Assembly: GCA_018242065.1 (NCBI GenBank) | Contig: JAFECQ010000003.1 | Location: 124,001 to 188,000 of the forward strand | Direction of reading: 5' to 3' | DNA from: Pseudomonadota bacterium | Lineage (GTDB): Bacteria; Pseudomonadota; Alphaproteobacteria; UBA9655 | Length of the DNA stretch: 64,000 bases | Shown here: positions 1 to 64,000 of the stretch, piece after piece | Numbering within the stretch: position 1 is the first letter of the stretch | How the letters are laid out: the number at the start of each line of letters is the position of its first letter | The notes under the pieces: model-generated | Told to the model about the DNA's origin: nothing | What the model saw: only the letters and a program-made list of their open reading frames with translations | Database searches by the model: none | Position numbers and translations under genes: made by a program

Positions 1-9238: not shown

Positions 9239-10480
9239 TAATAAGTCTGATAACGCCCACACAAGCGCATCCAATCTGTCAGGAGACTTTGGGCTTACGC
9301 CTGGTATATAGGTGCAAAGTTGTGCTTCTAGCTCTGGAAAATGCTGGGCATGCCAAATCTTACCTCTTTCATAGAGGGCAGCAATAGGCTCCGCCCTTAT
9401 AATTTTACTTCGGGTTGCACGCACAGCTTTGAAGCTTATTGATGTATCATAACTGCGTAAGAGTTGTTCGACGAGATCTCCTCCCATGTTGACTTCCGCT
9501 ACAATTCTGTCCGCGTTCAATCGATGATACGCATCAATAGCTCTTTTAATCCATGCTGAAGCAGGTGCTTTTATTGAAAAATCCTCTAACACAACCCCTA
9601 CACCCTGTGTCGTTATGCCCGCAGCTATAATTCCCGTTTCATCACTTTGTGCTCCACAACTTACAGCTGGATCAATAGAGATAACTATCCTTTGAAGAGG
9701 AATGTTCTGAAAGGAGCTGCGTGCTTGCTCAATAAGTTTTGAATTCCACAATGCGCCTTGATGATCATCAATAAAATCTGCATACAGCTCCTGTCGCCCT
9801 AAGGAGCTTTTTTCATAGTGCTTGAACATATAATCAAGAAAAGGACGCGCGAGATTTTTTGCGTTTTCAAAGGTTGAGCCTTTTGTAACGACAATGTCCG
9901 GATCTTGACTTAATTTTTTTATAAATTGCGTTGAGCGAGGTGTTGTCGTCACAATAGCACGGGGATTTATTCCTCGTCTCAGTGTAAACATTAGTTGATT
10001 CCATACTTTTTCAGCATCTTGAAATTTTGCAAGCTCATCCACCCATGCTGTATCAAATTGAGGACCTCGCAATTGCTCATAAGCTTGCGCACTAAAACAG
10101 GTAGCTAGAGCACCGCAAGGCCACATAATTTGCCGTTTAGAAGGTTCATAAAGTGGACGCTCGGCAGGAGGATGAACAGCGAGAAGTCCAGAAGGGCCTT
10201 CTACCATCACTTGACGCACTTCAATTTCGGTTTCACCAACAAGAGCGATTCTTTTCGCTGACCCTTCTCGAACCCATTGCCTTAGTGTTTCAGAGCCTGT
10301 ACGCGTTTTACCAAACCCACGCCCTGCTAGAATCAACCAAATACGCCAATTGCCTTTAGGAGGTAGTTGATTGTGTCTGGCTAATCTATGCCAATTATAT
10401 TGAGCGGAGAGTTTCTTTCGACGTTTTTTCTCGGCACAGAGAAGTTTTAAGAATTTTCTAAGAAGATTCATATCGTGCAT
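9200..10480 (-). CDS. Stand-alone large terminase, gene-transfer-agent/phage type
   Basis: This is a 426-residue DNA-packaging motor homologue. Walker A is AGRGFGKT (residues 52-59), Walker B is FDTAWVDEL, and a motor coupling motif follows (IVTTTPR). The C-terminal RNase H-like nuclease domain has ISIDPAVS, VAEVNMGGD and SPDRLDALVWAL with the expected acidic residues. The overall pattern matches GTA large terminase (RcGTA g2) and COG5323. I set the start at the ATG at 10480, where GAGG sits six bases upstream; the longer open frame to 10597 runs into a dispersed repeat and is not credible. No capsid, portal or tail gene is nearby, so it is a solitary gene, either a relic of or a scattered part of a GTA. 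Confidence 0.88.
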   Translation of the reverse strand: MHDMNLLRKFLKLLCAEKKRRKKLSAQYNWHRLARHNQLPPKGNWRIWLILAGRGFGKTRTGSETLRQWVREGSAKRIALVGETEIEVRQVMVEGPSGLLAVHPPAERPLYEPSKRQIMWPCGALATCFSAQAYEQLRGPQFDTAWVDELAKFQDAEKVWNQLMFTLRRGINPRAIVTTTPRSTQFIKKLSQDPDIVVTKGSTFENAKNLARPFLDYMFKHYEKSSLGRQELYADFIDDHQGALWNSKLIEQARSSFQNIPLQRIVISIDPAVSCGAQSDETGIIAAGITTQGVGVVLEDFSIKAPASAWIKRAIDAYHRLNADRIVAEVNMGGDLVEQLLRSYDTSISFKAVRATRSKIIRAEPIAALYERGKIWHAQHFPELEAQLCTYIPGVSPKSPDRLDALVWALSDLLLVPSCGHRVWLA

Positions 10481-10528
10481 TTCTAACCTCAGTTCTGGAT
10501 AAAAAGTGAGAGAAATCCAACAAAATTT

Positions 10529-10699
10529 GTCATTGCGAGGAGGTGCGCAGCACCGAGGAAGCAATCCAGGACAATGACTTATTGCGAAGCAATGCATATT
10601 TTTCTGCAGTAAGAGATAAGAATAATTTCATGTCCTTACGGACATGAGGTATTGGCACTAGATTGCTTTGTCGGGACTTCGTCCCTCCGCGCAATGACG
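10529..10699. repeat. Dispersed palindromic repeat, family A (copy 1)
   Basis: Outer arms are inverted copies of the phrase GTCATTGCGAGG...AAGCAATCCAG (10529-10569) and its reverse complement TAGATTGCTT...GCAATGAC (10659-10699). A perfect 8-bp hairpin (TCATGTCC-TTAC-GGACATGA) lies at 10629-10648 between them. Other copies or pieces occur at 12647-12831, 17170-17254 and 18352-18367. It fills the gap between two leftward genes and reads into the upstream frame of the terminase. Confidence 0.85.
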
Positions 10700-10726
10700 C
10701 TATTGTATTGTTTTCGCAATTAACTT

Positions 10727-11785
10727 TTAGAAAGTTGTAGGATCTCCAAGAGCTGGATTAAGCTCAGTTTCTTCTTCAATTTCTTCAATGGTCGCCTCGG
10801 CTTTTTCTGGATCACGAACCCATGCAACATTGAAAAGAGCATCTCCCTGGTAAACAAGAGGCAATAGTGTCATACCAACAACTATTCCATGAAATGAAGC
10901 GATAACATCGGTGCTATGAAGCCCAATAGGATCAGTGATTTTTCCAATCACATCTCCTTTACAAACCTTTTTTCCTAAAGTGCAATTAGTTTGAAAGACA
11001 CCTGTTTTAGGAGCTCTTTCCCAACGGCTCGCAGGAGAAAGAATAGAAAGTTCTTTGCCTTTAATGTGCTCACCTGCATCGATCATATCAAGTTCAGTCA
11101 TAACACGAAGAACACCTTCTTCAGCTGCGCGAATAGCAAAGTCATTAAATCGTAGAGCTTCTCCTCCTTCAAAAATAATAGTGGGAATTTTAAGTTTTTC
11201 AGAAGCCTCCCGGAGAGATCCTCCCCGTAAAGTCGATTTTAAAATGACTGGTGCTCCAAATGCAAAGGCTAGTTTTATTGCTTCTTTGCTTTCAAAATCA
11301 CAGCGTATTTGTGGTAAGTTGATACGATTATCCGATCCTGTATGTAAGTCAATCCCATGGGTACATCGTTCCACAACTTCTTTTAGGAATGTATGAGCAA
11401 GTTGAGCTGCTGATGAGCCATTTTCCGATCCAGGAAAGCTGCGATTCAAATCTCGTCTATCTGGGAGATAGCGACTTTGAATAAGAGCCGCTGCCATATT
11501 CACAATCGGAATCAAAATAAGAGTCCCTCGTAGGTGATTTAAAAGGGGAGAAGCTTCTACGCGATGGATAACTTCAATACCATTAAGTTCATCACCATGG
11601 ATGGTTGAACTCACAAAAAGGCGTTTACCTGGTTTACGTCCATGAATAACATAGACATTTAAATTAAAAGCTGTGTGATTAGGAAACATTGAAACGGGAA
11701 TCTGAACTGTTCTACGGGTTCCTGGTTCAATCGTAACCCCCCCAATTTCAAAAGGCTTCTGTTTTTCACTCTCTTTATGATGCAT
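10727..11785 (-). CDS. Succinylglutamate desuccinylase/aspartoacylase family zinc hydrolase
   Basis: The protein has 352 residues of the AstE/AspA branch of M14 carboxypeptidase-like enzymes. Zinc ligand motif HGDELNG is near residue 64, DRRDLNRSFPG is the substrate-binding arginine region, and DLHTGS supplies the second histidine. A C-terminal lipoyl-like beta domain follows (about residues 255-330). Relatives often sit next to RimK-like ATP-grasp ligases and hydrolyse acyl-amino acids or peptides; no rimK is visible here. Upstream, an ACCTCC-type ribosome site is not close to the ATG, so regulation is unclear. Cytoplasmic; true substrate unknown. Confidence 0.88.
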   Translation of the reverse strand: MHHKESEKQKPFEIGGVTIEPGTRRTVQIPVSMFPNHTAFNLNVYVIHGRKPGKRLFVSSTIHGDELNGIEVIHRVEASPLLNHLRGTLILIPIVNMAAALIQSRYLPDRRDLNRSFPGSENGSSAAQLAHTFLKEVVERCTHGIDLHTGSDNRINLPQIRCDFESKEAIKLAFAFGAPVILKSTLRGGSLREASEKLKIPTIIFEGGEALRFNDFAIRAAEEGVLRVMTELDMIDAGEHIKGKELSILSPASRWERAPKTGVFQTNCTLGKKVCKGDVIGKITDPIGLHSTDVIASFHGIVVGMTLLPLVYQGDALFNVAWVRDPEKAEATIEEIEEETELNPALGDPTTF

Positions 11786-11870
11786 AACGACTCCTTTAAA
11801 TCTAAGCGATCATTGGTAACGTATATTCATAATTTTACCTCCAAATGCTTAAAAAATAAGTTAATAAAAG

Positions 11871-11898
11871 TTGACTTTTGCGCCACAGGTAGTATAGC
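11871..11898 (+). promoter_or_regulatory. Sigma70-like promoter for the alpha/beta hydrolase gene
   Basis: TTGACT at 11871-11876 and TATAGC at 11893-11898 are separated by 16 bases, about 30 bases before the start codon at 11928. A GGGGG-containing ribosome site follows. This is a prediction from sequence match only. Confidence 0.5.
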
Positions 11899-11927
11899 TT
11901 ACTTAATTTTTAAATGAAGGGGGCTCT

Positions 11928-12590
11928 ATGCCTGAAGTTCTAATTACTGGTCCTATTGGACGCATTGAAGCGCGTTATCAACAAGGTAAGGGGCGAAATG
12001 CACCCTTAGCAATTGTTTTGCATCCTCACCCTGAACACGGGGGGACCATGAATAACAAGATCACTTATGCACTGTTTCGCGCTTTTGTTGATCAGGGCTT
12101 TAGTACCTTACGTTTTAATTTTCGTGGTGTCGGCCGTTCTGAAGGAAAATTTGATCATGGCGAGGGAGAGCTAAGTGATGCTGCTGCCTGCCTTGATTGG
12201 CTGCAAGTCCAAAATCCTGAACCAAGTCAGTGCTGGGTCGCAGGTTTTTCTTTTGGTGCCTGGATATGTATGCAGCTTTTAATGCGTCGACCTGAGCTTG
12301 ATGGTTTCATTGCTGTTGCCCCACCAGCAAACATGTATGATTTTACATTCTTAGCACCCTGTCCCGTATCTGGGCTTATTTTGCAAGGGGCTAAAGATGA
12401 AATCGTGCCTAAAGACTCCATTCAAAAGTTGGTATCTCGGCTTTCAGCTCAACGAGGGTTGCACATTGACTATCGCACCGTCCCTGATGCTGACCATTTC
12501 TTTACAGACCAGATACCTGATTTAACAACCCATGTTCATGATTATTTGACAGCCGCTTTGAATCCATTACCGAAAGTTGTGAATGGGTAG
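11928..12590 (+). CDS. Alpha/beta hydrolase (COG2945 type)
   Basis: The protein has 220 residues. HPHPEHGGTMNNK is the oxyanion-region signature of the COG2945/dienelactone-hydrolase-like group, GFSFGAW is the nucleophile elbow (GxSxG), an acidic residue lies in GAKDEIVP, and the catalytic histidine is in DADHFF. The family's physiological substrates are mostly unknown; it is a cytoplasmic serine hydrolase by homology. It is monocistronic with its own promoter and is followed by a palindromic repeat. Confidence 0.9.
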   Translation: MPEVLITGPIGRIEARYQQGKGRNAPLAIVLHPHPEHGGTMNNKITYALFRAFVDQGFSTLRFNFRGVGRSEGKFDHGEGELSDAAACLDWLQVQNPEPSQCWVAGFSFGAWICMQLLMRRPELDGFIAVAPPANMYDFTFLAPCPVSGLILQGAKDEIVPKDSIQKLVSRLSAQRGLHIDYRTVPDADHFFTDQIPDLTTHVHDYLTAALNPLPKVVNG

Positions 12591-12646
12591 TTATTAACCT
12601 GGGTTTGGATAAGCTTTTTGTTTTATTGTTTGGAACAACATACTCT

Positions 12647-12831
12647 GTCATTGCGAGGAGCGTAGTGACAAAGCAATCCAGTTCCAATATAGTTATTCCG
12701 GAGGAATGAGGTCGTTTTTTGCTTTATTAATACAATCCTATTGTATCAAGTGGGGTAAAAAATAGCTATAAGCCCTATGGGCTTGATTTGTTTGCGCTGG
12801 ATTGCTTCGGAGCAAAGCTCCTCGCAATGAC
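12647..12831. repeat. Dispersed palindromic repeat, family A (copy 2)
   Basis: The left arm GTCATTGCGAGGAGCG...GCAATCCAG (12647-12671) and the right arm CTGGATTGCTTCGG...CGCAATGAC (12797-12831) are inverted copies, with about 125 AT-rich bases between them. It lies between convergent genes (hydrolase and anmK) and could act as a bidirectional transcription stop. It is the best-preserved family A copy. Confidence 0.85.
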
Positions 12832-12873
12832 GATAACGCATTGTAAATTGATTTCTTATCTAACTCAGCCTAA

Positions 12874-13995
12874 TTACATCGAAACTGGCTTGCAAACTCG
12901 CCCACCAGTTAAAGGATAAGCAACGCCTGTTGTTCCTGGAAAGGTGAGGGGAAGGCCCCTTAATGATCTAACCGCTAAAAAGCCAAAAGCTTGAGCCTCT
13001 AAAGCATCTCCATCCCAGCCCTTATCGCTCGCTTTTTGAACTTCCATTTCTAAACATTCTTGCATCATATTAAGAAGCGTTAAATTATGTGCGCCTCCTC
13101 CTGCCACAAGCCATTGAGAAGGTTTTTCAGGAAAAAATGCTAGAGCTTTTTCTAAAGTCCGCGCTGTAAAAGCTGTAAGGGTAGCAACTCCATTTTCAAA
13201 AGAAAGCGTGCGGGCTTCATCTAAAAAACTTTTAAATGTCTGACGATCCAAAGCTTTGGGTGATTTGCGTGTAAAGTAGGGGTGTGACAGCCATTTTTTT
13301 ATCAGTCCCTCATGCACGCAACCACTTGCTGCAATTTTTCCTTCTTCATCCCACAATAAATTCGAATGCTCTCTGACTAAATCATCCATCAAACCATTGC
13401 CGGGCCCTGTATCAAAGGCGAGCAATTTTTCTTGAGAATCACCAATCCAGGTTACATTCGCCACACCACCAATATTTAAAATAGCGATCGGTTTAGGTAA
13501 ATCTTTTGCTAACGCTTGATGAAAAACAGGAACAAGAGGAGCTCCCTGACCACCATTAACGATATCATTAAGACGCAATTGATCAACTACGGTGATACCC
13601 GTACGAGAGGCGAGGAGGGGACCATTGCCAATAATATACGTTTCTCCCTTCTCGCCAACTCGAGCAGGAGGTTTATGAAAAAGGGTTTGTCCATGAAAAC
13701 CTATAGCGTCAATATTGGAAGGTTCGAGGTTAGCTTTTTCTAAAAGAGAAAAAACGGCTTCTATGTGATATTCGGTAATACTTTGTTCAAGAGAGTCTTT
13801 TTCACTTCCAGGAGGACATCCATATGTATTTAGAATCTGAGACTTTAAATTTTTTGGGTAAGAAATGTAATGAGTAGGCCCAAAATTCGTTATGGCTAAT
13901 CCATCAGTTTGGATGAGTGCGGCATCAATCCCATCTGCGGATGTTCCTGACATAAGTCCAAGAGCCCACAAAGGTTTCGTTATAGAGAGAGACAT
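12874..13995 (-). CDS. anmK: Anhydro-N-acetylmuramic acid kinase
   Basis: The enzyme converts 1,6-anhydroMurNAc to MurNAc-6-phosphate with ATP and so returns cell-wall sugar to biosynthesis. The N-terminal LMSGTSADGIDAAL phosphate-binding motif, IGFHGQT, DQLRLNDIVNGGQGAPLVP, FDTGPGNGLMDD and the C-terminal VAGGGAHN motif are all present. I prefer the ATG at 13995 (373 residues), because GGAG lies six bases upstream, over the ATG at 14007. The start overlaps the end of the upstream oxidoreductase gene by 16 bases, so translation is coupled. It fits functionally with the AmpG permease at 45-46.7 kb. Confidence 0.95.
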   Translation of the reverse strand: MSLSITKPLWALGLMSGTSADGIDAALIQTDGLAITNFGPTHYISYPKNLKSQILNTYGCPPGSEKDSLEQSITEYHIEAVFSLLEKANLEPSNIDAIGFHGQTLFHKPPARVGEKGETYIIGNGPLLASRTGITVVDQLRLNDIVNGGQGAPLVPVFHQALAKDLPKPIAILNIGGVANVTWIGDSQEKLLAFDTGPGNGLMDDLVREHSNLLWDEEGKIAASGCVHEGLIKKWLSHPYFTRKSPKALDRQTFKSFLDEARTLSFENGVATLTAFTARTLEKALAFFPEKPSQWLVAGGGAHNLTLLNMMQECLEMEVQKASDKGWDGDALEAQAFGFLAVRSLRGLPLTFPGTTGVAYPLTGGRVCKPVSM

Positions 13996-16900
13996 TTCTG
14001 ACTCCATAAATTTGTTTGTTTCTCAAGAAGGCTATTTTGTTGAAGGCGATCGTGGAGTATATCAAAATCTATCTCATCAAGCCCTTGATCTTGAGCTGCG
14101 CATGTAAAAATAACGCGTGTGTGGCCTGTGACGGGATCTTGAATTTTCTGAATACATTGGCCACAAATCCCTTTCATCATACATTGCATCGGCGAGTTGA
14201 TACTTCCTATGGCTTTATGCCCGGAATTAAGGAAAGGTTTTAGAATTGTTTTTCGAGCACACGATATTGCTGCCATCATTCTATCTGAGCCTATTGTTAT
14301 GATTCGATCAATTTCTTTTAATGATATGGGGGGAGAACAGCTTGCATAATTGAAGAGTCCTTCTACGACGTTTCCAATATAGGAGAAATCTTGAGAGCGT
14401 CGAGGAGATATTCCTTGAGAAGACTCACAACACCAAATAACGTGATCTGAAATAGTTTCGATCTCTTCAGCTTTAAATAAATCATTCGGATTTTTGTATC
14501 CAGCCACATAAAGAACACGGTTATTATTTTTCTTTAAGGCATGCCCAATAGAAAAAAGAACAGCGTTTCCTAAACCACCTCCAATAAGTAAAACCGTCTC
14601 ATTTTGAGGAATTTCTGTCGGCATACCCGTGGGCCCCATCAAAGTAACGCGCTCTTTAGGTTTTAAGAACTGACAGAAACGTGATGAGGAACCAACCTCT
14701 AAAACAATGAGAGAGATAATGCCACGTTCAGGATCTGCATGCGCTCCAGTCAATGCTAACCCTTCGATCCCATTGCGGCCATAATTTTGAAGTCGAAAAA
14801 ATTGACCCGGTTGAAAGTTTATTGCTACTTGAGGGGCCTTGATAACCACTTCACTAATGGTGGGGGTTAAGCGATGAACGGAATCAACGTAAGCATGCAA
14901 GAGATTATTAAGTGATTTAAAAAAACCTGGTTGTGGTTTTGGCGGGTTCTTTAAAAGACTTTGGCAGATGTAAGGATAACCTTTCTTGGCGCTTGCCATG
15001 GCTTTCACCACGTTTCCTTGATAGTCTGGATGAAGATCTCCGAAATAGCTTATTTTCTCGCTTTGATTATAGGAAATCAAAAAGTTATCACCTGTAATTT
15101 TTAAATCCGAGTCTTCTTGTTCTAAAATAGTATTAGGATGGGTTCCGGTTGCAATGAGTAAGGTACGACACGGAAGTGTCCGAAAGTTATCCTGCATTTT
15201 CACAACGAGGGCTTCAAGATGGCCAAACTCATCGACTTTAATTTCATAAGGAATTGAATTTTCGAGAAAACCAACACCTTGCTCCATAGCCATTTTTAAT
15301 TCTTCCGCATTAAGACGATAGCTAGGGGACTCTTGAAAACTCTTGCGATAAACAATTGTGGAAGCATTTTTAAGAAATGCATCATCACCTTTGCGTGCAG
15401 AAAGGGCATGATTTAGAAACTCTTGGGCAATTTGAGTTTCTACTTCAGACAGAGAATCAGGAAGTTCTCCCAATGCTTCTGTTCGTTGAAGGAATTTTTC
15501 GACTTGGACAGCGTAATAGGAAAGAGCTTCTATTGCTGTGTCCACAGCAGTAAGACCACCGCCAACAACAAGAATGGGAAGTCGAATTTGTAAATTTGCA
15601 AGAGATTTTTCTTGTGTAGCGCCTGTAAGTTGAAGCGACATAAGAAAATCAGATGCTGTTCTTATCCCTTGCGCTAGGTTATTTGGAATGTCGAGGATGT
15701 TGGGGCGTCCTGCGCCTAAGCACAGTGCAACATGATCAAATCCAAGGCCTAATGCTTGAGGTATAGTAAGAGTGCTCCCCAATCGTGTTCCATCGTACAA
15801 CGCAAAATTTGAACGTCGTTCCAACAAAAGGTGCACAAGTTTTAAATAATTTTTATCCCATCTCGATGTAATGCCATACTCAGCAACCCCTCCAAATCCA
15901 ACAGGAGATCGTTTATCATGTGGTTCTTTAAGTTCGAACCATTCTTTAATAGGTTTTTCAAGCAATTCTCTCTCAAAAGGTTCAATCTTTAATCCATCAA
16001 TCCCAACAACCGTATGTCCTTCATTGAGAAGGTAATGAGCCAAAGTGAAACCAGCTGGCCCCATTCCAGCAATAAGAACTTTATATCCAGTGTTCTTTAA
16101 AGGGTAAGGTCGCTTCAGATTTAATGGATTCCATCTTGAAAGTAGTCCATAGATCTCAATACCCCAAGGAAGATTTAAAACACTCTCAAGTGTTTGCGTT
16201 TCAATACTGGGAATGTCGACCGCTTCTTGTTTTTGAAAGATGCATCCTTTCATGCAATCATTACAAATACGATGACCTGTTGCCGCAACCATTGGATTAT
16301 CAACCATAATGACAGCAAGCGCCCCAATGCTACTGCCTTGTATACGCAAGGTATTCATTTCAGATATTTTTTGCTCGAGAGGACACCCTTTATTTTGAGC
16401 GGATAAACCTTTTGAGCAAGAATCTTTTCCTTGATTGTGGCATAAAATACAGTAATGTGCTTGATCCAGGGCCTTCTCTACAGAAATTCCATCATTTTTT
16501 CGTTTCGACCGATAACTTGAGGTTAAAAAATTTCCCTCTCGCTGAATAGGAATCAGATTTTCAGGATCAACTTTTTTTGGCAAATTAAAAAGAATGGAAG
16601 GTTTTTCTTGATAGAGAGACCATGCTGCAAATTTCTTCGCAACCTCAAGAAAAGTATTATCTTCAGACGCGAGGGCGGTGAGTACATGCACGGAAAATCG
16701 AATGTCAGAGTATGGCTCACCCATTAATTCAGATAGATTTTCTTTAAGTTGCTGTCCATTGTAATGTTGCACATCTTCCTTCGAAAATGATTTTGCTACA
16801 ATACGTTGAACAAATAAGCGCTTACAGCGATAAAGTGGCGCCAGTGCATACGTTTGTGACTGAAGCTCAGTAATATCTCGTTCAATTAAAAACAATTTAC

Positions 16901-17114
16901 TGATGAAATCTTCGACATAAGGAGCAAGATCCAAAATAAAAGCACTTTCATCAATAGGGCCGGGAGGACTTTGACGAAATATTTTTAAACGTTGAGCAAG
17001 GGTTTCGTTCCCTTGCTTAAGATAGTCGCAAAATAGCCCATCAAGGTTTTTTAATCCTTCAGGGGTGTGAAGATCTTCAAAAGTAATTTCAAAGGCTAAA
17101 AAAGACATGTTCAA
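13980..17114 (-). CDS. Large FAD/Fe-S oxidoreductase: GltD/NfnB-like module fused to PyrK/NfnA-like module
   Basis: The 1044-residue protein has three visible parts. Residues 1-215 are helical and not recognised. Residues 222-291 carry two cysteine sets (C222-x2-C225-x7-C233-x10-C244 and C284-x2-C287-x3-C291) that could bind Fe-S clusters. Residues 345-720 form a GltD-like pyridine nucleotide-disulfide oxidoreductase with a GMGPAG FAD loop at 350-355 and a second VVGGGLTAVD dinucleotide loop. From about 750 to the end is a ferredoxin-reductase-like module (PGQFFRLQ flavin motif, GGGLGNA NAD loop) ending in a PyrK-like CxxxxxCxxC...C [2Fe-2S] motif (CMMKGICGQC...C). The arrangement resembles NfnB and NfnA joined in one chain. 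Electron donors and acceptors are unknown. It is followed, with overlap, by anmK. Confidence 0.8.
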   Translation of the reverse strand: MNMSFLAFEITFEDLHTPEGLKNLDGLFCDYLKQGNETLAQRLKIFRQSPPGPIDESAFILDLAPYVEDFISKLFLIERDITELQSQTYALAPLYRCKRLFVQRIVAKSFSKEDVQHYNGQQLKENLSELMGEPYSDIRFSVHVLTALASEDNTFLEVAKKFAAWSLYQEKPSILFNLPKKVDPENLIPIQREGNFLTSSYRSKRKNDGISVEKALDQAHYCILCHNQGKDSCSKGLSAQNKGCPLEQKISEMNTLRIQGSSIGALAVIMVDNPMVAATGHRICNDCMKGCIFQKQEAVDIPSIETQTLESVLNLPWGIEIYGLLSRWNPLNLKRPYPLKNTGYKVLIAGMGPAGFTLAHYLLNEGHTVVGIDGLKIEPFERELLEKPIKEWFELKEPHDKRSPVGFGGVAEYGITSRWDKNYLKLVHLLLERRSNFALYDGTRLGSTLTIPQALGLGFDHVALCLGAGRPNILDIPNNLAQGIRTASDFLMSLQLTGATQEKSLANLQIRLPILVVGGGLTAVDTAIEALSYYAVQVEKFLQRTEALGELPDSLSEVETQIAQEFLNHALSARKGDDAFLKNASTIVYRKSFQESPSYRLNAEELKMAMEQGVGFLENSIPYEIKVDEFGHLEALVVKMQDNFRTLPCRTLLIATGTHPNTILEQEDSDLKITGDNFLISYNQSEKISYFGDLHPDYQGNVVKAMASAKKGYPYICQSLLKNPPKPQPGFFKSLNNLLHAYVDSVHRLTPTISEVVIKAPQVAINFQPGQFFRLQNYGRNGIEGLALTGAHADPERGIISLIVLEVGSSSRFCQFLKPKERVTLMGPTGMPTEIPQNETVLLIGGGLGNAVLFSIGHALKKNNNRVLYVAGYKNPNDLFKAEEIETISDHVIWCCESSQGISPRRSQDFSYIGNVVEGLFNYASCSPPISLKEIDRIITIGSDRMMAAISCARKTILKPFLNSGHKAIGSINSPMQCMMKGICGQCIQKIQDPVTGHTRVIFTCAAQDQGLDEIDFDILHDRLQQNSLLEKQTNLWSQKCLSL

Positions 17115-17169
17115 TAGACTCTAATTTCATTTATACAAATGGAGGTGATGTGAACGCTCTTAAGAAAAA

Positions 17170-17254
17170 TAGATTGCCGCGGCCCTTGCAGGGCCTCGCA
17201 ATGACGCAAAAAACATAAAAAACCGTCATTGCGAACAGAGCGAAGCAATCCAGC
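17170..17254. repeat. Dispersed palindromic repeat, family A (copy 3, arms swapped)
   Basis: An AGATTGCC...CTCGCAATGAC arm (17171-17204) is followed, about 20 bases on, by a GTCATTGCGAACAGAG...GCAATCCAG arm (17225-17254). The arms are in the opposite order to copies 1 and 2, which suggests that single arms can persist or rearrange. The first arm also holds a GGCCCTTGCAGGGCC hairpin. It lies between divergent genes. Confidence 0.8.
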
Positions 17255-17342
17255 AAAATACTTCTTTTATAAGTATAATCTTATTCTGAAAAAATCAACA
17301 ACATTGACTTGATGCTCAGATGGAAAAAGCTCTAAAGTATAA

Positions 17343-18248
17343 ATGTTTTTAAATACGGTTATTCTTAAAATGCCAAACAATTCTTCAGCTATAAAGTCTA
17401 TTTTTCTCGCATGTATGGGGAGCGCTCTTATTGGATCTTCAGGCATTTTCGTTCGTCTATCTGATTTGGGTCCATTGACCACCGGCTTTTATCGTATGCT
17501 CTTTGCATTACCTTTACTCGCTTTATGGATGGGCTGGGAGAAACAAAATGGAACTATTTTAACAATTCTTCCTCGTTATCATTTAATTCCCTATATTCTT
17601 GCCGGGGCTTTTTTTGCTTTTGATCTTGCCTTATGGAATTGGTCAATTGATCACACAACAATTGTGAATTCGACCCTTTTTAATAATACGGCTGCTTTTT
17701 TTGTACCTTTGATAATGTGGCTTTTCTTCCGTGAGAAACAATCTCTTCGTTTTCTTATAACAGTCAGCATTGGTTTTATGGGGTGTCTCTTTTTGATTGG
17801 TGAGAGCCTTTCTATTAGCTACGATAACCTATTCGGCGATATCGTTGCCTTATGCTCGGGTCTAATGGTGGCTCTGTACTTAATTTCCTTAAAGCGCATA
17901 CGAGACGAATCCGCAACTGGCTTTCTGATGTTCTGGACTGGAAGCATCTCTGTGCTTTTTTTAGCTTCTTTCGCTTATATGAGCGGAGAATCTTTCTGGC
18001 CCTTAAGTATGAATGATTTTACAAGTATTCTGGGGCAAGCCCTTCTGGTACACGTATTGGGACAAAGTCTTTTAGCTTATTCCTTAGGAAAAATCCCCGC
18101 AAACTATGTCGCTCTTATTCTTTTTTTGGCCCCTGTCTCAGCAGCCATCTTAGGATGGATATTTTATGGCGAAGCTCTTAGTCTCATTAAAATAATTGGC
18201 ATTATTACCATTATGGTAAGTATCTTATGCGTTAAAAAAGGAGATTAA
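17343..18248 (+). CDS. DMT-superfamily transporter (EamA family)
   Basis: This 301-residue inner-membrane protein has ten predicted hydrophobic helices arranged as two EamA repeats; the first repeat starts at SALIGSSGIFVRLSDLGPLTTGFYRM and the second near GDIVALCSGLMVALYLISLKRI. The family exports amino acids or metabolites, but substrates cannot be read from sequence. An alternative ATG at 17370 would remove nine residues; neither start has a strong ribosome site. It is followed by an AT-rich stem-loop with a T-run. Confidence 0.9.
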   Translation: MFLNTVILKMPNNSSAIKSIFLACMGSALIGSSGIFVRLSDLGPLTTGFYRMLFALPLLALWMGWEKQNGTILTILPRYHLIPYILAGAFFAFDLALWNWSIDHTTIVNSTLFNNTAAFFVPLIMWLFFREKQSLRFLITVSIGFMGCLFLIGESLSISYDNLFGDIVALCSGLMVALYLISLKRIRDESATGFLMFWTGSISVLFLASFAYMSGESFWPLSMNDFTSILGQALLVHVLGQSLLAYSLGKIPANYVALILFLAPVSAAILGWIFYGEALSLIKIIGIITIMVSILCVKKGD

Positions 18249-18283
18249 ATAATATTTTATTATTACAATCTTTTTTTAAAATT

Positions 18284-18307
18284 CCAATTTTTTAAATTGG
18301 CCTTTTT
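18284..18307 (+). terminator. Probable intrinsic terminator after the DMT transporter gene
   Basis: CCAATTT-TTT-AAATTGG (18284-18300) forms a 7-bp stem followed by CCTTTTT. The stem is AT-rich, so strength is uncertain. A second AATTTTCT/AGAAAATT hairpin follows at about 18320-18342. Confidence 0.5.
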
Positions 18308-18351
18308 ACCCTCTAACTAATTTTCTAAAACCAAAGAAAATTGGTCGTTTT

Positions 18352-18367
18352 CGTCATTGCAATGACG
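18352..18367. repeat. Collapsed family A repeat (16-bp perfect palindrome)
   Basis: CGTCATTGCAATGACG is exactly the outer tip of the family A left arm joined to the tip of the right arm, as if the interior had been deleted. It supports the view that family A arms are unit ends. Confidence 0.6.
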
Positions 18368-18375
18368 TCAAACCT

Positions 18376-18771
18376 TTAAAAATATACAGAGGGTTTTTTT
18401 GATTCTTTGCTGATCTCTTTCTCTGGTTTACAACTGTACTTTGTGGAGAAAGATGAAGAGACTCCTATAAATGCAGGATTTTTGGCTAATGCCAAATTTT
18501 TCTTTGCCCATGCAATATAGATCTCAACGATTTCCTTGTTAGAGATATTTTCAGGGAAACATATATCTATATACCCTTCTTCAGCATCCATGATGTTACG
18601 ATAAAATTGTGCGGCATTTGCTGCGCTAATAATAAATCCATAACAAAAATTATGAGGTCCAGGAGTGGAATCAGTACAAGTTTTTAAAAGTTCCTCGTTG
18701 GTTATGCTCGTCCCAAATAGTGGCAATTGCATTAGGAAAAGAAATAAAAAAGATAGTGTATGCCTTTTCAT
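18376..18771 (-). CDS. Exported Rap1a/Tai-like protein
   Basis: The protein has 131 residues, a signal peptide (about 1-20) and a strong ribosome site (GAGGAG five bases before ATG). The mature part carries the layout of the Rap1a/Tai family: C32, C43 in NFCYGFIISAANAAQ, C71 in DICFPENIS, and C114, with a helix ending in LALAKNPA. The four cysteines probably make two disulfides. Characterised members neutralise type VI secretion effectors in the periplasm, but many homologues occur without an effector partner. No effector or T6SS gene is visible next to it, so an immunity role is only a possibility. Confidence 0.75.
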   Translation of the reverse strand: MKRHTLSFLFLFLMQLPLFGTSITNEELLKTCTDSTPGPHNFCYGFIISAANAAQFYRNIMDAEEGYIDICFPENISNKEIVEIYIAWAKKNLALAKNPAFIGVSSSFSTKYSCKPEKEISKESKKPSVYF

Positions 18772-18849
18772 GAAGCTCCTCGTTTTTTGTCAAATTATAT
18801 GTTTATATTTGTTAGTTTATATGGATTAGGAACGAAAGGACAGAAAAAT

Positions 18850-19416
18850 ATGTCAGGTATGGCTTCTCAAAAATATGACGAAATTGTTATCCATGAGGAT
18901 GACCCCGCTCACGTACTACGCCATCCAACTAAACCTGTGAATCAAATCGAATGGGACGATATTAAATATATCACTCAAAGACTGATGGATGTTCGCCAAA
19001 ACATTCTAAAAGGAGGCGCTGGGCTCGCCGCGCCTCAAATTGGATCGAGTCTTCCGGTTTTTATTTATACGCCTGATCGCACCACGGAAGGCTTAAAAGT
19101 AGTTATCAATCCCTCTTTCGAACCTATTGGTGAGGAAATGATAGAAGGGGAAGAGGCATGTTTTTCTGTCCCTTTGAAATCTTCAAAAATAAAACGGTGG
19201 GCAAAAATTAAAGTACAATACCTCAACCTTGATGGTAAAACAGTTAACGATGTGCTTGAAGGATTTGCTGCTAAAGTTTTTCAACATGAGATAGATCATC
19301 TAAATGGCAAGTTAACAATCGATCATGAAAAGGCCGAGATCATTAGTTTTGAGACCCCTGAAGCTTTTCAAGCACATATGCAACAGGTACATCAAGAAGA
19401 TTCCAAGAGTTATTAG
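18850..19416 (+). CDS. def: Peptide deformylase-like protein
   Basis: The enzyme family removes the formyl group from nascent N-terminal methionine. From the ATG at 18850 (AAAGGA site about ten bases upstream) the protein has 188 residues. Motif I is GAGLAAPQ (56-63), motif II is EEACFSVP where the classical form is EGCLS, and motif III is QHEIDHLNG with the metal-binding HExxH. The metal ligands Cys, His, His are therefore kept, so activity is plausible. Motif II is divergent (EACFS), as in second deformylase copies; there is no fmt gene beside it, so the main deformylase may be elsewhere. An in-frame start at 18760 would add 30 residues that do not resemble the family. Confidence 0.85.
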   Translation: MSGMASQKYDEIVIHEDDPAHVLRHPTKPVNQIEWDDIKYITQRLMDVRQNILKGGAGLAAPQIGSSLPVFIYTPDRTTEGLKVVINPSFEPIGEEMIEGEEACFSVPLKSSKIKRWAKIKVQYLNLDGKTVNDVLEGFAAKVFQHEIDHLNGKLTIDHEKAEIISFETPEAFQAHMQQVHQEDSKSY

Positions 19417-19520
19417 GAAAAGTAAAGCTAGTGAAATTCCCCATCTCACTGTATAATTTGACAAAAGTTTCTCATTGCCGTAGAAGCTGTAGCATATTAA
19501 ACAGAGGAACTGGAGTCTGA

Positions 19521-19739
19521 ATGTCCAAAGAAGACCTTATTGAATTTACAGGAACAATTATGGAATTGCTTCCGAATGCAACTTTTCGTGTTCAGCTTGA
19601 AAATGGCCATACGGTTCTTGCGCATACATCCGGACGTATGAGAAAAAATCGCATTCGCGTTCTTGCAGGGGATAAGGTAACGGTTGAAATGACCCCATAT
19701 GACCTCACAAAAGGGCGAATTACATTCCGTCACAAGTAA
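19521..19739 (+). CDS. infA: Translation initiation factor IF-1
   Basis: This 72-residue OB-fold protein binds the ribosomal A site during initiation. The [22 protein letters not shown] start and [19 protein letters not shown] core are diagnostic and full length. It begins the infA-maf-rng-yacG block typical of alphaproteobacteria; its stop overlaps the maf start by one base (TAATG). A TTGACA at about 19458 may be its -35 element. Confidence 0.98.
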
Positions 19740-20308
19740 TGAAGCTCATCCTCGCATCTTCTTCCCCACGACGAAAAGAACTATTGATTTCAGCTGGGCT
19801 TACGCCTCATCAGATACTTAGCCCTGACGTTGATGAAACACCCTTAAAGGGTGAAAAGATCAGAGAATACGTTAAGCGAATTGCTATTCTTAAAGCCCGC
19901 GCGGTTCACTCTCAAATTTCAGATGCCTTTGTACTTGCTGCAGATACATCCGTTGAATTTGGGCGACACATTTTATTAAAAGCAAAAGATAAAGAAGAAG
20001 CCGCCCAAATGCTGCAATGGTATTCAGGTCGCCGGCATCGTGTTTACACTGCCGTTTGCGCGCTTTGTCCGGACGGTAAGGAAGCTTGCCGTGTTGTTAT
20101 AACCCGCATTTCTTTTAAACGATTATCTGATGAAGAAATCGAAACCTATCTTGACTCAAATGAATGGGAAGGAAAGGCTGGGGGATACTCTATCCAAGGG
20201 AAAGCCGCGAAATTTGTCAAGTTCATATCGGGTTCCTATACAAACGTTGTTGGATTACCTCTTTATGAAACGGATTGCCTCTTAAAAGGCCTTGGGTATC
20301 GTGGCTGA
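19739..20308 (+). CDS. maf: Maf family nucleoside triphosphate pyrophosphatase
   Basis: The protein has 189 residues. The N-terminal LASSSPRRKELL substrate loop, DVDE, ADTSVEF and GRRHRVYTAV motifs are typical of Maf/YhdE house-cleaning pyrophosphatases that hydrolyse noncanonical or dTTP/UTP nucleotides, a role linked to septum inhibition. The GYSIQGKAAKFVKFISGSYTNVVGLPLYE ending is intact. It is translationally coupled to infA and to the RNase G gene. Confidence 0.96.
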   Translation: MKLILASSSPRRKELLISAGLTPHQILSPDVDETPLKGEKIREYVKRIAILKARAVHSQISDAFVLAADTSVEFGRHILLKAKDKEEAAQMLQWYSGRRHRVYTAVCALCPDGKEACRVVITRISFKRLSDEEIETYLDSNEWEGKAGGYSIQGKAAKFVKFISGSYTNVVGLPLYETDCLLKGLGYRG

Positions 20309-21350
20309 GATTTTTTATACAGTCTCACCAGATCTTCATCGTATGGCGCGAGTAGAGGAGGGGAGCGTTGTTGAACTTGATTTCGAAATCCCAAATAAGC
20401 CGTCTTCTTTATTAGGTAGCATATATACTGGACGCGTCCGTGAAATTCAAAAGCCTCTTCAAGCAGCATTTGTTGATATCGGTTTATCAAAACCTGGAAT
20501 TCTCCCTCTTCGTGAAGGCAAATTGCCTCATGTAAAACAAGGAGAAGCTGTTTTAGTTCAAGTTACGCGAACGGAAAATCCCATCGAGGACAAAGGTGTC
20601 CGCTTGACGCGACTCATAACGCTCGCTTTAGGGTCTCTTCTTTATACTCCTTTCAGGCCTGGATTGAGTCTTTCAAAAAAACTGAAAAATCGCGAAATGT
20701 TTAAAGATTTATTGCACTTATCGCCTGAAGAGGGGCTTATTATACGCAATTGGGCATTACCCGATGATTCTTTAAAAGAGACTCTCGCTCAACTTCGATC
20801 AGAGTGGAGCGAGTTTTTAGTTAAAGCGACTCAACACCCCCCAACTATTGTTCGATCCCCACTTACCCTCATGGAACGTATCTTGCGCACTTTAGGAGCT
20901 TCAGATTCCCTTTTGGTGGATGACCGGAAAATGGCTCAAGATATCACAAGGTTTTCACGGGAAAAGGCTTTCGATGAATCTTGTGAAGAAGCGTGGGAGA
21001 GTATCCTCTCCGCCGAGATTCCCCTTCCTCAGGGGGGAAGTTTATACATCGAGGAGACACGCGGATTAACGGTCATTGATATAAATAGTAGCGGAGCTCT
21101 TCGTCAGATACTTCCTTTTAATCGCATAGCGATTAAGGAAGCCCTTAGGCAAATTCGCTTGCGAAATTTAGGTGGGAAAATAGTGATCGATCTCATATCT
21201 TCTTTCAAAGAAAGCGAACCTCTTCTGAAAGGGATGGTTTTTCCATCTGATCTTGAAGTTTGGGGAATTTCACACATGGGGTTACTTGAACTGACGCGTC
21301 GACGAACTGGCCTTTCACTTCCCCAACGATTAAAACTGCAATTAAATTAA
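20301..21350 (+). CDS. rng: Ribonuclease E/G family protein (short form)
   Basis: The protein has about 349 residues. The S1 domain (GSIYTGRVREIQKPLQAAFVDIGLSKPGILPL) is followed by the RNase H-like and DNase I-like catalytic core, with metal-binding aspartates in GLTVIDINSSG and KIVIDLIS and the final LLELTRRRTG. It ends right there, so the zinc-link CPxCxG and the small domain of E. coli RNase G/E are missing. This short version is found after maf in other alphaproteobacteria. I prefer the GTG start at 20301, eleven bases after AAGG, over a TTG at 20292. The start overlaps maf. Confidence 0.88.
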   Translation: MAEIFYTVSPDLHRMARVEEGSVVELDFEIPNKPSSLLGSIYTGRVREIQKPLQAAFVDIGLSKPGILPLREGKLPHVKQGEAVLVQVTRTENPIEDKGVRLTRLITLALGSLLYTPFRPGLSLSKKLKNREMFKDLLHLSPEEGLIIRNWALPDDSLKETLAQLRSEWSEFLVKATQHPPTIVRSPLTLMERILRTLGASDSLLVDDRKMAQDITRFSREKAFDESCEEAWESILSAEIPLPQGGSLYIEETRGLTVIDINSSGALRQILPFNRIAIKEALRQIRLRNLGGKIVIDLISSFKESEPLLKGMVFPSDLEVWGISHMGLLELTRRRTGLSLPQRLKLQLN

Positions 21351-21361
21351 GGAGTTTTTTT

Positions 21362-21535
21362 ATGGAATCGAAATGCCCTATTTGCAAGAAACCAACCACC
21401 CTGCCTTACCGTCCCTTTTGCTCTAAGAGATGCGCTGATATCGATTTGGCGCATTGGTTTCGCGGCAATTATCGCATAGAAGGAGAAGAAGCAAAAGAAG
21501 ACGACAAGGAAAATGAAACCAATCAAGACGAATGA
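21362..21535 (+). CDS. yacG: DNA gyrase inhibitor YacG (small zinc-finger protein)
   Basis: This gene of 57 codons starts at ATG 21362, after AAGGAG at 21349-21354. Its first cysteine pair is CPIC and the second pair lies in FCSKRC, giving the four-Cys zinc site, followed by the family motif DLAHWFRGNYRI. The acidic tail (EGEEAKEDDKENE) is also typical. YacG binds GyrB and blocks DNA binding. It ends the infA-maf-rng-yacG block. Confidence 0.95.
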   Translation: MESKCPICKKPTTLPYRPFCSKRCADIDLAHWFRGNYRIEGEEAKEDDKENETNQDE

Positions 21536-21638
21536 CAAGGAACTATTTTTAATAGACCTGCTACCTAAAAAAAGATATGATAATAAAAAAGTGTAGAAAA
21601 TACACAATCTAGCTTCATAAATGAAGAGAGTATGATGC

Positions 21639-22826
21639 ATGACAGGGATAAAGCACAGACTTCTCGTCGTCGATGACGAGGTAGAAGTCTGTGAAATTAT
21701 ACGTGAGGTAGGGGAAACTGCTGGGTATGAGGTAAAAACAACAACCTCAGGAGTAGAATTTTGTGCTCTCTATCTGAATTTTAACCCAACTTTTATTCTA
21801 CTCGATCTGAATATCCCTGAATTTGATGGTATCGAACTTTTAAGATTTTTAGCGCAACATAATTGCACATGCCCTATTGTTCTTGAAAGCGGACAAGATG
21901 AAAAAGTTCTTGCGATTAGCTCAAAGTTAGGAGAAGAAATGGGGCTTACGATGGGCCCCTACTTTCAGAAGCCTGTAAGTGTAACAAAACTAATGAGCGC
22001 ATTGGAAACGAACAAAGAAGCGCCTCAAGATGACTCTCCCGACTTTTTAAGACACGCCATAGCAAACAAACGAATCGTTTTGCATTATCAACCAAAGGTC
22101 TCGTTTAAAACTAATCAAGTTGTGGGAATAGAAGCGCTTGTACGCCTTGAAGTTCAAGGCAAATTAATACCACCTGATTCATTTATTCCACTCGCAGAAG
22201 AAAGTAATTTAATTCGTTCTCTTAGCCAGCTTATTGTTCAAATTGCATTTCAAGAATACAAGAGTATTATAAACACCTATCCTGAAATTAGCCTCTCGGT
22301 AAATTTGTCTCCTAAAACACTGGATGACTTACTGATGCCTGATGAATTTACGAAAATGGCTCAAGAACACAACATTGATACAAAAAATATTTGTTTAGAA
22401 ATTACAGAAACAGCTTTTAGCGAACATAAATTACTTATCGCAGATGTTATTACACGTTTTCGAATCAAAGGTTTTACTATCTCAATTGATGATTTTGGAA
22501 CAGGGTATTCATCACTAGCGCAATTACATAACTTACCTTTCAATGAAATAAAAATTGATAAATCTTTTATTACACATCTTGGAGAAGATCTAGAAGCACG
22601 AAAAATAACACAGTCCGTTATCGATCTAGGACATAGCCTAGGTCTTACCGTAACGGCAGAGGGGATTGAAACAAAGGAGGTTTGGGATATTCTCGCGTCT
22701 CAAGGCTGTGACATTGCTCAAGGTTTTTATATTTGTCATCCTTTAGAATTCGATAAATTGACGAAATGGTTGGCTCTTGCCCGAGATGGAGTTCATACAA
22801 ATCATGAACACCTTTCAAACGTATAA
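21639..22826 (+). CDS. Response regulator with EAL c-di-GMP phosphodiesterase domain
   Basis: The protein has 395 residues. The receiver domain covers about 1-125, with acidic pocket D12-D13, phospho-acceptor D56 (ILLDLN) and the FQKP lysine. The EAL domain runs from about 140 to the end: E165-A-L-V-R, NLSPKTL, LEITET, IDDFGTGYSSL, IKIDKSFI and TAEGIET are all kept, so it should hydrolyse c-di-GMP. A GAAGAGAG site precedes the ATG. It overlaps the following histidine kinase gene, a likely cognate partner. This is an RpfG/CheY-EAL-like cytoplasmic output protein. Confidence 0.95.
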   Translation: MTGIKHRLLVVDDEVEVCEIIREVGETAGYEVKTTTSGVEFCALYLNFNPTFILLDLNIPEFDGIELLRFLAQHNCTCPIVLESGQDEKVLAISSKLGEEMGLTMGPYFQKPVSVTKLMSALETNKEAPQDDSPDFLRHAIANKRIVLHYQPKVSFKTNQVVGIEALVRLEVQGKLIPPDSFIPLAEESNLIRSLSQLIVQIAFQEYKSIINTYPEISLSVNLSPKTLDDLLMPDEFTKMAQEHNIDTKNICLEITETAFSEHKLLIADVITRFRIKGFTISIDDFGTGYSSLAQLHNLPFNEIKIDKSFITHLGEDLEARKITQSVIDLGHSLGLTVTAEGIETKEVWDILASQGCDIAQGFYICHPLEFDKLTKWLALARDGVHTNHEHLSNV

Positions 22827-25749
22827 GTTAAATAAACTAATAAACCTAGATACTACCATAAGACTCTTAGCCATAAGTTGTTTGTTCATTGGGATAAGTA
22901 CAATGGTTTTGTGGGAGATTCACCGTATTGACCTCGTAATTTTTAGAGGGACAACAATGTTTTTTAATACGGCTCTTTGCATGTCTTTATCTGCCATTGG
23001 GTTATTTTTATTAACAACACGCTTCACTTATCTCACATCAATTATAGGCCTTATTGTTAGTATGTTTGCTTTTCTTGTGCTTTTACAAGATTTATTTCAA
23101 ATTGATCTCAAAATTGATCAGCTTTTTGTTAATTTTTATTATCCATTGGAAAATACAATTCCAGGCAGGATGGCAACTCAAACAACATTTAATTTTATTC
23201 TCGTAGGAATATGTCTTGTTCTCTTAAGTTTTTCAACGACGTCAGCGCGACTCGTTTTAGCAAACCTTATTTTAGCTTCTTTGCTACTCGTTACAACAGG
23301 TTCTGCTATTTTTGGGTATCTATTGCAATATCCTCAAATTTATGATTGGGCACGTCACAATCCAATTGCGATCAATACAGTTGTTCCATTTCTACTTTTA
23401 TCAATAGGACTTATCTTAGCTATTGTTCGAAAGTGTCTCCAACATAAAATAAATATAGCCGGCTGTGTTCATTTCGTAATTTTTTTCGCAGCTTTTGGAG
23501 TGGCTTTATTGTTATGGCAAAGTTTAACACATGAGGAGCATGCTAACTTCAAGCAAATAAGCCATAACCTGGGTCTCAACTTATTGGAGAACTTTAAAAC
23601 CAATCTTGACTCAGAGGTTAATAACCAAGACCCTGTTATTTTTCGAACGAACGGTTTCCCAGAGCATCTTTTGTTAGATGTTTGGCAAAAATATTCTGAG
23701 CACCTATTACAGAGCAAAAAAAACGTTGTGTACATAGGCCTTTTTACAGAAGATCTTAGAGAAATCAAGAGCACATCTTCTGTTTCTCATTCTATTACCC
23801 CTGAATTTTTCAAAGATGAACTTTCACGTCAAAATATTACTCTTAGTAATCCTGTTATTTTAAATGAAAAGACCTTTATTTTAGCAATGTACCCTGTGAT
23901 GACACCATCATTTAAGGGTTATATTGTCAAGTCGATCGATGTAGCAAAACTTATAACTCAAAGCAAAGATTTTTCTTTCGTGCTGATGGAAAATAATCAG
24001 GTTATTCTTCACTCAAATAGTTCACAGACACAAGATCAAGAATATATTGAGGAATTTAAAATAAAATATTATGCGAAAGAATGGACGTTGAGGGTATGGC
24101 CAACCGATTCCTTCATTAAATCAAACCATTCGAATCTTCCTAATATAATATTTCTGATTGTATTACTTTTTGGCTTTTTATTAGCAACTTCCTTTCATAT
24201 AGCCCGCGTATCAACAGAAAGGTCTAAAAAGCTTAAAAAAATTCAAGCAAATCTTCTTTCTGCCCATCAAATTGCAAATTTAGGTGGGTGGGTTTGGAAC
24301 CTCGAAGATGACAATATACACTTTACACAAGACGCTCTTCGTATATTGGGACTTAATAGTAACCAAGAAGTCTTACCAGCAGACCAATTTTTTTATCTTG
24401 TTCATCCCAATGAAACAAAAAAAATGAAGCAAGCCATCTCAGCTATGAAGAAGGGTCGTTCAGGTTACTCAGAAATTTATACATTTGTTCGTTTGGACAA
24501 GGAAATTCGTCAAATTCGCTTTGCAGCGGAAGTCAGTGCCTTTGACAATGATTATCCTAGTGAAATTTCAGGAATTATTCAGGATGTAACAAAAATTAAA
24601 GCTTTGGAGGAAGAAGTATATCAATTTCAAAAAATGGAGCTTATTGGCCAATTGACGGGCGGAATTGCTCATGATTTCAATAATATTCTCATGATCATCC
24701 AAGGTAATCTTGAGCTTCTCTCACTATTTTTAGACAAATCCTCTAAAGAATATAAAAAAGTAGAGACAGCCCTTAACGCTTGTCTTCGCGGATCAGCGTT
24801 AACAAAACGCCTTTTAACCTTTGCTCGACGAGATAGCCTTCATCCCGAAGTTATACATTTAAAATCTTACATGGAAAATTTTCAGTCTCTTTTGACGACA
24901 GCTATGGGTGAATCAATCAATGTATTTATTGAACTTGATAAAGATGTAACCCCCATAAAAATTGACCCGAATCAATTAGAAAGCGCGCTTCTTAATCTTG
25001 CAATCAATAGCCGCGACGCGATGGGGCAGGGGGGAATGTTAAAAATTAAAATTCAAAATGTTTTTCATAACCAAGCGGATACATTAATAAAAGAAAAACT
25101 TCCTTATGGGCCCTATGTAAAAATTTCAGTAATTGACTCTGGCACAGGAATACCGCCCGAGGTCCTAAGACATGCATTTGAACCATTTTACACGACAAAG
25201 GCTGCAACGAAAGGAACGGGTCTTGGGCTGAGCATGGTTAAGGGGTTTGTTGAGCAATCTAAGGGATACATCCACCTTTCGAGCAAGCCTGGCACTGGAA
25301 CCACAGTTGATCTCTATTTTGTTGCCTTTGAAGAAAAGAAAGCACTTCATAAACAGGAAGATGATTTTAGCGCCAAGGTATGCAAAGGAAACGAAACGAT
25401 ATTAGTGGTTGAAGATGAAGATGCTGTTCGAGAGACAACAGTGGAATATCTTCAATCGCTTGGCTATGCTGTCCTCGAAGCGAAAAATGGGGATAGTGCA
25501 TTTGAAATCTTAAAGAAAAATAACAACATTGATCTATTATTTACCGATGTTGTGATGCCTGGTCAACTTAGTGGGCGAGACTTAGCCGATGAAGCTTTGA
25601 AATTACATCCTAACCTCAAAATCTTATTTACATCCGGGTATCCTGAAAGAGCAAAAGGCAACGGGTACAGCCTATCGCCTCTTATCATAAAGCCATATAA
25701 ATTAATTGACCTCGCAATTAATTTGCGAGAATTTTTAAATAAATTATAA
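22804..25749 (+). CDS. Hybrid sensor histidine kinase (multi-TM sensor, PAS, HisKA, HATPase, receiver)
   Basis: From ATG 22804 the protein has 981 residues; starts at 22786 or 22777 are also in frame. Order: about seven N-terminal membrane helices (residues 15-225), a periplasmic loop of about 220 residues, another membrane helix (about 440-465), a PAS domain (about 485-595), HisKA with the GGIAHDFNN box (His about 623), HATPase with N (NLAINSRDA), G1 (DSGTGIP), F (FEPFYTTK) and G2 (GTGLGLS) boxes, then a receiver with phospho-Asp about 915 (LFTDVVMPG). It overlaps the response regulator-EAL gene by 23 bases, so signal sensing is probably linked to c-di-GMP breakdown. The sensed signal is unknown. 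Confidence 0.93.
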   Translation: MNTFQTYKLNKLINLDTTIRLLAISCLFIGISTMVLWEIHRIDLVIFRGTTMFFNTALCMSLSAIGLFLLTTRFTYLTSIIGLIVSMFAFLVLLQDLFQIDLKIDQLFVNFYYPLENTIPGRMATQTTFNFILVGICLVLLSFSTTSARLVLANLILASLLLVTTGSAIFGYLLQYPQIYDWARHNPIAINTVVPFLLLSIGLILAIVRKCLQHKINIAGCVHFVIFFAAFGVALLLWQSLTHEEHANFKQISHNLGLNLLENFKTNLDSEVNNQDPVIFRTNGFPEHLLLDVWQKYSEHLLQSKKNVVYIGLFTEDLREIKSTSSVSHSITPEFFKDELSRQNITLSNPVILNEKTFILAMYPVMTPSFKGYIVKSIDVAKLITQSKDFSFVLMENNQVILHSNSSQTQDQEYIEEFKIKYYAKEWTLRVWPTDSFIKSNHSNLPNIIFLIVLLFGFLLATSFHIARVSTERSKKLKKIQANLLSAHQIANLGGWVWNLEDDNIHFTQDALRILGLNSNQEVLPADQFFYLVHPNETKKMKQAISAMKKGRSGYSEIYTFVRLDKEIRQIRFAAEVSAFDNDYPSEISGIIQDVTKIKALEEEVYQFQKMELIGQLTGGIAHDFNNILMIIQGNLELLSLFLDKSSKEYKKVETALNACLRGSALTKRLLTFARRDSLHPEVIHLKSYMENFQSLLTTAMGESINVFIELDKDVTPIKIDPNQLESALLNLAINSRDAMGQGGMLKIKIQNVFHNQADTLIKEKLPYGPYVKISVIDSGTGIPPEVLRHAFEPFYTTKAATKGTGLGLSMVKGFVEQSKGYIHLSSKPGTGTTVDLYFVAFEEKKALHKQEDDFSAKVCKGNETILVVEDEDAVRETTVEYLQSLGYAVLEAKNGDSAFEILKKNNNIDLLFTDVVMPGQLSGRDLADEALKLHPNLKILFTSGYPERAKGNGYSLSPLIIKPYKLIDLAINLREFLNKL

Positions 25750-25904
25750 ATTTTTTATATACAGTACCGCCAAAGTACATCTTTCCTCTAATTTCTTACA
25801 ATACAATGCGTAAATTTTCGTAAACTCATTCGTATGAAGGGGATTGTTTTCTAAGTTTCTTGACGCTATGAATAGGAGTCAAATGAATTGGGGAGAAAAC
25901 CATA

Positions 25905-27017
25905 ATGGACTTTATAGTAGGCTTAGGCTGGTACGTAATACCTTTTCTCATCGTCTTATCAATTCTCGTTTTTGTCCACGAACTCGGACATTATCTAGTC
26001 GCTCGTTATAATGGCGTAGGCGTTGATGTTTTCTCAATCGGTTTCGGCCCTGAAGTTTTTGGATGGAATGATAAAGCAGGAACAAGATGGAAGGTAAGCT
26101 GGTTTCCTTTGGGAGGGTACGTAAAAATGGTGGGGGATGCGGATGCAGCCAGCACTCCAGATAGAGATGCGCTCGAAAAAATGGACACCGATACCCGCTC
26201 ACGATCTCTCTTTTATAAAACAGTATGGCAGCGTATCGCTGTTTCTGCTGCAGGACCAGTTGCAAATTATTTCTTTGCAATTTTAGTTTTTACAATTCTT
26301 TTTGCTACGGTAGGGCAACGATATACCGCACCAATTATTCAAGGGTTTCAAGAGGATAGCGTTGCGGCAAAAGCTGGGTTTCAAGCAGGGGATCACATCA
26401 AAGCTATCAACGGTGAAACGATCAATCGTTTTGAAGATATCGTAGAAGTTGTAAGGTCTCGCCCTGGCGATGCGCTTGACATTGTTTTCGACCGGAATGG
26501 TCATATTTTGACGCTTTCTGTGACGCCAGTCCTTTCTGAAATAAAGGATCGATTTGGTCACGTTTATAAGATTGGCTTACTTGGAATTAAAGGAGCCGAG
26601 GTTAGTTATATCAAGCGTTCATGGTTGAACTCCTGGTGGTATGCTACAACAGAAACCATTTCGATGAGTTGGCAAACTCTTAAGGCCCTCGGACAAATCA
26701 TTGTAGGAGCAAAGTCAGCTGATGGGTTAGGTGGCCCTTTACGTATTGCACAAATGTCAGGAGACATTGCTCAATCTGGTATTATCGCCCTCATTTGGTT
26801 TATGGCTCTTTTATCCGTAAACTTGGGGCTTATTAATCTTTTTCCTGTCCCCATGTTGGATGGTGGTCATCTTTTGTTCTATTTCATAGAAGTATTACGT
26901 GGAAAACCATTAAGTGAAAAAGCACAAGAGTGGGGATTCAGGATTGGGTTTGGTATCATTATACTATTAATGATACTTGGCACTTGGAATGATATTGTTC
27001 AAATTTTCTTTAAATAA
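25905..27017 (+). CDS. rseP: RIP metalloprotease RseP
   Basis: This 370-residue inner-membrane site-2 protease cleaves within membranes. The zinc motif HELGH is at residues 25-29 in the first helix, a PDZ domain lies about 120-200 (FQEDSVAAKAGFQAGDHIKAINGE), and the C-terminal metal motif is VPMLDGGHL. In E. coli it releases sigma E and clears signal peptides. It starts a rseP-bamA-skp operon with 12 bases to bamA. A GGGGAGAAAACC ribosome site precedes the ATG. Confidence 0.96.
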   Translation: MDFIVGLGWYVIPFLIVLSILVFVHELGHYLVARYNGVGVDVFSIGFGPEVFGWNDKAGTRWKVSWFPLGGYVKMVGDADAASTPDRDALEKMDTDTRSRSLFYKTVWQRIAVSAAGPVANYFFAILVFTILFATVGQRYTAPIIQGFQEDSVAAKAGFQAGDHIKAINGETINRFEDIVEVVRSRPGDALDIVFDRNGHILTLSVTPVLSEIKDRFGHVYKIGLLGIKGAEVSYIKRSWLNSWWYATTETISMSWQTLKALGQIIVGAKSADGLGGPLRIAQMSGDIAQSGIIALIWFMALLSVNLGLINLFPVPMLDGGHLLFYFIEVLRGKPLSEKAQEWGFRIGFGIIILLMILGTWNDIVQIFFK

Positions 27018-27029
27018 CAAGAGGTTTTC

Positions 27030-29324
27030 GTGTTAAGACGCTGTCTTTTACTTTCAACGACTTTAGGTGTAAGCATTCTTGCAACAAATCTATGGGCGCA
27101 AGAACACATTCGCGTGATTGACGTTGAAGGAAATAAACGCGTCGAAACGCCAACGATCATGAGTTATATTGACATAAAGCCTGGTCACATTGCTTCGGAA
27201 AATAAAATTGAAGAAATCCTTAAAAACCTTTTTGCAACCGGCCTTTTTGCTGACGTCGTCATTGAACAGCAGGGAGATCGCTTGGTCATTAAAGTTGTTG
27301 AAAACAAAATTATCAATCGAATCGCCTTTGAAGGGAACGACCGTCTAAAAGATGAAATTATACAAACAGAAATTGGGCTAAGACCTCGGGAGGTCTATAC
27401 CGCAGCAAAAGTTCAAGAAGCTGCACAAAAAATTCGTGATATGTACAGGTTAAGTGGTCGATATGGTGCAAAAGTAGTGCCTAAGATTGTGGAGCGTGAG
27501 CAAAGTCGTGTTGACCTTATTTTTGAAATTACGGAAGGAAAACCGACCCGAATTAACAAAATTATTTTCGTTGGAAATAATCATTTTAGCACGTCACGTC
27601 TCGAGTCTACAATATTAACCAAAGAATCTCATTGGTATCGGTTCTTTAGTTCAGATGATACATATGATCCTGATCGCCTTTCGTATGATAAAGAACTTTT
27701 ACGTCGCTATTATCACCAACATGGATACGCAGACTTTAAAGTTGATTCGGTTGTCGCCGAGCTTGATCCAGACGACCAAGAATTTTACATCACCTACACC
27801 CTTACTGAAGGAAAAAGGTATGCACTTGGGGATATAAAGATTGTAAATAAGCTCCCGAACCTGAAACTAGATAACATGAATGAACTGGTTGCTTTACAAA
27901 CAGGCGAATGGTTCGACAGTAAAGCAATAGAAAGATCCGTTGATAGATTGAACATGGCCATAGGGGAAAAGGGCTTTGCATTTGTTGAGATTGAACCAAA
28001 GCTCAAACGAAATCCTGAGGCATTAACAGTTGATATCGAATTCATTATCAAGGAAGGCCGCCACGTCTATATCAATCGCATTGATATTACCGGGAATGAT
28101 AGGACTGATGATGACGTTATTCGTCGCGAAATTCGGCTTGCAGAAGGTGACCCATACAACAGCGTAAAACTAGAGCGTTCAAAACAGCTCATTGAAAATT
28201 TAGATTTCTTTAAGAAAGTTGAAGTTAAGCGCGAAGAAACAGCAGCTCCTGATAAAATTGATTTGAAGGTGGAAGTAGAAGATAAACCAACCGGCTCTAT
28301 GCAGTTTTCAGCAGGATATTCAACAACGGATGGTCCCTTGGGCAGCGTCACCATGAATGAGCGAAATTTGATGGGGAAGGGCTATGACCTTTATGCAAGT
28401 GCTATGGTTTCAAAGCGAGCCATGGATTTTCATACGGGAGTAACCGATCCTTATTTCCTTGGAAAACCCCTTGCAGGCGGTCTCGATGTCTTTCACTCTT
28501 CTCGAAAATACCCAACTCGAGGTCAAGACTCAACGGGCTTCCGTCAAATGAAAACGGGTAGCACTGCTTCACTTGGCTATGACTTGGCTGAATTTTTAGG
28601 GCAATCCTTTAGCTATACAATTCGCCGGGATTTTATCGATGACATCCGGAAAAATGCCTCTCCCTATTTGAAAGCACAACGAGGAAAATGGATTGTTTCT
28701 GATGTGGGACATAATTTGTTCTATGATAAACGCAACAGCAGCATTGATCCCACAGAAGGGTATTATGCGGGCCTCGCGGACAACTTGGCTGGTCTTGGTG
28801 GTGATGTACGCTACTTTAAAAACTCTATTAAGGCAGGAACCTATTACCCAATCGATGAAGAACAAAAGTGGGTTATCGCTTTAAAGGGATCAGCAGGTGC
28901 CATGTCAGGTCTCGGCAAAACGACGCGTGTTGTAGATCGGTTTGAATTGGGAGGTGATAGTTTCCGAGGCTTCACTGACTCTGGTATCGGTCCGCGTGAT
29001 AAGATTACAAAAGATGCATTAGGTGGTCTTTTCTACTATAAAGGTACTCTTGAACTTGCAGTACCTCTAGGTTTGCCTCCTGAACTTGGCATTCGTGGGA
29101 ATGTCTTTTCAGATATCGGAAGCGTTTGGCATTCTGGCAACAAAACGCGACCTCCAAATACTATTGTAAGTAATAATCAAAAATTCCGGGCAAGCGCTGG
29201 TATTGGGGCAACTTGGCGCTCGCCTTTTGGACCTATCGGTGTCAGTTATGCTATACCATATGTTCGTGTAAAACATGTTGACCGGGTAGAACAATTTAGA
29301 GTTAACTTTGGAACGAGTTTTTAA
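27030..29324 (+). CDS. bamA: Outer membrane protein assembly factor BamA
   Basis: BamA inserts beta-barrel proteins into the outer membrane. The protein has 764 residues, a GTG start six bases after GAGG, a signal peptide (cleavage near LWA|QE), five POTRA domains (about 25-420) and a C-terminal 16-strand barrel (Bac_surface_Ag) ending in phenylalanine (NFGTSF). FELGGDSFRGF holds the conserved RGF motif of the L6 loop. It lies between rseP and skp, the standard order. Confidence 0.97.
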   Translation: MLRRCLLLSTTLGVSILATNLWAQEHIRVIDVEGNKRVETPTIMSYIDIKPGHIASENKIEEILKNLFATGLFADVVIEQQGDRLVIKVVENKIINRIAFEGNDRLKDEIIQTEIGLRPREVYTAAKVQEAAQKIRDMYRLSGRYGAKVVPKIVEREQSRVDLIFEITEGKPTRINKIIFVGNNHFSTSRLESTILTKESHWYRFFSSDDTYDPDRLSYDKELLRRYYHQHGYADFKVDSVVAELDPDDQEFYITYTLTEGKRYALGDIKIVNKLPNLKLDNMNELVALQTGEWFDSKAIERSVDRLNMAIGEKGFAFVEIEPKLKRNPEALTVDIEFIIKEGRHVYINRIDITGNDRTDDDVIRREIRLAEGDPYNSVKLERSKQLIENLDFFKKVEVKREETAAPDKIDLKVEVEDKPTGSMQFSAGYSTTDGPLGSVTMNERNLMGKGYDLYASAMVSKRAMDFHTGVTDPYFLGKPLAGGLDVFHSSRKYPTRGQDSTGFRQMKTGSTASLGYDLAEFLGQSFSYTIRRDFIDDIRKNASPYLKAQRGKWIVSDVGHNLFYDKRNSSIDPTEGYYAGLADNLAGLGGDVRYFKNSIKAGTYYPIDEEQKWVIALKGSAGAMSGLGKTTRVVDRFELGGDSFRGFTDSGIGPRDKITKDALGGLFYYKGTLELAVPLGLPPELGIRGNVFSDIGSVWHSGNKTRPPNTIVSNNQKFRASAGIGATWRSPFGPIGVSYAIPYVRVKHVDRVEQFRVNFGTSF

Positions 29325-29334
29325 GGAGAAAAAA

Positions 29335-29925
29335 ATGAAAAAAATATTACTACTATCTTTGTTGACATCTGTTGCTATGGTTGGAGCTTCAAAAGCTGAT
29401 ACTTTGCCTGCTCCTGTCATCGCAATTGTTGAACAAGCCACATTAGACAAGTCAGCAGCATTCAAATCTATCATTCAGCAAGTTGAAAAAAAGCGTGCTG
29501 AAGTTCAAAAAGAAATGACAACCTATGAAAATGAATTAAAAGCGCAAGACAAGCAACTTGCAGATGAGCAAAAAAAGTTGTCTGAAAAAGATTTTGCAAC
29601 AAAACGTCAAGAATTTGAAAAGCGCGTTCATGATGTACAAGAAAAACTTGAAATCAGAAGAGCACAAATGGAGCTTGGCGTGGAAGAAGCAAAGAAGAAA
29701 GTGTATGAAGCTTTCCTCAAATCTTCTGAAGAAGTCATGAAAGAAGTTGGCGCGAATGTTATCGTCTATAAAGAAACAATCGTTACAGCAAATCCTGCCT
29801 TTGATCTTACATCTAAAGTTTTGGCAAAGTTAGACCAAACCCTTCCTACGGTTCAAGTAACATACAAGTCAGAAGCGGACGTCAAAAAACAATTGCAACA
29901 ATCACAACAACCTGCACAATCGTAG
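29335..29925 (+). CDS. skp: Periplasmic chaperone Skp/OmpH family
   Basis: The protein has 196 residues from ATG 29335, which follows an AAGGAG site by six bases. The signal peptide ends near SKA|DT. The mature protein is a long Lys/Glu/Gln-rich coiled coil (about 50-140), as in the Skp tentacles that hold unfolded outer-membrane proteins. It is longer than E. coli Skp (161 residues) with a Gln-rich tail. In most alphaproteobacteria lpxD-fabZ-lpxA follow; here they do not. Confidence 0.9.
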   Translation: MKKILLLSLLTSVAMVGASKADTLPAPVIAIVEQATLDKSAAFKSIIQQVEKKRAEVQKEMTTYENELKAQDKQLADEQKKLSEKDFATKRQEFEKRVHDVQEKLEIRRAQMELGVEEAKKKVYEAFLKSSEEVMKEVGANVIVYKETIVTANPAFDLTSKVLAKLDQTLPTVQVTYKSEADVKKQLQQSQQPAQS

Positions 29926-30233
29926 GTTTTCAACCTTGTCCCTGTGAAAGCAGGGAACTAGATCAAATGATACCTCTGCCCCCACTTTCGTGTGGGGCAG
30001 GTTCAATGACCGACATAAGAAATATTTAGTTCAAGGGTATAATGGGTTAGCTTAAGTTTAAAGCATTCAGATCTTTTCTTAGCACATCATGATGTACTCA
30101 GCGTCGTAACCTACACCCATTTTTCACTGTAGTAGCACATAAAAATATAGTATTTTAGATACCCTCGCAAAAACTTGCAGGGGTAGGAAAAAATTATTTT
30201 TTCTACCAAATAATAAATTACAGGAGTTTTCTT
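29926..30233. other. 308-bp intergenic region with several stem-loops
   Basis: No gene is seen. TCCCTG-TGAAAG-CAGGGA (about 29939-29956) and CTGCCCCCAC-TTTCGT-GTGGGGCAG (29976-30000) are two hairpins, possibly a repeat relic. Near the downstream gene, an imperfect stem (TACCCTCGCAA...TTGCAGGGGTA, about 30161-30186) and the imperfect palindrome GGTAGGAAAA...TTTTCTACC (about 30182-30207) precede the CAGGAG ribosome site at 30221-30226. The last hairpins could be an attenuator or a terminator for skp. Confidence 0.5.
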
Positions 30234-31233
30234 ATGAATATTAAACGTTATTTTCCTCTTCTCTCAGCGTGTTTTCTATGTGGAACAAGTCACAGTAAGC
30301 ATAAAAGATGCACTTTCTGACTTTATGGTAGATTATGAAGACAAACGCTGGACCAACTTAAGATATTTAATAGGTTCTTATAAAGGGAAACTATCTGATA
30401 CAGACAATGGAAAGACTGTTACGCTTCCGATTACACAAGATCAACTTGATAGGCATCCTTCCGAAGGCGGTCTGACAGATAGAGACTGGGAAAATGTTGA
30501 TGCTGTTGTGCTAGGATACATCAGCAGAGGCAAGGCGTATAAAGAGATAAGCCGTATATTACGTCTTCTCGACTTGGATGAAAAACTCTATAGATTTAAA
30601 AGCAAAGAAGAAAAAAAAGCGATCAAAATAGATCTTAGCGAAAAATTAGAGAACGCTCTAAAAAGGAGACAAATTTATTCTGTGCCAGAAGTAAAATCTC
30701 TTACTGAAGAGAAAGAAAAGAGGGCTGCGGAAACACAAGCAAAAATAGATGAGGTATCCAGACAACTGGCCGCAGAAACAGCAAAAGCCGCAGCAGCTCA
30801 AGCAAGGGTTGTTGAGATTACAATGCAGTTCGCTACTGAAGCAGAAAAAGGCAAAGCTGTTCAAGCAAATGCAACTGCAGCTCAAGAAAGAACTGAGGAA
30901 CTTACGAAGCAGCTGGCTTTAGAAACAGAAAAAGGCAAAGCCACTGAAGCAAAAGTTGATGCGCTTACAAAGCAACTCGCTGTTGAAACAGAAAAGAGTC
31001 TAGCTGCTCATACAAGAGCTGAAGAACTTACGAAGCAGCTGGCTTTAGAAGCAGAAAAGGGTAAAGTCACTGAAGGAAAAATTGCGTTGCTTACAAAGCA
31101 ACTCGCTGATGAAACAGAAAAAGGAAGCTCCGCTCGTGCAATAATTGATAGCTTTGGGTCACACATCGAGACCGGCCTCCTTCTTTTCAAGGCAGGATGG
31201 GAGAAATATAAGGTTTCTTCTTCTGCCCCTTAA
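30234..31233 (+). pseudogene. Secreted coiled-coil repeat protein, frameshifted after the signal peptide
   Basis: A good ribosome site (CAGGAG) precedes ATG 30234, which opens a signal-peptide frame (MNIKRYFPLLSACFLCG) that reaches a stop at 30318-30320. The long downstream frame (from about 30280 to 31233, 317 codons) lies in the +1 frame and has no start with a ribosome site; a GTG at 30280 is the only candidate. The simplest reading is one gene with a one-base insertion near 30275-30290. The body has an N-terminal globular part (about 1-140: TVSIKDALSDF...GLTDRDWENVDAVVLGYISRGKAYKEI) and an alanine-rich coiled coil of 21-residue units (LTKQLALETEKGKATEAKVD). Not recognised as a named family. 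Confidence 0.7.
30901..31130 (+). repeat. In-frame tandem repeat in the coiled-coil gene (63-bp unit, 126-bp higher order)
   Basis: The phrase CTTACGAAGCAGCTGGCTTT recurs at 30901 and 31027, exactly 126 bases apart, and CTTACAAAGCAACTCGCTG occurs between and after, offset by about 63. This gives 21-residue (three-heptad) units in the protein. Confidence 0.8.
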
Positions 31234-31256
31234 AGCTGAGAGTCAATATTTCGATA

Positions 31257-31287
31257 AAGGGAGTCTCTATCAGAGATTCCCTTTTTA
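31257..31287 (+). terminator. Intrinsic terminator after the coiled-coil gene
   Basis: AAGGGAGTCTCT-ATC-AGAGATTCCCTT is a 12-bp stem with one G-T mismatch, followed by a T-rich tract (TTTTTATT). It lies 24 bases after the stop codon. Confidence 0.85.
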
Positions 31288-31471
31288 TTAAATTAAAGGG
31301 TCTGACACCTAATAAAAAAATGGACTCTACGGTCTGTTGGCATTGTAAAGCTGTAGAATGATTTTACACTGAATAACGAATGACTCTTTTCAATCTCTGA
31401 GGCTACCAGCTTATAACATCATGCATAACCAAAGACTAAAATTGACAATCTAATAATTTAAAAAGCAAATC

Positions 31472-31963
31472 TTATTTTGACTGCTGTTTTTTAGCTGGTT
31501 GTTGTATAGGAGCCGACATTGGTGATTGCTGGTAAGGTTTTGATACACTTAATGATGGGGGATTATAACCACTATTTGAGTCATAGCATATCCCGCTACA
31601 ATCATCAGGAGGTCCGCAATCGGGGCTACCATTTTCAGCATAGTCAGCGTATACAACCCCCCCACTTGAAAGACTACACTGAAGAAAACCTGACTCAGAG
31701 TTTACTGTAATGTTATAAGGTAACGAACATTTCTCAAATTCAAGTTTTGAAGATGAGCACTCTTTTGCACTCGCGCCTTTATAGTAGGCAGGATTGTAAC
31801 AATTAGCATAAAGATAGTTTGTATCAAACCAATAATGATAACAACCGCAACATCCTGATGGAAGCATAGCTTGTATTTGTTGAGGTGTAAGCGGGTTTTG
31901 AGATGCCACCAGATCTTGGGATGAAAATTGTAATAATAGACCTATAATTATTAATATTCTCAT
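31472..31963 (-). CDS. Exported Cys-rich hypothetical protein
   Basis: The ATG at 31963 follows GGGAGG by four bases and gives a signal peptide (MRILIIIGLLLQFSSQDLVAS); the frame could open at 32011 but that lacks a site. The 163-residue protein has ten cysteines in the mature part, beginning with GCCGC and ending CGPPDDCSGIC, and a Pro/Gln-rich tail (SPMSAPIQQPAKKQQSK). Disulfides or metal binding are likely. I recognise no family. It lies alone between a terminator and hemB. Confidence 0.75.
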   Translation of the reverse strand: MRILIIIGLLLQFSSQDLVASQNPLTPQQIQAMLPSGCCGCYHYWFDTNYLYANCYNPAYYKGASAKECSSSKLEFEKCSLPYNITVNSESGFLQCSLSSGGVVYADYAENGSPDCGPPDDCSGICYDSNSGYNPPSLSVSKPYQQSPMSAPIQQPAKKQQSK

Positions 31964-32053
31964 CAGGCCTCCCATATAAATTTTTTTATACTTAATGATA
32001 GAAGATAACATTTTTTAAAAGTTATCGTCAAGTTTCCAGCCGTAAACGACGAG

Positions 32054-33052
32054 TTACCTTTGAATAAGCTCAGCCATTTCAAGGGCTGCATAAGTGAAGA
32101 TAGCTGAAGCGCCCGCTCTTTTAATTGAAATGAGGCTTTCCAACATTGCGCTCTCATAATCAATCCAGCCCCTTTCCCCAGCTGCTTTTAAGGTACTGTA
32201 TTCAGCGCTAACCTGATAGGCGAAAATAGGAATAGGAAAAGCTTCCTTTAGCCGGTAGATGATGTCTAAATAGGGGAGGGCTGGCTTAACCATCAGCATG
32301 TCAGCGCCTTCAAGAAGATCTTGAGCTCCCTCACGTAGTGCTTCAAGGGCATTAGCAGGATCCATCTGATATGTTCTTTTATCAGCCTTCCCTAGGGCAG
32401 AAAACGACCCCAATGCTTGACGGAAGGGACCATAGTAAGCGGAGGCATATTTAGCTGAATACGCTAAAACACGAACATTTTGATATCCCGCTTGATCAAG
32501 TGCTGTACGAATGGCTCCTATACGTCCGTCCATCATATCAGAAGGTGCAACGACATCGACGCCTGCCTTTGCCTGCGCTAAAGCCATCTTTGTTAAAACT
32601 TTAATACTTTCGTCATTATCAACTTGCCCTCTTCGTACAATACCGTCGTGACCATGGGTTGTGTAGAGATCAAGAGCTACATCAACGATAATGCCAAGTT
32701 CGGGAAGGGCTTCCTTTATAACCCGCGTACCTTGGCAGACTAAATTATCAGGGTTTATGGCTTCAGCTGCATCTTCAGACTTTAAACTATCTTTTGTATA
32801 AGGAAAAAGAGCAACAGCACGGATTCCTAAATCTTGCGCCTTTTTACAAATAGCAACAAGTTCATTTAAAGAATATCGAAAAGTTCCAGGCATTGCTGGA
32901 ATTTCGCGAGGTGTATCATCCTCTCTTATAAAAAGAGGTAAAACAAAATCTTTAACTGATAACTGAGTTTCAGCAACAAGGTCACGACACCAGGCATCTT
33001 GACGATTACGGCGCAGACGGGATTGAGGAAATTCAGCGGTAAGTAGTTTCAT
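32054..33052 (-). CDS. hemB: Delta-aminolevulinic acid dehydratase (porphobilinogen synthase)
   Basis: The enzyme condenses two 5-aminolevulinates to porphobilinogen in haem synthesis. In 332 residues it has both Schiff-base lysine regions (AYSAKYASAYYGPFR and LMVKPALPYLD). The site that in zinc enzymes has three cysteines reads VALDLYTTHGHDG here, with Ala/Asp/Asp, so it is the Cys-less, magnesium-type enzyme as in other alphaproteobacteria. First gene downstream of lepA on the minus strand, 18 bases away. Confidence 0.97.
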   Translation of the reverse strand: MKLLTAEFPQSRLRRNRQDAWCRDLVAETQLSVKDFVLPLFIREDDTPREIPAMPGTFRYSLNELVAICKKAQDLGIRAVALFPYTKDSLKSEDAAEAINPDNLVCQGTRVIKEALPELGIIVDVALDLYTTHGHDGIVRRGQVDNDESIKVLTKMALAQAKAGVDVVAPSDMMDGRIGAIRTALDQAGYQNVRVLAYSAKYASAYYGPFRQALGSFSALGKADKRTYQMDPANALEALREGAQDLLEGADMLMVKPALPYLDIIYRLKEAFPIPIFAYQVSAEYSTLKAAGERGWIDYESAMLESLISIKRAGASAIFTYAALEMAELIQR

Positions 33053-33070
33053 TTTACATCCTTTCTCAGT

Positions 33071-34873
33071 CTAATCATCATTCATTTTTAAAGCCGCGAG
33101 AAACGCGGATTGAGGAATTTCGACGTTTCCTACTTGACGCATCCGCTTTTTGCCTGCTTTTTGCTTTTCCAAAAGCTTGCGCTTACGCGTGATATCCCCA
33201 CCATAACATTTAGCCGTTACATCTTTGCGTAAAGCTGAAATTGTTTCTCTCGCAATGACTTTTCCCCCAATCGCTGCTTGAATGGCGATCTTAAAAAGCT
33301 GACGCGGGATAAGTTCTTTGAGCCTTTCACAAAGCGCTCGCCCTCGACCTTCAGCATGGCTCCGATGAACGATAGTGGACAACGCATCCACAGGATCATT
33401 ATTAACCAGTATGGAAAGTTTTACGAGTTGTCCTTCTTCATAACCATCCATTTGATAGTCAAAACTTGCGTAGCCTCGGCTCACGGATTTCAAACGATCA
33501 TAAAAATCAAAGACAACTTCGTTTAGAGGAAGGCGATAAACGACCATAGCACGATTACCAACATAGGTAAGGTCAAGCTGGACACCTCGTCTTTCAGTAC
33601 AAAGGGTCAGAACAGATCCTAAATACTCATCCGGGACAAGAATGGTTGCTTTAATCCATGGCTCTTCCATTTTCGCAATGCGCATAACATCAGGCATATC
33701 CGCTGGATTATGAAGCTCGATTATCTCACCATTGGTCATATAGAGCTTATAAATCACACTTGGCGCGGTCGTAACCAAATCTAAGTTGAATTCACGCTCT
33801 AGGCGTTCTTGAATTATTTCTAAGTGCAAAAGACCTAGGAAACCGCAGCGAAACCCGAATCCGAGCGCAGCTGAGCTTTCCGGCTCAAACATAAAACTCG
33901 CATCGTTTAATCGCAATTTTCCAAGGCTTTCCCGTAAATGATCAAACTCCGCTGCATCCGCAGGGAAAAGGCCACAAAAGACAACTGGAACACTTGGCTT
34001 AAAACCTGGCAAAGGCTCAGCCGCTGAACGTTTTTCTTCTGTTACTGTATCCCCCACATTACAATCACTTACAGCCTTAATACCCGCGGTAAAGAAACCC
34101 ACTTCACCCGGATGGAGAGCTGTGAGCGTTTCACGCTTTGGTGTGAACACACCGACTTGATCAACGGGATAAATCGATCCTGTCGACATCATCTTAATCT
34201 TCATCCCTGGCTTTAAAAGCCCATCTACGATCCGTACAAGAATGATAACGCCCAAGTATGCGTCATACCAGCTATCGATCAAAAGAGCCTTCAGAGGGGC
34301 GTCCTTGTCGCCTTTAGGAGGGGGGAGGCGATGGACGAGTGCTTCCAAAACATCTGGAACGCCAATTCCTGTTTTAGCCGATACAAGAATGGCATCACTT
34401 GCATCAAGACCGATCACGTCTTCAATTTGTTCTTTTACTCGATCCGGATCAGCCGCAGGCAAATCAACCTTATTAAGAACAGGAATAATTTCATGGTTAT
34501 TGTCAATAGCTTGATAAACATTAGCTAAGGTTTGTGCTTCAACACCTTGGCTGGCATCAACAACAAGTAAGGAACCTTCGCAAGCAGCTAACGAGCGACT
34601 CACCTCATAGGCAAAGTCTACGTGACCTGGCGTGTCCATCAGATTTAATTGGTATGTTTCGCCATTCTTTGCTTTATACTTCAAACGAACGGTTTGCGCT
34701 TTGATCGTGATCCCGCGCTCCCTTTCTATATCCATGCTATCGAGAACTTGCTCTTTAAGCTCTCTTTCAGTAAGTCCCCCACACAATTGAATAAGGCGAT
34801 CGGCAAGAGTCGACTTTCCATGATCAATATGGGCAATAATCGAAAAGTTACGAATATGATTTAAATCCGTCAT
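33071..34873 (-). CDS. lepA: Elongation factor 4 (LepA)
   Basis: This 600-residue ribosome-associated GTPase back-translocates stalled ribosomes. Motifs seen: G1 [10 protein letters not shown]2 region [10 protein letters not shown]3 DTPGH, G4 NKVD, G5 SAKTG, and the LepA-specific C-terminal domain with [20 protein letters not shown]. Overlaps pheT by four bases (ATGA), so pheS-pheT-lepA-hemB may be one transcript. Confidence 0.98.
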
Positions 34874-37230
34874 TGACGTAATACTCCGCCCGTATTTTGG
34901 GCAACTAAAGAAATAATTTTTTGAGAAACAGCTTGAATTTCATCTTCTGTTAAAGTGTGATCTTTTGGCTGAAGTCGAACACGAATAGCGAGCGATTTCT
35001 TCCCATCTCCCATCTCAAACACATCAAAAAGATTGATTTGATCAATTAAAGAAGGATCGGCTTTTGTCGCTGCTTTGAGCAAACTATCTGCCGCCACCTT
35101 CTGATCGACAACGAAAGCAAAGTCACGTTCAACCGATTGATAAGGCGACAGGTCTAATTTTGGCTTTGCTGTTGACTTTTTCTTTGATAGAGGAAGGCGA
35201 TCTAGGAAAAGTTCAAAACCCACAACCGGACCTTTTAAGTCAAAAGCCTTAATAACATGAGGATGAATTTCTCCAAAATAACCCAAAACATGTTGTCCTA
35301 ATTTTAAAGCTGCTGAACGTCCTGGATGGTACCAGTTTGGAGCCGTCCGATCCCATTGGGGTGTGAGTCTGCCCATTTCTAAAATAGATAGTGCATCTGC
35401 TTTTACATCATAAATATCTACGGAGCGTTTCTTCTCACTCCAATGTCCAGAATGCAATGAACCTACCCTTAAGCCAACGGCCATCATATGCTGCCCTTGA
35501 GGAGTCGGATCAGAAAATTGAGGTCCTATTTCAAAAAGGCCAATCGGTTCGAGGGCTCTGTTTTGATTATAACGCGCCGCACTTAAGAGGTGCGGCAAAA
35601 CATTCGGACGCATGGTACTTAAATCCTGACTAATTGGATTCAGAAGCGTAAGGTTATCAGGGACATCTCCAAACAACCTCGCTTCCTCTTGAGAAACAAA
35701 AGACCACGTAATAACTTCAACTAATCCTCTTGCAGCAAGTCGATCTCTAACCTCAAATCGCCTTTCTTGAAAAGGAGCTAAAGGTTTTTGTTGTGGACGT
35801 TCTCCATAGGAAACTGACGGAATTTTATCATATCCCTCAACTCTCAAAATTTCTTCAACGAGATCAGCTTCATGCTCTATATCAAAACGCCAAGAAGGGG
35901 GGCAAACAATTATATGGTCTTGTTTATTATGAAGATCAAACCCTAAACTCTTAAGAATTTCATGAACTCTCTCCGCATTAACTTTCATTCCTCCCAATGT
36001 CTCGACACGAGATGAACTGAACGTGATAGAAGACAATTCGTATGGAATGCTACCTTCTTCAACTATATCGCTTGCTTCTCCCCCACAAATTTCGAGAATC
36101 ATATGTGTTGCAGCTTCAAGACCTGGTAATGTTGAAGTAGGATCAACACCCCGTTCAAATCTATAACGAGCATCACTCAAAATCCCAAGGGTACGACCCG
36201 TAAGTGCTGTTCGAATAGAATCAAAAAAAGCACACTCTAAAAAGACATTTTGTGTGGTTTCCTCACAACCCGTACTTTCTCCACCCATAATGCCGCCTAA
36301 GGAAACGACACCAGAATCATCTGCAATAACAGCCATGTCTTCAGCAAGTGCATAGCTTTTTCCATCTAATGCTTTAAAACTCTCCCCTCGGTGAGAAAGA
36401 CGTACAGTCAGGTTTCCTTTAAGTTTATCCAAATCAAAAACGTGAAGAGGACGACCTCTATCGTAGGTAAAAAAATTGGTAATATCCACCAAGGCAGAAA
36501 TAGGGCGCAAGCCAATAGACCTCAGTTTCCGCTGAAGCCACTCAGGGCTTGGACCATTCTTTACACCCCGAATAACCCTACCCGTAAAATGAGGACAAGC
36601 CTCCCGATCAAGTTTTAAGGAAATAGGGGAGGGGGAAAGCCCTTTGCATGTCTCAGCTTTTAAAGGAACATAAGCCCCAATTCCTGTTGCGGATAGGTCA
36701 CGCGCTATACCATTAACGCCAAGGCAATCTCCACGGTTGGGCGTAATTTCAATTTCAATAAGTGGATCATTTAACCCGAGCCATGCCGCATAAGACTCGC
36801 CCAGGGGTGCTTCCTGATCTACTTCGATAATTCCTTCAGAATTCTCTTCTAAAAGAAGCTCTTGCGCTGAACACAACATACCAAAACTGTCAACGTCTCT
36901 GACCTTCCCAACTTTAAGAATTTGATTATTTGACGGAATACGATCACCAGGTCGGGCGAGGACAACTTTTAAACCTTTACGTGCATTTGCAGCGCCACAA
37001 ACAACCTGAAGAATCTCATCGCCCGTATTAACCCGACAAACTTGTAATCGATCTGCATTAGGGTGTTTATCTGCCTCAATGATTTCACAGATTTTAAAGG
37101 GGGCCAATTCTTCTGCTTTGTTATGGATCTTATCAACAACAAGCCCAAGAGACGTTAACTTTTCGGAAATAAGTTCAAGTGAAGCGTCAGTTCTAAGATG
37201 CTCTTTCAGCCAAGACAATGTAAATCGCAT
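34870..37230 (-). CDS. pheT: Phenylalanyl-tRNA synthetase beta subunit
   Basis: The 786-residue beta subunit pairs with PheS as a heterotetramer. The N-terminal tRNA-binding OB domain (residues 39-150, [15 protein letters not shown]), B3/B4 editing domain, B5 and the C-terminal anticodon-binding B8 domain ([15 protein letters not shown]) are all present. Stop codon overlaps lepA; it follows pheS by three bases. Confidence 0.98.
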
Positions 37231-37233
37231 CTT

Positions 37234-38259
37234 CTACTCCCGCGCCTCTGGGGCAAACCCATAATGATTCAACCACCTTAGATCTGATTCATAAATGAGG
37301 CGTAAATCCTCAATTCCATATTTCAGCATTGTGATTCGCTCGAGTCCCATACCAAAAGCGAATCCCTGGTAAATAGCCGGATCAATTCCACAATTTTGCA
37401 AAACGTTAGGATGTACCATGCCACATCCTAAAATCTCAAGCCACGTTGTATTATTCCATAAAATATCCACCTCAGCTGAAGGCTCGGTAAAAGGGAAGTA
37501 ACCCGGTCGGAAACGAAGCTTGAGTTCTGGATCTTCAAAGAAAAGCCTACAAAATTCCTCCAGACAACCTTTTAGATGCCCCATATGAGTTTGTTTATCA
37601 ATAACAAGCCCTTCGATCTGATGAAACATGGGGGCATGTGTTGCATCAAGATCGTCAGAACGATAGGTGCGCCCCGGTGCAATAATGCGGAGAGGAGGCG
37701 GCGTATTTTGCATTGTCCGTATTTGTACAGGAGATGTATGTGTTCGCAAAACAAGTGGCTGACCATCAGAAGCTACTGGAAGATAAAATGTATCTTGTTC
37801 TTGGCGTGCAGGGTGTTCCGGTGGAATATTCAGAGCCGTAAAATTATAAAAATCTTCTTCAATATCCGGGCCTTCTGCAAGGGCAAACCCCATTTGCCCA
37901 AATATGTGAATTGCTTGATCCAAGACATGACTCAAGGGGTGAACTTTACCTGAGGGAGATGGCCTTGGAGGCAGGGACACATCCAGTGTTTCAGAGGCCA
38001 ATCGAGATGCGAGAACCTCATTTGCTAATTGAGCCTTTCGCTGATCCAATGCAGCTGAAAGAACGTCTTTAAGAGCATTTAACTCAGCTCCCATCACACG
38101 CCTTTCATCGGGTGACATCTGACCTAAATCTTTCATCAAAAGAGTCAAGGTGCCTTTTTTCCCTAAAGCACTTATGCGAAGGTCTTCGACCTCCTGAAGC
38201 GTTGCAGCCTTCTCGATATCGTTCACAAGCTGCTGATTTAATTGACCTAACTTATCCAC
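37234..38259 (-). CDS. pheS: Phenylalanyl-tRNA synthetase alpha subunit
   Basis: This catalytic alpha subunit charges tRNA-Phe. I choose the GTG at 38259 (341 residues) because AAAGGA lies six bases upstream and homologues start with a V/MDKLxQL coiled coil; the longer open frame to 38352 adds a hydrophobic piece unlike PheS. The class II motifs GPDIEEDFYNFTALN, HTSPVQIRTM, GRTYRSDDLDATHAPMFHQIEG and GMGLERITMLKYGI are intact. A palindrome-free AT-rich region with a CtrA box separates it from ctrA. Confidence 0.97.
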   Translation of the reverse strand: MDKLGQLNQQLVNDIEKAATLQEVEDLRISALGKKGTLTLLMKDLGQMSPDERRVMGAELNALKDVLSAALDQRKAQLANEVLASRLASETLDVSLPPRPSPSGKVHPLSHVLDQAIHIFGQMGFALAEGPDIEEDFYNFTALNIPPEHPARQEQDTFYLPVASDGQPLVLRTHTSPVQIRTMQNTPPPLRIIAPGRTYRSDDLDATHAPMFHQIEGLVIDKQTHMGHLKGCLEEFCRLFFEDPELKLRFRPGYFPFTEPSAEVDILWNNTTWLEILGCGMVHPNVLQNCGIDPAIYQGFAFGMGLERITMLKYGIEDLRLIYESDLRWLNHYGFAPEARE

Positions 38260-38380
38260 AGGAATTCCTTTATCGATAATATAAACACTTATAGCATAAA
38301 AATAGGACCTTACGACAAGAGGAATCAACGAAAGAGTGATAAACTTATTCAAAAGATAAATTTTTATAGAATGTAAAAAT

Positions 38381-38396
38381 TTAACGAAAAATTAAC
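38381..38396 (+). promoter_or_regulatory. CtrA box (TTAA-N7-TTAAC)
   Basis: TTAA (38381-38384), seven bases, then TTAAC (38392-38396) match the full CtrA recognition pattern. It lies 89 bases before the ctrA start and 120 bases before pheS. In Caulobacter, CtrA regulates its own promoter through such boxes, so autoregulation is inferred here. Confidence 0.75.
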
Positions 38397-38484
38397 TGAA
38401 AGCTTGCTAAAAGTTAATAAATGCAGCTTAATGTTCATAAAGACATTTTGAGAATATCGGTGTCTTTACAGGGAGGAGAACCAA

Positions 38485-39210
38485 ATGCGCGTTTTATTAG
38501 TGGAAGATGACTCATCTACAGCTAAAACTGTGGAGTTAGCTTTGCGAGCAGAAGGATTTGTTATTGACACAACAGATCTGGGTGAAGATGGTTTAGAAAT
38601 CGGAAAACTCTATGACTATGATCTGATCATCCTTGATCTTATGCTACCTGACATGGATGGATATGAGGTATTAAGGCGCTTTCGGGCTGCTCATATTACC
38701 ACCCCTATTCTTATCCTCTCAGGTTTAAGTGAGATCTCTGATAAAGTGAAAGGACTTGGATTTGGAGCAGATGACTATCTGACAAAGCCATTTAATAAAA
38801 ATGAGCTCGCTGCCCGCGTACAGGCTATTATTCGAAGGTCAAAGGGTCATGCGGAATCAGCCATTCGAACAGGTCGCATGGTTGTGAATTTGCAGGCCCG
38901 TACTGTCGAAATCGATGGTCGCCCCATCCGCTTAACGGGCAAAGAATATGCCATATTAGAACTCTTATCTCTTCGCAAAGGTTCAACTTTGACCAAAGAA
39001 ATGTTCTTAAACCATCTTTACGGCGGCATTGATGAACCAGAGCTTAAAATCATCGATGTGTTTATCTGTAAACTTAGAAAAAAGCTATGCGATGCATTAG
39101 ATGGCGAGAACTATATCGAAACCGTTTGGGGACGCGGGTATGTTTTGAGGGATTCGAGTGAAATCCTATCCGATCCTCCATCGCCTCCCTTAGAAAGAGC
39201 TGTTTCGTAG
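38485..39210 (+). CDS. ctrA: Cell-cycle response regulator CtrA
   Basis: This 241-residue OmpR-type regulator has a receiver with phospho-Asp D51 in [12 protein letters not shown], matching Caulobacter CtrA numbering, and a winged-helix DNA-binding domain with [33 protein letters not shown] and a [14 protein letters not shown] recognition region. It controls division and polar functions in alphaproteobacteria. The C terminus ends ERAVS, not the two alanines that serve as the ClpXP degron in Caulobacter, so proteolysis may differ. GGGAGGAG precedes ATG. Confidence 0.96.
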
Positions 39211-39235
39211 GGGTGATGAAAACTTACCCTGAAAT

Positions 39236-39414
39236 CGTCATCCCGGACCTTATGAAAACCTCTCCGAACGTAGTGAGGAATCATGTTTTCTTAGGATCCG
39301 GGACCCATGTTCTTTAGGTTAACTACTTCACTTAGGTCCCGGGTATTAACCAACCCTAACGCTCCCCCTGATCAAGTCAGGGGTCGTTAAGGGTTTCTAA
39401 ACCCCGGGATGACG
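39236..39414. repeat. Dispersed palindromic repeat, family B (copy 1)
   Basis: It opens with CGTCATCCCGG and closes with CCCCGGGATGACG, with an internal GGGACCCATG/AGGTCCCGGGT pair and a CCCCTGATCAAGTCAGGGG hairpin (about 39363-39383). The middle includes TTAACCAACCCTAACG, also found in copy 2. It sits between ctrA and the convergent glyA. Confidence 0.85.
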
Positions 39415-39450
39415 ATTTTTTTCTCTTAAGAAAAGTTTTGCTTCTGAAAC

Positions 39451-40710
39451 CTATCCAGTATAAATCGGGAAACGATGACAAAGCTCTTTCACGTTTTCTC
39501 GAATATTACTTTTAACGGATGCCTCATCTTGGAGGATGTCTGCAATCCAATGACCAATCTGTTGAAATTCCTTAACACCAAACCCGCGACTTGTTCCAAC
39601 AGGCGTTCCGAGGCGAATACCGGACGTTTGGGTGGGAGGAAGAGGGTCATAAGGGATGCCATTCTTATTACAGGTAAGGCCCGCCTTTTCCAATCTCTCT
39701 TCAGCTTCAGCCCCGGTTATGCCAACAGGCCGCAAGTCAACGAGCAGCAAGTGGCAATCGGTTCCTTTTGTAATGATATTTAATCCTCGCTCTAATAAAA
39801 CAGTCGAAAGAGCTTGTGCATTTTGAATAATGTTTTGCGTATAGGTTTTAAAACTCGGATCAAGAGCTTCTCCAAAAGCAACGGCTTTTGCGGCAATCAC
39901 ATGCATCAAAGGGCCACCCTGAAGGCCAGGGAAAATAGCACTGTTAATTTTTTTCCCTATCTCTGGGTCATTCGCTAGAATCATTCCTCCCCTCGGACCA
40001 CGCAAGGTTTTATGCGTTGTGGTCGTGACAACATGGGCATGCGGAAAAGGAGAGGGGAACACCCCGCCCGCCACAAGGCCTGCAAAGTGGGCCATATCAA
40101 CCATAAGGATAGCGCCGACCTCATCAGCGATTTCACGAAATCTGGCAAAATCTATCGTGCGAGGATAGGCTGAACCACCGGCTATAATAAGTTTCGGACG
40201 ATGGGTAAGCGCTTGCGCACGAACATCTTCGTAATCAATGAGATGGGCTTCCGGATGGACCCCATAGCTCGCAACATTAAACCATTTTCCAGAAAGATTC
40301 ACTTTTGAACCATGAGTCAAATGGCCCCCGGCAGCAAGTGACATGCCGAGAAAAGTATCCCCTGGCTTTAAAAAGGCTAAAAAGATTGCCTGATTGGCTT
40401 GAGATCCTGAATGGGGCTGAACATTGGCATAAGAACATCCAAAAAGAGAACACGCACGATCAATGGCTTTCTGCTCGATGACATCAACCCACTCGCATCC
40501 TCCATAATACCGTTTTCCAGGATAACCTTCTGCATATTTATTCGTTAAGATAGAGCCTTGCGCCTCTAAAACCGCTTTTGAAACAATGTTCTCTGATGCG
40601 ATCAGCTCGATTTGATCTTGTTGTCTTTTTAGCTCACCTTGGATGGCGGTATAAATTGAGCTGTCTGCTTCTTGAAGCGAAACGTTAAAAATTTTCGGGT
40701 TGTTAACCAT
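39451..40710 (-). CDS. glyA: Serine hydroxymethyltransferase
   Basis: This 419-residue PLP enzyme interconverts serine and glycine with tetrahydrofolate. It has [38 protein letters not shown], the [14 protein letters not shown] motif and the PLP lysine in [14 protein letters not shown]. Full length. Diverges from the small 2TM protein gene. Confidence 0.98.
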
Positions 40711-40794
40711 TCTTAAAGTGCTCTCTCGTAAAATATGAATAGGATGTGGAAAGCTTATCAGATGGATCCTTCAAAAGCCAAGAGGAGTTTTAAA

Positions 40795-41121
40795 ATGACA
40801 GAAGAAGAAGTTCGTAAGAAAGTCAAAGCCTTAAAACGCCTTTATATGAACATCCTATGGTTTGTCTTAGGAAACGCTCTCTTTACCTTCATCTGGCTTC
40901 TATTTGACAAAGGAGGAACATTTTGGCCTCAATATATTTTTATTGTCTGGGGAACCGCTTTAATTGTTGAAGCGTTCCATGAAAATCTTCTGAGCTTTTT
41001 TCTGTCTCGATTTTCTTTTCTTACTTCAGAATGGGAAGATAAAAAAACTTATGAAATAATTGAGCATCATCACGGGCAACATCGTATTCAACTGAATAGA
41101 TATGGTAAGAAGGAACTATGA
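40795..41121 (+). CDS. 2TM domain-containing membrane protein
   Basis: I choose ATG 40795, which follows AGAGGAG by seven bases, giving 108 residues; the frame opens at 40735 but without a ribosome site. The protein has an N-terminal charged helix (EEEVRKKVKALKRLYMN), then two membrane segments (about 20-41 and 47-65: WFVLGNALFTFIWLLFD and YIFIVWGTALIVEAFH), the layout of the 2TM domain family. The function of the family is unknown. The stop is seven bases from the convergent photolyase end. Confidence 0.75.
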   Translation: MTEEEVRKKVKALKRLYMNILWFVLGNALFTFIWLLFDKGGTFWPQYIFIVWGTALIVEAFHENLLSFFLSRFSFLTSEWEDKKTYEIIEHHHGQHRIQLNRYGKKEL

Positions 41122-41128
41122 ACCATAT

Positions 41129-42526
41129 TTATGGTGAAACAATACGAAAAGCGGCTAATGCTCTTTTCCGAGCAAGCGCATGATCAACAATCGGAAAAGG
41201 ATAAGTAACCCCCAATTTAACTTTTGCTTTATGTAAGATCTCTGAAGGAGCTTGCCAAGGACAATGAATATGGGGAGGGTTAAGATCTTTGAGTTCGGGA
41301 ATCCATTGTTTTATATAAGCTCCCTGAGGATCAAAACGCTGGCTTTGAAGAACGGGATTAAAAATACGATAATAAGGAGCTGCGTCTGCTCCACACCCAG
41401 CAACCCACTGCCAATTTACAGCATTATTGGCAAGGTCTGCATCAACTAAAGTGTCCCAAAACCACTCCTCTCCTAGCTGCCATGGAAGGAGAAGATCTTT
41501 TACCAAAAAAGAAGCAACAATCATGCGAACACGGTTGTGCATCCCCCCCGTCTGCCAAAGCTCTCTCATCCCTGCATCGACAAGAGGATACCCAGTTTGC
41601 CCTTTCTGCCAAGCTTTAAGAGCCTCTAAATCCACTTCCCATGGGATATGAACAAAAGAAGATCGCATGGGTTTAGATGGCAACTCAGGAAAATGGAAAA
41701 GAAGGTGATAGGAAAACTCTCTCCATCCTAATTGTCTTAAAAAGGGAATAGCCTTTTCACCATGGGCATAGGAAACACAATTCCAAATTTGCAAAGGGGT
41801 TATTTCTCCCCAATGCAAATGAGGTGATAGAAGAGAAGTGATGTTTTCTGAGGGGTAGTCTCTCTTACAAGCGTAATCCTCAACTTTATCTTTTAGAAAT
41901 TGTTTCAGTTTTACATGCGCCTGCTTCTCTCCTGGTTGCCAGATCTGCTCTAAGCCTTTTCCCCATAAGATGGGCAAAAGCCCCCATTCTTCAAGAGATT
42001 CAGAAGCAACCTGAGTTTTCCATCCCTGAAGCCGTGGTGTAGGAAGAGGTCGAGAAAAGCTAGAGCTTTGCAAAGATTTCCAAAAAGGAGTGAAGACGCG
42101 ATAAGGTTCTTTTGATTTTGTATGAACCTCCCAAGGTTCAATTAAAAGAACCCCTTTAAAACTCTGGCAAAGAAGATTTTTTTCTTTGAAATATGACTTA
42201 ATTTCTTGATCTCGTTTTATAGCGTATGGCTCGTAGCATCGATTCCAATAAATTGAACAAGCTTTTGTTTCATCAACAAGCTTTTTTAAAACATCTAAAG
42301 GGTTACCACGCCTAAAGATGAACTGAACCCCTCGTTCTTCATAGGATTGTTTAAGAACATAAAGACTTTTGTGTAGCCACCAACGTGAAGCGCCGCCTGG
42401 GGATCGAGGGTCCTTTTCATCCCAAATGTATAAGGCAATAAGAGGATTGCTTGAAGCTGCTTGAAGAGCAGGGTTATCTTCCAGCCTTAAATCTTGTCGT
42501 AACCAGAGAATAGCGGGAACTGACAT
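41129..42526 (-). CDS. phrB: Deoxyribodipyrimidine photolyase
   Basis: This 465-residue cryptochrome/photolyase family enzyme repairs UV cyclobutane dimers by light. The N-terminal alpha/beta antenna domain starts WLRQDLRLEDNPAL, and the FAD domain has RQLGWREFSYHLLFHFPE, GGMHNRVRMIVASFLVKDLLLPW and DADLANNAVNWQWVAGCG with the electron-transfer tryptophans. I use ATG 42526; the in-frame TTG at 42535 is less likely. Presence of a photolyase suggests some exposure to light at least in part of the life cycle. Confidence 0.95.
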   Translation of the reverse strand: MSVPAILWLRQDLRLEDNPALQAASSNPLIALYIWDEKDPRSPGGASRWWLHKSLYVLKQSYEERGVQFIFRRGNPLDVLKKLVDETKACSIYWNRCYEPYAIKRDQEIKSYFKEKNLLCQSFKGVLLIEPWEVHTKSKEPYRVFTPFWKSLQSSSFSRPLPTPRLQGWKTQVASESLEEWGLLPILWGKGLEQIWQPGEKQAHVKLKQFLKDKVEDYACKRDYPSENITSLLSPHLHWGEITPLQIWNCVSYAHGEKAIPFLRQLGWREFSYHLLFHFPELPSKPMRSSFVHIPWEVDLEALKAWQKGQTGYPLVDAGMRELWQTGGMHNRVRMIVASFLVKDLLLPWQLGEEWFWDTLVDADLANNAVNWQWVAGCGADAAPYYRIFNPVLQSQRFDPQGAYIKQWIPELKDLNPPHIHCPWQAPSEILHKAKVKLGVTYPFPIVDHALARKRALAAFRIVSP

Positions 42527-42543
42527 AGCGTACAAAACCGTAA

Positions 42544-43920
42544 TTAAAAATACTCAAGACGTACTGAAAATAACTTTTCAAAACGTTTTACAGCGGCATT
42601 TGTCACCATCAAGATAACCCGATCATGCACTTTAATAACTGTCTCATTTTTGGGGAGTAAAACTTGATCCTCTCGAACAATCGCGCCAACAATTAAGCTA
42701 CGGGACATATTAATTTCATCAACGGTCATTCCGAGAACGCTTGACGTTCCCATAGCTTCGGCTTCAATCACTTCTCCAAAATTATCTCTAATAGAATGAA
42801 CCGTACGAATTTTTCCACGCCGTACGTATTGTAAAATACTCGAAACGGTTAAAGCTTTTGGGCTAATCAATGAGTCAATCCCAAGAGAGGACACCAAGCT
42901 TGAGTATGAGGAGCTATTGATAAGAGCCATCGTTTGATCTGCACCCATCCGCTTTGCTAAGAGGGAGGCAAGAATATTAACCTTATCATCGGATGTAACA
43001 GCTACGACTTTATTTGTAATTTTTGCATTGGCTTCTCGTAAAATCTCACGATCGAGGGCATCTCCTCGTAAAACGACCCCTCTCAAAAGTTGATTAGCTA
43101 CAAAAGTTGCACGGTCCTTATCACTCTCAATTAACATAAGTGAAATATCTGGATGGCGTGCTTCAACCTCTTCAGCAAGGCAAAGCCCAACATTTCCGCC
43201 ACCCAAAATCAAGAGGCGTTGTGATTTTTGTTCACTAAATCCAAAAGCTTCAATCGCGTAAACAAAATTTTCTTGAGGAATAAGAAGATAAACTTCATCG
43301 CCTTCTTGAAGTTGATCCGTACTCGTAGGAATAAATCCTGTATCCCCACGCACAACAAACAAAATGCTTGCATTAAGATTCGGAAAAAGACTTTCCACGA
43401 GACGTAAAGGCGTATTTAAAATAGGGGCTTTAACGTTACAACGAATCCCCACAAGTTGAAGTTTTTGCTCGGCAAATGGAATCACCTCAAATGTACCAGG
43501 GAAATCAAGTCCTCTTCCGATAGCCCGCGCAACTTCTAACTCTGGTGAAATAATTAAATCAATGGGCATGTTATCGGGGTTATAGAGAGCCGTCCATTCA
43601 GGGTTCAAGTAACTTTTACTTCGAACGCGTGCAATTTTAATTGGTACATTAAAAAGAGAGTGAGCAATTTGACAGGCCACCATATTGACTTCGTCAGCAA
43701 AGGTAACGCCAATAAGCATATCCGCTTCCCCTAAGCCTGCTCGTGAAAGGACATCAGGATGAGAGGCTGGGCCTACGATCCCTCGAACGTCAAGCGTGCC
43801 AGAGATATGACTGATCAACTCTTCCGAATGATCGATGACAGTGACGTCATTGTCATGGGTTGAAAGATAGCGAGCAATACTAAAGCCCACTTTTCCTGCA
43901 CCACAAATCACAACTTTCAA
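42544..43920 (-). CDS. trkA: Trk potassium uptake regulator TrkA
   Basis: This 458-residue peripheral protein has two RCK-N domains, each with a dinucleotide loop (GAGKVGFSIARYL near 7-19; LGGGNVGLCLAEEV near 235), and two RCK-C domains. It gates TrkH/G by NAD(H)/ATP. TrkH is not in the window. It is transcribed with the photolyase gene 18 bases downstream. Confidence 0.96.
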   Translation of the reverse strand: MKVVICGAGKVGFSIARYLSTHDNDVTVIDHSEELISHISGTLDVRGIVGPASHPDVLSRAGLGEADMLIGVTFADEVNMVACQIAHSLFNVPIKIARVRSKSYLNPEWTALYNPDNMPIDLIISPELEVARAIGRGLDFPGTFEVIPFAEQKLQLVGIRCNVKAPILNTPLRLVESLFPNLNASILFVVRGDTGFIPTSTDQLQEGDEVYLLIPQENFVYAIEAFGFSEQKSQRLLILGGGNVGLCLAEEVEARHPDISLMLIESDKDRATFVANQLLRGVVLRGDALDREILREANAKITNKVVAVTSDDKVNILASLLAKRMGADQTMALINSSSYSSLVSSLGIDSLISPKALTVSSILQYVRRGKIRTVHSIRDNFGEVIEAEAMGTSSVLGMTVDEINMSRSLIVGAIVREDQVLLPKNETVIKVHDRVILMVTNAAVKRFEKLFSVRLEYF

Positions 43921-43988
43921 AGGGCCCTCATTTTTTTGAGTTATCTGGACCCATTATACCTGATTTAAAAAGAAATGAGGAGATTGAA

Positions 43989-44429
43989 CTACAGTTCCTT
44001 TTCCAAATAATGCATCAATTGGTGTTCTGATAATTTTGTAATGTCCTTGGTAATTTCAGCAGTAACTTTGGCAAGTGCTTGCTTTCCCAAGTGTTCCCGA
44101 ATGTCCCCCAGAGTTTTAGGAGGTGAAATGATGATTAATTCATCAAATTCAGCGCCTTCATTTGCTTTTTCAATAATTTCGCACAGCTCTTTTGCAAAAA
44201 GCTCTTTATGATATTGATGCCAATCAGTGCGAGGTTGATAAGCATGACGGGTAGGATTGCTACTTTCATAACCACGGCCGGGCTTATCTGTTCCAGCTTC
44301 ACTATCTTTTAAGTTTTCTCCCACAAAATCTTGCCCCATTACATTATTAAGTGATTTATGGTTCTTGATAAAAATACGAGCCCGTGCACCATCTGCGACT
44401 AGAATCCATGTTTTTTTTGGCTTACGCAT
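43989..44429 (-). CDS. Host attachment family protein (COG5622)
   Basis: The protein has 146 residues with the family's pattern: TWILVADGARARIF near the N terminus, DKPGRGYESSNPTRHAY in the middle, FAKELCEIIEKA, IIISPPKTLGDIREHLG and a C-terminal EITKDITKLSEHQLMHYL. The family was named after an Agrobacterium protein required for attachment to host cells; it resembles release-factor eRF1 domain-like folds and has no signal peptide. The biochemical function is not established. Confidence 0.9.
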   Translation of the reverse strand: MRKPKKTWILVADGARARIFIKNHKSLNNVMGQDFVGENLKDSEAGTDKPGRGYESSNPTRHAYQPRTDWHQYHKELFAKELCEIIEKANEGAEFDELIIISPPKTLGDIREHLGKQALAKVTAEITKDITKLSEHQLMHYLEKEL

Positions 44430-44490
44430 TAGACAACTCCCTCATAATATGTATCCATTTTTAGTATGAAATGAAAAGTTAAAGAACTCG

Positions 44491-45273
44491 TTAAGCAAGA
44501 TGAAAAACGTGTATTACCAACGTTAAAAAAACTTCAATCATAATCAAAAGAACGATAATAGATTCAAGCATTGTAGAGTGACGATTATTCAGCTCATCAC
44601 GCATCATTTCAAAAAGCTCTTTAACAATGTCAAGGCGTCGATTGAGAACAGCTGTTCGCGAATGAAGTTCCAAGTCATTAATTGTCATCGTGTAGAGACT
44701 TTCATACTCCGGATGATCCCAGATAAAAACTGGGGCATCCAGGATATCACTATGCAAATTTACAGAATTACGTTCGATGAAAAGTTCGCCAATTCGCCGA
44801 GAGATTTCTTTTCGCGCTAAGGAAATTTTGCCACGAAGCGCAAGTTCTTTTGGAACATTTTTTGTCATTTCAATTGTATTATCAATTCGCACCTCAAAAG
44901 CCTTTAGCTTGAGGGCTTGAGAAAGCCCATAAGAAACAGCGAGCATTTGCAAAGCATGAGAACGTGTTTTTGCAAGTGTGATTTTATCTTGAAAAAAGCG
45001 AGGCTTGGTTGCAAATGAAAACTCAAATTCCTCATGAACGGAGTTAATCGGGATCTGAGCAAAATTTTGCAAGGCGTCAAAGAAACGTGATTCGTCTTCT
45101 GAAGGAACGTTCCATAAGACAACGCATCCATAAGAGAATATAAAGATATCCCCTTCTTTGTAAGAGGCATGGAGAGCATCATTATAAAAGTTAATAAATT
45201 CAACATCATCTAGCGCTAACGCTAGACCATGCAAATCATAGTTTTCGGCCGTACTGATCGCAAGACAACGCAT
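44491..45273 (-). CDS. RMD1/RMND1 (DUF155) family membrane protein
   Basis: This 260-residue protein contains the DUF155 core: DIFIFSYGCVVLWNV, FATKPRFFQDKITL, LAVSYGLSQALKLKAFE, then the MTINDLELHSRTAVLNRRLDIVKELFEMM coiled region and one C-terminal membrane helix (SIIVLLIMIEVFLTLVIHVFHLA). Eukaryotic homologues (RMD1, RMND1) sit in the mitochondrial inner membrane and RMND1 is needed for mitochondrial translation. Bacterial members are uncharacterised. A C-tail-anchored inner-membrane protein is inferred. Confidence 0.88.
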   Translation of the reverse strand: MRCLAISTAENYDLHGLALALDDVEFINFYNDALHASYKEGDIFIFSYGCVVLWNVPSEDESRFFDALQNFAQIPINSVHEEFEFSFATKPRFFQDKITLAKTRSHALQMLAVSYGLSQALKLKAFEVRIDNTIEMTKNVPKELALRGKISLARKEISRRIGELFIERNSVNLHSDILDAPVFIWDHPEYESLYTMTINDLELHSRTAVLNRRLDIVKELFEMMRDELNNRHSTMLESIIVLLIMIEVFLTLVIHVFHLA

Positions 45274-45364
45274 GAAAATTTATCCAATTTTTGAGAAGTA
45301 GTATACCAAACTTATGGAAAAAAGCTAGGCGTTTATAATTTGAAATTAACTCTCTAATTCGACA

Positions 45365-46696
45365 TCAGGGTCGAGAAAATGGAATTTTCTTCACCAACCA
45401 AATTCCAGGAATGGAGGAAAGTGTAACAACAATTAGAAAGGGCTCCCACCCGAAAGAGTCAATTAATTTTCCTGCAATAGGAGAAGTCAGCGTTCGACTA
45501 AGAGCCGCAAGGGATGTTAAAAGGGCGAGTTGAGTTGCAGCAAAGCTGAGTGTACAGCATGTTAATTGATAAGAAAAAAATCCCGTAAGAGCCATTCCAC
45601 TGAAGAAATGCTCGATACCAATTGTCATATATAAAAAAGGAAGATTGGCTCCAACTTGTGCTTGTCCTATAAAGAGAAGGGAGGAAACACAATGTGCTAA
45701 GGCTGACCAATAGAGCGTCTTTTTGTATCCATAAAGACGGATGAAATATCCGCCAAAAAAGCCTCCTAAAATTGTTGCTCCGAGACCAAAAACCTTTGCT
45801 GCTGAACTCACTTCAATATAAGTGAACCCTAAATCGAGTAAAAAGAGCGTCTGCATCATTCCAAAAAGATTTTCAGGCATGCGATATAAAAACATAAAGA
45901 GAAGAATTGCTTGCCAACCCTTTTGTAGCATAAAGTCTTTCAAAGGACTGAAAAAGGCATGCTTAAACCAGTCCCTGTATTTAGCAAATGAGCGAAAATG
46001 ATTCTTTCTAACTTTTTCTGGCTCTTCCATAAAAAGGACGGCGACCAATCCCACGACGATAAGAAAAGAAAGAAAAAAGTAAACTTCTTGCCAAGAGAGG
46101 AATGAAGCCAAATATAAAGCACCTGCTCCCCCTGTCAGAATGGCCATTCTGTAAGTAAAAACGCCCATCCCTTCACCAATGCCCCAATTTTCAGCGCTTA
46201 AAGATTCCATTTGATATGTCAAAAGAAGGATATGTTGGCTTGCGGAAGAAATAGTCGCTAAAAGCCCACACGCTACAAAGGCATACATATTAAGAAGAGG
46301 ATCAAGAAATGCCATTCCAAAAAGGCCTGCCATTGCCGTTAACTGTGTAAAGCATAGCCAGCTACGTCGTTGGCCCAAAAATTTACTCAGGAAGGGAAGG
46401 GGGACTTGATCTAAAATCGGAGCCCATAAAAACTTACACGTATAGGGAATATGTAAAAGTCCAAAAAGCCCAATAGATGTATATGTTAAACCATAGGTTT
46501 CCAGCCAAACTCCAAGGGTCTTTGAGGTTAAAAGGAGAGGAAGCCCACTGGCATAAGCAATACAACCAATAGCCAAAACTCTTGTATTCGTATATTGGCG
46601 GATAATATCAGTAAAACAACTAAATCTTAAAAAACGCTTGGGCTTCTCTGTCTCACCTAAAAGGATATCACCCATTGGCGCTACAAAGCGCTCCAC
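45365..46696 (-). CDS. ampG: AmpG-like muropeptide permease (MFS/PAT family)
   Basis: This 443-residue MFS protein has about twelve membrane segments. The diagnostic AmpG start is AYASGLPLLLTSKTLGVWLETYGL, followed by IPYTCKFLWAPILDQVPLPFL and GQRRSWLCFTQL. AmpG imports GlcNAc-anhydroMurNAc muropeptides for cell-wall recycling, which fits the anmK gene earlier. Acetyl-CoA transporters share the family, so substrate is probable rather than certain. Starts 63 bases after dnaN. Confidence 0.85.
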   Translation of the reverse strand: MERFVAPMGDILLGETEKPKRFLRFSCFTDIIRQYTNTRVLAIGCIAYASGLPLLLTSKTLGVWLETYGLTYTSIGLFGLLHIPYTCKFLWAPILDQVPLPFLSKFLGQRRSWLCFTQLTAMAGLFGMAFLDPLLNMYAFVACGLLATISSASQHILLLTYQMESLSAENWGIGEGMGVFTYRMAILTGGAGALYLASFLSWQEVYFFLSFLIVVGLVAVLFMEEPEKVRKNHFRSFAKYRDWFKHAFFSPLKDFMLQKGWQAILLFMFLYRMPENLFGMMQTLFLLDLGFTYIEVSSAAKVFGLGATILGGFFGGYFIRLYGYKKTLYWSALAHCVSSLLFIGQAQVGANLPFLYMTIGIEHFFSGMALTGFFSYQLTCCTLSFAATQLALLTSLAALSRTLTSPIAGKLIDSFGWEPFLIVVTLSSIPGIWLVKKIPFSRP

Positions 46697-46759
46697 AGGA
46701 TAAAAGAGTTTAATTTTCTCTAGGGCCTTAAATATAAAAAAGAACTTAGTAACCTTTCC

Positions 46760-47914
46760 TTAAACGCGCATGGGCATCAAAACATATAGAGAAGAACTAT
46801 CAGTGGCATCTTTAGCAATAATTGCCTGTGTCTCATCTCCAATCAAAAACTGTAAAGTTTCATTTTGAATTTGTTGTGTTACATCAAGGATATAACGCGC
46901 ATTAAAGCCAAAATCAATCGGTTGCTGACCCGAATATTTAATCTCAAGCTCTTCTACAGCATTTCCTGTTTCACTACTATGGGCAGAAATAGTCATTGTG
47001 ACGTTCTCTACACGCATTTTTACAGGACGTAGTTTATCTGTCGACATAATAGAAATACGGTCAACCGTTTCAGCAAACATCTTTGCATTAACTTCCAAGA
47101 TATTATCATTCCCAAAAGGAATAACCTTTTCGTAATCAGGAAACTTACCTTCAATCAAACGCGAGATAAGCACCGAAGAGGCAACTGTAAAACGAACTTG
47201 ATTCTCAGATAGGGAGACGGTGATCTCATCCGCCACTTCATCAATCAATTTTCGAATCTCATAAATCGTTTTTCGAGAAATAATTACTTGTGGCATTCGG
47301 GAAGCTTCGGGAGGAAGCTCAACTTGTGCCTGAGCAAGGCGCAAGCCATCCGTAGCCACCGCTCTTAAAAAGCCATCCGGAGTCCCATGAAAACAAATTC
47401 CATTCAAATAATAACGCGTTTCTTCTGTAGACATGGAAAAGCGTGTCTTATCAATTAGACGCGCAAGCTCTGCCGCATGAATTTTAAAAGTGCAAGAGAG
47501 GTTTTCAGTGGTCATAAAAGGAAAATCAATGGCAGGTAAGCACGCAAAGTTGTAGTTGGATCGACCTGAATTCAAATTAAGCGTGGCCCCATCTTTTGAT
47601 GTTTTGAGCTCAATCTCAGCGCCTTCTGGTAATTTACGCACAACATCAAAGAGAAGGTGAGCCGAAACAGTTGTGCTACCATGGAGATTAACGCGCGCCG
47701 GAAAGGTCTCACTAAATGAAATTTCTAAATCTGTCGCCGTAATTTTAAGTGTGCTCCCCTGAGCCTCAAGAAGGACATGAGCCAAAATTGGAATGGTATT
47801 TCGTTTTTCTACAACACCTTGACAATGAGCAAGAGCCTTTAACAAAGGACCTTTTTCCACAATAACGTGTAAAGGTTCCTGACTGGAAATAGGCAAAGAT
47901 TCAGCACTTATCAT
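46760..47914 (-). CDS. dnaN: DNA polymerase III sliding clamp (beta)
   Basis: The 384-residue protein has three clamp domains, starting LHVIVEKGPLLKALAHCQGVVEKRNTIPILAHVLLEA and ending SSLYVLMPMRV, the classic M-P-M-R-V/L tail. It is directly adjacent to dnaA with no gap, as in many bacteria. DNA polymerase processivity factor. Confidence 0.98.
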   Translation of the reverse strand: MISAESLPISSQEPLHVIVEKGPLLKALAHCQGVVEKRNTIPILAHVLLEAQGSTLKITATDLEISFSETFPARVNLHGSTTVSAHLLFDVVRKLPEGAEIELKTSKDGATLNLNSGRSNYNFACLPAIDFPFMTTENLSCTFKIHAAELARLIDKTRFSMSTEETRYYLNGICFHGTPDGFLRAVATDGLRLAQAQVELPPEASRMPQVIISRKTIYEIRKLIDEVADEITVSLSENQVRFTVASSVLISRLIEGKFPDYEKVIPFGNDNILEVNAKMFAETVDRISIMSTDKLRPVKMRVENVTMTISAHSSETGNAVEELEIKYSGQQPIDFGFNARYILDVTQQIQNETLQFLIGDETQAIIAKDATDSSSLYVLMPMRV

Positions 47915-49252
47915 TTAACTCTCCAATGTTCGTCGAAGTAATTCAATATCTTCACACATAATTTTCTCTTGTCCCATCAATTCTTCAACCTTTTTTACGG
48001 CATGAAGAACTGTGGTATGATCACGTCCTCCAAACTTACGGCCAATTTCTGGAAGAGAACGTGTTGTTAATTGTTTTGCAAGATACATCGCAACCTGACG
48101 CGGTCGAGCGACTGAGCGAGATCTTCGCGGGGAATGCATATCAGAAACACGGATTCTATAGTATTCCGCAACCTTTTTTTGAATTTCATCTATTGTGACG
48201 CGCCTGTCATTTGCACGCAATAAGTCCCTCAGCACATCTTGGGTCGTATCGAGAGTGATATCCCTCCCCACAAGAGTTGAATGAGCCACAACACGTGTAA
48301 GGGCGCCTTCAAGCTCTCGCACATTCGATGAAATTTTATAGGCTAAAAATTCTAGAACTTTCTGTGGCACACTAGCAGACATTTGATCTGCCTTAGCTTG
48401 CAAAATCCCAAGACGTAATTCATAGGTGGTTGGGTGAATATCCGCAACAAGTCCCCACCCAAGTCGAGATTTTAACCGCTCTTCCATTCCTTCAAGGTCA
48501 GAAGGGGATTTATCCGCAGATATAATGATTTGTCGATTTTGATCTACAAGAGCATTAAAGGTATGAAAAAATTCTTCCTGAGTGGAGTCTTTTCCACTAA
48601 TAAACTGGACGTCATCAATCATAAGAACGTCTACAGAGCGAAACTGCTCTTTAAAGGAAACCGTATCCTTAAAACGTAAAGCACGTACAAATTGATACAT
48701 AAACTTTTCCGCAGAGAGATAAATGACCTTGCGTTTAGGATAACATTTTTTGATTTGCCAAGCGATTGCATGCATAAGGTGTGTTTTTCCTAGCCCAACG
48801 CCTCCATAAAGAAAAAGAGGATTAAAAGCAACAGCTTGTGATTCAGCAACCTTTCGTGCAGCAGCATGAGCAAGTTCGTTGGGCTTTCCCACAATGAAAT
48901 TCTCGAAGGTGAAACGCGGGTCGAGATTTGATCCAAACTCGGGTATTTCTAATAATTGTGGTTCTGCAAATTCTTTGTCACTTTTAGAATTGTCAACAAT
49001 AACATCTAATTGACGAATGTGATCATTAACGCTTTGAAGAATAGCTTGCACACGGTCAGCATAATGATTCTTGACCCAGTCCCGCATAAAATTATTAGGA
49101 GCAGAGAGTCGAAGGCAACCTTCCAAATGATCCACGATAGTAAGAGGTTTAAGCCAACTTGAATATGTAGCTTCTCCGTATTCCTCAATAAGCTGCGCTT
49201 GGACGCTTCTCCACTGTTCTTCAAGGGTAGTTCTTGATAGTGAATATCCCAT
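47915..49252 (-). CDS. dnaA: Chromosomal replication initiator DnaA
   Basis: The 445-residue protein has four domains: N-terminal helicase-loading domain (1-85), linker (85-110), AAA+ core with Walker [10 protein letters not shown] (around 150) and Walker B IDDVQFI, and C-terminal DNA-binding helix-turn-helix with [15 protein letters not shown]. It is in the alphaproteobacterial rpsT-dnaA-dnaN order. Transcription from the rpsT promoter may run through; a hairpin lies between the two genes. Confidence 0.98.
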
Positions 49253-49284
49253 CGTATAGACCTAATGTCCTGGTTTGAGTACGT

Positions 49285-49315
49285 AAAAAATCCTCATGAA
49301 GCTTAAAAGCTCATG
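49285..49315 (-). terminator. Possible terminator or attenuator between rpsT and dnaA
   Basis: On the minus strand CATGAGCTT-TT-AAGCTTCATG forms an imperfect stem with one bulge, followed three bases later by a run of six T (TTTTTT). Its action is a prediction only. Confidence 0.4.
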
Positions 49316-49349
49316 TTAATACACGTTAGATAGAGTTCCGCTTTTTTAA

Positions 49350-49613
49350 TTACGCGAGTTTTGATACACGCGCATTGAGCCTCGATATCTTGCGTGCTGC
49401 CGTATTGCGGTGTAGAACGCCTTTTGTAACGCCCCGCATAACTTCAGGCTGTGCTATTTTAAGCGCTGTTTGAGCAGAACTTTTATCACCTGAAGCAATG
49501 GCCATTTCTACTTTTTTAATAAACGTTCGCAAACGAGCGAGCCGGGAGTGATTGAGCAGAGTTTGTCTCGCATCTCGCCGAATCCTCTTCATTGCTGACT
49601 TATGTTGTGCCAT
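49350..49613 (-). CDS. rpsT: 30S ribosomal protein S20
   Basis: This 87-residue basic protein starts [21 protein letters not shown] and ends with [18 protein letters not shown], standard S20 length and pattern. It precedes dnaA on the same strand. A strong sigma70-like promoter lies at 49654-49682 and a DnaA box lies in its leader. Confidence 0.98.
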
Positions 49614-49631
49614 AATGATCCTTAATTAAAA

Positions 49632-49640
49632 TTATCCACA
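49632..49640 (+). promoter_or_regulatory. DnaA box in the rpsT leader
   Basis: TTATCCACA is a perfect consensus DnaA box. It lies 19 bases upstream of the rpsT start, downstream of its likely transcription start. With dnaA next in line, it could mediate autoregulation of rpsT-dnaA transcription. No cluster of further boxes is seen here, so a full origin is not shown. Confidence 0.6.
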
Positions 49641-49653
49641 GTGTTGATTAAGA

Positions 49654-49682
49654 GTTATAACGCACTCTTAGCGCACCGTCAA
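49654..49682 (-). promoter_or_regulatory. Sigma70-like promoter for rpsT (possibly also dnaA-dnaN)
   Basis: Reading on the minus strand, TTGACG (49682-49677) and TATAAC (49659-49654) are 17 bases apart, about 40-70 bases before the rpsT start. The spacing is ideal; the match is by eye. Confidence 0.6.
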
Positions 49683-49714
49683 CAGGAGCCTTAGACTCTT
49701 ATCAAGGAGGGAAA

Positions 49715-51214
49715 ATGATAAAGAAACTTTGCCTTTTTGCCCTAACTGGAATGTGTTTCAGTAGCGCTCTTCAAGCCTTACCTGATCCTTTACAAGATCC
49801 ACGTGTAAAAAAAATATACGATTATTTTCAGGGAAAAGAGCTATGGGTCCAAAATGGTACCTGGAATGATTGTGCAAAAACTCTTTTAGATACTTTTTCA
49901 CATGTTGAAGATGAAGGGTTATGGCAGCAGGATTACACTCCTTTTCTTGAAGCCCTCCAGAAAGCAGATTTAAGCACCCCTGAAGCGCAAAGTCATGCGG
50001 ATCAACTTCTTACACTAGCGGCTTTAAATTATATCTCTGATATGAATGGAGAACGATTAACACCTCACTCAGTAGATAAGAATACTTATGTGAAACAACC
50101 CTCAATTGATGAAGTCGAACTATTAAAAGGTTATGCTTCTCTCTCTAGCCAATGTGGCTGGATTCATGGACTTTCACCTTCTATTCCTGAATATCAACAT
50201 CTCAAACAGCTTCTCGTACTCTATCGTCAAAAGCAAACCCAAGGAGGCTGGCCACAACTGCCAAAAGGAACAAAGCTTGCAAAAGGAGATAAAGGGCCTC
50301 TCGTTGAAATTCTAAAAACTCAATTAATCACTCAAGATGCCCTCCCTAACCACGGAGGAGAAAATGATATTTTTGATGAGACCATAGAGACTGCGGTCAA
50401 AGATTTTCAAAAATCACATGGACTTGAAGAAGATGGCAAGGTAGGAGGAGCAACATTAACCGCTCTTAACATTCCCGTCGAAGAGCGCATTCGGTCAATT
50501 ATCGTCAGTTTAGAAAAGCAACGGTGGTTCCCAAGACCTCTGCCTGCACGTTACATTCAAGTCAATGTTCCTGGTTTCTATCTAAAAGCAGTTGAGGGAG
50601 GAGCCCCTACTTTTTATATGCCAATTATTACGGGAAAAGAATACACCAAAACACCCATTTTTAATGCTTCTATGACGGAAATCATTTTTAATCCCTCCTG
50701 GCACGTCCCTGCGAGCATTGTCGGAGAAATTCTCCCTAAGATTCAAAGAAACCCAGAAACATACGCCAGGAAAGGCTACCGAGTAGAAAATGAAGGAGGC
50801 TCTGTCCGAATTGTTCAGAGTCCTGGCCCTGCAAACTCACTCGGAAGAATTCGTTTTACAATTGATAGCCCCTTTTCAGTTTATTTACATGGAACGCCTA
50901 ATCCTAAATTGTTTCTAAAAGCCAACCGAGCCCTTAGTCATGGATGCATTCGTGTTCAAGACCCTACTAAGTTAGCTGAATTCGTTTTTCAAGACCCAAC
51001 GAAATGGTCGCTTGAAAGGATTAGTTCTGAAACATCGACAACAGCAACCAAACGTGTAAAACTTGATCAATCTCTTGCGGTCTTCATTACTTATTTCACT
51101 GTTTTTCAGGATGAAAATAACAAAATGAATTTCGTAGAAGACAAGTATAAACAAGATAAGGAACTTTGGTTAGCCCTCGAAAACGCCAAAAGGAATTATA
51201 AAGAAGAGCAGTGA
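49715..51214 (+). CDS. L,D-transpeptidase (YcbB/LdtD type) with peptidoglycan-binding domain
   Basis: This 499-residue protein has a signal peptide (cleavage near LQA|LP), a helical N-terminal domain (about 25-170), a PG_binding_1 domain (about 190-255: LAKGDKGPLVEILKTQL...DGKVGGATLTALNI) and a YkuD catalytic domain. The active site is HGTPNP...ALSHGCIRVQ with His409 and Cys411. It forms 3-3 crosslinks or attaches proteins in periplasmic peptidoglycan. AGGAGG upstream. About 80 residues follow the catalytic domain, without known motif. Confidence 0.95.
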   Translation: MIKKLCLFALTGMCFSSALQALPDPLQDPRVKKIYDYFQGKELWVQNGTWNDCAKTLLDTFSHVEDEGLWQQDYTPFLEALQKADLSTPEAQSHADQLLTLAALNYISDMNGERLTPHSVDKNTYVKQPSIDEVELLKGYASLSSQCGWIHGLSPSIPEYQHLKQLLVLYRQKQTQGGWPQLPKGTKLAKGDKGPLVEILKTQLITQDALPNHGGENDIFDETIETAVKDFQKSHGLEEDGKVGGATLTALNIPVEERIRSIIVSLEKQRWFPRPLPARYIQVNVPGFYLKAVEGGAPTFYMPIITGKEYTKTPIFNASMTEIIFNPSWHVPASIVGEILPKIQRNPETYARKGYRVENEGGSVRIVQSPGPANSLGRIRFTIDSPFSVYLHGTPNPKLFLKANRALSHGCIRVQDPTKLAEFVFQDPTKWSLERISSETSTTATKRVKLDQSLAVFITYFTVFQDENNKMNFVEDKYKQDKELWLALENAKRNYKEEQ

Positions 51215-51289
51215 GAAGATTGAAACAAATTTATTTTGGATACATTTCTTAAACAGACATCTGGATCCTTTGCAAAATTATTTTTGGTT

Positions 51290-51452
51290 GATGGATCCTC
51301 GGCCAAGAAATTCTAATGTTTCTCTACGAGAAACGAAGAATTTCTTGCCAAGGATGACAGGAAACAGGCCTCCCAGGTGTCATCCTTGGGCTAGGAAAGA
51401 CTTGTTTTTCCTCGAAAAACAAGTTTTTTCTTGTCCCGAGGATCTAAGGCAA
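51290..51452. repeat. Palindromic repeat cluster (family C-like) with several hairpins
   Basis: Two long stem-loops stand tail to tail: GGATCCTCGGCCAAGAAATT pairs with AATTTCTTGCCAAGGAT (51294-51355), and the second half, TGTCATCCTTGG to CCGAGGATC (51378-51451), encloses ACTTGTTTTT-CCTC-GAAAAACAAGT. CCAAGGATGACA (51348-51359) is also inverted against TGTCATCCTTGG (51378-51389). The open frame through it is an artefact of the repeat. Related in sequence to the 56.8 kb inner repeat (GGATCCTCG...GGATGACA). Confidence 0.75.
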
Positions 51453-51498
51453 GTTAAGCTTTGTAAAAAGCTTATTTCTATTAACAGGATAATGAACA

Positions 51499-51759
51499 AT
51501 GAAAAATAAACATCTCACGACCTCAATCATCGCGGCTTTTACATTTGTAATGACAGAAGCAAGTCAAGCAGAAGAAACACCCCAAAAATGCCAAATTAAT
51601 GGCCCAGATGGAAAAAGCTTGATAAAGGCAGGGAAAGCTGACTGTGCCGGGGGTGGCAATTCTTGTTCAGGAAGTAATCCTGAGGGTGATCCAAGCGCAT
51701 GGCTTTTGTTACCTTATGGCGTTTGTGAAAAGATTAAAGGTGGCGTTGTCGTCAAATAA
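51499..51759 (+). CDS. DUF2282 / bufferin-like (BufA1-type) small exported protein
   Basis: The protein has 86 residues, a signal peptide (cleavage near SQA|EE at 24) and four mature cysteines: C31, C49, C56 and C76. The surrounding text, GKSLIKAGKADC, GGGNSCSG, GDPSAWLLLPYGVCEKIKGG, matches the DUF2282 signature (AGKxDC, xHSC/NSC, W, P.G.C..I.GG). Members characterised as bufferins are ribosomally made peptides whose cysteines are modified by an MNIO (DUF692) enzyme BufB with its partner BufC, and which bind copper in the periplasm. Here the usual bufB and bufC neighbours are absent, so modification would need enzymes encoded elsewhere. ACAGGA precedes ATG by nine bases. Confidence 0.85.
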   Translation: MKNKHLTTSIIAAFTFVMTEASQAEETPQKCQINGPDGKSLIKAGKADCAGGGNSCSGSNPEGDPSAWLLLPYGVCEKIKGGVVVK

Positions 51760-51984
51760 GACTGAGGAACGGAAACGCTGTTTTTCGGTTCTCAATAAGT
51801 CTTTTTGATGCCGTCTTTTATACCATTCATCTTTTTCTCTTTTTTTACGAAACTCATTTTGATTATGAGGTGAAAAAAGAGATATCTTGTGAGTATTAGA
51901 AGTATCAGATAGCTCTGCGCGTGCCCCAAAGGAGCACGCGATCATCACTAAAAGAATTGTTGCGCATTCACGCGAAAACATCAT
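51709..51984 (-). CDS. Small exported basic hypothetical protein
   Basis: The 91-residue frame has a signal peptide (RECATILLVMIACSFGARA|EL), a ribosome site (AAGG five bases before ATG) and a strongly basic middle (RKKREKDEWYKRRHQKDLLRTEKQRF). Its last 17 codons overlap the 3' end of the DUF2282 gene on the opposite strand. The signal peptide and ribosome site support a real gene; no family is recognised. Confidence 0.55.
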   Translation of the reverse strand: MMFSRECATILLVMIACSFGARAELSDTSNTHKISLFSPHNQNEFRKKREKDEWYKRRHQKDLLRTEKQRFRSSVLFDDNATFNLFTNAIR

Positions 51985-51997
51985 TTAAACCTTAAGA

Positions 51998-52219
51998 TCA
52001 CCAAAACCAAGGACGAGGATAAGCCCTATAAGGATGCCCCCAATAAGGATGTCCCCAACGATGTCCCCAATAAGGATGTCCCCACCATCGAACCTGAGTG
52101 ATTTGGCTTTGTTCATTTACAGTTGGAACAGGTTGTATCGTCGAAGCATTTGCTTCTTGACCTGAGCTAAGAGCAATTACCCCTGTAACCATCGCTGTCG
52201 CAAGTATTAATTTTTTCAT
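51998..52219 (-). CDS. Small exported protein with WGHPY repeats
   Basis: The ATG at 52219 follows GGAGG by five bases and yields 73 residues with a signal peptide (cleavage near ANA|ST). The C-terminal third is made of WGHPY/WGHRW units in tandem (WWGHPYWGHRWGHPYWGHPY), encoded by an imperfect DNA tandem repeat at about 52020-52085. Regular His with Trp/Tyr suggests metal binding or a structural surface peptide. Layout parallels the neighbour at 52303-52578, which may be a diverged paralogue. Confidence 0.7.
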   Translation of the reverse strand: MKKLILATAMVTGVIALSSGQEANASTIQPVPTVNEQSQITQVRWWGHPYWGHRWGHPYWGHPYRAYPRPWFW

Positions 52220-52302
52220 AGAAACCTCCATAAATATTAATTTATCAGCATCATTCTTACAAAGGAGATGGCTGAGAAAATATCTCAACCATCCCCTTTA
52301 TA

Positions 52303-52578
52303 TTAGAATATACAGACCGGGCCTACACATAGACTTGGTGAGTCGTCGTAGAATACAGGGCCACCATAGTATCCTGGCCCACCATAGAAGTATCCTGGGC
52401 CACCATAGTAGCCCCAGCCGTCGCCACCATGGTGATGATGACCGCGTCTAGCAAGAATAACCCCCGAATTATCACTCTTCTGTGCGGTCGGTTGAGTAAC
52501 TATCGCTCCCACTGATGCACTGGTTCCAAGCGTAATTACAGCCCCAAGAACCATCGCTGTTCCAATTATAGTTTTCAT
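52303..52578 (-). CDS. Small exported His/Gly/Tyr-rich protein
   Basis: The 91-residue protein has a signal peptide (MKTIIGTAMVLGAVITLGTSASVGA), a GGGAGGA site five bases upstream, then RRGHHHHGGDGWGYYGG and tandem GGPGYFYGGPGYYGGP units, ending SPSLCVGPVCIF. The HHHH run and CVGPVC pair suggest metal or disulfide chemistry; Gly/Tyr repeats are low-complexity. It is transcribed with the WGHPY gene, with 83 bases between them. Confidence 0.7.
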   Translation of the reverse strand: MKTIIGTAMVLGAVITLGTSASVGAIVTQPTAQKSDNSGVILARRGHHHHGGDGWGYYGGPGYFYGGPGYYGGPVFYDDSPSLCVGPVCIF

Positions 52579-52681
52579 AATTTCCTCCCATTTAATAAAA
52601 TATACTTACTTATTTTATTGTATAACTAAAAATAATAATAATACGTTAATATAAAAATTAATTTTGGATTTTTTTCCTCAT

Positions 52682-52867
52682 TACCGGACAATTTTTTAGG
52701 ATTTGAAGAAAGGCTTTAGATCTTTAGCTTAGCTATAAATAAAAAGAAAGAAAATGCTGTGGATCTCAACGCCCTTCTCAATCAATATTAAAGCCTATTC
52801 CACTGAAACTTCTTTCTCATCTTAATAAAAAGACAACCCATTCCTCATTTCAAAAAATTGTCCGGTA
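52682..52867. mobile_element. MITE-like element with 16-bp perfect terminal inverted repeats
   Basis: The ends TACCGGACAATTTTTT (52682-52697) and AAAAAATTGTCCGGTA (52852-52867) are perfect inverted repeats; removing the outer TA on each side leaves 14-bp arms flanked by TA, the target duplicated by Tc1/mariner and IS630-type transposases. The 186-bp interior has no coding frame. A 38-bp piece of its interior (52807-52844) plus the right end recur at 53810-53870. It occupies most of the 365-bp gap between divergent genes. Confidence 0.65.
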
Positions 52868-52943
52868 GCGAGATAAATTAACTTTTTTTTAAATCATTAA
52901 AATGATAATTGATTAGGTAAAGAGATAAAAGGGAGTAAATATC

Positions 52944-53357
52944 ATGAAAAAGACGCTTGTTGTATGCTTGATGGGGCTATTAGCTGGATCAGCGGCAGAG
53001 GCATTATTTTTTGTAAAAAACGCCACAAATCTGAAGAAAACCGAATATTTTATAATACCAGAACGTGTGGGTTATGACGTACACAACCATAAAGTAGCTT
53101 TTCTTCCTGGAGAAAGCAAAGTTACTTATTCTATTGCATCATACCTTGAGGATCGACAATTGGAGATTAAAAAAGATAAATATTTTCCCGACAGGTTTAT
53201 TAGCATCGCAATATATTATATTAGTGCTGAGGGACTCCACGAGTGCACCCCAACTCTTTTGTTGTATAAAGACACAGATATTACAAAAATGGATGAGAGA
53301 ATAGTTACCTGGGATGAGGACTCGGATTCTTGTAAAATTAGTGAACAAAAAAAATAG
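52944..53357 (+). CDS. Exported hypothetical protein
   Basis: The 137-residue protein has a signal peptide (MKKTLVVCLMGLLAGSAAEA|LF) and a mature domain of mixed beta character (NATNLKKTEYFIIPERVGYDVHNHKV, FLPGESKVTYSIASYLEDRQLEIKKDK). Two late cysteines occur (ECTP and SCK). A GGGAG site lies about nine bases upstream. No family is recognised. It lies just after the MITE-like element and is followed by a 550-bp decayed region. Confidence 0.7.
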   Translation: MKKTLVVCLMGLLAGSAAEALFFVKNATNLKKTEYFIIPERVGYDVHNHKVAFLPGESKVTYSIASYLEDRQLEIKKDKYFPDRFISIAIYYISAEGLHECTPTLLLYKDTDITKMDERIVTWDEDSDSCKISEQKK

Positions 53358-53555
53358 CAAAAAAATTCTGGTAAAATTGCAACGTTAGAAAAGTGGTGAA
53401 ATCTGTCCTCAAGTCACTTTCGATCATCTAAGAGTAGATTTATCTCTTATTACCTGAGCAAAGACGGGTCCTTAAAAATTGTGGTATTTAGGTGGGGCTT
53501 GGTACCAGAAAATCTTTTTTAGCAAATGCTCCCCTAATCAGAGCTTAATAAGAAG

Positions 53556-53705
53556 TTATTTATCGCTGTCTTCATTCTTTTCTTTATCTTCCGAATTATT
53601 CACCCACTGGCAATTTCCTTTGCACATGCTTGGATAAGTTTGATTACAGACCGCATTCCAATGATCTTGACCCCAACTTACAATCTCGGTGTCTTTTTTA
53701 AACAC
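53556..53705 (-). pseudogene. Short Cys-rich coding remnant
   Basis: The minus strand has an open frame of 49 codons (VFKKDTEIVSWGQDHWNAV...) with CNQTYPSMCKGNC and a Lys/Glu/Asp-rich end. A stop codon lies immediately upstream in frame and there is no ribosome site, so it looks like the 3' remnant of a small exported Cys-rich gene. The rest of the 553-bp gap (53358-53910) shows nothing else but a repeat piece. Confidence 0.35.
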
Positions 53706-53809
53706 TTAAAAGTTGGTGAAAAACGCCACACTCAACATTCAGAAGAGGGTTCGACTTCCTTAGAAAACTCTTGATCCAATCCAAAACTCAAGCAATAAAC
53801 CATACGTGG

Positions 53810-53870
53810 AACTTCTTTCTCATCTTAATAAAAAGACAACCCATTCCGCATATCTGTCCGGTAGTGAGAT
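53810..53870. repeat. Truncated copy of the MITE-like element (right end)
   Basis: Bases 53810-53847 are identical to 52807-52844 and 53855-53870 match the right terminus (TGTCCGGTAGTGAGAT against TGTCCGGTAGCGAGAT at 52859-52874). The left end is missing. It ends about 40 bases before the parE start, so it may affect parE expression. Confidence 0.75.
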
Positions 53871-53910
53871 TTTTTTCAAAACTAGAAAACTATTCAGATG
53901 ACTTGCGTTT

Positions 53911-55902
53911 ATGCCGTATCTTGACCATAATGCGCTCATGAATGAACTTTTTGCAAAATCAACACCCACACCTGAGACATATTCTGCTAAAGACATTGAG
54001 GTTCTTGAGGGATTGGAACCCGTCAGGCGGCGTCCGGGGATGTATATTGGTGGCACTGATGAAAGGGCCCTTCATCACCTTGTCATTGAATTACTTGACA
54101 ATGCAATGGATGAAGCCGTAGCCGGGCATGCCAACCGCATCGATCTTATTGTAAACGAAGATGGATCCATTTCTGTTCAAGATAATGGGCGAGGCATTCC
54201 CATTGATCCTCACCCCAAATTTCCCAATAAATCAGCATTAGAAGTTATCTTAACAACCCTTCACTCGGGGGCTAAATTTGGTGGAAAATCATATAGCACC
54301 TCAGGCGGGCTTCATGGCGTCGGGCTTTCTGTTGTTAATGCTCTCTCTACTCGATTGATTGTTGAGGTATTCTCAAAACGTGAGATTTGGAAGCAAGAAT
54401 ATGTTGAAGGGCACCCAGTTACACCTCTTGAAAATAAAGGCCCAAGTTCTCAACGTAGCGGAACAAGAATTACATTTTATCCTGACTCTAAAATATTTGG
54501 AGAAGAGGCGCGCTTTAAACCATCAACCCTTTACAAGATAGCACGATCAAAAGCCTATCTTTTTAAAGGCGTTACAATTCATTGGCAATGCTATCAAGTG
54601 AGTAATCACGACGCGCCGCCTGCACAAGCTGTCTTTCATTTCCCCGGAGGGCTTTCGGATTTTTTAGATGAAGTGTTGCAAGGAGCTCCTCTGGCTACCC
54701 CAACATCTTTCACAGGAGAATCAGCCTTTTCTGAAGGGGAGGGGCGTGTAGAATGGGCCGTCGCGTGGCCATTAGAAGGGGAAGGGTTTTGCACATCTTA
54801 TTGCAATACCATTCTTACCCCCGAAGGAGGAACCCATGAAAATGGTTTTCGCCAAGCCATTGTCAAAGCCCTGCGCGCTTATGGAGAGCTTGTTGGAAAT
54901 AAAAAGGCAACAGGATTAACAGCGGAAGATTGCTTTGGAAGTGCGGCCTGCGTTTTATCTGTTTTTCTGAGAGAGCCCCAATTTCAAGGTCAAACAAAAG
55001 AAAAACTCGTTTCGCAGGAAGCAACTCGTTTCATCGAGTCAACTTTAAAAGATCATTTTGATCACTGGCTGACCGCAAATCCTGAAGCAGGGCACTCTTT
55101 ACTTGATTATGTCATTGAGCAAATGGAAGAGCGTTTGCGTCGTAAACAATCAAAAGAAATCAGCCGCGCATCAGCGACTCGAAAGTTACGCCTCCCAGGA
55201 AAATTAGCAGACTGTAGTATCGAATCTGCAGAAGGAACGGAAGTATTTCTGGTCGAAGGGGACTCAGCAGGGGGATCAGCCAAACAAGCCCGCAACAGGA
55301 AAACACAGGCAATTCTTCCCTTACGTGGGAAAATTCTGAATGTCGCCAGCGCAACAATTGATAAAATGAAGGCGAACCAAGAAATCGCCGACATGATTCT
55401 TGCTCTTGGATGTGGCGTTGGTAAAGATTGCGATCCAAAGAAGCTACGTTATGAACGCGTTATCATTATGACGGACGCAGATGTGGATGGTGCTCACATT
55501 GCATCTCTTTTAATCACCTTCTTTTTTCAACAAATGCGTCCTGTTGTTGAGGCGGGATACCTTTATTTAGCCCAGCCTCCCTTATACCGCCTAACCTATG
55601 GGGGAAAAAGCATCTATGCGCATGATGATGCCCACCGTGAACGCCTTTTAGCGACTGAGTTTAAGGGAGCTAAAAAAGTGGATGTGAGTCGTTTTAAAGG
55701 GCTTGGAGAGATGCCAGCTATTCAACTCAAAGAAACAACAATGGATCCTCAAAAGCGGGTTTTGCAAAGAGTTCTCATTCCATCCGATGTCAATATGCAA
55801 GACATCACTTCTTTCGTAGATGATCTTATGGGCCGTAGTCCTGAAAAGCGCTTTGCGTATATTCAAGAGAATGCTCAATTTGTTAGAGATTTAGATGTTT
55901 AG
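53911..55902 (+). CDS. parE: DNA topoisomerase IV subunit B
   Basis: This 663-residue type IIA ATPase subunit decatenates chromosomes with ParC. The start YSAKDIEVLEGLEPVRRRPGMYIGGTDERALHHL is closer to alphaproteobacterial ParE than GyrB; the GHKL motif DNAMDEAV, DNGRGIP, GGLHGVGLSVVNALS, and Toprim EGDSAGGSAKQARNR and DADVDGAHI follow. An internal ATG at 53938 is a possible alternative start. It stands alone on the plus strand. Confidence 0.95.
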   Translation: MPYLDHNALMNELFAKSTPTPETYSAKDIEVLEGLEPVRRRPGMYIGGTDERALHHLVIELLDNAMDEAVAGHANRIDLIVNEDGSISVQDNGRGIPIDPHPKFPNKSALEVILTTLHSGAKFGGKSYSTSGGLHGVGLSVVNALSTRLIVEVFSKREIWKQEYVEGHPVTPLENKGPSSQRSGTRITFYPDSKIFGEEARFKPSTLYKIARSKAYLFKGVTIHWQCYQVSNHDAPPAQAVFHFPGGLSDFLDEVLQGAPLATPTSFTGESAFSEGEGRVEWAVAWPLEGEGFCTSYCNTILTPEGGTHENGFRQAIVKALRAYGELVGNKKATGLTAEDCFGSAACVLSVFLREPQFQGQTKEKLVSQEATRFIESTLKDHFDHWLTANPEAGHSLLDYVIEQMEERLRRKQSKEISRASATRKLRLPGKLADCSIESAEGTEVFLVEGDSAGGSAKQARNRKTQAILPLRGKILNVASATIDKMKANQEIADMILALGCGVGKDCDPKKLRYERVIIMTDADVDGAHIASLLITFFFQQMRPVVEAGYLYLAQPPLYRLTYGGKSIYAHDDAHRERLLATEFKGAKKVDVSRFKGLGEMPAIQLKETTMDPQKRVLQRVLIPSDVNMQDITSFVDDLMGRSPEKRFAYIQENAQFVRDLDV

Positions 55903-55963
55903 AGCTCTTTTTTTGTCATTCCTGCGAAAGCGCACAGGTGTCCGGGGGAAATTATAAAAACTT

Positions 55964-56127
55964 CGTCATCCCGGGAGCTAGGAAATCTTGCTCTCTTGAG
56001 AGCTTAGATTTTCTTGCTACCCGGGACCTATGTGATATTTTGTATCAAAAAATTAGATGGGTCCCGGGTATTAATCAACCCTAATGCTCGCATAAGCTCG
56101 CAAAGGGTTGTTAAATCCCGGGATGAC
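55964..56127. repeat. Dispersed palindromic repeat, family B (copy 2)
   Basis: It begins CGTCATCCCGGGAGC and ends TCCCGGGATGAC, with inner TACCCGGGACCTATG / GATGGGTCCCGGGTA pair and the TAATCAACCCTAATGC phrase shared with copy 1. It follows parE by about 60 bases; a CCTGCGAAAGCGCACAGG hairpin fragment (about 55921-55938) precedes it. Nothing else is seen in the 55903-56320 gap. Confidence 0.85.
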
Positions 56128-56320
56128 AAAGTTTTTTTATAATTTTCTCCGGATACTACTGAACCTTTATCCAAATTCCACCGCGCTTTCAACTATATTT
56201 CCTTCTTCTTATGCCTCACTTTTGCAGCAGGTTCTAAGTTCTTTACGAAAAAATGTTTCTATACTAAAATTATAATAATTAAATAATTTCCTAAACAGGG
56301 ATTAAAACGAGGAGATATTC

Positions 56321-56629
56321 ATGAGGCAAGGCTTTGTTCAATGTATTTTAATAGCTCTCGTCCTATTGTTTTCAAACGTAGCAAAAGCCTGTGATGAAAA
56401 GTCTTCCACACCTTATGCGTGTTGTATGATTGAAGGCCAGTCGCTTTCTAAGGACACAAAAACATTAAAAGTTCCTACGAAAGTTTGTTCTTCAGGAAAA
56501 TCATATTGTAGTAAAGAAGAGTGCTCTCCTGCTCATGAACTCAACAAACTTCAACCAGGTGATATTGATAGGTGTGAACCTAATAAATTTAATCAATGTA
56601 CCTGTTGTCACCACCACCCAACTTCATAA
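56321..56629 (+). CDS. Exported protein with ten cysteines and a CTCCHHH end
   Basis: The 102-residue protein has a signal peptide (cleavage near AKA|CD at 23) and a clear site (GAGGAG six bases before ATG). Mature cysteines are C24, C34, C35, C56, C63, C68, C85, C93, C95 and C96, followed by H97-H99. The density (10 Cys in 79 residues) with terminal HHH suggests metal binding, disulfides or a precursor for cysteine modification. It is not a recognised family. It is flanked by family B repeats on both sides. Confidence 0.75.
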   Translation: MRQGFVQCILIALVLLFSNVAKACDEKSSTPYACCMIEGQSLSKDTKTLKVPTKVCSSGKSYCSKEECSPAHELNKLQPGDIDRCEPNKFNQCTCCHHHPTS

Positions 56630-56633
56630 GCTT

Positions 56634-56676
56634 CACCATCTTCTTTCTAATCTCACCAATCATTTTGGCTGGGTTA
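56634..56676 (-). pseudogene. Fragment of the sdhB 3' end
   Basis: The sequence is nearly identical to the end of sdhB at 57112-57155, differing at a few bases. Its minus-strand frame reads NPAKMIGEIRKKMV where SdhB reads [14 protein letters not shown]. Only about 15-20 codons remain. It lies after the Cys-rich gene; the two copies are separated by the nested palindromic repeat at 56791-57050. Confidence 0.7.
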
Positions 56677-56790
56677 ATCTCTATAAACCAGCCAAGAACC
56701 GACTATATTGATCTTCATGAAACGTAAGCGTAGAATTTCTATAATTGATCCATTCTAAAGAAATAGCTTTATAAACTTTCCAAAAAGTTC

Positions 56791-57050
56791 CGTCATCCCG
56801 GGACTTAGAAAAGCCAGTTTTCTGTGTCATCCTCGCGAAGGCGAGGATCCAACAAATGGTGTCCTTGATAATGTCTTATTATGTCTATCGAAGGTTGAAG
56901 TCGAAGTTAATTTCAAACGCAACTCCAACGCGAAAAGGTTTGTGCGAAACCCCATAATGGTTGGATCCTCGCCTTCGCGAGGATGACAAAAAAAGAGAAA
57001 AGACCAGCGAACGTCAGTGAACATTGAATTTCCCAGCTCCCGGGATGACG
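56791..57050. repeat. Family B repeat (copy 3), split by an inner repeat
   Basis: The outer ends are CGTCATCCCGGGACT (56791-56805) and AGCTCCCGGGATGACG (57035-57050), the family B termini. The interior is taken up by another palindromic element (56825-56988). This is a nested arrangement: one repeat inserted into another. Confidence 0.8.
56825..56988. repeat. Inner palindromic repeat with 29-bp perfect inverted arms (family C)
   Basis: Bases 56825-56853 are the exact reverse complement of 56960-56988 (arms start TGTCATCCTCGCGAAGG). Each arm also contains the hairpin CCTCGCGAAGGCGAGG. The 106-base interior includes no gene. No target duplication was recognised. Between them 56630-57096 holds no credible gene. 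Confidence 0.85.
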
Positions 57051-57096
57051 AAAGTTTATAAGGTTAATTTATCTGATTATTATACGGAACTTCATT

Positions 57097-57879
57097 TCAC
57101 CCCACCCGTTCGACCATCTTCTTTTTAATCTCACCAATCGCTTTGGCTGGGTTCAGATCTTTCGGGCAAGTTTTGGTACAATTCATAATTGTATGACAGC
57201 GATAAAGCTTAAAAGGATCTTCGAGATTATCCAGACGTTCTCCCGTCGCCTCATCCCGACTATCTGCAATCCAACGATAGGATTGAAGGAGGGTTGCAGG
57301 GCCAAGGTATTTATCCCCATTCCACCAATAGCTCGGACAGCTTGTTGAGCAACAAAAGCAAAGGATACACTCCCACAGTCCGTCTAATTTTGCGCGTTCT
57401 TCTTTGCTTTGAAGACGTTCCTTGTCAGGAGGAGGATCCTCTGATGACTGAAGCCAAGGTTTAATTGAATCATATTGAGAGTAAGCAAAACTCAAATCTG
57501 GAATAAGGTCTTTTATGACATAAAGATGTGGCAGGGGAGTCACTTTAATATCACTTTTGCATTCATCAATATGCTTGATACAAGCCAACGTATTCGTGCC
57601 ATCAATATTCATAGCACAAGATCCACATATTCCCTCACGACAAGACCTTCGAAAGGTGAGGGTGGTATCAACTTCATTTTTTATCTTAATAAGGGCGTCA
57701 AGGACCATCGGCCCACATTCATCCAAATTAATTTCATAAATATCCCAACGGGGGTTTTCCTGACTATCTGGATCATAGCGGTAAATTTGAAAAACCTTCA
57801 TCCGAGGGCCTTTTGTCGGAGATGGGTAAGTTTTTCCTTTTTGAATCCGTGAGTTAGGAGGAAGACGAAGTTGTACCAT
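57097..57879 (-). CDS. sdhB: Succinate dehydrogenase iron-sulfur subunit
   Basis: SdhB carries three Fe-S clusters that pass electrons from SdhA to ubiquinone. From ATG 57879 (GGGAGC site) the protein has 260 residues: [2Fe-2S] ligands in [22 protein letters not shown], and [4Fe-4S] and [3Fe-4S] ligands in [28 protein letters not shown]. Last gene of sdhCDAB. A frame to 57927 overlaps sdhA and is not needed. Confidence 0.97.
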
Positions 57880-57892
57880 AAATAAGCTCCCT

Positions 57893-59683
57893 TTAATAAA
57901 CGCGTTTCTTGGGTGGAATAACATCAACTTCAGGACTTAAAGTATACAGATGAACGGGACGATAAGTGAATGAAACTTTATCTTCTTTAAGGCGCGCCAC
58001 CGTATGTTTCATCCAATTTACATCATCACGTTCTGGATAGTCCTCTCGAGCATGGGCTCCCCGACTTTCCGTACGGTTAAGCGCTGAGTTGATCGTAACA
58101 AGGGATTGTTGAAGCAGATTTTCAAGCTCCAGCGCTTCCACAAGATCACTATTCCAAACCATGGATCGGTCACTCAATTGAATATCTTTGTAGGAGGCAA
58201 CGATATCTTTAATCTTATGAACACCAACTTCCATAAGCTCTTGAGTTCGAAAAACAGCACAATGATTTTGCATCGCTCGTTGCATATTAAGACGAATTTC
58301 CGCTGTCTTTAAAGAGCCTTTTGAATGACGAAGGTGATCTAGCTTTGCAATGGCTTCGTCTCCATCTTGAGATCTCAAAGGCTTCACATTTTTTTCTTTG
58401 GAAATGACTTCTTTTGCTCGATAAGCAGCCGCACGCCCAAAAACAACCAAGTCAAGAAGTGAGTTGGTCCCCAAACGATTTGCTCCATGGACAGAAACAC
58501 AGGCCCCCTCGCCAATAGCCATCAAACCAGGAACAACTTTTTCGGGATTTTGATCTGTCGGATTAACCACTTCCGCCAAGTGATTCGTCGGAACACCTCC
58601 CATATTGTAATGCACCGTTGGTAAAACCGGAATTGGTTCTTTTGTTGCATCAACGCCTGCGAAGATACGTGCCGTTTCCGTAATACCTGGTAAGCGCTCA
58701 TGAATGACTTTAGGATCAAGGTGTTCAAGATGAAGATTTACATAGTCTTTTAAAGGCCCTACGCCTCGTCCTTCATTGAGTTCAATGGTGATTGCTCGAC
58801 TAACAACATCGCGGGATGCTAGATCTTTTGCATGGGGGGCATAGCGTTCCATAAACCGCTCCCCCTCACTATTCGTGAGATAACCACCTTCACCGCGCGC
58901 TCCTTCGGACATTAAACATCCTGCCCCATAAATGCCTGTGGGGTGAAATTGAACGAATTCCATATCTTGCAGCGGAAGACCTGCACGCAGAATCATTCCA
59001 TTGCCATCTCCCGTGCAGGTATGAGCAGAAGTACAAGAAAGGTAGGTTCGTCCATACCCGCCAGTGGCAAGGACAACAATATGCGCTGCAAAACGATGAA
59101 GACTTCCATCTTCTAAATTCCAGGCAACCACGCCGCGGCAAATCCCTTCATCATCCATAATCAAATCTATCACAAAATACTCAATGAAAAACTGAGCCTT
59201 ATGCTTAAGAGATTGCTGATAAAGTGTATGTAAAATCGCGTGCCCTGTTTTATCAGCAGCTGAACAAGCTCGCTGAGCCATAGATTCGCCGCTGTTCAGA
59301 GTATGACCCCCAAATTTTCGTTGATAAATTTTTCCTTCATCTGTACGAGAAAAAGGAACGCCCATATGCTCCAGTTCGATCACCGCTGGAACCGCATTCC
59401 GACACATGTATTCAATGGCGTCCTGATCCCCTAGCCAATCAGAACCTTTTACCGTGTCATACATATGAAAACGCCAATTATCACCATCTCCCATATTATT
59501 GAGAGCGGCACTAATGCCACCTTGGGCTGCAACCGTGTGACTTCGTGTTGGAAATACTTTTGTGATTGAAGCTGTCTTAAGTCCTTGTGCCGCCATCCCT
59601 AGTGTCGCCCTTAAACCAGCGCCGCCTGCACCAACCACCACAACATCATAGGTATGATCAATGATTTGATATTCTTTTGTCAT
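57893..59683 (-). CDS. sdhA: Succinate dehydrogenase flavoprotein subunit
   Basis: The 596-residue FAD protein oxidises succinate. FAD loop [12 protein letters not shown] is near the N terminus, the flavinylated histidine lies in [15 protein letters not shown], the active site has HPTG and RGEGG, and the C-terminal capping is complete. 13 bases from sdhB. Confidence 0.98.
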
Positions 59684-59693
59684 GAATTTTCTT

Positions 59694-60071
59694 TCAACTT
59701 AAAAATACTTTAAAAATAGAGACGATTGCCAAAAGGGACATCAACAAACTGAGAAGTTTCGTCGCAACAATAAAGCACCATCTCGTTAAGTCATGGGGAA
59801 TGTAATCTTCCCAAATGACCTGCATTCCCAAAGCGCCATGATAAAACAACACAAGAATGAAGGAAATTGCTAACGTAACTGCCCAGGGAGATAAAAACCA
59901 GACGCGTGCTTCTTCAAAAGGAGCGGTAAGAAGGACAATAAACCCTCCGACAAACCAAACCCCAAGAGGGATCAAAGCAATCGCTGTTATCCGTTGCGCA
60001 ATCCAATGATAAACACCACTTTTGGCAGCCCCTAGTCCTTGAGCGCGGCGAAGATTCGATTCGAGTTTCAT
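59694..60071 (-). CDS. sdhD: Succinate dehydrogenase membrane anchor subunit D
   Basis: This 125-residue protein has three membrane helices and the haem-ligand region [16 protein letters not shown] with the conserved HxxxGxxxxxxDY motif. I take ATG 60071, which overlaps the sdhC stop by one base (TAATG), instead of a frame beginning within sdhC at 60149. Anchors SdhAB and binds quinone with SdhC. Confidence 0.94.
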
Positions 60072-60478
60072 TACCAAATTCTCCCCCACAAAAAACCTAA
60101 TATCCAAGCTACACCTGTCAATAAAGTCGACATTGTAACGACCATCCAACCTGTAAATCGAACAGACGAAAGATCATAGCCAATGCCTATATCCCAACAA
60201 AGGTGGCGAATCCCATTACAAAGATGATAAAAAAAAGAAAAGGACCACCCAAAAAGAATAATAAGGCCCAAGGGACTTAGCATCACACTTTGCATGAATT
60301 TATAACTTTCAACCCCCATAGCAAGAGCAAAAAACCATAAGGCCCAGATAACAGATCCGCCATAAAGAACGATTCCTGTCCCGCGATGAAGAATTGAAAG
60401 AAGGGAAGTGATTTGAATTTTATAAATTTGAAGATGAGGTGAGAGAGGCCGTTTTTTTGTATCAAGCTGGAGCATCAT
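60071..60478 (-). CDS. sdhC: Succinate dehydrogenase cytochrome b556 subunit C
   Basis: This 135-residue three-helix protein starts RPLSPHLQIYKIQITSLLSILHRGTG, the SdhC quinone-site serine/arginine signature, and has the haem histidine in YHLCNGIRHLCWD. First gene of the sdhCDAB operon. Confidence 0.96.
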   Translation of the reverse strand: MMLQLDTKKRPLSPHLQIYKIQITSLLSILHRGTGIVLYGGSVIWALWFFALAMGVESYKFMQSVMLSPLGLIILFGWSFSFFYHLCNGIRHLCWDIGIGYDLSSVRFTGWMVVTMSTLLTGVAWILGFLWGRIW

Positions 60479-60544
60479 TGGTCCTTATTGTCTTAATAAT
60501 TTTATGGTTTTACTCCTCTTCTTTTTCGGCGTCAATGTTTCGAG

Positions 60545-61510
60545 CTAACTGTCCCATTCATCGCCCCACTCACAATCTCGTGCAACTGCATAAGCCTCCC
60601 CGTCACTTTTGGCAATAATGCGACGTTCAAGCTGGGCCTCACGTGTACAAAGATCTAAAATGACATGTCCCGTTTTTCGAATAGGGGCTTTAATAATTCT
60701 TGCATCAGGCAGAGGGTGAGATTGAGGAGAGGCGACGAGATATGTGTATTTTTCATCTTCATAAGGCAAAACTCCCTCTTTTGCCCGTCGATGATATTTT
60801 CCCCGTGGAATGCGGACACTAAAATGGCACCAATCTTTGTCTTCTTTAAAAACTTGCTCAACAGGACACTGCCCATTATGAGCACAAGGAGAAATGATGT
60901 GTGCTCCCCAATCTATTAATAATTGACGGGCCGCTAAAATACGCCCAAATCCTTCAGGTGTTCCAGGTTCTATTATAATTAAGAGCTTGTCAGCTGCCCC
61001 AAAAGCCTGTTCTAAAACTTGTGCCTGATCTTTAGACGAGAGTTCATTCAAAACATAAGACATAACAACGGCATCGTGGGAAGGAAAAATTTCTTCCTTT
61101 GTAATGTCATCACGGCACCAAGCAAGCTGAAGGGGATGAAGATTATTTTGAGTTAAATGTTGGCCCAAGCGTAAAAGCTCAATATCCTTTTCAAATAAAG
61201 TTACACGGTGAAGAGCAGGAATAGACTCTTGGGCAGCCCAAGCAAGACTCCCAACCCCAGCTCCTAAGTCGAGAATGGTCTTGATAGATGTGAGGGTTGG
61301 CTCAATACGACGAAAAATTTGGCGTACAACACCATAAGTGGCTGGAAGCCGGGCTGCAATATAGGCCTGCCTGTGGGCTTGCGTCTCAATGAATTTTCCC
61401 TGAGCATAACGCTTTGTTAAATCATAACAAGCCTCTCTTAACTTATCAGGATTTAAAGTCGCCAGTTCTCGATCAATCGCATTTGATAGTTTTAAAGGAA
61501 GCGTTTCCAC
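60545..61510 (-). CDS. Rsm22/METTL17 family methyltransferase-like protein
   Basis: The 321-residue protein has a SAM-type Rossmann motif (ILDLGAGVGSLAWAA), a conserved N-terminal helical region (YIAARLPATYGVVRQIF), and cysteines in the pattern PCAHNGQCP...DWCHFSVR...LDLCT that match the Fe-S ligands described for mitochondrial METTL17/Rsm22. The family acts in mitochondrial small-subunit ribosome assembly; bacterial roles are not established. It is 66 bases upstream of sdhC on the same strand. Confidence 0.88.
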   Translation of the reverse strand: METLPLKLSNAIDRELATLNPDKLREACYDLTKRYAQGKFIETQAHRQAYIAARLPATYGVVRQIFRRIEPTLTSIKTILDLGAGVGSLAWAAQESIPALHRVTLFEKDIELLRLGQHLTQNNLHPLQLAWCRDDITKEEIFPSHDAVVMSYVLNELSSKDQAQVLEQAFGAADKLLIIIEPGTPEGFGRILAARQLLIDWGAHIISPCAHNGQCPVEQVFKEDKDWCHFSVRIPRGKYHRRAKEGVLPYEDEKYTYLVASPQSHPLPDARIIKAPIRKTGHVILDLCTREAQLERRIIAKSDGEAYAVARDCEWGDEWDS

Positions 61511-61689
61511 ATTTTTCTCCCAACAATTCCTTTTAAATATTAAACCATGATTAGACTTAAGTAGCTATTGAAAAATTTTCCCTTCTTTTTTGTCTTTGAA
61601 CTAAGTCTATGTTATTCTTAATCTATAAACTAGAACAGGGCGGCATATTTCAAACCTCCTTATCAAGACGTAAGAGAACCAGACAGATA

Positions 61690-62598
61690 ATGAAGATCAG
61701 AAACCATATTGGTAATAATTTCTTAATCGATCTAGAGCGTGACTCCGTCTTGCTTGATGCCATTAGCAATGGTGTTACAATTACTGACCAAAACTCTTCT
61801 ATTATCTATACAAATGCTGCTTTTACAAAAATTACAGGCTATTCGAAAGAGGAAGCAAAAGGCCAAAACCCGGGAATTCTTCATTCTGGGCGCCATAATG
61901 AGAAATTTTTTAAAAGCATGTGGAAAAAGATTCTAACTCAGGGGCATTGGGAGGGAGAAATATGGAACAGACGCAAATCTGGAGAAATTTATCCTGAATT
62001 TTTAACAATTTCCAAAATTCAACCCGCTAATTCAACTCATATTTTTTATATCGGTGTTTTTTCTGACATTAGCTTTTTAAAAAAAGATCTTAAGAAAAAC
62101 TTACATTTAGCCTTTTACGATCCTCTCACCCATCTCCCCAATAGAAACTTATATCTTAATCGCATATCTCATCTTGTTGAAAACAAACGCAAACCTGAGA
62201 TACCTCTTGCTGTTTTTTACATGGACCTTGATAAGTTTAAGCAAGTTAATGATACCTATGGGCACTGTGTTGGAGATAAATTATTAGCCATAGCAGGTAA
62301 GCGTCTTGCATCAACAGTCCGAAAAGGAGATACAATCGCAAGAGCTGGAGGAGACGAATTTACTGCAATTTTAACCAATGTAGATAATAAAATATCTGCT
62401 ACTCAGTTTGCCCAAAGAATATTAGAAACCATAGAGAAACCTTTCTTAATTGATGAGTATACAATTCATATTTCAATTAGTATCGGGATAAGTTTTTATC
62501 CGGGGGATGCGGACAGTATCGAAGATTTGCTTACAAATGCTGACAAGGCTATGTATAAAGCAAAAAAAAGCGGCACAAAAATTGCTTACAGCAAATAA
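61690..62598 (+). CDS. PAS-GGDEF diguanylate cyclase
   Basis: From ATG 61690 the protein has 302 residues; an earlier in-frame ATG at 61609 would add 27 that match nothing. A PAS domain (about 18-130: LLDAISNGVTITDQNSSIIYTNAAFTKITGYS) is followed by a GGDEF domain with DPLTHLPNRN, MDLDKFKQVNDTYGH and the active-site RAGGDEF. No inhibitory RxxD is apparent just ahead of it. It would make c-di-GMP, opposing the EAL protein at 21.6 kb. No membrane segment, so it is cytosolic. Confidence 0.92.
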   Translation: MKIRNHIGNNFLIDLERDSVLLDAISNGVTITDQNSSIIYTNAAFTKITGYSKEEAKGQNPGILHSGRHNEKFFKSMWKKILTQGHWEGEIWNRRKSGEIYPEFLTISKIQPANSTHIFYIGVFSDISFLKKDLKKNLHLAFYDPLTHLPNRNLYLNRISHLVENKRKPEIPLAVFYMDLDKFKQVNDTYGHCVGDKLLAIAGKRLASTVRKGDTIARAGGDEFTAILTNVDNKISATQFAQRILETIEKPFLIDEYTIHISISIGISFYPGDADSIEDLLTNADKAMYKAKKSGTKIAYSK

Positions 62599-62668
62599 GT
62601 AAGATAGTAAGACACCGATTTATTCTTTAGAAACAGCAACAACTGCATTTGTCATGCCGTAGATTTAA

Positions 62669-64000
62669 TTAAGCAGTTGTCGTATTTGAGGCTTTTATAT
62701 CTACAAAAATTTTTGATCTCCAAGTCAATTGAAGAGCATAAAGAATCGCAATCACATCTATACCTTCTTGCAGCAATGCACCTGCAACAGGGGAAATTAT
62801 ACCGATTCCAGCAAAATACATACCAACAATGCTTAAGAACATCCCCCCACCTGCACTCATCAATGCTGTGCGGCGTAATAAGTTACTGAGATGCATAAGC
62901 TCATCCACTTTTGAAAGTGAACTTTCTAAAATAACAGCCCCTGCAGCTTCTGTCGCAATGATATTTTGATTTCCAAAGGCAATCCCAACTGTCGCCGTCG
63001 TCAAAGCAGGTGCATCATTAATTCCATCTCCCATAAAGAGGGTAGGGGCTTTATTTGCTTCTGCACGAACAAGGGCTACTTTCTCTTCAGGTGTTTGGCT
63101 GGCATATACATCTTTAATATTCAATTGGCTTGCTAAATATTCAACTTCAGAGGGGCGGTCTCCAGAAACAATCATAATCTTTTTAAAATGGTGGATAGGA
63201 GCCAAATGACTAATAAATGAATAGCCTTCCTCACGAAGGGTATCTCGAAAGCGCAAGACAGCTGCAAGCTCATTGTTTATGAGAATAATACTTTCCATAC
63301 CAGGAGCTACAGGTGGCAAATTTACAGCCTGTTCTGGAGCCTTAATAAAAAGATTTTTGCGACTTGTAATTTCAATTTTCTGTTCTTTAATAGAGCCTAT
63401 TAATCCTTCTCCCGGGATTTCAGATACATGATCAACATGAGAAAAATCCAAATGTAATCTTTTTGCAGCCTTTAAAACAGCTTCTGATAATGGGTGCTTC
63501 GAAAAACGTTCTATACTTGCAACTTGTTTCAAAATATCCTCCTTTGTGAAATCAAGGAATGGAATGATCGACTCTAATTCCGCACGTCCATAAGTAAGGG
63601 TTCCTGTTTTGTCGAAAATCGCTGTTTGACACGTTGGCAAACGCTCTAGAACCACTGGATCTTTAATAATAATCCCTCGCTTTGCAGCGAGTGAAATCGC
63701 ACTAATAATCGTAATCGGAATGGCAATAAGTAAAGGACACGGCGTTGCAATAACGAGAACAGCCAAAAAGCGAATAGGATCTCCTGAGATGGCCCAGGAA
63801 AATAAAGCTCCACCAAGCGCAAGCGGAGCAAATATAGCCCCGAGTTGATCTCCCAGTCGGCGAATTTTAGGACGCTTTTGCTCAGATTCTTCCATAACTT
63901 TCATGATCTTTGCATAACGTGAATCATGAGGCAGTTTATCTGCACGTATCGTAATCATGTTGTCGCCATTTATAGCTCCCGAAAGAACAGCTACCCCAGA
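62669..64000 (-). CDS. Heavy-metal translocating P-type ATPase, C-terminal part (5' cut by window edge)
   Basis: The frame stays open to base 64000, so the N terminus is outside. Seen are the end of the actuator domain (SGAINGDNMITIRA), the metal-path motif TPCPLL in a membrane helix, phosphorylation motif FDKTGTLTYG, the P1B signature SKHPLSEAV, and the hinge MGDGINDAPAL, followed by two C-terminal helices. This is a P1B-type metal exporter; the TPC motif does not fix the metal. It lies 71 bases after the convergent GGDEF gene. Confidence 0.93.
   Translation of the reverse strand, partial: SGVAVLSGAINGDNMITIRADKLPHDSRYAKIMKVMEESEQKRPKIRRLGDQLGAIFAPLALGGALFSWAISGDPIRFLAVLVIATPCPLLIAIPITIISAISLAAKRGIIIKDPVVLERLPTCQTAIFDKTGTLTYGRAELESIIPFLDFTKEDILKQVASIERFSKHPLSEAVLKAAKRLHLDFSHVDHVSEIPGEGLIGSIKEQKIEITSRKNLFIKAPEQAVNLPPVAPGMESIILINNELAAVLRFRDTLREEGYSFISHLAPIHHFKKIMIVSGDRPSEVEYLASQLNIKDVYASQTPEEKVALVRAEANKAPTLFMGDGINDAPALTTATVGIAFGNQNIIATEAAGAVILESSLSKVDELMHLSNLLRRTALMSAGGGMFLSIVGMYFAGIGIISPVAGALLQEGIDVIAILYALQLTWRSKIFVDIKASNTTTA

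Follow-up and report, generated by a model that had tools for sequence, protein, structure and literature searches.

Which enzyme, if any, modifies a bufferin precursor whose gene has no MNIO (DUF692) gene beside it? This question is raised by a bufA-like gene (Table 1) in the stretch of DNA that we analysed, hereafter the window, which comprises 64,000 nucleotides (C33:124001-188000) of a 1.9-Mb draft genome in 45 contigs.

The 86-residue product of this gene matched PF10048 (DUF2282) in Pfam with an E value of 3.5e-11 and a score of 43.4 bits (curated cut-off, 22.4), and thus bore out the first-pass annotation, which had described a DUF2282/bufferin-like precursor with a four-cysteine pattern. 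The four cysteines, at positions 31, 49, 56, and 76, are invariant in all 10 genus orthologues and also in a set of 19 sequences that covers Legionella, Bacteriovorax, and Burkholderiales among others. Judged by a dN/dS of 0.13 to 0.22 between close orthologues, bufA is a genuine gene under purifying selection, although the test is weak for the branch of the window genome itself, where dS against most orthologues has reached saturation. A chance open reading frame was ruled out by the Pfam match, the conservation, and the dN/dS values. A search of NCBIfam with the peptide gave zero matches, and comparison with solved structures gave no match by sequence. The AF2 model reached a mean pLDDT of 75, with the Cys-bearing part, mostly at 87 to 92, being the sole usable part, and a fold search with this model found no match in the PDB.

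Table 1. Coordinates of the bufA-like gene, its surroundings, and related loci (window positions unless another locus is named)
Feature	Position	Strand	Remarks
ldt, YcbB/LdtD-like L,D-transpeptidase (TRANSPEPTIDASE)	49715..51214	+	Directly upstream of bufA, same direction
ldt-bufA gap, 284 bp	51215..51498	+	Repeat core about 51269-51472
bufA-like gene, 86-aa Buf1/DUF2282 bufferin precursor	51499..51759	+	ATG start; PF10048, Cys, leader
Leader/Sec-type signal peptide (putative), about residues 1-25	51499..51573	+	Common to MNIO-adjacent precursors of congeners
Second complete buf operon	L003 4248-8516 = G000:C33 102.2-106.5 kb		MerR, MerT, LysR genes upstream
Lone doxX between ppx and rsmD, ancestral-cluster remainder	L110 3468-3926 = G000:C33 about 53.5 kb		

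The same annotation had called the precursor an orphan. This holds for its surroundings, since no bufB or bufC and no DUF692 (PF05114) gene lies beside bufA or anywhere in the window, but not for the genome, where we found just two PF05114 loci, C33:104507-105289 (outside the window) and C42:80863-81660, each accompanied by a DUF2063 partner. A truly orphan precursor was ruled out by these two pairs and, because both lie elsewhere in the genome, the window precursor is unlinked, not orphan; a DUF692 gene at another site was the finding that the annotation itself had said would overturn the orphan label. Among the options that the annotation had left, service by distant enzymes is the one now favoured, over an unmodified or a repurposed peptide.

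The first of these loci is part of a second buf operon, itself complete, which lies on C33 some 70-71 kb upstream of the window peptide and has the order MerR-MerT-LysR-bufA-bufB-bufC-doxX, in which bufA encodes a DUF2282 protein and bufC a DUF2063 protein. The second locus is a bufBC pair located beside mreB without an adjoining precursor, and the 200-bp gap between the pair and mreB contains no plausible precursor ORF. The residues that are invariant in BufB homologues, His/Asp/Glu included, are intact in the C42 BufB. In the MNIO tree, the C42 enzyme falls inside the genus clade with 99/99 support; that of the second operon falls outside, so that this operon may have been acquired. Inside the genus clade, the C42 enzyme shows a weak grouping with G012 and G002 and not with its species-tree sister; the bufBC genes at C42 may therefore have been re-acquired instead of simply relocated. 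Comparison of the upstream regions of bufA and bufBC yielded no shared regulatory motif, only short, mostly A/T-rich 9-mers.

The separation of precursor and enzymes can be followed across the genus. The MNIO operon (bufB-bufC-doxX) was read in nine congeners, in most of which it is flanked by ppx and rsmD. G002 has retained a four-Cys orthologue in the operon, ahead of bufB and in tandem with another peptide that is poor in Cys. The four-Cys gene is found at another site in G001 and G014, where the MNIO-adjacent peptide has two cysteines, in G004 and G007, where it has none, and in G003, G006, G010, and G011, where no MNIO-adjacent peptide was recognised. Congeners other than those with bufA next to ldt have it at different sites, near glyA or elsewhere. 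At the ppx-rsmD site of the window genome, doxX alone is left, and the ancestral cluster (precursor, bufB, bufC, and doxX) is dispersed over three loci, with bufA beside ldt in the window, bufBC beside mreB on C42, and doxX at the old site on C33. Leader-bearing peptides with a Cys-less core were also observed in G004, G007, G012, and G013 (G013:C31:11126 = L166; L044, L046, L167), mostly directly before the MNIO gene, and could be either decay products or substrates of another type.

The N-terminal leader offers a means of predicting which precursor pairs with which enzyme. Preliminary data in PMC12452194 indicate that the signal peptide belongs to the BufB-BufC recognition sequence. The leader has the consensus MKKxxLTxIxAAAFxxVxxExAQA, and by eye the window peptide begins with an n-region and a hydrophobic stretch followed by ASQA-EE. 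An HMM was built solely from five leaders, all of them from MNIO-adjacent peptides in congeners; against it, the window peptide ranked first of 475 sequences (27.0 bits, E value of 7.4e-8), above every other genus orthologue. A second profile, made from eleven leaders (those five and six of four-Cys orthologues, the window's included), returned a single strong match in the whole window genome, the window peptide itself (E value of 4.9e-14; next, 0.33), and no match in G005, G008, and G009, three congeners that lack an MNIO. Part of this similarity may reflect common descent alone; whichever its origin, it associates the window peptide with BufBC of the genus type. The same comparison bears on the complete second operon, whose BufBC (C33:104 kb) could modify the window peptide and so serve two precursors, an arrangement of one MNIO pair for several precursors that is considered possible in PMC12452194. 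Even with this operon complete and only about 70 kb off on the same contig, we regard such double service as unlikely, given that the leader of its own BufA differs (-5.1 bits against the first leader HMM), that its MNIO lies outside the genus clade, and that congeners carrying the window peptide mostly have the genus-type MNIO alone.

Precursor and enzyme also occur together. A bufA orthologue and an MNIO are both present in ten of the 17 genomes of the order and both absent from six; the one exception, G012 (63% complete), has an MNIO with no orthologue recognised (one-sided Fisher p of ∼6e-4, calculated by hand for a small order of draft genomes and ignoring genome kinship). A tree of dnaN, dnaA, ldt, and gyrB places the window genome as sister (support 84) to G013 plus the G003/G006/G010/G011 clade, and within this group G013 is sister, with 100% support, to the four bufA carriers. 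G013 has neither an MNIO nor the four-Cys precursor but has kept a Cys-less leader-bearing protein. The joint loss of two unlinked genes, a single clear event and not a repeated one, supports functional dependence between them.

It is quite unlikely, in our opinion, that the window peptide acts unmodified, as a repurposed periplasmic Cys or disulfide protein such as an LDT partner or a redox protector. PMC12452194 allows for stand-alone precursors that are not modified, and here nearly all congeners encode the precursor away from the MNIO, with one clade having it coupled to ldt; nevertheless, both central cysteines and the leader remain conserved, precursor and MNIO co-occur despite being unlinked, and the protein retained by the MNIO-less G013 is merely a Cys-less leader-bearing one. 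A decaying remnant heading for loss, with no present function, is highly improbable, for although the gene sits away from the operon with a repeat probably inserted upstream, and leader-bearing relatives lacking core cysteines occur in G004, G007, G012, and G013, the ORF is intact, the four cysteines are kept, and dN/dS is well below 1 among orthologues (a weak measure on the gene's own branch, with dS saturated).

The explanation that we consider likely is that the window peptide is a functional Buf1 bufferin precursor, split from its biosynthetic operon and modified in trans by the BufBC pair of C42. The cytoplasmic, "precursor-less" BufBC would recognise the window peptide by its conserved leader and oxidise the central Cys49 and Cys56 to thiooxazoles. 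The modified peptide would then be exported by Sec, closed by a disulfide between Cys31 and Cys76, and would bind excess copper in the periplasm. Less certainly, the co-expressed peptide might keep the YcbB-like LDT working under copper stress, a step suggested by the fact that LDTs, as a class with a catalytic Cys, are inhibited by copper and by a presumed co-expression of the two genes.

The product of ldt has Scaffold, PG_binding_1, and YkuD domains (Pfam) and an SHGCIR catalytic motif, and its nearest solved structures are those of YcbB (6ntw and 7aj9). In G003, G006, G010, and G011, a single nucleotide lies between the ldt stop and the bufA start, with an AAGGA inside the end of ldt. This junction, with its ribosome site within ldt, implies co-transcription of ldt and bufA in these four congeners and makes translational coupling probable. 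In the window genome the core of the gap is a palindromic dispersed repeat with 22 matches in the genome including itself, the other copies being 69-86% identical and lying on both strands and on several other contigs. The repeat was probably inserted between ldt and bufA and, because it now separates both genes, their co-transcription in the window genome is not assured; a promoter consensus scan of the + strand found none within the gap. This repeat is a candidate MITE-like element.

The ldt gene itself is older, being present in 15 of the 17 genomes of the order, also in genomes without buf genes. No LDT was found near any of 57 other sampled DUF2282 loci (which include three second precursors of congeners), 50 of which have an MNIO nearby. 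LDT-DUF2282 adjacency as a general feature was ruled out by this sample, and the ldt-bufA linkage is confined to one small clade. Among the papers listed by our literature search, no relevant one linked bufferins to transpeptidases. Published work describes inhibition by copper of the LDTs of E. coli and of purified V. cholerae LdtA (PMC11390936; PMC6593411). From gene order and this known chemistry we infer, tentatively and with doubt prevailing, that in this clade the bufferin could be an MNIO-modified, copper-binding partner, translationally coupled to ldt, that protects the catalytic Cys of the YcbB-like LDT from copper. If true, the 3-3 cross-linking of peptidoglycan would be tied to copper buffering by a RiPP; the ldt-bufA arrangement suggests a concrete target for bufferin protection and a link between copper stress and cell wall remodelling.

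Other small genes were observed around bufA. Two small exported Gly/His/Tyr-rich proteins are encoded beside it on the - strand (52303-52578 and 51998-52288), one of which has SLCVGPVCIF at its C-terminus. In G006, G010, and G011, bufA is adjoined by similar Gly/His-rich proteins, which end in CVGPxC or CIGPLC, and in G001 by other Gly/His-rich proteins. These neighbours are possible metal-binding companions, and their CxxxxC has a form like that of the CxxxxC precursor group of PMC12452194. Further along the + strand (56321-56629) lies a gene for a 102-aa exported Cys-rich protein that ends in CTCCHHHPTS and has no Pfam or NCBIfam match. Outside the genus, a DUF2282 gene of Legionella massiliensis (L100 5878-6757) has no MNIO detected within 6 kb and is followed by apparent YceI and cytochrome b561 genes, making it an unlinked bufferin with different neighbours. 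In Cocleimonas/Thiotrichaceae (L105 5180-6681 and L099 2974-4216), tandem DUF2282 genes precede a DoxX-like gene, and an MNIO was not detected within the stretch examined.

Both the family of the window peptide and the kind of situation in which its gene is found are already known. The peptide resembles Buf1 bufferins (DUF2282) in its signal-like leader, the four cysteines in the Buf1 pattern, the C-terminal GVCxKIxGG, and a PF10048 score above the curated cut-off. It differs from canonical Buf1 in that ∼7 additional residues separate Cys I from Cys II, and its gene is unlinked from bufBC and doxX and adjoins an L,D-transpeptidase gene. With Captophorins and EGKCG oxazolins (PMC13097082) it would share the general scheme of a Cys peptide modified by an MNIO with a DUF2063 partner, but its core is of the DUF2282 type and not of the EGKCG repeat type.

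The closest comparison is with stand-alone Buf1 precursors (Antoine et al. 2025, PMC12452194). Unlinked precursors are there reported to make up a sizeable proportion of Buf1, linkage being usual but not defining, and an MNIO is present in nearly all genomes with Buf1 precursors. The window peptide is like these in having no adjoining MNIO and an MNIO elsewhere in the genome. What is new here is that the dispersal has been traced, that leader and phylogeny point to a probable cognate enzyme pair, and that bufA is arranged with ldt. The locus bears on how stand-alone bufferin precursors are served, a question raised by PMC12452194, as a traceable natural break-up of a RiPP operon in which precursor and enzyme seemingly are still interdependent. 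Unlike the stand-alone precursors described before, in this case the break-up of the operon can be traced across species and a probable cognate, precursor-less BufBC pair can be matched to the peptide through its leader.
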